This document shows, in pieces, positions 1 to 34,737 of a stretch of 34,737 nucleotides of DNA; within the stretch, counting starts at the first letter, position 1; each line of letters starts with the position of its first letter. This DNA comes from an uncultured Paracoccaceae bacterium (GTDB lineage Bacteria > Pseudomonadota > Alphaproteobacteria > Rhodobacterales > Rhodobacteraceae), in NCBI GenBank assembly GCA_905181985.1, contig CAJIZW010000100.1, forward strand, positions 1-34,737. The letters are read 5' to 3'. The notes beneath the pieces are model-generated. The model was not told the origin of the DNA and ran no database searches. It saw only the letters and a program-made list of their open reading frames with translations. The position numbers were made by a program, and so were the translations under genes.

Positions 1-1
1 T

Positions 2-157
2 GCTATGCTTTTAAATTATAAAACGATTTTTATTGGTGACGCAACTGGGACACGCAGTGACGACGAGCATAATGCAACGCTTATTAATATGATGCAGTTT
101 TTTGCTGATTTAAGAATGACTGAGGATACGATTGATTTACTTTCAAATTCAAGTTAA
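2..157 (+). CDS. Isochorismatase-family cysteine hydrolase, C-terminal end (5' truncated)
   Basis: An open frame runs in from the left edge and stops at TAA 155-157, leaving 51 C-terminal residues. The stretch IGDATGTRSDDEHNATLINM, followed by MMQFFADLRMTEDTIDLL, resembles the C-terminal part of isochorismatase-like amidohydrolases: a late beta strand, a D-A-x-x-x-R-S-D-x-E-H-N segment, then a helix in which a residue such as the late F/V-A-D lies before a final short helix. The catalytic Asp/Lys/Cys triad would lie upstream, outside the window, so activity cannot be judged. These enzymes hydrolyse isochorismate, nicotinamide, ureidoacrylate or related amides; the substrate here is unknown. 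Family assignment rests on remembered family sequence. Confidence 0.6.
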   Translation, partial: AMLLNYKTIFIGDATGTRSDDEHNATLINMMQFFADLRMTEDTIDLLSNSS

Positions 158-177
158 TTGTTCTTTTGTAGATTAAC

Positions 178-212
178 TAAGTGATAGATTTTATACCTTA
201 TAAAAACACTTA
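178..212. repeat. A+T-rich nested inverted repeat between the hydrolase remnant and the MORN-like gene
   Basis: TTTTATA (189-195) and TATAAAA (199-205) form a perfect 7-bp stem around CCT. Outside it, TAAGTG (178-183) pairs with CACTTA (207-212). No T-run follows on the plus strand, and the stem is too A+T-rich to call a good terminator. It could be a weak terminator for the upstream gene or chance in A+T-rich DNA. Confidence 0.3.
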
Positions 213-261
213 ATTGATTGTGTCAGATAGGTTATATTTAAATTAATTCACAGGATTTTAA

Positions 262-639
262 ATGATGAATAGTCAACTTGGATTTAATGAAACGGTTTCG
301 CCTGATGAACTAGTTGTAAGGAATGGTATTTTTTATAAAAAATTTACTGACACACCATTCATTGGAGAAGTATCAGGTCAACAAAATGGAAATATAAAAA
401 ATGGTCGACGGGATGGTTTTTGGGAATCATACTATGAGAGTGGTCAATTGAGCTGGAAAGGTTCTTACGAAAATGACTGCTTGCACGGACCGTGGGAGCA
501 TTATTACGAAAATGGCCAATTAACCTTTAAAGGAAATTATAAGGCTGGTAAAGAAGATGGTGAGTTCGAATACTTTAAAGAAGACGGCTCATTTGAAAAA
601 ATAGAAACCTGGAAAAATGGTAAGTTAACTTTTGATTAA
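262..639 (+). CDS. YwqK/MORN-like repeat protein
   Basis: This 125-residue protein has no signal peptide or membrane segment. From about residue 45 it carries three consecutive units of roughly 22 residues of the type G-x-W-E-x-Y-Y-E-x-G-Q-L-x-x-K-G-x-Y, for example DGFWESYYESGQLSWKGSYE and the parallel unit starting GPWEHYYENGQL. This is the pattern of MORN-like repeats in YwqK-family proteins, which are often labelled 'antitoxin' in databases. That label comes from Bacillus YwqK and should not be carried over without a partner toxin. The N-terminal 40 residues are not repetitive. The ATG lies 8 bases after CAGGA, a reasonable ribosome binding site. The gene is 24 bp upstream of a small membrane-protein gene. 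Its function is unknown; the repeats may form a small beta scaffold. Confidence 0.7.
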   Translation: MMNSQLGFNETVSPDELVVRNGIFYKKFTDTPFIGEVSGQQNGNIKNGRRDGFWESYYESGQLSWKGSYENDCLHGPWEHYYENGQLTFKGNYKAGKEDGEFEYFKEDGSFEKIETWKNGKLTFD

Positions 640-663
640 TAACTTTTAGGACAATGAGCAAAA

Positions 664-1068
664 ATGAATAAAAAAGAATTTACTGTTTTTGGTATGAACA
701 TGGAGATTATATCAATAGTGTATGGGATTATTTTAATAACTTGGGGTTTGGTAGTTACTTCGTTAAGCGGTAGCAACTCTATTACGTCTCTTATCCCATC
801 AATTGTGGGGTTTCCAGTATTCCTATTAGCAGTTTTAGCGTTAATATTACCTAAACTTAAGAAGTTACTGATGCACATCATAGTTATTGTTGGACTAATT
901 ATTTTCTTAGGTGGTTTAGATTTTTTACGAGGCTTTGGTTCAGATAATGGTGTGTTTAGTAATTTTTGGGCGAGCATATCCAAGCTTATGATGTTAATTA
1001 CTGGGTTTATATTTTCGTTCTTGTGTGTGCGCTCTTTTATATTTATTCGTAAAAACCGTGATCATTGA
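664..1068 (+). CDS. Small four-helix inner-membrane protein, unknown function
   Basis: This 134-residue protein is dominated by hydrophobic stretches at about residues 13-33, 45-65, 68-86 and 105-127, giving four likely transmembrane helices. A basic loop (PKLKKLL) sits after helix 2 and a basic tail (FIRKNRDH) at the end, which by the positive-inside rule places the C-terminus in the cytoplasm. I recognise no family motif. It lies 24 bp after the MORN-like gene on the same strand, so the two may be co-transcribed. It overlaps an opposite-strand open frame that is a shadow. The reading frame and membrane character are clear; the role is not. Confidence 0.6.
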   Translation: MNKKEFTVFGMNMEIISIVYGIILITWGLVVTSLSGSNSITSLIPSIVGFPVFLLAVLALILPKLKKLLMHIIVIVGLIIFLGGLDFLRGFGSDNGVFSNFWASISKLMMLITGFIFSFLCVRSFIFIRKNRDH

Positions 1069-1117
1069 TTTTAAAAAACTTAGTATTTTATTTATGAATC
1101 AATACGATCTGAAGCCC

Positions 1118-1144
1118 TAATGATTGCATTAACAGAAATCATTA
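1118..1144. repeat. Short inverted repeat in the 220-bp gap before the TPR gene
   Basis: TAATGATT (1118-1125) and AATCATTA (1137-1144) form a perfect 8-bp stem around an 11-nt loop. No T-run follows on either strand. The rest of the gap (1069-1288) is A+T-rich with no convincing gene, RNA or promoter. Confidence 0.3.
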
Positions 1145-1288
1145 ATAAAATATTTGAAAAATAATTATCTCTTAAAATTTGATTACTATTCTTATGTTTT
1201 CAGCGTATACATTTTGAGCTATATTATTTCATAATAATAGCCTGGCTGTTACCAAAGATTAATAATGAAAATTAGCGTAGGGATTAAT

Positions 1289-2947
1289 ATGGCATATGAT
1301 TTTGATACTGGAACCTATAGTCGCAAAGTTTCAACGACATCAGAAACTGCACAGCTTTGGTTTGATAGGGGTTTAATTTGGGCATATGGGTTCCATTGGG
1401 AAGAGGCGGTCACTTGCTTCAAGCAATCTGTGAATGCAGATCCCGAATGTGCTATGAGTTGGTGGGGAGTGGCTTACTCCGTAGGGCCTGAGTATAACAG
1501 AATGTGGCATCAGTTAGATGAAATTGAGCTACCATTAGTTTTAAGTGAATGTTTTAAAGCTTCCCAGCGAGCTCTGGAACTAAGTTCTGATGTAACTCCC
1601 GTAGAGAAAGACTTAATAGATGCACTTGCGGTTAGACATCCTTCTGATTGTGCACCTGATAATTTTGATGATTGGACGGAGTCATATGCAGATGCGATGC
1701 GACGTGTGAAAAATAAATACCCCAAAGATCCCGATGTGAGCGCACTATTTGTAGAAGCTTTAGTTTCAAGGACACCTTGGAAGTTATGGGATTTAAATTT
1801 AGGAAAACCTGCTGATGGTGCTTCCACACTTGAAGCGAAAGGCATTTTAGAAAAAGCAATAGCTGATGTGGACTTAAGTGGGTCTCACCAACATGCTGGA
1901 CTACTTCATTATTATATACATGTGATGGAAATGTCTCCAACGCCAGAGGCAGCATTGAGGGCAGGAGATATAATGCGAACCCTAGTTCCTGATTGTGGAC
2001 ACTTACTGCATATGCCAACACATATTGATTTCCAATGTGGAAATTATAATGATGTTGTTGAACGCAATTCAGAAGCAATTGAGTCTGATAAGAAGGTGAT
2101 TATACGAGATGGGAATTTAAATTTATTTGCCGGTTCAGTTATACATAATATTCACTTTAAACTTTATGGTGCAATGTTTATGGGAAATTATTCTTCTTCA
2201 ATAGAAGCTATTAAGCAGTTCGATGAGCTAATACCCGAAGATTTATTACGAATTAAAAGTCCTCCAATGGCAAGTTTGTATGAGGGTTATTATGGTTTAA
2301 AATATCACGCTTTAATTAGGTTTGGAAAGTGGCAAGAAATTATCAACTTAAAGGTTCCGCGTGATCCAGATTTATATCTAGTAACGACTGCTATTTGTCG
2401 TTATGCCAAGGCCTTGGCGCATGCTGCTTTAGGAGATGTACCTTCAGCAATAAAAGAACAAAAGTTATTTAAAGATTCTGTAAAAAAGGTCCCAGAAGAT
2501 AGAGTAATGTTTAATAATAAATGTGTTGATTTATTAAAGATTGCAGATGCGATGTTGAATGGAGAAATTGAGTATCGTAAAAATAATTTTAAAGTGGCCT
2601 TTGAGTATTTGAATCAAGCAATTAGTAATGAAGATACGCTGCCCTATGATGAACCGTGGGGTTGGATGCAGCCTGCAAGGCATGCTTTAGGCGCGTTACT
2701 TCTTGAGCAAGGGGAAATAGAGAGAGCGGAGGCTGTCTATAAAGCTGATTTAGGATTTGATGATTCTCTAATAAGAGCAAGAAGACATCCAAATAATGTG
2801 TGGAGTCTGCATGGGCTAGCCGAGTGTTTAAAGCGTCAAGACAAACAAATTGAGTTAGGGTTAATTTCACAAAGTTTAGATTTGGCTATGGGTAGGGCGG
2901 ACATTCCAATTAAGGCATCTTGTTTTTGTAGGTTACATCACGGATGA
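1289..2947 (+). CDS. Tetratricopeptide-repeat protein, probably soluble
   Basis: A protein of about 552 residues starting MAYDFDTGTYSRKVST. The N-terminal segment (YDFDTGTY, then AQLWFDRGLIWAYGFHWEEA, then ADPECAMSWWGVAYSVGP) is the signature of a conserved family of large TPR proteins in proteobacteria. Its first TPR unit is W-F-x-R-G-L-x-W-x-Y-x-F-x-x-E-E-A. A central histidine-rich region (HQHAGLLHYYIHVMEMSPTP, then CGHLLHMPTHID) is also typical. More TPR-like helices appear near residues 380-400, 440-460 and 475-540. There is no signal peptide. The frame also allows an ATG at 1265, but the ATG at 1289 is preceded by AGGG at a 6-base spacing and gives the start expected for the family. The gene is 41 bp upstream of the aldehyde dehydrogenase and may share its transcript. 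The histidines suggest metal binding, which is inference. No function is established. Confidence 0.8.
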   Translation: MAYDFDTGTYSRKVSTTSETAQLWFDRGLIWAYGFHWEEAVTCFKQSVNADPECAMSWWGVAYSVGPEYNRMWHQLDEIELPLVLSECFKASQRALELSSDVTPVEKDLIDALAVRHPSDCAPDNFDDWTESYADAMRRVKNKYPKDPDVSALFVEALVSRTPWKLWDLNLGKPADGASTLEAKGILEKAIADVDLSGSHQHAGLLHYYIHVMEMSPTPEAALRAGDIMRTLVPDCGHLLHMPTHIDFQCGNYNDVVERNSEAIESDKKVIIRDGNLNLFAGSVIHNIHFKLYGAMFMGNYSSSIEAIKQFDELIPEDLLRIKSPPMASLYEGYYGLKYHALIRFGKWQEIINLKVPRDPDLYLVTTAICRYAKALAHAALGDVPSAIKEQKLFKDSVKKVPEDRVMFNNKCVDLLKIADAMLNGEIEYRKNNFKVAFEYLNQAISNEDTLPYDEPWGWMQPARHALGALLLEQGEIERAEAVYKADLGFDDSLIRARRHPNNVWSLHGLAECLKRQDKQIELGLISQSLDLAMGRADIPIKASCFCRLHHG

Positions 2948-2988
2948 TTAAAATTAATAATTAACGACAAAAATATAAGGAACAAGTA

Positions 2989-4407
2989 ATGAGTAATTTA
3001 AAAAAGTTTTATATAAATGGTGATTGGGTAACTCCTAATTCTAAAATTGAGTTTCCTGTTTCAAACCCAGCTAATAACAGCCAGGTCGGTACAATAATTT
3101 TAGGAAACCAAGCGGATGTTGATAATGCGGTAGCTGCCGCAAAAGAAGCTTTTAAGACATACTCAAAAACTACCAAAGAAGATCGTCTAAAGTTACTAAA
3201 CAATTTGCTAAAAATAACCAAAGAACGATTTGAGGAATTAGCTCAAGCGATTACAACTGAAATGGGAGCGCCGATAACAATGTCTCGTGAGGCACAAGCA
3301 GATGCTGGGATTGGTCATTTAGAAGGTTTTATAGATGCACTAAAAAACTCAAAAGATCGAGAAGTTTTAAGTAATGGTGACACTATATTAAGAGAACCTA
3401 TTGGTGTCTGTGGCTTGATTACTCCATGGAACTGGCCAATCAATCAAATAACTTTAAAAGTAATACCAGCACTTGCGGCTGGAAGCACTTGTGTTTTGAA
3501 ACCCTCGGAGCACACACCACTATCCGCAACATTATATGCAGAGATGCTCCACGATGCGGGCTTTCCAAAGGGAGCGTTCAATTTACTACATGGTGATGGA
3601 CCTACGGTTGGATCTGCGATGTCCCGTCATCCAGATATCCAGATGATGTCTTTTACGGGCTCTACTCGGGCTGGGACTTCAGTAACAAAAGATTCCGCAG
3701 ATACGGTAAAAAGAGTAACATTAGAGCTTGGCGGAAAGTCTCCAAACTTAATATTTGCTGACTGCGATTTGGAAGAACGGGTGTCTGGTTCAGTTTCAGA
3801 GTGTTTCTTTAATTCTGGCCAATCCTGTGATGCCCCTACGCGCTTGTTAGTTGAAAAGTCCTGCTATGATGAGGTTTTAAAAATTGCAAAGCGCACAGCT
3901 GAGAATCAAGCAGTGGACGTACCGACTAAAGAAGGTGAACATCTAGGGCCCTTATTTGACAAAATCCAATTTGATCGTGTTCAAAATATGATAGCAGTTG
4001 GATTGGATGAAGCTGACCTTTTAGTAGGTGGATTAGGTAAGCCAGAGGGGTTTGAGGATGGGTGGTATGTGAAGCCTACGATTTTCAAGGACGTTTCAAA
4101 TGATATGAGAATTGCTCAAGAGGAAATATTCGGCCCAGTTCTTGTTATTATTCCGTTTAAGAATGAGAAGGAAGCAATTGAGATTGCGAATGACACCCCT
4201 TACGGGTTAGCTGCTTATCTGCAGACTGGAGATAGTGAAAAGGCAGAACGGGTAGCTTCGCAGCTAAGAGCAGGAGCAGTGCATATCAATGGAGGTGGTT
4301 TTAATTATGGATCCCCTTTTGGAGGCTATAAACAGTCTGGAAACGGTCGTGAAGGTGGAACTTTAGGCTTAGAAGATTTCCAAGAAATCAAAACTTTGCA
4401 CTTTTAG
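2989..4407 (+). CDS. NAD(P)+-dependent aldehyde dehydrogenase family protein
   Basis: At 472 residues it has the usual length for this superfamily and is complete. It oxidises an aldehyde to the acid through a thiohemiacetal. The oxyanion-hole Asn is in TPWNWP (N148), the cofactor-binding Lys in LKPSEHTP (K171), the Rossmann G-x-x-x-x-G in FTGSTRAG, the general-base Glu in LELGGKSPN (E246), the nucleophile in GQSCDAP (C280), and the late E-I-F-G-P-V is present. The C-terminal SGNGREGG...EDFQEIK segment matches broad-specificity enzymes. The second residue of the pocket after Cys280 is Asp, not diagnostic for one substrate. An AAGGAA ribosome site lies ahead of ATG 2989. A gap of 33 bp separates it from the rhodanese gene downstream. 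The substrate cannot be deduced. Confidence 0.92.
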   Translation: MSNLKKFYINGDWVTPNSKIEFPVSNPANNSQVGTIILGNQADVDNAVAAAKEAFKTYSKTTKEDRLKLLNNLLKITKERFEELAQAITTEMGAPITMSREAQADAGIGHLEGFIDALKNSKDREVLSNGDTILREPIGVCGLITPWNWPINQITLKVIPALAAGSTCVLKPSEHTPLSATLYAEMLHDAGFPKGAFNLLHGDGPTVGSAMSRHPDIQMMSFTGSTRAGTSVTKDSADTVKRVTLELGGKSPNLIFADCDLEERVSGSVSECFFNSGQSCDAPTRLLVEKSCYDEVLKIAKRTAENQAVDVPTKEGEHLGPLFDKIQFDRVQNMIAVGLDEADLLVGGLGKPEGFEDGWYVKPTIFKDVSNDMRIAQEEIFGPVLVIIPFKNEKEAIEIANDTPYGLAAYLQTGDSEKAERVASQLRAGAVHINGGGFNYGSPFGGYKQSGNGREGGTLGLEDFQEIKTLHF

Positions 4408-4440
4408 ATATTTGATTTGTTAAAGTAAGGATAAGCTTAA

Positions 4441-6021
4441 ATGAATTTAAACATAACTCCAAAAACTTCTAAATCTTGGATATCAGATAAAGAAGAAGTT
4501 GCATTTATTGATGTTAGAGAAATAGGACAACACACGAGTGGGCATCCATTCTTTTCCGTATCAATACCATATAGCTTGTTTGAATTGAGAATAGAAACAC
4601 TTGTTCCTAATAAAAAAACAAGAGTTATTTTAATTGATAATAATGATGGCATATCAAAATTAGCATATAATGTAGCACATAAATTAGGTTATTCTAATAT
4701 TTTCATCATAGAAGGGGGGATTGAGGAGTGGGTAAGTGCAGGGTATCAGTTATTTGATGGTATTAATGTTCCAAGTAAAAGCTTTGGTGAACTAATTGAG
4801 AAACATTTCCATACTCCTTCAATCACAGCAAAGGAATTAATTAAAAAACAAAATAATAACGAAAACTGTATTGTCATAGATGGTAGACCGTTCGAAGAGT
4901 ATAACAAGATGAGCATACCTAAGAGTATTTGTTGCCCAAATGCTGAACTATTATATAGAGTTTCATCTCATGTAAAAGATATCAATACTGAAATAATTAT
5001 AAACTGTGCAGGAAGAACAAGATCTATTATTGGAGCACAAACACTTATTGATTTTGGTATAAAAAATAAAGTGCAAGCTCTTGAAAATGGAACACAAGGG
5101 TGGTTTCTATCTGATTTAAGTTTAGAGCATAATAAAACTGAATATCTTTCAGTTGGCCCTAACGATATAGAAATAAAAAAATTACAAAACAAGGTTATGA
5201 AATTAACAAACTACCTTAATATTGATTTAATTGATTTTAAAAAAGCTCAAGAATTAATTATAGATAAGAACAGATCTACATTTATTTTTGATGTCACTAC
5301 TTCTAAAACAATTAATAGTACTCAAGATGTTATTATGAATGTCCCAGGTGGCCAACTTGTTCAAGCTACTGATAAATACATTGGTGTTTGGAAAGCGACA
5401 ATTATACTTGTGGATGATGGTGATTTAATTAGAGCGGGAACAACATCTTTTTGGTTAAAAAAAATGGGTTGTAAAGTCTACATATTAAAAGAAGGATTGT
5501 TAAAAGCAAAAAAGTTAAAATTTCAGAAAGAAGTAGGCTCAAAAAAAATAGACTTTGATTCGATAACTTTAGAAGATCTAGGCAGAGTTAAAAATCAAAC
5601 TTTATATGATATAAGGCCTAGCAATGAATTCTGTAAAACTAGGATAAAAAATTCCATTTGGTTAAGCCGTGCCAGTTTAAACAAGCAAAATATTAAAATG
5701 GATGATCAAATCGTTATAGTTACTGATAAGCTTGATAAAGCAAGTTTAGTTATTAATGATTTAAGAGATATGGATAAAGAAGTAAGGGTTAAAGTTTATA
5801 AATGGAACCAAAGTGAAATTAAAAATTGCGTTTCTATAATGGATAAAACTACTAAGCCGCTTTCAGAACAAAATAACATAGACTTTAATTTTCATACGCA
5901 TATGCGACACAAAGGGAATAAGGAACACGCTGAACAATACCTTGAATGGGAAATAAACCTAGTAGAGAAAATGGATGAACAAGAATTATCTTTCTTCAAA
6001 CTATATAAACCAAATCTTTAA
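4441..6021 (+). CDS. Four-domain rhodanese-like protein with one intact active-site cysteine
   Basis: The 526 residues divide into four rhodanese-like repeats at about 10-105, 125-230, 255-365 and 378-465, plus a C-terminal tail. Each has a beta-strand Asp near its start (FIDVRE, VIDGRPFEEY, IFDVTTS, LYDIRPSNEF). Only repeat 2 keeps the nucleophile: IINCAGRTRSIIGAQ (C189). At the same position repeat 1 has IDNNDG, repeat 3 VDDGD and repeat 4 TDKLD. A single catalytic site plus three structural domains is therefore likely. The tail holds THMRHKGNKEHAEQYLEWE, a conserved-looking element unlike rhodanese. Single-Cys rhodaneses move sulfane sulfur from persulfides or thiosulfate. The gene follows the aldehyde dehydrogenase by 33 bp and converges with a thiol-dioxygenase-like cupin 29 bp away. 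Its coding sequence is visibly richer in A+T than the liu or nuo genes. Confidence 0.85.
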   Translation: MNLNITPKTSKSWISDKEEVAFIDVREIGQHTSGHPFFSVSIPYSLFELRIETLVPNKKTRVILIDNNDGISKLAYNVAHKLGYSNIFIIEGGIEEWVSAGYQLFDGINVPSKSFGELIEKHFHTPSITAKELIKKQNNNENCIVIDGRPFEEYNKMSIPKSICCPNAELLYRVSSHVKDINTEIIINCAGRTRSIIGAQTLIDFGIKNKVQALENGTQGWFLSDLSLEHNKTEYLSVGPNDIEIKKLQNKVMKLTNYLNIDLIDFKKAQELIIDKNRSTFIFDVTTSKTINSTQDVIMNVPGGQLVQATDKYIGVWKATIILVDDGDLIRAGTTSFWLKKMGCKVYILKEGLLKAKKLKFQKEVGSKKIDFDSITLEDLGRVKNQTLYDIRPSNEFCKTRIKNSIWLSRASLNKQNIKMDDQIVIVTDKLDKASLVINDLRDMDKEVRVKVYKWNQSEIKNCVSIMDKTTKPLSEQNNIDFNFHTHMRHKGNKEHAEQYLEWEINLVEKMDEQELSFFKLYKPNL

Positions 6022-6050
6022 TAGTTAGGTCACTCCTGGGCGGTATAGTT

Positions 6051-6563
6051 TTACAATTCTGCCTTGATATTAGATCTTTGAATATTATCTAAATTTACAC
6101 CTTCAATTCGTAATAATCTTACGGGCGCTTTCCGTACAGGAGAATGGACATCCCCAACACTATAAAAATGAACATCTCCAGTTTTCATTATATAAGTTTT
6201 ATTAGGTTTAACGTAAACAACTCCTTCATCAGGCTGCTCTTTTATAATCTGCCAGTCTGTCATTTCTGTTTCACCTGAAGCTTGCCCGTACACTGCCCAA
6301 CTTGACCCATGATCGTGAGGAAACCCAATAGCTTTAGTTGCATAGACATGCCCACAAATGCAAAATCCAGTATGATCATCCTCATAAAGAATTTCTCTTG
6401 GAGAGCTTCCTTCTTTTCTATTAGGAAGATTCTGCAATACAAAGCTGGGATCCATTAATGCTTTTGATACGAAATTGCATATTTTTTCTGAGCCATTAGG
6501 CATTTTATTAGTTTGAACTATATCTTTAATATCATTAGCTAGGTCATTTAGTGTATAAGGCAT
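6051..6563 (-). CDS. Cupin of the cysteine-dioxygenase-like superfamily
   Basis: A 170-residue double-stranded beta-helix protein. The metal motif is in FPHDHGSSWAVYGQASGET (H83, H85, with E98/E100 nearby), and the second cupin motif supplies H140 in GDVHSPVR. The element H-x-H-G-x-x-W-A-x-Y-G-x-x-x-G-x-T-x-M-T-D-W belongs to the predicted metal-dependent family allied to cysteine dioxygenase, in which mononuclear iron inserts O2 into a thiol. The N-terminus (about 1-60) is helical, as usual there. A good ribosome site (TTGGAG, 7 bases) precedes the ATG. Rhodanese and cupin genes converge tail to tail. The substrate could be cysteine, 3-mercaptopropionate or another thiol; a non-thiol substrate is also possible. 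The upstream 413 bp contain the hairpin region at 6646-6715. Confidence 0.75.
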   Translation of the reverse strand: MPYTLNDLANDIKDIVQTNKMPNGSEKICNFVSKALMDPSFVLQNLPNRKEGSSPREILYEDDHTGFCICGHVYATKAIGFPHDHGSSWAVYGQASGETEMTDWQIIKEQPDEGVVYVKPNKTYIMKTGDVHFYSVGDVHSPVRKAPVRLLRIEGVNLDNIQRSNIKAEL

Positions 6564-6645
6564 TTTTTACTCCAAGTTATAGATTTTACTAATACGATAA
6601 TTTTTTATTCTCCAATTAAACTGTCATACTAAAGTGACCAAAAAA

Positions 6646-6715
6646 GGGAGAGGTGTGCAAGATGTCTTGCAGATTTTTTCTTTCGGCTCTCATTCACCTG
6701 CAAGATGCCTCCTCT
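6646..6715 (-). promoter_or_regulatory. Candidate switch-like leader or terminator: two mutually exclusive hairpins upstream of the cupin gene
   Basis: TGCAAGATGTCTTGCA (6656-6671) is an almost perfect local inverted repeat. Part of it, CTTGCAG (6666-6672), is also complementary to CTGCAAG (6698-6704), so the two pairings exclude each other. TGCAAGATG is a direct repeat at 6656-6664 and 6699-6707. An outer stem AGAGG (6649-6653) with CCTCT (6711-6715) closes the long form. On the minus strand the structure is followed by CCC and six T (complement of 6640-6645), as in an intrinsic terminator. It lies about 80-150 bases upstream of the cupin ATG and about 260 bases past the stop of the gene at 6978. 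It may end transcripts of the 6978-7776 cluster or control the cupin. The rest of 6564-6977 shows no gene. Confidence 0.4.
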
Positions 6716-6977
6716 TGAACTTCCAGAGCGTTCAGATTACTAGGCTTTTCTTTATGAAACAACCGTTGAACAGAGAGAAAGGAAAATTTTTTAATGTGAT
6801 TGATGAATGATGAAAATAGAAGAGGATACAAAACAGTTTGAGGAAAAGATTTTAAGAGTAATCATCGTCATTTCTCTAATTTGAACAAAAAATGTGATCT
6901 GGTTGTGGTCTTTATAGTCTTACCGTTATGAAAAATGTAATTTAGTTTTAATAATTTATTCGCTTAAAGATGGTAGA

Positions 6978-7235
6978 CTAAGCAATGCTTGATTTATTTA
7001 AAATCCTTAGTAGGTTTTCTTTTTCTTTAACAACTTCTACAAATGATTTTTTATTCTCTTGGGCAAAAGTTTCTAATTCAAAATAGCAATTTATACATAG
7101 TTCAATTCTTTTATTGTTAGTCTCTACCTTAGTTGTAACAAGAGGTTCATCAAAATCAGGATGTGGGTTGGCAGTTCTGCAGCAAAAACAACAAGTTGAA
7201 TTGGGTCTATTGTAGGTAAAGTTAGGTTTTGTCAT
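6978..7235 (-). CDS. Small Cys-rich protein, putative zinc-binding, unknown
   Basis: 85 residues. Cysteines cluster as STCCFCCRTANPHPDFDEP near residues 14-20 and as LCINCYFE near residues 47-52, separated by about 30 residues. This is the layout of a two-CxxC zinc site with additional Cys and His. The C-terminal 30 residues are a Lys/Glu-rich helix (FVEVVKEKENLLRILN). No signal peptide or membrane segment is seen. The start overlaps the stop of the upstream gene by one base (TAATG), which suggests translational coupling. I do not recognise the family. It is last in a three-gene minus-strand cluster. That it is a real gene is supported by the coupling and by regular spacing of Cys residues. 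Confidence 0.6.
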   Translation of the reverse strand: MTKPNFTYNRPNSTCCFCCRTANPHPDFDEPLVTTKVETNNKRIELCINCYFELETFAQENKKSFVEVVKEKENLLRILNKSSIA

Positions 7236-7432
7236 TACTTGTAATGTTCTCTTCTAGAGCCCATTTCATTTACTCTCTTTCGCCATGCTTTGTAACTTCC
7301 TGGCTTAAGGTTTTGTCTCATTAATAGTTTAACATCTTTTTCGCTAATATTGTGTTGTGCCTTTATATTTGAAAAAGATATGTGATCGCTCAGAGCCATC
7401 TCTATAATTTCACTGACGTCGCTTTCTTTCAT
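7235..7432 (-). CDS. TIGR03643 (DUF2805-like) small helix-turn-helix-like protein
   Basis: 65 residues matching the remembered TIGR03643 pattern: a short N-terminal helix (EIIEMALSDHISFSNIKA), then a helix-turn-helix-like pair (QHNISEKDVKLLMRQNLK), then the conserved P-G/S-S-Y/F-K-x-W-R-K-R-V, here PGSYKAWRKRV. The family is widespread and uncharacterised; elsewhere it is often found near cryptochrome/photolyase and DUF2256 genes, none of which is in this window. The fold and basic C-terminus suggest nucleic-acid or protein binding, but that is inference. Both ends are coupled by TAATG: its ATG sits on the stop of the 114-residue gene and its stop on the start of the 85-residue gene. Confidence 0.8.
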   Translation of the reverse strand: MKESDVSEIIEMALSDHISFSNIKAQHNISEKDVKLLMRQNLKPGSYKAWRKRVNEMGSRREHYK

Positions 7433-7776
7433 TAATTAACCCATGGAAAGTTAATTGCATTGTTAAGGTCGATAACTTTGCATGGAACAAATTCGTTATC
7501 ATTTATCCTCTTTTTTTGACAATCATTTTGTCCAACGTTAAATTTCTGATCTGGCATAAAAGATCTTCGTCCTGATGGGTCACACGCATCTAACATATCT
7601 GTTCTGCCAGTCCATTCAAATATTTGTGATTGTATCCATTCTTTTTGACTCTGAACTAATTGTAAAATTTCATACATATATTTACCATCATCCATGCCAT
7701 TGCCATGTAAACCATGGACTACATTCTTGCCACATTTTCCACAATTTAAAATAATTTTTAAGAGATTCAAATCCAT
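7432..7776 (-). CDS. Conserved-looking small protein with CxxC and further Cys, unknown
   Basis: 114 residues, first gene of the minus-strand trio. The N-terminus has NCGKCGKNVVHGLHG (CxxC at 12-15 with two nearby His), a helical middle (YMYEILQLVQSQKEWIQSQI), then a segment with three more Cys (DACDPSG, NDCQKKR, FVPCKV). Five Cys and paired His would fit a metal site. The high Trp/Met/Gly content and absence of low-complexity sequence argue for a folded, selected protein. No membrane segment or signal peptide is seen, and I do not recognise the family. Its TAA overlaps the ATG of the TIGR03643 gene by one base. A TATACT box upstream (complement of 7803-7808) could be its promoter. Confidence 0.6.
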   Translation of the reverse strand: MDLNLLKIILNCGKCGKNVVHGLHGNGMDDGKYMYEILQLVQSQKEWIQSQIFEWTGRTDMLDACDPSGRRSFMPDQKFNVGQNDCQKKRINDNEFVPCKVIDLNNAINFPWVN

Positions 7777-7802
7777 TAATTTGCCTTTACAACAACTAGT
7801 TT

Positions 7803-7808
7803 AGTATA
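7803..7808 (-). promoter_or_regulatory. Possible -10 box for the three-gene minus-strand cluster
   Basis: On the minus strand TATACT lies about 27 bases upstream of the ATG at 7776. It matches the sigma-70 -10 consensus in five of six positions. The -35 hexamer at 17 bases (TTTATG) is poor, so this is only a suggestion. The remaining gap 7777-7877 also separates this cluster from the glmS stop, and I see no clear terminator in it. Confidence 0.3.
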
Positions 7809-7877
7809 TCAGAAACGCACCGTTACATAAACATTTATTCTATTGCTCAGTTAGGTATTAAACACCCCTCAGCAAAA

Positions 7878-9704
7878 CTACTCCACAGTGACTGATTTAG
7901 CTAAATTTCGGGGCTGGTCAACGTCTGTGCCTTTAGTTATCGCCGTATAGTATGCAAGTAATTGCATTGGGATAGCGTAAACAATTGGTGCAAAGAGGTG
8001 AGTAATTTTTGGCATTTCTATAACTTCCCATAAACCCTCAGAAGCAACTTTGGAGCCTTCACGATCTGTTACAAGTATTACCTTACCATCTCTTGCCATA
8101 ACCTCATGCATGTTTGAAATTGTTTTCTCAAATAAATCATTAGTGGGAGCAATTACGACTACAGGAACTTTATTATCTATTAAGGCGATTGGTCCATGCT
8201 TTAATTCTCCAGAGGCAAAACCCTCTGCGTGTATATAACTAATTTCTTTTAGTTTGAGGGCACCCTCTAACGCTAGTGGGTGCATCACCCCTCTACCAAG
8301 GAATAACATGTTTGTAATTTTTGAAAGTTTTCGAGAGATTTTTTCAATTTTTGGACTCGTATCTAAAACATCATTCTGCAAACTAGCTAAGTGGCGTAAG
8401 TTTGAGAGTTGGATTTGCAATTGACGAGGAGACATGTTTTTTTGCTCTGTTGCAACTTTTAAAGCTAAAATTGCAAGTACTGCTAATTGATTAGTAAAAC
8501 CCTTAGTGGATGCAACACTGATCTCTGGACCTGCTAAAATTGGAATAGCTAGGTCACTTTCTCTAGCAATAGAGCTTTCAGAAACATTTACGATAGAGAT
8601 AACTTTTTTAGCATGTATTTTTGCGTATCTTAAGGCTGCTAATGTATCTGCTGTTTCACCTGACTGGCTTACAAAAATTGCGAGAGTATTTTTTGTGAGT
8701 GGTGGCTCTCGATATCTAAACTCTGACGCGATATCGACTTCAACAGGAATGCGTGAAAATTTCTCAAACCAATATTTGGCAGTCGCACATGCTAGGTAAG
8801 CGGTTCCGCAGGCGACCATGGTAATTCTTTCGATTTTTTCTAAGTCTATTTCAGAACAATTAATTGTAATCGAATTTCCATCTGCTGAGATATATCTATT
8901 GATGACTCGGGAGAGAGCTTCAGGTTGCTCAAATATTTCTTTCAACATAAAATGTTTAAACCCATCTTTACTGCTCCGGATCTGATCAGGTTTAATTTTA
9001 TTGATTTTACGTTCAACAAGATTATCGGACTGATTAAATATTTTAACACTGTTTCGCTGGATAACAGCACAGTCACCTTCTTCTAAATAGGAAATTTTGT
9101 TTGTTAGAGGGGATAGAGCAATAGCGTCAGAGCCGACAAACATTTCGCCTTTACCATAACCGATGGCTAAAGGAGATCCTTGTCTCGCAGCAATCATTAA
9201 ATCAGGTTCTTCTGAAAAAAGGAAACATAGAGCGAATGCTCCCTGCAATAGTGGCAAAGTTTCTTTTACTGCCTTAGTTGGGTGCATGCCATCTTTCATA
9301 AACTTATGTACTAGATGAGAAATAACTTCTGTATCAGTTTCAGACTCAAATTTTGCACCCTCTGCTATCAGCCCAGACTTTAGATCATTAAAGTTTTCGA
9401 TTATTCCATTATGGACCACCGCTACTGATGTTCCTGATTGATGTGGGTGAGAGTTTAAAGTTGTTGGTGCTCCATGAGTGGCCCACCTAGTATGCCCAAT
9501 ACCCGATTTACCTGATAGCGGATTACGTACTAAATGATCTGAAAGGTTGAGAAGCTTTCCAACGGATCTTCTCCTGTCAAGCTTTCCTAAATTAACTGTT
9601 GCTATTCCAGCGCTATCGTACCCCCGATACTCTAAGCGTTTTAGAGACTCCAATATAAGGGGGGATACTTCATTTTTACCTAATATACCTACTATGCCAC
9701 ACAT
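7878..9704 (-). CDS. glmS: Glutamine--fructose-6-phosphate aminotransferase (isomerizing)
   Basis: 608 residues, full length. The enzyme makes glucosamine-6-phosphate from fructose-6-phosphate and glutamine, the first step to UDP-GlcNAc for peptidoglycan and lipopolysaccharide. The N-terminal Ntn glutaminase domain begins MCGIVGILGK, with Cys2 as nucleophile after Met removal, followed by LEYRGYDSAG, GHTRWATHG and the HPH / VVHNGIIEN motifs. Two SIS sugar-phosphate domains follow, with VACGTAYLA, SQSGETADTLAALR and the late EGFASGELKHGPIALI. The C-terminal catalytic Lys is in LAKSVTVE. Its ATG directly follows the glmU TGA with no gap, so the pair is translationally linked. There is no glmS ribozyme; that element is confined to Gram-positive bacteria. 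Confidence 0.98.
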   Translation of the reverse strand: MCGIVGILGKNEVSPLILESLKRLEYRGYDSAGIATVNLGKLDRRRSVGKLLNLSDHLVRNPLSGKSGIGHTRWATHGAPTTLNSHPHQSGTSVAVVHNGIIENFNDLKSGLIAEGAKFESETDTEVISHLVHKFMKDGMHPTKAVKETLPLLQGAFALCFLFSEEPDLMIAARQGSPLAIGYGKGEMFVGSDAIALSPLTNKISYLEEGDCAVIQRNSVKIFNQSDNLVERKINKIKPDQIRSSKDGFKHFMLKEIFEQPEALSRVINRYISADGNSITINCSEIDLEKIERITMVACGTAYLACATAKYWFEKFSRIPVEVDIASEFRYREPPLTKNTLAIFVSQSGETADTLAALRYAKIHAKKVISIVNVSESSIARESDLAIPILAGPEISVASTKGFTNQLAVLAILALKVATEQKNMSPRQLQIQLSNLRHLASLQNDVLDTSPKIEKISRKLSKITNMLFLGRGVMHPLALEGALKLKEISYIHAEGFASGELKHGPIALIDNKVPVVVIAPTNDLFEKTISNMHEVMARDGKVILVTDREGSKVASEGLWEVIEMPKITHLFAPIVYAIPMQLLAYYTAITKGTDVDQPRNLAKSVTVE

Positions 9705-11054
9705 TCAGTTATCTTTTGATTTCTTTTTTGACTTAAGGAGAGCAACCAGTTTTTTAACGTATCCTGGCTTATTTACTTGCTTCACTCTACCAATAGCAAG
9801 ATTTCCACTTGGGATGGACTCAGTTACAATAGTTCCTGAGGCAGTCATAGAGTTATCTCCAACTGATACAGGAGCCACAAGTAAAGTATTTGAGCCTATA
9901 AAAACGTCATTTCCAATTTCTGTAATATGCTTACTTATACCATCATAGTTACAAGTTATCGTCCCAGCACCTATATTGGAATTTTCTCCTATAGTGGTGT
10001 CACCAATATAAGATAGATGATTAATTTTTGATTTTGCACTTATTGTTGAATTTTTTATTTCAACAAAGTTACCCACTTTTACATCTTCGCTTAATTCGGT
10101 TCCTGGACGCAATCTTGCAAACGGGCCTATCTGTGCCCCTTTAGAAATATGACATCCTTCTAAATGACAAAATGGTAAAATTTCAGCCCCAGATTCAATA
10201 GTGACCCCTGGTCCAAAAACTACATTAGGTCCTATACAGGCTTCACGGCCTATTTCGGTGTCAAAAGAAAAATAGGTGGTCTCCGGTTGGCTTAATGTCA
10301 CACCATTTTCGATTATACGTTCGCGCGCCCTTATTTGGAAAGTGTGTTCAGCACTGGATAACTCAGAACGAGTATTAATACCTAATGTCTCCGCTTCATC
10401 ACAACACACTACCTTAATTGATAGATTTTGATCTTTTGCAGCTTCAACAATGTCTGTAAGGTAGTACTCTTGGTTGGCATTTTCATTAGTAATGTTACTC
10501 AGTAATTGGAAAAGAATTTTGTTCTCTGTATAAAGTACCCCTGAGTTACAAAGGGTGATCTTTAATTGTTCAGTAGTTGCATCTTTGGCTTCTATAATGC
10601 TGATTAATTGATCATTTTCTATTATTAACCTGCCGTAATTACCAGGATGTTTACTTTTGAAGCCTAATACTACCAGGTCAGTCCCACTCTCTTTTTCTTC
10701 GATGAGCAACTCGAGAGTATCTGGTGAGATAAAAGGAACGTCTCCATACAGTATAAGTGTGTTTCCAGTAAAGTTCTTTAGCATTTTCTCGGCGCACTTA
10801 ACCGCGTGACCAGTGCCTTTTTGCTCTATTTGTCTGACAAAATCTATTTCAGGCTCAAGTTCACTTATCTCTTGTTCAACTCGTTCGGCACCATACCCCG
10901 TTATTACAATTATTCTATCTGGATCTAATGATTTTGCTGTTCTAAGAGTATGCATTATCATTGGTGCACCAGCTATTTTGTGCATCACTTTTGGGGTCTC
11001 TGAATTCATCCTTTCTCCGCGCCCGGCAGCTAATATTACTATTGCACGTTCCAT
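9705..11054 (-). CDS. glmU: Bifunctional GlcNAc-1-P uridyltransferase / GlcN-1-P acetyltransferase
   Basis: 449 residues, the usual length. It acetylates glucosamine-1-phosphate and adds UMP to give UDP-GlcNAc. The N-terminal nucleotidyltransferase has LAAGRGERMNSETPKVMH, then KGTGHAVKC, YGDVPFI and the metal-ligand region NSGVLY. The C-terminal left-handed beta-helix shows hexapeptide repeats, the catalytic His in INHLSYIGDTTIG and the acetyl-CoA-binding GAGTITCNYDG. The tail is Lys-rich (LKSKKKSKDN). GlmM, which converts GlcN-6-P to GlcN-1-P between the two steps, is not in the window. A 111-123 bp divergent region separates it from gph, and a plausible promoter for both directions must lie there, though I cannot pick convincing boxes. 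Confidence 0.98.
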   Translation of the reverse strand: MERAIVILAAGRGERMNSETPKVMHKIAGAPMIMHTLRTAKSLDPDRIIVITGYGAERVEQEISELEPEIDFVRQIEQKGTGHAVKCAEKMLKNFTGNTLILYGDVPFISPDTLELLIEEKESGTDLVVLGFKSKHPGNYGRLIIENDQLISIIEAKDATTEQLKITLCNSGVLYTENKILFQLLSNITNENANQEYYLTDIVEAAKDQNLSIKVVCCDEAETLGINTRSELSSAEHTFQIRARERIIENGVTLSQPETTYFSFDTEIGREACIGPNVVFGPGVTIESGAEILPFCHLEGCHISKGAQIGPFARLRPGTELSEDVKVGNFVEIKNSTISAKSKINHLSYIGDTTIGENSNIGAGTITCNYDGISKHITEIGNDVFIGSNTLLVAPVSVGDNSMTASGTIVTESIPSGNLAIGRVKQVNKPGYVKKLVALLKSKKKSKDN

Positions 11055-11177
11055 TTGAGTACTCTTTTATAATTTCCTATGTTCATAATCTTATCGCGCT
11101 AGTTTGCAAGTATTGATCTGTAACTTCTGGTTTCATCATATTACAGTGAAAGAAAAATTTGTAGAATGGAAAAATTA

Positions 11178-11843
11178 ATGAAAACAATAATTTTTGATCT
11201 AGATGGTACATTAGCTGATACCAGTGAGGATCTACTTAATGCCGCTAACAGTTGTTTTAAAAAACTTGGATTTGATGGGACTCTTAATTTGGTAGACCAC
11301 TCCCACATAGCATTAAAAGGTGGGCGGGCCTTATTGAAAGCAGGATTTGACTTAGCAAAGGTGGTTTATAATGAAAGTGATATCACTCGAGAGTATCCAC
11401 TTTTTATTAAAACATATGAAGAAAACTTAAGTGTTCATACATTCTTTTATCCGAGAGTTCGAGAAACTATATTAGTTTTAAAAAAGGCTGGTTTTTTAGT
11501 TGGTATCTGTACCAATAAGCCGGAGTACTTGGCAGAAAAATTATTGGTTAGTCTAAATTTTCGTGAAGAATTTGGTTCATTAGTTGGAGCGGATACAATT
11601 GCATTTAAAAAACCACGCCCTGAGCCTTATATTGAAGCTGTTCAGAGGTGTGGTGGAGATGTAAAGCGATCGTTGTTAGTAGGTGATACATTAACAGATT
11701 ATGATACCGCACGAGCTGCAGGCGTTCCAATAGTTTTAGTTGATTTTGGTCCTGGAAAATTTGAAATAAATTCGCTAAATCCAGATGCTTTTCTATCTGA
11801 TTATAAAGACTTACTAGAAATTTCTAATACTCTAATTCCTTAG
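11178..11843 (+). CDS. gph: HAD-superfamily phosphoglycolate phosphatase
   Basis: 221 residues from the chosen ATG. Haloacid-dehalogenase phosphatase of the Gph group, which removes phosphate from 2-phosphoglycolate arising from oxygenase activity or DNA repair. Motif I is IFDLDGTLADTSEDL with the nucleophile and acid/base Asp, motif II GICTNKP, motif III the Lys in FKKPRPEP, and motif IV LLVGDTLTDYDTARAAG. The helical cap lies between about 20 and 85. An in-frame ATG at 11166 would add four residues; the ATG at 11178 leaves the normal two residues before IFDLDGT and has GGA at 6 bases. It is divergent from glmU, an order (gph / glmU-glmS) common in marine alphaproteobacteria. Other small HAD phosphatases are hard to exclude. 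Confidence 0.88.
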   Translation: MKTIIFDLDGTLADTSEDLLNAANSCFKKLGFDGTLNLVDHSHIALKGGRALLKAGFDLAKVVYNESDITREYPLFIKTYEENLSVHTFFYPRVRETILVLKKAGFLVGICTNKPEYLAEKLLVSLNFREEFGSLVGADTIAFKKPRPEPYIEAVQRCGGDVKRSLLVGDTLTDYDTARAAGVPIVLVDFGPGKFEINSLNPDAFLSDYKDLLEISNTLIP

Positions 11844-11972
11844 TATCACTATAAGAAAAGGTTTTTAATTTGCTGATAGATACTGTGCAAAAGCTAAACA
11901 TGGCTTCTTAATTTTTTTGGTTTTCTTTTTACTAGGTAAAGAATGGCAGAGGGATTAAGTTTTTTAAATAGC

Positions 11973-12013
11973 GTATCAAGATAGGAGCTTGTTTCATGAT
12001 CCTATTTTGATAC
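11973..12013. repeat. 14-bp inverted repeat (hairpin) downstream of gph
   Basis: GTATCAAGATAGGA (11973-11986) and TCCTATTTTGATAC (12000-12013) pair over 14 positions with one G-U, around a 13-nt loop. Only a weak T-run (TTTCTAATTCC) follows on the plus strand. It could be an atypical terminator for gph, 130 bases after its stop, or an element of the leader of the aminotransferase gene. It is the strongest stem in the 347-bp gap 11844-12190, which has no gene. Confidence 0.5.
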
Positions 12014-12062
12014 TTTCTAATTCCTAGTTACAGCGCTTCTTGATTTCAAAATGATCTTTTTA

Positions 12063-12092
12063 TTGCTTAACTCGTACGTATCGATATGTAAT
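12063..12092 (+). promoter_or_regulatory. Possible promoter for the DegT-type aminotransferase
   Basis: TTGCTT (12063-12068) and TGTAAT (12087-12092; five of six to the -10 consensus) are separated by 18 bases, about 100 bases upstream of ATG 12191. The -35 match is only moderate. A CGTACG palindrome (12073-12078) and ATCGAT (12080-12085) fall in the spacer and could be an operator, but short palindromes are common by chance. Confidence 0.3.
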
Positions 12093-12106
12093 AATTTTCT
12101 TATATG

Positions 12107-12156
12107 ATAGCAAAGTTTTTGTTTTATTTATGGCTGATCCTATTTTATTTTGCTAT
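12107..12156. repeat. Inverted repeat in the leader of the aminotransferase gene
   Basis: ATAGCAAAG (12107-12115) and TTTTGCTAT (12148-12156) pair over nine positions with one wobble, across about 32 bases. It sits 35 bases upstream of the ATG, so in RNA it could affect initiation. Function is not supported by anything else. Confidence 0.3.
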
Positions 12157-12190
12157 AAGAACATTAAAGTTCAGTAATTAAGAGGCTTTA

Positions 12191-13387
12191 ATGGAAGAAA
12201 TTTTTGATGGAAGTTTTACTCAACAAGAGCCAATTTCAGAAATTGCCATATCAGCAGCACTTAGAGTGCTAAGATCTGGTAGATTGCATAGATATAATGT
12301 TATTGAGGGTGAAGTTGCTGAGACAACTCTTTTAGAAGAAGAGTTTGCGCGATTAATAGGCTCCAAATATTCATTAGCAGTGGCATCAGGTGGATATGCT
12401 ATGGGGTGTGCTTTAAGAGCGATAGGGGTAAAAGCTGGGGATTTTGTTTTATCAAACGCATTTACTCTAGCACCAGTCCCAGGAGCTATAGCAGGTGTTG
12501 GTGCCCTACCTGTTTTTGTCGATACTGTAGATAATCTAACAATAGATTTAGAGGATTTGGAACAGAAAATTAAAAGCTCTGATTCAAAAGTATTACTGTT
12601 GTCGCATATGCGAGGCCACATCTGTGATATGGATAAATTAATGGCAATTTGTAATACACATAATGTAAAAGTAATTGAAGATTGCGCTCATACAATGGGA
12701 GCCTCCTGGGCTGGTGTTGCTTCTGGTCGTCATGGGATAATCGGTTGTTATTCTTGTCAAACATATAAGCACCTTAATTCTGGGGAAGGAGGTTTATTAG
12801 TAACTGATGATGATGAGGTTATCGCTAGAGCAATAGTTTTATCTGGGTCATATATGTTATTTGAACAACATCGATCTATTCCAGATCTGGCTGTATTTGA
12901 GAAGATCAAACTTGAAACCCCCAATATTTCTGGACGCATGGACAATCTTAGAGCGGCAATTCTAAGGCCGCAGCTTAGCGATCTAAGGGATAGAGTTTCT
13001 AGGTGGAATGAGCGTTATAAAATAATTGAAGATGGGCTTAGAAATGTGCCTATAATAAAAATTATAGAAAGGGCTGAGGATGAGGCCTATGTTGGTTCAT
13101 CTTTGCAGTTTAAAATACCAAAAACTAATGGCAATCAAATACAGATTTTCTTAAATGGTTGTATGAAAAGGGGTGTTGAACTGAAATGGTTTGGAGCTAG
13201 CGCCCCAAAAGCATTTACATCGAAATATGACAGTTGGGCATATATTGAACCTCAAGAACTAGTAAATACCGATAGAATACTTTCTGGTCTTATAGATATG
13301 CGTTTGCCACTTACTTTCAGTTTAAAGGACTGTCAGATCGTTGCTAGAATTATTTCTAGCGAAGCTATGAAACTATCCAAAGCGTAA
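12191..13387 (+). CDS. DegT/DnrJ/EryC1/StrS-family PLP-dependent aminotransferase
   Basis: 398 residues of the fold-type I aminotransferase family that usually acts on keto-sugars during lipopolysaccharide, capsule or natural-product synthesis. The PLP-ring Asp is in VIEDCAHTMGA (D164), the Schiff-base Lys in SCQTYKHLNSGEGG (K193) and the family GEGGLLVTDD follows. The region MRGHICDMDKLMAIC matches the typical H-x-x-G-x-x-x-D-x-x-x-I. Unlike most family members it has no sugar-nucleotide genes around it: phosphoglycolate phosphatase is upstream and isovaleryl-CoA dehydrogenase downstream. The length is normal and all key residues are present, so it should be active. A 347-bp leader and a 77-bp gap on the other side suggest a stand-alone transcript. 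Substrate unknown. Confidence 0.85.
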   Translation: MEEIFDGSFTQQEPISEIAISAALRVLRSGRLHRYNVIEGEVAETTLLEEEFARLIGSKYSLAVASGGYAMGCALRAIGVKAGDFVLSNAFTLAPVPGAIAGVGALPVFVDTVDNLTIDLEDLEQKIKSSDSKVLLLSHMRGHICDMDKLMAICNTHNVKVIEDCAHTMGASWAGVASGRHGIIGCYSCQTYKHLNSGEGGLLVTDDDEVIARAIVLSGSYMLFEQHRSIPDLAVFEKIKLETPNISGRMDNLRAAILRPQLSDLRDRVSRWNERYKIIEDGLRNVPIIKIIERAEDEAYVGSSLQFKIPKTNGNQIQIFLNGCMKRGVELKWFGASAPKAFTSKYDSWAYIEPQELVNTDRILSGLIDMRLPLTFSLKDCQIVARIISSEAMKLSKA

Positions 13388-13433
13388 AAGCTGGTATATA
13401 AAAAGATAGACTTTTTTCTGATTACTATATAAA

Positions 13434-13447
13434 TGAACAAACGTTCA
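13434..13447. promoter_or_regulatory. Candidate operator upstream of the leucine-degradation cluster
   Basis: TGAACAAACGTTCA is an imperfect palindrome with perfect five-base arms (TGAAC and GTTCA). It begins a few bases after a TATATAA stretch (about 13426-13432) that could be a -10 box, and lies 18 bases before the first gene. The position suits a repressor such as the TetR- or MerR-type regulators known to control liu genes elsewhere. No such regulator is encoded in the window. Confidence 0.4.
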
Positions 13448-13464
13448 ATTAATGGATTACTGGT

Positions 13465-14628
13465 ATGTTTAATAATTCTATGACTTTTGATTTAGGTGAC
13501 GAAGTTAATGCTCTTCGAGAGACTGTTAATAAGTGGGCTCAAGCACGCTTGCGGCCAATAGCAGTGAAGATTGATAAGGAGAATCAATTTCCAATAGAGT
13601 TATGGCAGGAAATGGGAGATTTAGGACTTCTTGGAGTTACTGTTGGTGAGGATTATGGTGGTGCTGGTATGTCCTATCTTGCACATGTTATTGTTGTAGA
13701 AGAAATTGCTCGAGCATCTGCGTCGGTTTCTCTTAGCTATGGAGCGCATTCTAACTTATGCGTAAATCAAATAAACTTGAATGGGACAGAAGAGCAAAAG
13801 AGAAAGTTTTTACCCAACTTATTGTCTGGGGTACATGTTGGATCTCTTGCGATGAGTGAGGCTGGGGCAGGTTCTGACGTAGTGTCAATGCAATTGAAAG
13901 CAGAAAAACAGAACGATCATTATAAGCTTAATGGGTCCAAGTATTGGATAACGAATGGCCCGGAAGCTTCAACGTTAATTGTTTATGCCAAAACTAATCC
14001 AGAACTGGGCTCTAAGGGAATTACTGCTTTTATAATAGAAAAAGAAATGCATGGTTTTAGTGCAGGCGCTCATTTTGATAAATTAGGAATGCGGGGGTCA
14101 AACACAGCTGAACTAATTTTTAATAACGTTAAAGTCCCATTTGAAAATGTATTGGGTGAGGAAAATAAAGGTGTAAAAGTACTGATGTCGGGGCTGGACT
14201 ATGAGCGGGTAGTTCTTGCCGGTATAGGTACTGGAATTATGGCAGCTTGTTTAGATGAAGTGATGCCTTACGTGTCACAACGAAAACAGTTTGGAGAGCC
14301 GATTGGTAGCTTTCAATTAATGCAAGGAAAAATTGCAGATATGTATACTGCAATGAATTCAGCTAGGGCTTATGTTTACGAAGTTGCTAAAGCTTGCGAC
14401 AGGGGAGAAGTAACTAGGCAAGATGCGGCAGCATGCGTCTTATATTCATCCGAAGAGGCTATGAAGCAGGCTCATCAAGCTGTCCAAGCAATGGGTGGTG
14501 CTGGGTTTATGGCGGATTCTCCTGTTGCACGAATTTTTAGAGATGCAAAACTTATGGAAATAGGGGCAGGTACTTCAGAAATAAGAAGAATGTTAATAGG
14601 TCGTGAACTCATGGAAAGTATAAACTAA
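13465..14628 (+). CDS. ivd: Isovaleryl-CoA dehydrogenase
   Basis: 387 residues. FAD acyl-CoA dehydrogenase converting isovaleryl-CoA to 3-methylcrotonyl-CoA and passing electrons to ETF. Family signatures are AMSEAGAGSDVVSMQLKAE, WITNGPEASTLIVYAKT, RKQFGEPIGSFQLMQGKIADM and the C-terminal GAGTSEIRRMLIGRE. The catalytic Glu is in GLDYERVVLAG (E247), the helix-G position used by isovaleryl-CoA dehydrogenase rather than the C-terminal Glu site of short- and medium-chain enzymes; that, with the neighbours, fixes the substrate. ATG 13465 is used; an ATG at 13480 (MTFDLGDE) is possible. It heads the five-gene cluster, 57 bp ahead of the carboxylase beta gene. The symbol liuA is an alternative. Confidence 0.93.
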   Translation: MFNNSMTFDLGDEVNALRETVNKWAQARLRPIAVKIDKENQFPIELWQEMGDLGLLGVTVGEDYGGAGMSYLAHVIVVEEIARASASVSLSYGAHSNLCVNQINLNGTEEQKRKFLPNLLSGVHVGSLAMSEAGAGSDVVSMQLKAEKQNDHYKLNGSKYWITNGPEASTLIVYAKTNPELGSKGITAFIIEKEMHGFSAGAHFDKLGMRGSNTAELIFNNVKVPFENVLGEENKGVKVLMSGLDYERVVLAGIGTGIMAACLDEVMPYVSQRKQFGEPIGSFQLMQGKIADMYTAMNSARAYVYEVAKACDRGEVTRQDAAACVLYSSEEAMKQAHQAVQAMGGAGFMADSPVARIFRDAKLMEIGAGTSEIRRMLIGRELMESIN

Positions 14629-14685
14629 CACAACTAATAAACGTAATAATTTTAAAGAGTAAAACTTAGATATATTGAGGTAAAA

Positions 14686-16290
14686 GTGCAATTAACAAGT
14701 TCAATATCAGTAAATTCTGAATCTTTTAAAAGTAATTATCGAGCAAACATTGATGCTCTCAACGTTTGTAAAGAAATTTCTACAAAAATATCAAAAGGCG
14801 GTCCAGAGAAATCTAGAGAGAGACATGTCGCTAGAGGAAAAATGTTGCCTCGAGATAGAATCTCAAATCTGCTAGATCCTGGATCACCTTTTTTGGAGAT
14901 AGGAGCAACAGCGGCATATGACTTATATGGTAATGAGGCTCCATGTGCCGGCATAATAACTGGTATTGGTCGTATCCATGGTCAGGATATAATGGTTGTT
15001 TGCAATGATGCTACCGTAAAAGGTGGAACCTATTTCCCTTTAACTGTAAAAAAACACCTTCGAGCTCAAGAAATTGCAGAGGAGTGCAGTCTGCCTTGTG
15101 TTTACTTAGTTGATAGTGGAGGAGCCCACCTTCCAAGCCAGGATGAAGTTTTTCCTGATCGAGACCACTTTGGACGTATTTTTTACAATCAGGCTAGAAT
15201 GAGTGCTAAATCAATTCCTCAGGTGGCTGTTGTTATGGGGTCCTGTACAGCTGGTGGAGCTTATGTTCCTGCTATGTCTGATGTTACAATAATTGTAAAA
15301 AACCAAGGAACTATTTTTTTAGCTGGACCGCCATTAGTCGAGGCGGCAACAGGCGAAATTGTCTCCTCTGAGGAACTTGGTGGCGGAGACGTTCACACTC
15401 GATTGTCAGGAGTTGCTGACTACTTAGCAGAAGACGATATGCAAGCTTTGGAAATGGCAAGAAGGTCGGTGCGTTCGTTTAATAGGGCCCGACCATTATC
15501 TGTAAAGTGGGAAACACCTGAAGACCCATGTTTTGATCCAGACGAACTTCTTGGGATCATACCTAAATATTTAAAGACAGTATTTGATATTCGAGAAGTT
15601 ATTTCTAGAATTGTTGATGGATCTAGGTTTGATGAGTTTAAATCTCGTTATGGAGAAACTTTGGTAACTGGTTTTGCGCATTTGAATGGATGCCCTGTAG
15701 GCATAATTGCAAATAATGGAGTTTTGTTTTCTGAGGCTGCTCAAAAAGGTACTCATTTTGTGGAAATATGCTCTCAACGTAAAATTCCCCTGATATTTCT
15801 ACAGAATATAACAGGGTTTATGGTTGGTAAGAAATATGAGAATGAAGGTATCGCAAGGCATGGTGCCAAATTAGTGGCGGCGGTAGCCACAACAGCTGTA
15901 CCGAAGATAACGTTGATCGTAGGTGGATCATTTGGTGCTGGAAATTATGGGATGGCTGGTAGAGCTTATCAACCCAGATTTCTGTGGACATGGCCAAATT
16001 CTCGAATATCTGTTATGGGAGGTGAACAAGCGGCTAGTGTATTAGCCACTGTAAAGCGTCGAGCAATTGAACAGTCTGGCAAAAGCTGGTCCCTTAAAGA
16101 AGAGGAGAAATTCAAGGCTCCTACAATAGATATGTTTGCTAGACAGTCGCATCCTCTTTACGCTTCAGCTAGGCTTTGGGATGATGGTATAATTGATCCA
16201 CGAAAGACAAGGGAGGTTTTGGCTTTAAGCCTCTCAATATCTTTAAATACTAAAGTCAAAAAAACCACTTTTGGTATATTTAGGATGTAA
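14686..16290 (+). CDS. mccB: 3-Methylcrotonyl-CoA carboxylase, carboxyltransferase (beta) subunit
   Basis: 534 residues, full length. It transfers CO2 from carboxybiotin to methylcrotonyl-CoA, forming 3-methylglutaconyl-CoA. The N-domain has [14 protein letters not shown] and [20 protein letters not shown], and the acyl-CoA pocket has [15 protein letters not shown] and [13 protein letters not shown]. The C-domain has [20 protein letters not shown] and [16 protein letters not shown]. The D-R-D-H-F-G-R-I-F-x-N-Q element and the end TTFGIFRM are typical of methylcrotonyl rather than propionyl carboxylases. The start is GTG, supported by TTGAGG at a 5-base spacing. The stop is four bases before the alpha-subunit ATG, as expected for subunits of one complex. 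Confidence 0.95.
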
Positions 16291-16294
16291 GCTT

Positions 16295-18244
16295 ATGTTC
16301 TCAAAAATCTTAATTGCGAATAGGGGAGAGATTGCTTGTAGAGTGATTAATACCTGTAGACGGATGGGCATCAAAACTGTTGCGGTCTACTCAGATATTG
16401 ACCGTGCTTCTCGACACACTTTGATGGCAGATGAAAGTTATTTGATACCTAGTGAAAATCCAAACACTAGCTATTTATTGGGTCGCGAAATTATTGCGAT
16501 AGCCAAACAAACAAATTCTGAGGCTATTCACCCTGGTTATGGGTTTCTCTCTGAAAATGCTGAATTTGCGAAGATTGTTGAAGAAGCTGGAATAGTTTTT
16601 ATTGGGCCTTCATCAGATGCCATAGCTACAATGGGCTTAAAAGATCGAGCTAAAAGTTTAATGGAAAAGGTAGGAGTTCCAGTAGTTCCTGGGTATCATG
16701 CAAAGGAGCAAAAAAATTTAGCGAAAATTGCAGCCAACATAGGTTATCCGCTAATAATAAAGGCTATTGCAGGTGGTGGAGGTAGAGGGATGCGCTTGGT
16801 TGAGAAACCAGATGAATTCCAAAACTTATTGTCTGAGGCTAAATCTGAAGCGTCAAAATTCTTTGGTAATGACAGAGTAATAATTGAAAAATATATACAA
16901 AAACCTCGTCATATTGAGGTGCAAGTTTTTGGTGACGGAAATAGGGTTATTGCATTATTCGAGCGAGATTGCAGCCTACAACGTAGACATCAAAAAATCA
17001 TTGAAGAGGCACCAGCGCCTGGGATTTCTTTAGTAATGAGAAAGGCTTTATGCGATGCAGCCATTAAAACTGCAGAGGCAGTATCTTACAAAGGTGCAGG
17101 GACGGTAGAATTTATTGTTGATACGTCTAGAGGCTTATCTGAGGATAAATTTTATTTTTTAGAAATGAATACAAGACTTCAAGTTGAACACTCGGTAACA
17201 GAAGCTATTTTAAAATTAGATTTGGTGGAGTGGCAGATGCGGATTGCATTTGGTGAAGAGTTACCACTTAGGCAAGATGAGTTAAAAATACAGGGTCATG
17301 CTATTGAGGCAAGGATATACGCAGAAGATGTTCAAGCAGGGTTTTTACCAGATTCAGGAATTATTGAAAAAATAGTTTATCCAAAAAATGTTAGAATCGA
17401 TACTGGTATTTCTGAAGGTGATAAAATTAGTACATATTATGACCCTATGATTTTAAAGATAACTGCGTTTGCAGATAGTAGACCTTCGGCTATTGAAGCA
17501 TTAAAACGTGCTTTATTAGAAACATATATTATGGGTGTAAAAACAAATTTAGATTTTCTAAACCGGCTTTTAAACCTGTCAGAGTTTTCTAATGAGAGTT
17601 TTGATACAGGCTTAATTGGTAGTAATATTAAAAAATTAGTAAGTTTAAGAACGCCTACGACTGAGGTGTTAGCTTTAGCCTCAATTGGAATTCTTGGCTT
17701 GAGTAATTTAAATACTAGAAGTTTCTTAACTGGCTTTACACTTTGGGAGAATTTAACAAAGCTTGTTAAGTTTTCCAACAGCCAAGAAGAGTTTTTGACC
17801 GAAGTTGAGTGTTTGGGGGAAGACAGCTTTTTAGTTAAGGTAGAAGAAAATATCCATGAAATTAGCTATGATAGAACGGGCTGGACCATTGATGGCCAAA
17901 ATACACAGTTTTTATTTTGGCAAAGTAAAAGTTATTTTTCTGTAATTTGTAAGTTTAAGTACGACTTTCACAGCAAGGATTTGTTGATAGCGTCCTCAGA
18001 AAATTCCGACGATGACCAACTTGTTATAGCACCAATGCCAGGACAAATTTCAGAAATATATGTTAATGAGGGTGACTTAGTTCTTAAAGGAGACAGATTG
18101 GTAGTTTTAGAGTCGATGAAGATGGAACATGCTATTTCTGCAAATATGAGTGGAAAAATAGAGAGTGTTTTAGTTTCAAAGGGTCAAAAAGTAGACAATA
18201 AGGATCTGTTGTTAAGAATTCATCTAAAATGCGATGATGAGTAG
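16295..18244 (+). CDS. mccA: 3-Methylcrotonyl-CoA carboxylase, biotin-containing (alpha) subunit
   Basis: 649 residues. The biotin carboxylase half opens with FSKILIANRGEIACRVI, then the ATP-grasp glycine loop AGGGGRGM, ERDCSLQRRHQKIIEEAPAP and FLEMNTRLQVEHSVTE. A variable BT region spans about 450-570, and the biotin-carrier domain ends the protein with APMPGQ and ESMKMEH, where Lys609 is biotinylated. Longer readings starting at 16271 overlap the mccB stop; ATG 16295, with AGGA upstream, gives the standard start. Biotin carboxylase subunits of acetyl- and propionyl-CoA carboxylase look alike, but the single-chain BC-BCCP design and adjacency to mccB identify this one. The symbol liuD is an alternative. 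It needs a biotin ligase encoded elsewhere. Confidence 0.94.
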   Translation: MFSKILIANRGEIACRVINTCRRMGIKTVAVYSDIDRASRHTLMADESYLIPSENPNTSYLLGREIIAIAKQTNSEAIHPGYGFLSENAEFAKIVEEAGIVFIGPSSDAIATMGLKDRAKSLMEKVGVPVVPGYHAKEQKNLAKIAANIGYPLIIKAIAGGGGRGMRLVEKPDEFQNLLSEAKSEASKFFGNDRVIIEKYIQKPRHIEVQVFGDGNRVIALFERDCSLQRRHQKIIEEAPAPGISLVMRKALCDAAIKTAEAVSYKGAGTVEFIVDTSRGLSEDKFYFLEMNTRLQVEHSVTEAILKLDLVEWQMRIAFGEELPLRQDELKIQGHAIEARIYAEDVQAGFLPDSGIIEKIVYPKNVRIDTGISEGDKISTYYDPMILKITAFADSRPSAIEALKRALLETYIMGVKTNLDFLNRLLNLSEFSNESFDTGLIGSNIKKLVSLRTPTTEVLALASIGILGLSNLNTRSFLTGFTLWENLTKLVKFSNSQEEFLTEVECLGEDSFLVKVEENIHEISYDRTGWTIDGQNTQFLFWQSKSYFSVICKFKYDFHSKDLLIASSENSDDDQLVIAPMPGQISEIYVNEGDLVLKGDRLVVLESMKMEHAISANMSGKIESVLVSKGQKVDNKDLLLRIHLKCDDE

Positions 18245-18290
18245 TTTAGGACTATCGATCGGTATTATAAATTAGTAATAGGTAAATAGA

Positions 18291-19154
18291 GTGGGCATTA
18301 TGTTTGATCATGTAACAATAGTAGAGGTTGGACCGAGAGATGGCTTGCAAAATGAACCAAAAACTATTGGGTTAGATGAAAAGGTAAATCTAATAAACCT
18401 TTTATCAACCTCTGGGCTTAAACAAATTGAAGTTGGAAGTTTTGTAAACCCTCAGATGGTACCTCAGATGGCGGATAGTGGATTAGTTTTTTCCAAAATC
18501 ACTCGACGTCCAGATGTCTCGTATTCTGCTCTTGTACCAAACTTAAAGGGATATGAGCAGGCAAAGAAATTTGTACCAGACGCAATTGCAATTTTTTGTA
18601 GCGCGTCAGAGAGCTTTTCTAAAGCTAACCTCAATGCCAGTATCGATGAGAGTTTTAAGCGAATTTCACAATTTATTTCTCGTGCAGAACAAGACGGTAT
18701 CTTAGTGCGAGGGTATGTCTCTTGTGTGACTGATTGTCCTTTTGAAGGACCTGTCCCAGCAAGTAATGTGGCTAAAGTAGTTGCTAAATTGAGAGAATTT
18801 AATTGTTATGAAATTTCGTTGGGGGATACTTTAGGAAAAGGATCACCTGAAACGATAGATAAAATGATAGATAATGTTCTTAATGAGGTTTCGGTAGAAA
18901 TATTAGCTGGGCATTTTCATGATACTTCGGGACTTGCACTTAAAAACATTCAGGTATCTCTAGAAAGAGGAATTCGTGTTTTTGATACTGCGGTCGGTGG
19001 ATTAGGAGGTTGCCCTTTTGCTCCCGGTGCACCAGGAAATGTAGCGACGGAGTCAGTTTTAGAGTATGTCCAAGAAAAAGGTTTTAAGACAGGGGTCGAT
19101 ATGAAAGTTATAATGCAGGCAGCAAAACTGGCGAGAGATATGCGTCATGTTTGA
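18291..19154 (+). CDS. Hydroxymethylglutaryl-CoA lyase
   Basis: 287 residues, TIM barrel of the DRE-metallolyase type. It cleaves HMG-CoA to acetyl-CoA and acetoacetate, the last step of leucine breakdown. VEVGPRDGLQNEP carries the catalytic Arg16 and metal-binding Asp17. The metal histidines are in AGHFHDTSGLA (H208, H210), and the signature cysteine is in GGLGGCPFAPGAPGN (C241), with Asn250 as a further ligand. The GTG at 18291 lies 8 bases after AGG, so it is preferred; an ATG at 18300 would shorten the protein by three residues. It overlaps the next gene by eight bases. Symbols used for it include liuE, hmgL and mvaB. Confidence 0.94.
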   Translation: MGIMFDHVTIVEVGPRDGLQNEPKTIGLDEKVNLINLLSTSGLKQIEVGSFVNPQMVPQMADSGLVFSKITRRPDVSYSALVPNLKGYEQAKKFVPDAIAIFCSASESFSKANLNASIDESFKRISQFISRAEQDGILVRGYVSCVTDCPFEGPVPASNVAKVVAKLREFNCYEISLGDTLGKGSPETIDKMIDNVLNEVSVEILAGHFHDTSGLALKNIQVSLERGIRVFDTAVGGLGGCPFAPGAPGNVATESVLEYVQEKGFKTGVDMKVIMQAAKLARDMRHV

Positions 19155-19923
19155 AACGATAAACTTTAAAATAGACAAGCGTGATGTTGGGGTGCTTGAG
19201 TTAAATAGACCAGAAAAGCACAATGCTCTATCATCTACTATGATCAGTGAGTTGGCTGAGGTTACTAAGTTTATAAATAATGAAAAGACTCTTCGTGTTG
19301 TTGTATTGAAGGGGAACGGACCCTCATTTTGTGCAGGGGCTGATTTAGAATGGATGCAGGAACAAATGGGGGCAAGTGCCAACCAACGTGGACTTGAAGC
19401 AAAGAAACTAGCTAACATGCTAGGTGGGCTTAATTCACTGCTAAAGCCATTAATTGGTTTAGTTCATGGTAACGTCTTTGGGGGAGGTGTGGGATTGGCA
19501 AGTGTTTGTGATGTAGTTGTGGCTTTAGATGATTCAAAATTTGGTTTTACAGAGACTAGACTTGGTTTAATTCCAGCGACTATTGGACCATATGTAATTC
19601 GCCGAATGACGGAAGCTAAAGCTCGAACCGTTTTTATGTCCAGTCGAATTTTTGGAGCAAATGAAGCAAAAGATCTTAACATTGTACACCGAATTACCAG
19701 TGGTGAATTAAAAGAAAAGTCACTAGAAATGGAGGTCATTCCATATCTAGGCTGTGTGTCGGGTGCAGTTGAAAAAGCTAAGGAACTAGCTTTGTGTTTA
19801 AGCGGGGTGCCTAGCAAAGATGAAATAGACTACTCTGTGTCGATGTTGGTTCGCCAGTGGGAAAGTGAGGAAGCTAAAAAGGGAATCAAATCTTTTTTTG
19901 ATAAAAAACTACTTCGTAGATAA
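19147..19923 (+). CDS. Methylglutaconyl-CoA hydratase (crotonase family)
   Basis: 258 residues. It hydrates 3-methylglutaconyl-CoA to HMG-CoA, linking the carboxylase to the lyase. Crotonase fold: NRPEKHNALS, the oxyanion-hole strand FCAGADLEWM, HGNVFGGGVGLASVCDVVVA and TETRLGLIPATIGPYVIRRM. The E-T-R-L-G-L-I-P element supplies the glutamate of hydratases, and the A-D-L-x-W-M form is typical of the methylglutaconyl group. The specific function is set mostly by its place beside the other liu genes. It starts inside the last codons of the lyase gene (8-base overlap). Alternative symbol liuC. A 189-bp gap with an A+T-rich hairpin follows, then nuoA. Confidence 0.9.
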   Translation: MFETINFKIDKRDVGVLELNRPEKHNALSSTMISELAEVTKFINNEKTLRVVVLKGNGPSFCAGADLEWMQEQMGASANQRGLEAKKLANMLGGLNSLLKPLIGLVHGNVFGGGVGLASVCDVVVALDDSKFGFTETRLGLIPATIGPYVIRRMTEAKARTVFMSSRIFGANEAKDLNIVHRITSGELKEKSLEMEVIPYLGCVSGAVEKAKELALCLSGVPSKDEIDYSVSMLVRQWESEEAKKGIKSFFDKKLLRR

Positions 19924-19967
19924 TTGTGAGCTGTCCAATTTAAATTATATTAGTTTCAAAATGTAGC

Positions 19968-19986
19968 AGTAAATTATACATTTACT
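19968..19986. repeat. Short perfect inverted repeat between the leucine cluster and nuo
   Basis: AGTAAAT (19968-19974) and ATTTACT (19980-19986) pair perfectly around TATAC. No T-run follows. It could be a weak transcript end or an operator in front of the nuo promoter region. Confidence 0.3.
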
Positions 19987-20028
19987 AATCTAATTATTAA
20001 AAAAACCTCGATAACGCTATTACCTCTG

Positions 20029-20057
20029 TTGACGGCTGAGAGGGGTAGTCGTAAACA
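20029..20057 (+). promoter_or_regulatory. Candidate sigma-70 promoter for the nuo operon
   Basis: TTGACG (20029-20034; five of six to the -35 consensus), a 17-base spacer and TAAACA (20052-20057; weak -10) lie about 55 bases before the nuoA GTG. This stretch could be misread as an upstream TTG-initiated extension of nuoA. Confidence 0.4.
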
Positions 20058-20112
20058 GCTCTTGGTCGCAAAGATTATTATGTTTTATGATACCGATTCA
20101 GGGAGAATATTT

Positions 20113-21002
<890 letters not shown>

Positions 21003-21012
21003 AGCGGTGTCC

Positions 21013-21633
21013 ATGAGTTCAGAAAATTTAATAAAATTAGACTCGTATATAACTAAAAAACATACTGAGAGTGTTGCCTCATCTGGCATAGCTTTTAATG
21101 AGCTCTCGGTCACTATTGTATTATCTTCATTAATTTCTTTTACTGAGTTCTTAAAAACCGATCCACATTGTAAGTTTTCGACACTTGTAGATATAACGGT
21201 TGTTGATTATCCGAACAAAGAGCACAGATTTGAATTAGTATACCACTATTTATCAATGTACTTAAATCATCGTATTAGGGTAAAGATTGAAGTAAAAGAA
21301 ACAGAAGTCATACCTTCTATCATAGAAATTTTTCCTGCTGCAAATTGGTTTGAGAGAGAAATCTTTGATATGTTTGGACTCCTGTTCTCTGGGCACCCAG
21401 ACCTTAGAAGAATTTTAACTGACTATGGTTTTAAAGGTCACCCTCTTAGAAAAGATTTCCCAACTAGCGGTTACGTTGAATTAAGGTATGATGAGGAAAG
21501 AAAAAGAGTAGTCTATGAACCGGTAGAACTTGCACAAGAATACAGACAATTTGATTTCATGTCCCCATGGGAAGGGGCAGAATATATTTTATCAAAGGAT
21601 CAAGTAAATAAAGAATCCGAGGGTGAGAAATGA
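21013..21633 (+). CDS. nuoC: NADH-quinone oxidoreductase subunit C
   Basis: 206 residues, separate from NuoD as usual in alphaproteobacteria rather than the NuoCD fusion of enterics. The 30-kDa-subunit signature is [20 protein letters not shown], followed by [17 protein letters not shown]. It scaffolds the quinone-reducing end of the peripheral arm. ATG 21013 is chosen; a longer reading from 20947 would run through the end of nuoB. It ends in an ATGA overlap with nuoD. Confidence 0.96.
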
Positions 21634-22841
21634 GTAGTTCTAGTTTAGAAGAAAATTTACTTGAAGAGCATAAAATTCGAAACTTCAATATAAATTTTGG
21701 CCCTCAACATCCTGCTGCACACGGTGTCCTGCGTCTAGTTTTGGAGCTCGATGGAGAAATTGTAGAGCGGTGCGACCCTCATATAGGATTACTTCATAGA
21801 GGTACTGAGAAACTTATGGAGAGTAGAACATATCTACAAAATTTACCATATTTTGATAGACTGGATTATGTGTCTCCGATGAATCAAGAACATGCTTGGT
21901 GCTTAGCTATTGAAAAGCTAACTAAGACACCTGTGCCTTATAAGGCATCACTAATTAGAGTTCTTTATAGTGAAATTGGACGAATTCTTAATCATTTATT
22001 AAATGTAACTACACAGGCTATGGATGTTGGCGCTTTAACTCCGCCATTATGGGGTTTTGAAGAGAGAGAAAAGCTGATGGTCTTTTACGAAAGAGCATCT
22101 GGAGCTAGATTGCATGCTGCTTATTTTCGTCCGGGCGGAGTTCATCGTGATTTGCCTGTTGATCTACTTGATGATATTGAAGCTTGGTGTGGGACATTCC
22201 CGGCAGTCCTTGATGATATTGATGGTTTATTGACTGAAAATCGTATTTTTAAACAAAGAAATGTTGATATAGGCATTGTTTCTCAACAAGATATACTCGA
22301 TTTTGGATTTTCAGGGGTTATGGTTCGTGGGTCAGGCCTTGCATGGGATTTAAGAAAATCACAACCGTATGAGTGTTATGAAGAGTTTGATTTTAACATC
22401 CCTGTAGGTAAAAGTGGTGACTGTTACGACAGGTATTTGGTGCGAATGGAAGAAATGCGTCAATCTATGTCTATAATCCTGCAAGCCATACAGAAAATCC
22501 GTTTAGAAGACGGAGATGTTATGACTCGTGGAAAGGTGGTTCCGCCAACTAGAGCTGAAATGAAGACATCGATGGAGGCGCTAATTCATCACTTTAAGCT
22601 ATATACAGAAGGATTCCATGTCCCTAAAGGAGAGGTCTATGTGGCAGTCGAGGCACCTAAAGGAGAGTTTGGTGTTTACTTGGTTGCTGATGGTACAAAT
22701 AAGCCTTACCGAGTTAAGCTTAGGGCCCCTGGATTCCTCCATTTACAAGCTATTGAGTACATGTCTAAGGGGCATCAGCTTGCAGATGTCTCTGCTATTA
22801 TTGGTACTATGGATGTAGTTTTTGGTGAGATAGATAGATAA
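21630..22841 (+). CDS. nuoD: NADH-quinone oxidoreductase subunit D
   Basis: 403 residues, the 49-kDa subunit related to the large subunit of NiFe hydrogenases but without the nickel cysteines. With NuoB it forms the quinone-binding cavity. Motifs: [16 protein letters not shown] (quinone-site His), [35 protein letters not shown] (conserved Tyr and Asp near the head of quinone), and [11 protein letters not shown]. The C-terminal [12 protein letters not shown] is the normal end. Its ATG overlaps the nuoC stop by four bases and its stop overlaps the nuoE start by one. Confidence 0.98.
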
Positions 22842-23548
22842 TGCTTAGACGTCTTCATTCAATTCAACCTGAGGCATTTGTTTTTTCAAATAAAAATAAG
22901 GCTTGGGCAAAAGAGCAAGTAAAAAAATTTCCTAAAGGTCGAGAAGCATCGGCGATAATTCCGCTTCTTTGGCGAGCACAAGAACAGGAAGGTTGGCTGT
23001 CTCGTCCAGCTATTGAATACGTCGCGGATTTCCTTGGCATGAATTATATTAGGGCACTCGAAGTAGCTACATTTTATTTTATGTATCATCTAAAGCCGGT
23101 TGGGTCAGTTGCCCATATACAGGTTTGTGGAACTACTTCATGTATGATTTGTGGTTCAGAGAATTTAATGGATATTTGTAAGGAATCGATATCGCCTGAG
23201 CAAAACACCTTAAGTGAGGACGGTAAATTTAGCTGGGAAGAAGTGGAATGCTTAGGTGCGTGCTCGAATGCACCTATGATTCAGATTGGTAAAGACTATT
23301 ACGAGGATCTTAATACAGAAAGTTTTCAAACTATTATTGAAACATTTAGGTCTGGAAAAATCCCTCGACCAGGATCACAAACTGGTAGGTATTCCTCTGA
23401 ACCATTAAAAGGGTTAACAAGTCTAAAGGACCATGAAAGTAACAAAAATCAGTTCAATGCATCAGTTCAATTATCAGAGAGTTTTGGTGACACCGTTAAA
23501 AGAATAAATCCAAATAAGATTAAAAATACAGTTGTGGATAAAAAATAA
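22841..23548 (+). CDS. nuoE: NADH-quinone oxidoreductase subunit E with C-terminal extension
   Basis: 235 residues. The thioredoxin-like domain binds the [2Fe-2S] cluster N1a through Cys96 and Cys101 ([10 protein letters not shown]) and Cys137 and Cys141 ([10 protein letters not shown]). The N-terminal four-helix part has [15 protein letters not shown] and [10 protein letters not shown]. The core ends near residue 171. A 64-residue tail (from SGKIPRPG to the end) is rich in Ser, Asn and Lys, with [20 protein letters not shown] resembling the tail seen in Rhodobacterales NuoE. The tail is absent from enteric NuoE and its role is unknown. Both ends of the gene overlap neighbours by one base (TAATG). 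Confidence 0.95.
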
Positions 23549-23787
23549 TGTACCAAAAATTTATAAACGCTAGCTTTGGAAATGTAAATAATCCCTCTAA
23601 GCATGCGTCTATTGTTATTCTATCTGTAACAGTTTTTTGGATAGTGGTGCAATTATTGGGTTCAAATTATGGTTGGGATTTTCGTTTAACTTTCTTTTTC
23701 GACTTTACTGCTATTAGTGGGTTTTTATGGGCTTTATTAGTACTTGCCAGAGCATTTCAAAAAAATAATCGCAACGGGGATAATTGA
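23548..23787 (+). CDS. DUF5337-like two-helix membrane protein inside the nuo operon
   Basis: 79 residues with two hydrophobic helices, about 22-40 ([19 protein letters not shown]) and 46-70 ([20 protein letters not shown]), and a basic tail. The spacing of F-W-x-x-x-x-L-x-G-x-x-x-G-W-x-x-R and of F-D-x-x-A/T resembles the DUF5337 proteins found at this point in Rhodobacterales nuo operons. Those match by remembered pattern only. It is coupled to nuoE by a one-base overlap and followed by nuoF after four bases, so it must be made with complex I. It may be an assembly factor or a supernumerary subunit, which is inference. Confidence 0.75.
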
Positions 23788-23791
23788 GAAA

Positions 23792-25090
23792 ATGCTACTA
23801 GATAAGGATCGAATATTTACAAATATTTATGGTATGCACGATCGCTCATTAAAGGGTGCAATGGCGCGTGGGCATTGGGATGAAACTAAAAAGATAATTC
23901 AAAAGGGTCGAGAGAGCATTATAAGTATAATGAAAGAATCTGGTTTAAGAGGAAGAGGCGGTGCTGGTTTCCCTACTGGGCTAAAGTGGTCCTTTATGCC
24001 AAAAGAAAGTGATGGTAGGCCTTCTTACTTAGTTGTTAATGCTGATGAATCTGAGCCTGGAACATGTAAAGATAGAGAAATTCTTCGTCATGACCCTCAT
24101 ACACTAATTGAAGGCTGTCTGATCTCTTCATTCGCAATGAATGCAAATGTTTGCTATATTTATATAAGAGGAGAGTATGTTCGGGAACGGGAGGTACTTC
24201 AGGCGGCCATAGATGAGTGCTATGATGCGAAACTCTTAGGTCGTAATGCTGCTGGCTCAGATTTTGATTTTGATTTATATCTTCATCATGGAGCTGGAGC
24301 ATACATATGTGGTGAAGAGACGGCTCTTTTAGAAAGCTTAGAGGGGCGTAAAGGTATGCCGCGAATGAAGCCACCATTTCCAGCTGGGGCAGGACTGTAT
24401 GGTTGCCCTACAACTGTTAATAATGTCGAATCGATTGCCGTAGTGCCTACTGTATTACGTAGGGGTGCCGAATGGTTTAAAGGCTTTGGCCGCCCCAATA
24501 ATCATGGAACAAAGCTTTTCGCAATTTCTGGACATGTAAATCACCCTTGTGTCGTTGAGGAGGCTATGTCGATTACATTTGAAGAGTTAATAGACAAGCA
24601 TTGTGGCGGAGTACGGGGTGGATGGAAAAATCTTAAAGCTGTAATACCTGGAGGATCCTCAGTACCGTGTTTGCCTGGCGATTTAATGCATAAAGATGCC
24701 ATTATGGATTTTGATTGGCTTAGAGAAAATCAGTCTGGTTTGGGGACGGCGGCTGTAATCGTTATGGATAACAGTACAGATATAATAAAGGCAATATGGA
24801 GACTATCTAAGTTTTATAAACATGAGTCCTGTGGACAATGTACCCCTTGTAGGGAGGGTACTGGATGGATGATGCGGGTTATGGATAGATTAGTTTCTGG
24901 AGATGCGGAAGTTCATGAGATTGATATGTTGCTAGACGTCACTAAACAAGTAGAGGGACACACTATATGTGCATTAGGAGATGCTGCGGCATGGCCTATC
25001 CAAGGATTAATAAGGCATTTTAGACATGAGATTGAAGAGCGGATAGGCTCTAAAATAAGTAGAGATACCTCTGCTTTTGCTGCGGGGTAA
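23792..25090 (+). CDS. nuoF: NADH-quinone oxidoreductase subunit F
   Basis: 432 residues. NADH- and FMN-binding subunit carrying cluster N3. [18 protein letters not shown] binds NADH, and [12 protein letters not shown] and [19 protein letters not shown] form the flavin pocket. N3 ligands are in [15 protein letters not shown], with the fourth Cys in [15 protein letters not shown] 23792 ([17 protein letters not shown]) matches the alphaproteobacterial start; a longer reading from 23744 overlaps the preceding gene. It accepts the hydride from NADH and passes electrons to NuoE and NuoG. Confidence 0.98.
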
Positions 25091-25100
25091 AGAGTTTTAA

Positions 25101-25448
25101 ATGATAAAAAAAATGTCTCTATACACCATTATTATAGTTGGTTTATTTGGTTGTGGATCCATTAACCCTTACTTTAAGGGTTTTAAAGTAAAGCCAACTG
25201 AACCACTTCCTTATAAAACGAACTTATCTTCACAAAAAAATGCTGAAGAGTTTGTTGTTTCGGTAAAAAATAAAGAACAAGGTATAGAAGAGGTTCGTGA
25301 GTCGGTAAGATTTGAAGCTACGAAATATTGCCTTCTTTATTTTGGAACCTCTGATATCAATTGGAAAATAAGTCAAATTACTCAAGATTGGGCGTTTGAT
25401 AGTAATAGTGGAAAATTAATTTTTTCAGGACAGTGTGAAGTGAGATAA
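25101..25448 (+). CDS. Small putative lipoprotein between nuoF and nuoG
   Basis: 115 residues. A basic N-terminus and hydrophobic stretch lead to LFGCGS, a lipobox-like site with Cys18, followed by Asn-Pro rather than Asp at +2/+3, which would allow outer-membrane sorting by the usual rule. The mature part has a Lys-rich middle and a C-terminal domain with [30 protein letters not shown] and SGQCEVR; two cysteines (about 79 and 112) could form a disulfide. I do not recognise the family. The gaps to nuoF (10 bp) and nuoG (7 bp) place it firmly in the operon. An alternative ATG at 25113 is possible. Export of a lipoprotein made with complex I is unexpected. Confidence 0.65.
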
Positions 25449-25455
25449 GTTATTA

Positions 25456-27432
25456 ATGGCTGATTTAAGAAAAATAATAATCGATGATACTGAAGTTGAA
25501 GTGGATCCTGCTATGACCCTTATACAAGCGTGTGAGGAAGTGGGAATAGAAATTCCAAGGTTTTGTTATCACGAAAGACTTTCAATTGCTGGAAATTGCA
25601 GGATGTGTTTGGTTGAGGTTGTTGGGGGACCTCCTAAGCCGTCCGCGAGCTGTGCGATGCAGGTGAAGGACTTAAGGCCTGGACCTGAAGGGCAACCACC
25701 AGTGATTAAAACAAACTCTCCTATGGTCAGGAAAGCTCGTGAAGGCGTGATGGAGTTTTTGTTAATTAACCATCCTTTAGATTGTCCAATTTGTGACCAG
25801 GGAGGGGAGTGTGATCTTCAAGATCAGGCTATGGCTTACGGTGCAGACTTCTCTCGCTATCGAGAGCCAAAGCGCGCTAACGTAGATTTAGATTTGGGCC
25901 CATTAGTTGAGACACATATGACTAGATGTATCTCATGCACACGTTGTGTCAGATTTACAACTGAAGTTGCTGGTATCTCCCAAATGGGACAAACAGGAAG
26001 AGGTGAAGATGCTGAAATTACATCCTATTTGGGGCAAACACTAAATAGTAATATGCAGGGAAATATAATTGATTTATGCCCCGTTGGGGCGCTGGTCTCA
26101 AAGCCGTATGCTTTTACCGCCCGCTCTTGGGAGCTAAGTAAAACTGAATCAATAGACGTCATGGACTCTCTGGGGGCTAATATTAGAATTGATACAAAAG
26201 GTCGAGAAGTTATGAGGATTCTTCCACGTAATCATGATGGGATTAACGAGGAGTGGATTTCTGATAAAACTCGATTTGTCTGGGACGGTTTGAGATTACA
26301 GAGGCTAGATACTCCGTACATACGGGATAATGGGAAGTTAAGGGAAGCATCTTGGGCTGAAGCTATAGATTTTGCTGTGGAAAATATTAGAGATAAACAG
26401 CTAGCTGCTATTGTTGGTGATCTGAGCTCAGTCGAAGCAGCTTTTGCTCTAAAGACTCTGGTTGATAGCTTAGATGGGTCCACTGAGTGTCGTGTTGACG
26501 GGATTGATTTCCCACCGAAAAATCGTTCGGCTTATGTTGGTAATGTTAGTATAGAAGAAATTGATAACGCTAAAGAAATTATAATCATTGGAGCTAACCC
26601 AGCTAATGATTCACCTGTTTTAAATTCTCGTATAAGAAAAGCCTGGTTGAATGGTTGCAAGGTGAGTCTTATCGGAGATGAAATAGACCTTACGTTTGAT
26701 TATCAATACTTAGGTGCTGATAGAGATTGTTTGGATAAGCTGACTAATAGTAAAGATTCTATTGTAATTGTTGGTATTGGCGCTTTGTCAGATGGAGATG
26801 TTCTGGAAGTTCTAGCTAAGTGCATGGCCATTTCAAGTCGTATGCTAATCTTACATGCTTCGGCTGGAAGGGTGGGAGCACTAGATGTCGGATGTGTGAC
26901 TGAAGGGGGATTGAAAACCTTGTTAGACGGCGCTGAAGTAATTTTGAATTTAGGAGCAGACGAAATCTTAATAGAGGAGGGTCCCTTTGTTATATATCAG
27001 GGCTCCCATGGAGATAGAGGGGCCCACAGAGCTGATATAATATTCCCCTCAGCGGCCTACACCGAAGAGGATGGTATTTTTGTAAATACAGAGGGTAGGC
27101 CACAACTTGCACTACGAGCAGGGTTCCCTCCTGGCGAGGCTAAGGAGAATTGGGCAATCATAAGAGCTCTATCTGGCGCACTTGGCAAACCGTTACCATT
27201 TGATACCCTTTCAGAGCTTCGCAAAAACCTTTTTGAAGCAGTACCACATTTAGAGAAATTAGATGTGGTTCCTGAGAATAAAAGGGATGTAATAAATGTA
27301 ATGAAGATTAAGAATAAGAATATTAATTGTGATGAAATTGATTTTTATAGATCTAACCCAATTGTGCGGGCGAGTAAGGTAATGGCTAAGTTAAGTGCTC
27401 TAAATAAAACAAAAAAAGTTACGAGATTGTAA
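25456..27432 (+). CDS. nuoG: NADH-quinone oxidoreductase subunit G
   Basis: 658 residues. The N-terminal ferredoxin domain binds a [2Fe-2S] cluster via Cys37, 48, 51 and 66 ([22 protein letters not shown]). The next cluster uses the H-x-x-x-C motif in [20 protein letters not shown], and the third cysteine cluster is [10 protein letters not shown] with a later CPVGAL. The rest is a molybdopterin-oxidoreductase-like domain lacking cofactor. The extra cluster N7 Cys motif of enteric and Thermus enzymes is not obvious, in line with mitochondrial-type NuoG. Near 540-570 is [20 protein letters not shown], with [14 protein letters not shown] following. The length is slightly below the typical 680-690. 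Confidence 0.97.
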
Positions 27433-27468
27433 AGGAATGATATATATCAAGAGAAATATCAATATACT

Positions 27469-28518
27469 ATGGAACATTTCATGAGTGATTTTCTGACTAC
27501 TGGGCCTGGTATATTTTTTTTAATAGTAATTCAGTGCTTGGGCATAATTGGCTTTGTGATGATTTCACTCCTATTTTTGGTTTATAGTGATAGAAAAATA
27601 TGGGCAGCTGTTCAGATGCGTCGTGGTCCAAACGTGGTGGGCGTCTGGGGTTTGTTACAGTCTGTAGCTGACGCTCTTAAATATATATTGAAAGAGATAG
27701 TTATACCTGCTGGAGCTGATAAGGCAGTTTTCATTTTGGCTCCATTGTTAAGCTTTGTACTCGCTATGATGCTGTGGGCTGTTATACCTTTTAACCCCAA
27801 CTGGGTGTTGGCTGATATAAACGTAGCTATATTATATGTTTTTGCGATAGGTTCACTAGAGGTTTACGGTGTTATAATGGGGGGCTGGGCATCTAACTCT
27901 AAGTACCCCTTTCTTGGTGCTCTAAGATCTGCCGCACAAATGATCTCTTACGAGGTGTCAATTGGTTTAATAATAATAGGAGTTGTAATTTCCACAGGGT
28001 CTTTAAATTTCTCTGATATAGTGATTGCACAACAAGGAAATTTAGGGTTTTTAAATTGGTACTGGCTTCCTCATTTTCCTATGGTTATACTATTTTTTGT
28101 ATCTGCTTTAGCTGAAACAAATAGACCACCTTTTGATTTGCCTGAAGCAGAATCAGAGTTGGTCGCAGGTTATCAGGTTGAGTACTCTTCAACCCCGTTT
28201 TTATTATTCATGGCTGGAGAGTATATTGCGATATTCTTAATGTGCGCACTTATCTCTCTTCTATTTTTTGGAGGTTGGTTGTCGCCGTTTCCATTCTTAC
28301 CAGATGGCCCACACTGGATGATCCTTAAAATGGCGTTCTTCTTCTTTATGTTTTCCATGGTAAAGGCAGTGGTTCCAAGATATCGATACGATCAATTAAT
28401 GAGATTAGGTTGGAAGGTTTTTCTACCACTTTCGTTAGGGTGGGTGGTTATAGTTGCGTTTTTGGCCAAATTTGAGATGTTTGGTGGTTCGTATGCAAGA
28501 TGGGCGATTGGAGGGTAA
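27469..28518 (+). CDS. nuoH: NADH-quinone oxidoreductase subunit H
   Basis: 349 residues, about eight membrane helices. It forms the quinone entry tunnel and links both arms. The loop motifs [38 protein letters not shown] and [20 protein letters not shown] contain the conserved charged residues. [20 protein letters not shown] near the end is diagnostic. An ATG at 27481 is an alternative four residues later. The 36-bp gap before it is among the larger spacings in the operon; the stop is one base before the nuoI ATG. Confidence 0.98.
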
Positions 28519-28519
28519 T

Positions 28520-29011
28520 ATGGCAGTTAGTATAAAGAGAAGGGTTAAATATTTTCTATTATTTGATTTTTTAAAAGGTTTTAGTTTGGGTTTTAAGTAT
28601 TTTTTTTCACCCAAAGTAACCTTAAACTATCCTCATGAGAAAGGCCCACTGTCTTCGCGGTTTAGAGGTGAGCATGCCTTAAGACGTTATCCGAATGGCG
28701 AAGAGCGTTGTATTGCGTGCAAACTGTGTGAAGCTGTTTGTCCTGCGCAGGCAATTACTATTGATGCTGAGCCTAGGGATGATGGCTCGAGACGTACTAC
28801 ACGTTATGACATTGATATGACGAAATGTATTTATTGTGGATTTTGTCAAGAAGCTTGCCCAGTAGATGCCATAGTTGAAGGACCTAATTTCGAGTTTGCG
28901 ACCGAGACTCGAGAAGAACTTTTTTATGATAAAGAAAAGTTACTATCTAACGGTGATCGTTGGGAATCAGAAATCGCACGGAATATTGAAATAGACGCAC
29001 CATACAGATGA
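28520..29011 (+). CDS. nuoI: NADH-quinone oxidoreductase subunit I
   Basis: 163 residues. Ferredoxin-type subunit with clusters N6a and N6b, ligands Cys64/67/70/74 ([12 protein letters not shown]) and Cys103/106/109/113 ([16 protein letters not shown]). The N-terminal amphipathic stretch ([13 protein letters not shown]) anchors it to the membrane. ATG 28520 has GGAGGG a few bases upstream and begins one base after the nuoH stop; the longer reading from 28454 lies inside nuoH and is not supported. A 104-bp gap follows, the widest inside the operon. It contains a weak hairpin (TTGCATTT...AAATGTGCAA, with a two-base bulge) and no gene. Confidence 0.97.
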
Positions 29012-29115
29012 TAGTTATTCAACAACCATATCAATCTGAATTAAATTTAGAAATCATGTACTTTGCATTTTTAGGAAATGTGCAATCTATCATAAAAAAC
29101 AGGGATAAAAAATAA

Positions 29116-29730
29116 ATGTTACTCATAGACATTTCATTTTATGTATTTTCTACGATAATCATAAGTTCAGCACTCTTGGTGGTTGTCTCTCGTAACCCTG
29201 TTCATTCGGTATTATGGCTCATATTAATGTTTTTATCGTGTGCAGGGTTATTTGTTTTGTTAGGTGCAGAGTTTGTAGCCATGCTTTTAGTGATAGTGTA
29301 CGTAGGCGCAGTAGCTGTTCTATTTTTGTTTGTTGTGATGATGTTAGATATTGATTTTGGCAGCTTAAGAAGTGAATTTGCCAGGTATATGCCTATTGCG
29401 GGGCTAATTTGTATAATATTATTAATGGAACTTTCTTTAGTTTTTGGTGTTTGGCAGACTGCAGAAAGTGCTGAACAGGCTCGTGCAGTAATAACACCGG
29501 ATTTGTCGCAGGTTCAAAATACGGCGGCTTTAGGTCAAATTATCTATAGTAAATATATTTATCTCTTTCAAACGGCTGGATTGATCCTTTTGGTCGCAAT
29601 GATTGGTGCGATTGTACTTACTGTTAGGGATCGACCCAACATTAAGAGACAGGACGTTTTGAAACAGATTTATCGTGACCCTAAAGAGCAGATAGAAATT
29701 ATAGATGTTGAATCGGGAAGAGGTTTGTAA
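29116..29730 (+). CDS. nuoJ: NADH-quinone oxidoreductase subunit J
   Basis: 204 residues, five transmembrane helices. [20 protein letters not shown] and [20 protein letters not shown] are the conserved helices; the latter includes the helix 3 that twists with the redox state. The C-terminal [15 protein letters not shown] is the usual tail. It lies 104 bp after nuoI with a GGGATA element before its ATG. The stop is four bases before nuoK. Confidence 0.96.
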
Positions 29731-29734
29731 AGCT

Positions 29735-30040
29735 ATGGTTAGTTTAGAGCACTATCTATTTATGTCAGCTACTTTATTTATTATTGGTATTTTCGGTATA
29801 TTTGTGAATAGAAAAAATATAATTATAATTCTGATGTCTATCGAAATTATATTGATGGCGGTAAATATAAATTTAGTAGCATTCTCAAGCTTTATGAATG
29901 ATTTAGTTGGGCAAGTGTTTACATTATTTGTACTTACTGTTGCTGCTGCAGAAGCTGCAATTGGGCTTGCTATATTAGTTTGTTTTTATCGTAGTAGAGG
30001 CTCCATATTGGTTGACGATGTCAATATGATGAAGGGTTAG
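29735..30040 (+). CDS. nuoK: NADH-quinone oxidoreductase subunit K
   Basis: 101 residues, three helices, related to MrpC. Conserved glutamates in the membrane lie in [19 protein letters not shown] (E in helix 2) and [14 protein letters not shown] (E in helix 3), part of the proton path. The end [13 protein letters not shown] is the standard finish. ATG 29735 ([12 protein letters not shown]) is preferred to a reading from 29705 that would overlap nuoJ, because it gives the family's normal length. Confidence 0.97.
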
Positions 30041-30046
30041 TATAGT

Positions 30047-32176
30047 ATGGAGATTTTAGTCTTATTCTCCCCTTTGGTCGGAGCTCTTTTCTGTGGATTT
30101 GGGTGGCGACTTCTTGGAGAAAATTTGGCATGCTGGATCGCAACAGCCTTACTATTTTTGTCAGCAGTATTATCGTGGATTTTGTTTTTAAAATTTGATG
30201 GTAATACTCAAAATATAACTATATTTCGATGGATAGAAAGTGGAACGCTATCCACGAATTGGGCAATTCGTTTTGATAGGCTTACAGCTATTATGTTTAT
30301 TGTCATTACTACGGTTTCGAGCTTAGTTCACCTATACAGTTTTGGATATATGGCGCATGATGAGAACTTTGAAGAAGCAGAGAGCTATAAGCCTAGGTTT
30401 TTTGCATATCTTTCATTTTTTACTTTTACTATGCTTGCCTTGGTGTCGGCTAATAACTTAGTCCAAATGTTTTTTGGTTGGGAAGGGGTAGGGGTCGCAT
30501 CTTACCTTCTGATAGGTTTTTACTTTAAAAAACCGTCTGCTAATGCTGCAGCTATTAAAGCTTTTGTAGTAAATCGTGTTGGAGATTTTGGATTTTTATT
30601 AGGTATTTTTGGGCTTTACCTGTTGGTGGACAGCATAAATCTGAATGACATTTTTCAAGCTATCCCTGATATTGCAAATACAAAACTTACTTTCTTGTGG
30701 CGTGAATGGAATGCAGCAAACTTAATCGCAATACTTTTATTTATAGGTGCTATGGGAAAATCTGCGCAACTATTTCTTCATGTCTGGCTACCAGACGCAA
30801 TGGAGGGCCCTACTCCAGTGTCGGCATTAATTCATGCAGCTACTATGGTTACTGCTGGGGTTTTTCTGGTATGTCGGATGTCACCTCTATTGGAATACGC
30901 TCCCTTGGCTAAAAACCTTATAGTTTTTGTTGGAGCAAGCACTGCTTTTTTTGCGGCAACTGTGGGGTTAGTTCAGAACGATATAAAAAGAGTTATTGCC
31001 TACTCTACATGTTCTCAGCTGGGTTACATGTTTGTCGCGGCAGGTTTGGGCGCGTACTCAGTAGCAATGTTTCACTTGTTAACTCATGCTTTTTTCAAAG
31101 CGATGCTATTTTTAGGAGCTGGCTCAGTCATACATGCGATGCATCATGAGCAAGATATGCGATTTTATGGAGGTTTAAGAAAGAAGATACCTTACACTTT
31201 CTGGGCGATGATGATTGGTACTTTAGCGATCACGGGAGTTGGTATACCTCTAACTCACTTTGGGTTTGCCGGGTTCATTTCTAAAGATGCAATCATCGAG
31301 AGCGCCTTTGGTGCTGGTTCCAACTTTTCATTTTGGATACTTATAATTGCAGCATGTTTCACTAGTTTTTATAGTTGGCGGCTAATGTTTATGACATTTT
31401 TTGGAAAATCTAGAAGCAATCCTGAGACGTACTCACATGCTCGTGAGTCTCCAATTACAATGTTAATACCTTTGGGTGTTTTAGCTCTGGGCGCAACTTT
31501 TTCAGGAATGCTGTTTCTTGGGCCATTCTTTGGGGACCATCAAAAGGTAAATAAATTTTTTGGTATTACGGGATCTGAAATTCATGCTACGTTGCCCAAC
31601 TCCACTAATCATATCCCTCAGAGTGAGGTAATAACTCATAATAGTCCAAGTGATCCAACTCACAGTACTGTTGAGAAAGAGAGTTTAAAAGACATTAGTG
31701 GAACACATGATCGGTCAGCTCTAGGAGAGGGTGGACTATTTTTTAGAAATGACAATCATGTTATTGAGGATGCACATCATGTGCCTACCTGGGTAAAACT
31801 GTCGCCATTCATTGCCATGGTTCTTGGCTTCTCTCTGGCTTGGGTTTTTTACATTCGTGATCCCAAGCTTCCACGTCGTCTTTCTGTACAACAAAAATAT
31901 ATTTACCGATTTTTATTAAATAAGTGGTATTTTGATGAGCTTTACGATTTTGTCTTTGTACGGGGCATTAAAGCTTTAGGAAGATTACTCTGGGTACGTG
32001 GTGACGGTAATATAATTGATGGAACTATAAATGGTATCGCTTTGGGTTTGATACCTTTGTTTACAAGGTTAGCTAGTAAAGTTCAGTCTGGATTTATATT
32101 CCACTACGCGTTTGGTATGATTATAGGTATTTTAGTACTAATTTCCTGGTTTGCGATTGGTGGGAGTAGTTCATAG
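30047..32176 (+). CDS. nuoL: NADH-quinone oxidoreductase subunit L
   Basis: 709 residues, antiporter-like subunit with the long lateral helix at the end. [17 protein letters not shown] carries the essential Glu146, and [20 protein letters not shown] carries Lys238 and the D-A-M-E motif. [19 protein letters not shown] is the third proton-channel signature. Between about 511 and 562 there is a hydrophilic loop rich in His, Ser, Thr and Asn before [11 protein letters not shown]; such loops are variable in the family. The final 100 residues cover the lateral helix and anchor helix. The TAG overlaps the nuoM GTG by one base. Confidence 0.98.
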
Positions 32177-33720
32177 TGGAAAACCTTTTAACGATAATGA
32201 TATTTTTACCGTTGATTGCAGGTTTAATATTGATGGTATTCCTTAGGGGTGACGACGCTGCTGCGCAAAACAATGCAAAGTGGCTGGCTTTAATTGCTAC
32301 TTTGGCTACTTTTCTAACATCTATCTTTCTTTATGCTGGGTTCGACCCGGCTAATACAGGCTTTCAGTTTGTTGAAGACCGAGATTGGCTTTTAGGATTT
32401 AGTTATAAAATGGGTGTAGACGGAATATCCGTTTTATTCGTACTTTTAACTACTTTCTTAATGCCTTTAGTTATTGCTAGTTGTTGGGAAGTGAAACACC
32501 GGGTTAAGGAGTATATGATAGCGCTCTTATTCCTTGAGACACTGATGTTAGGTGTCTTCTGCGCTTTAGACCTGGTATTGTTTTACTTGTTTTTTGAAGC
32601 GGGTCTAATCCCGATGTTCCTTATTATTGGAATTTGGGGTGGTGCAAATAGGATTTATGCCTCTTTCAAATTTTTTCTATACACGCTCTTAGGTTCAGTT
32701 TTGATGTTGGTTGCAATCATAGCAATGTATGTTGATTCAGGGACCACTGACATCCCCACCTTATTTTCGCATGAATTTAATGCTACACCACTTAAGGTCT
32801 TAGGAATAAATGTTTTAGGCGGGCTTCAAACATTAATGTGGCTTGCATTTTTTGCAAGCTTCGCAGTGAAAATGCCTATGTGGCCATTCCACACTTGGCT
32901 TCCGGACGCGCACGTTCAAGCGCCTACGGCCGGTTCTGTAGTTCTTGCAGCTATTCTTTTAAAAATGGGTGGGTACGGTTTTTTACGTTTCTCGTTACCT
33001 ATGTTTCCGGTCGCATCAGAACTTTTGGGACCATTTGTTCTTTGGATGAGCGTAATTGCAATAATCTACACTTCTTTAGTTGCACTGGTTCAAACGGATA
33101 TGAAAAAACTAATTGCTTATTCATCAGTTGCGCATATGGGGTTTGTTACCATGGGTATATTTACAGCAAACCAACAAGGGATTGATGGTGCTATTTTCCA
33201 AATGATCTCTCATGGTTTTATATCAGGAGCATTATTTTTATGTGTGGGTGTGATATACGATAGAATGCATACTCGTGAAATTTCGGCCTATGGTGGTCTT
33301 GTTAATCGTATGCCTGGGTATGCGTTGGTTTTTATGTTGTTTACAATGGCAAATGTTGGCTTGCCTGGAACTTCAGGATTTGTTGGAGAGTTTTTAACCA
33401 TTATAGGGGTGTTTAAAGTCAACACTTGGATAGCTTTTTCTGCAACATCTGGAGTAGTCCTTTCTGCTGCATATGCTTTGTGGCTGTATCGCCGTGTAGT
33501 AATGGGAGATCTCATTAAAGAGAGCTTGAGAACAATCACCGACATGAATTTACGAGAGAGAGTTATTTTTACTCCTTTAGTTGTTATGACTATTCTCTTG
33601 GGTGTATATCCTGCTCTTATTTTAGATGTTATTGGGCCTTCAGTTGGTCTACTAGTTGAAAACTATGAAGAAAGTATTTCTGTTTATAGTCACTCAATAT
33701 TAAGTTTTAGTAAGCATTGA
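32176..33720 (+). CDS. nuoM: NADH-quinone oxidoreductase subunit M
   Basis: 514 residues with about 14 helices, antiporter-like. The essential Glu is in [18 protein letters not shown], the Lys in [20 protein letters not shown], and [19 protein letters not shown] is the family signature. [13 protein letters not shown] is near the C-terminus. The start codon is GTG 32176, overlapping the nuoL stop by one base, with GGGAG upstream. nuoN follows after nine bases. Confidence 0.98.
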
Positions 33721-33729
33721 GGTTAACAA

Positions 33730-34737
33730 ATGAATGGTAACTCATATAATATATTTACTGCTAGTAACTATTTTGGTTGGTCAGAGACTCACGGTGTTCT
33801 TGGAGTTCTTCAGATCCTTTTACCTGAAATTATTTTAGCAGTTTTTTCTATGATTGTCCTATTAGGTGCTGTTTACAGTAGTAAAAATAAAGCCACCTCT
33901 ATAGTTTTCTGGAGTACTGCATCTATTTTCTTACTAGTAAGTATTTATATTGGTTTTCGAGGTGAGGCTGTTTACACGGCTTTTGGTGGTGCTTTTATAG
34001 ACGATTTATTTTCACGATTCTTAAAAGTTCTTATTCTTCTCTCAGCAGCTATAATACTCATTTTATCTCAGGATTTCTTGAAGCGTAATAATCTATTTAA
34101 ATTTGAGTATCCAATTCTTATGACTCTTTCCGTAGTTGGAATGATGATGATGGTGTCGGCTGGAGATCTTATGTCGTTGTACATGGGATTAGAGCTACAA
34201 TCCCTCTCTCTTTATGTGTTAGCTTCTTTTAGTAGAGATAGCGTTAGATCTACTGAAGCTGGGTTGAAGTACTTTGTACTAGGGGCCCTGTCTTCTGGTA
34301 TGCTTTTGTATGGATCGTCTTTGATCTATGGTTACTCTGGTTCAACGGTGTTTTCAGAAATCTTTATAACTGCTGCTGCAGATGGCAAACCTTTAGGATT
34401 TGTTTTTGGACTTGTTTTTATCACTATTGGTATGGCGTTCAAGGTGTCGGCAGTACCTTTCCATATGTGGACACCAGATGTTTATGAGGGAGCTCCAACA
34501 CCTGTAACTGCCTTTTTAGCTACGGCACCAAAAGTTGCGGCTATGGGGCTTTTTGCAAGAGTTGTTCACGATGCATTCGGTGGGGCTTTTAGCTATTGGT
34601 CACAGATTTTAATTTTACTGTCGGTTTTGTCGATGTTATTTGGATCCATCGCTGCGATAGGACAAAAGGATATAAAAAGACTAATGGCTTATTCTTCTAT
34701 TTCTCATATGGGGTTTGCCTTAATGGGATTGGCGTCT
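33730..34737 (+). CDS. nuoN: NADH-quinone oxidoreductase subunit N (3' truncated)
   Basis: The first 336 codons are in the window and the frame stays open at the edge. ATG 33730 follows GAGGTT by a few bases, nine bases after the nuoM stop. The membrane antiporter-like sequence shows LYMGLELQSLSLYVLASF (essential Glu), GMAFKVSAVPFHMWTPDVYE (Lys) and GQKDIKRLMAYSSISHMGF. The N-terminal 35 residues (to about the first helix) are less conserved. The C-terminal helices lie outside the window. Confidence 0.97.
   Translation, partial: MNGNSYNIFTASNYFGWSETHGVLGVLQILLPEIILAVFSMIVLLGAVYSSKNKATSIVFWSTASIFLLVSIYIGFRGEAVYTAFGGAFIDDLFSRFLKVLILLSAAIILILSQDFLKRNNLFKFEYPILMTLSVVGMMMMVSAGDLMSLYMGLELQSLSLYVLASFSRDSVRSTEAGLKYFVLGALSSGMLLYGSSLIYGYSGSTVFSEIFITAAADGKPLGFVFGLVFITIGMAFKVSAVPFHMWTPDVYEGAPTPVTAFLATAPKVAAMGLFARVVHDAFGGAFSYWSQILILLSVLSMLFGSIAAIGQKDIKRLMAYSSISHMGFALMGLAS

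Follow-up and report, generated by a model that had tools for sequence, protein, structure and literature searches.

Three very short genes, each overlapping the next, lie on the minus strand of a 34,737-nucleotide contig from an uncultured Paracoccaceae bacterium (assembly GCA_905181985.1, contig CAJIZW010000100.1; this whole stretch is referred to here as the window), and they raise the question of whether all three, or only some of them, belong to one functional unit. A preliminary description had interpreted them as a translationally coupled set in which two cysteine-rich proteins flank a member of the uncharacterized TIGR03643 family. The three genes are as follows.

7776-7432, minus strand: 114-residue ORF, the upstream member of the trio
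7432-7235, minus strand: 65-residue ORF, the middle member, TIGR03643/DUF2805
7235-6978, minus strand: 85-residue ORF, the downstream member

The sequence contains a one-base TAATG overlap at both junctions, exactly as had been described. Such overlaps are ordinary rather than rare in the window, as the nuo operon has two more, at 22841 and 32176. When six proteins of the window were scanned against profiles, the 65-residue protein was the only member of the trio with a convincing family match. It scored 68.6 bits against TIGR03643 (cut-off 66.55), confirming its earlier assignment, and 64.7 bits against Pfam DUF2805 (PF10985; 1e-17, cut-off 22.5). For the 114-residue and 85-residue proteins, Pfam, NCBIfam and PHROG returned nothing meaningful. 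The window contained no Rfam family at the gathering score and no tRNA.

A pattern-based scan of 84,980 species genomes, which reaches close relatives only, yielded four relatives of the 114-residue ORF, all from uncultured Alphaproteobacteria with isolate names of the form AG-.... Residues 14-114 of the ORF correspond to the last 101 residues of these homologues at 75-79% identity, and its first 13 residues lie outside the homologous stretch. The complete parent copy (L024) is 331 residues long, and the ORF aligns to residues 231-331 alone, i.e., to its C-terminal third. At the other loci (L022, L023 and L025) the frame of the homologue is open upstream as far as the contig end, indicating that these homologues are also parts of longer proteins. 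At all four parent loci, where the contigs end upstream of the parent gene, the next gene downstream encodes a 67-residue protein and not TIGR03643; in L024, the locus that was scanned, this protein is DUF1737. Two of these four genomes carry TIGR03643 on another contig, and in the remaining two it was not found.

The 331-residue parent begins with a signal-like segment, and motifs in the trypsin order can be read by eye, for His (SQAHV), Asp (YDLLLL) and Ser (GCSGSP), all upstream of the part shared with the ORF. In these respects it resembles the trypsin-like secreted proteases (PF00089), and it is probably a secreted, trypsin-like protein, although the label is a weak one: the match to Pfam Trypsin spans almost the whole profile, with an E-value of 0.061 and a score of 13.6 bits that is below the cut-off of 20.6. 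One homologue and a shorter stretch gave no match to this profile, PDB searches returned no relevant match, and the predicted fold of the parent (pLDDT 30.9) provided no usable model. The truncation of the 114-residue ORF is independent of the trypsin label. This ORF starts past the Ser motif and differs from trypsin-like proteases in having none of the three putative catalytic motifs; a signal peptide is also absent.

The CxxC sites of the two flanking proteins had been part of the argument for a shared role. In the 114-residue ORF, this site (C12-C15) straddles the edge of the homologous stretch. The four homologues retain C15 and have no CxxC there; to place C12 opposite their C222, the MAFFT alignment has to open a gap of seven residues. 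Of the ORF's five cysteines, four are conserved in the homologues. The frame is free of stops and shows no visible decay, with dN of 0.11-0.14 against the homologues and dS above 1.2, which is near saturation and makes the ratio rough. Its divergence looks constrained, which may reflect a recent arrival or a frame that is still used. Among 61 relatives the ORF was present in one, the window's own genome, and the full-length parent likewise matched only this genome among 385 genomes of the class; no relatives of either were found in phages, plasmids or viral contigs. Judged by these alignments, the ORF looks like a C-terminal fragment of a secreted protein preceded by 13 unrelated N-terminal residues.

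Comparison with the sister genome G001 showed that nearly all of this ORF lies within a segment absent from G001.

7440-7873, no strand assigned: 434-bp block with no equivalent in sister genome G001

The DNA on either side of the block matches G001 at 89% and 92% identity. In place of the block, G001 holds 1,554 bp with a Rieske-type oxygenase gene and a MORN-repeat gene, the latter occupying the position of the 114-residue ORF. In a second sister genome, G002, the 3' end of the MORN gene was seen in the 40 bp that remain on the contig. In G001 the end of the MORN gene, too, overlaps TIGR03643 by one base, since TTAATTAATG, at the TIGR03643 side of the join, is common to all three genomes (G000, G001 and G002). 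The TAA of the 114-residue ORF falls on this same shared sequence, which suggests that the first overlap of the trio arose through the join itself. Inside the block, neither a longer remnant of the protease nor one of the MORN gene could be found, and the 136 bp at its glmS side had no convincing match among the loci compared. In a search that lacked a positive control, MORN was not found elsewhere in the window's genome, a draft that is 78% complete and consists of 140 contigs.

The downstream gene gave a different picture. In G000, G001 and G002, the 85-residue gene lies directly 3' of TIGR03643, and the two share the one-base overlap. Four members of the genus were sampled, and these three are the ones that yielded TIGR03643, each with the pair intact; the fourth, whose genome is 74% complete, yielded neither gene. 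The linkage is thus one observed within a single genus. Relative to G001, dN/dS was 0.07 for the TIGR03643 gene (14 differences) and 0.13 for the 85-residue gene (21 differences), indicating that both are under purifying selection, and the 85-residue gene is genuine. The co-occurrence with TIGR03643 that had been proposed as a check on both flanking proteins held, within the genus, for the 85-residue protein, but no instance of it was found elsewhere for the 114-residue ORF. As a set of three adjacent genes the trio is not conserved among the 61 relatives, its upstream member having been found only in the window's own genome. It is probable that the trio consists of a genus-level gene pair and a stray fragment and is not a conserved unit.

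The cysteines of the 85-residue protein fared better than the CxxC of its upstream neighbour. C15, C18, C47 and C50, the four ligands that a C4 site would use, were invariant in all five aligned sequences, which represent three contexts, and NPHP..EP was also kept in all five, giving the layout CxxC...NPHPxFxEP...CxxC. This pattern of invariance makes a C4 zinc site likely. Like C4 zinc-finger and zinc-ribbon proteins, it has a pair of CxxC knuckles separated by about 30 residues, but differs from them in having no meaningful E-value in Pfam, NCBIfam or PHROG. The nearest comparisons are a ClpX-type finger and the zinc site of HNH/endonuclease VII proteins; the His-Asp-His of HNH enzymes is, by eye, missing. 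PDB matches, endonuclease VII among them, had E-values of 0.18 or worse, no better than chance.

Remote homologues of the 85-residue protein were found in G036, the only one among 57 sampled relatives outside the genus, and in G249, the only other match in the 385 class genomes. TIGR03643 was not found in the G036 genome and lies about 1.1 Mb from the homologue in G249; partnership with TIGR03643 is thus not required for the 85-residue protein to be present. No relatives were found in viral contigs or plasmids. At the G249 locus (L141, region 5939-11184), the homologue is near genes that we labeled, from their sequences, as a molybdopterin oxidoreductase, a YeeE-like transporter and a sulfurtransferase-like gene.

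The middle protein passes both curated cut-offs of its family and has the residues A13, D16, F20, I23, M38, W50, R51 and R53, which are invariant in a 55-member alignment that includes it. Its C-terminus sets it apart from other family members: it is a short form that lacks the GRxxKH tail and ends in SRREHYK. Its predicted structure (pLDDT 83.5) consists of four helices with a middle that resembles a helix-turn-helix (helix 20-27, turn, helix 31-41). Foldseek found no match to this model at E<=0.001, and the best VIA match, with Z 4.4, was a chain of a splicing complex. Going by title, 34 of the 50 structural matches listed were DNA-binding regulator domains, of helix-turn-helix or other type; the list also included histones and unrelated proteins. 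The best PDB sequence match, to residues 209-245 of RpoE, was weak (E 0.081). The helix-turn-helix reading is only suggestive, and on this model nucleic-acid binding is the most likely role of the protein. The literature searched gave no function for TIGR03643. In one study, DUF2805 appears in a marine metagenome correlation "spoke" with translation-linked domains (PMC3597751), and another records one domain architecture that combines it with a Nudix enzyme (PMC6856373).

Searches for TIGR03643 were positive in 8 of 61 relatives, in 36 of 385 genomes of the class and in 31 of 398 of the phylum. Of the 68 genomes with a match, G042 and G637, which had a short partial match only, were omitted; in each of the other 66 we surveyed the neighbourhood of one locus, and observed diverse contexts. 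A photolyase-type gene, grouped by similarity, occurred within six genes of TIGR03643 at 15 of the 66 loci, including 3 of the 17 loci of the window's subtype (ending DRRxxYK), and a DUF2256-like gene was this close at 4 of the 66; both kinds of neighbour were labeled from their sequence motifs. On a Vibrio plasmid, an annotated photolyase and a flavin reductase lie near TIGR03643. No photolyase was recognized by reading the ORFs of the window, in line with the contrast that had been drawn between this locus and others. Within three genes of TIGR03643, small two-CxxC proteins accounted for 8 of 122 small-gene slots, vs 6 of 128 at a distance of four to six genes; three of the 8 belong to the window's genus, and the two-CxxC definition leaves out DUF2256-like proteins (CxxC and CxxxC). 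There is thus no general enrichment of such proteins near TIGR03643. Within six genes of TIGR03643, a protein that reads as HNH-like was seen at 6 of the 66 loci (L121, L122, L123, L128, L130 and L135).

The family is also encoded on at least 79 putatively viral IMG/VR contigs (L144-L222), 20 of which exceed 100 kb; this count is a lower bound obtained with two peptide patterns from an alignment of the gammaproteobacterial type of TIGR03643. The window's own TIGR03643 protein, used as the query, matched none of the viral contigs. Within four genes of TIGR03643, a quinone-reductase-like gene was present on 27 of the 79 contigs and thymidylate synthase on 17. One protein of each kind was scanned: the quinone-reductase-like protein matched an NCBIfam oxidoreductase below the cut-off, and the thymidylate synthase matched a PHROG at 1e-107. 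Three IMG/VR TIGR03643 proteins compared with PHROGs gave nothing better than E 0.0095.

Downstream of the 85-residue gene, beyond a 414-bp gap, are two further genes, neither of which is part of the unit.

6051-6563, minus strand: cupin-type protein with HDH...H, the next same-strand gene after the gap
4441-6021, plus strand: multi-rhodanese-domain protein (four stretches, 4.5e-34), convergent with the cupin gene

From its motif we take the cupin-type protein to be thiol-dioxygenase-like; a profile search of the PDB with this protein gave chance-level matches. In L103, from another family, a cupin homologue (Cupin_2, E 3.7e-4) is again found near TIGR03643 and a rhodanese homologue is the third gene after it, a recurrence that hints at thiol or sulfur chemistry. 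The link is not a general one. Among 29 further cupin loci, each with about 1.5 kb of flank, TIGR03643 was present in none and a rhodanese match in one, and a sulfur-metabolism context for TIGR03643 was dropped. Immediately upstream of the cupin gene, a stretch of roughly 100 bp (6564-6665) is nearly the same in three species and better conserved than the remainder of the gap, and could possibly be a regulatory leader; hairpin energies in the gap did not go beyond those of shuffled sequences.

The reading that we favor, and consider probable with a good deal of room for doubt, is that TIGR03643 and the 85-residue gene constitute a functional unit and that the 114-residue ORF is a stray fragment brought in by block replacement. 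The unit would be a two-gene pair in which TIGR03643 is followed, through a one-base stop/start overlap, by the gene for the C4 protein. TIGR03643 would be a small four-helix protein that binds DNA (or RNA) via its helix-turn-helix, and the 85-residue protein would be a zinc-binding partner acting with or next to it; their translation may be coupled, and the two proteins may associate physically. The 114-residue ORF would be a 3'-terminal piece of a gene whose product is secreted and probably trypsin-like, a piece that arrived when the 434-bp block replaced the Rieske and MORN genes, provided that the G001/G002 arrangement is taken as ancestral. The original proposal, a small metal-binding complex of all three proteins made in fixed ratio, has in its favor the two overlaps, the conserved C4 site and the four cysteines of the 114-residue ORF that its homologues keep. 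We now regard it as highly improbable, since a MORN gene takes the place of this ORF in G001 and, judging from 40 bp, in G002, its homologues belong to a longer protein whose gene is not followed by TIGR03643, its CxxC is absent from them, and two-CxxC proteins are not enriched around TIGR03643. The preliminary description had itself named homologues beside TIGR03643 and conserved cysteines as decisive; no such homologues were found for the 114-residue ORF, and its CxxC is not conserved, while the 85-residue protein has both, with the linkage seen in one genus.

Two other explanations concern the fragment itself. It might have been co-opted, being expressed from the junction and working with the pair as a new species-specific gene, and its open frame, its constrained-looking divergence, the fusion of its stop to the TIGR03643 start and, by eye, an AAAGG shortly ahead of the ATG and TGATATACT upstream are consistent with this idea. 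Nevertheless, the signal peptide and putative catalytic motifs are gone, all of the divergence may precede the transfer, and there is no two-hexamer promoter match on the minus strand from 7776 to 7880; we consider co-option unlikely. We assign a similarly low probability to gene birth caught soon after the join, in which case a truncation-born protease fragment would have been captured in frame with the existing pair and would now be translated as a coupled third member. That the block is an assembly error might be suspected from a genome that is 78% complete in 140 contigs and is the only one of 61 with the ORF, but this is quite improbable: sister synteny resumes on both sides at 89% and 92%, unlike a simple end-to-end chimera, and the known homologues are just 75-79% identical. 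A more serious competitor to the two-gene unit is that TIGR03643 is one component of a DNA-repair or flavin module that includes photolyase, DUF2256 and quinone or flavin reductase, the 85-residue gene being a local neighbour that shares its transcript. The photolyase-type and DUF2256-like genes at 15 and 4 of the 66 loci, the quinone-reductase-like and thymidylate synthase genes on the IMG/VR contigs, the Vibrio plasmid and the existence of 85-residue homologues without TIGR03643 all point in this direction. Conversely, 51 of the 66 loci, some of them cut by contig ends, have no photolyase within six genes, and in the window's subtype 3 of 17 do have one, leaving this module a possible but doubtful explanation.

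Preference for the gene pair over the trio removes what was probably a false lead, in that the neat overlap of small cysteine-bearing ORFs would have been made in part by a recombination junction. The lead that remains is the pair of TIGR03643 and the C4 protein, and the presence of TIGR03643 on many contigs of the viral collection makes its function more worth testing.
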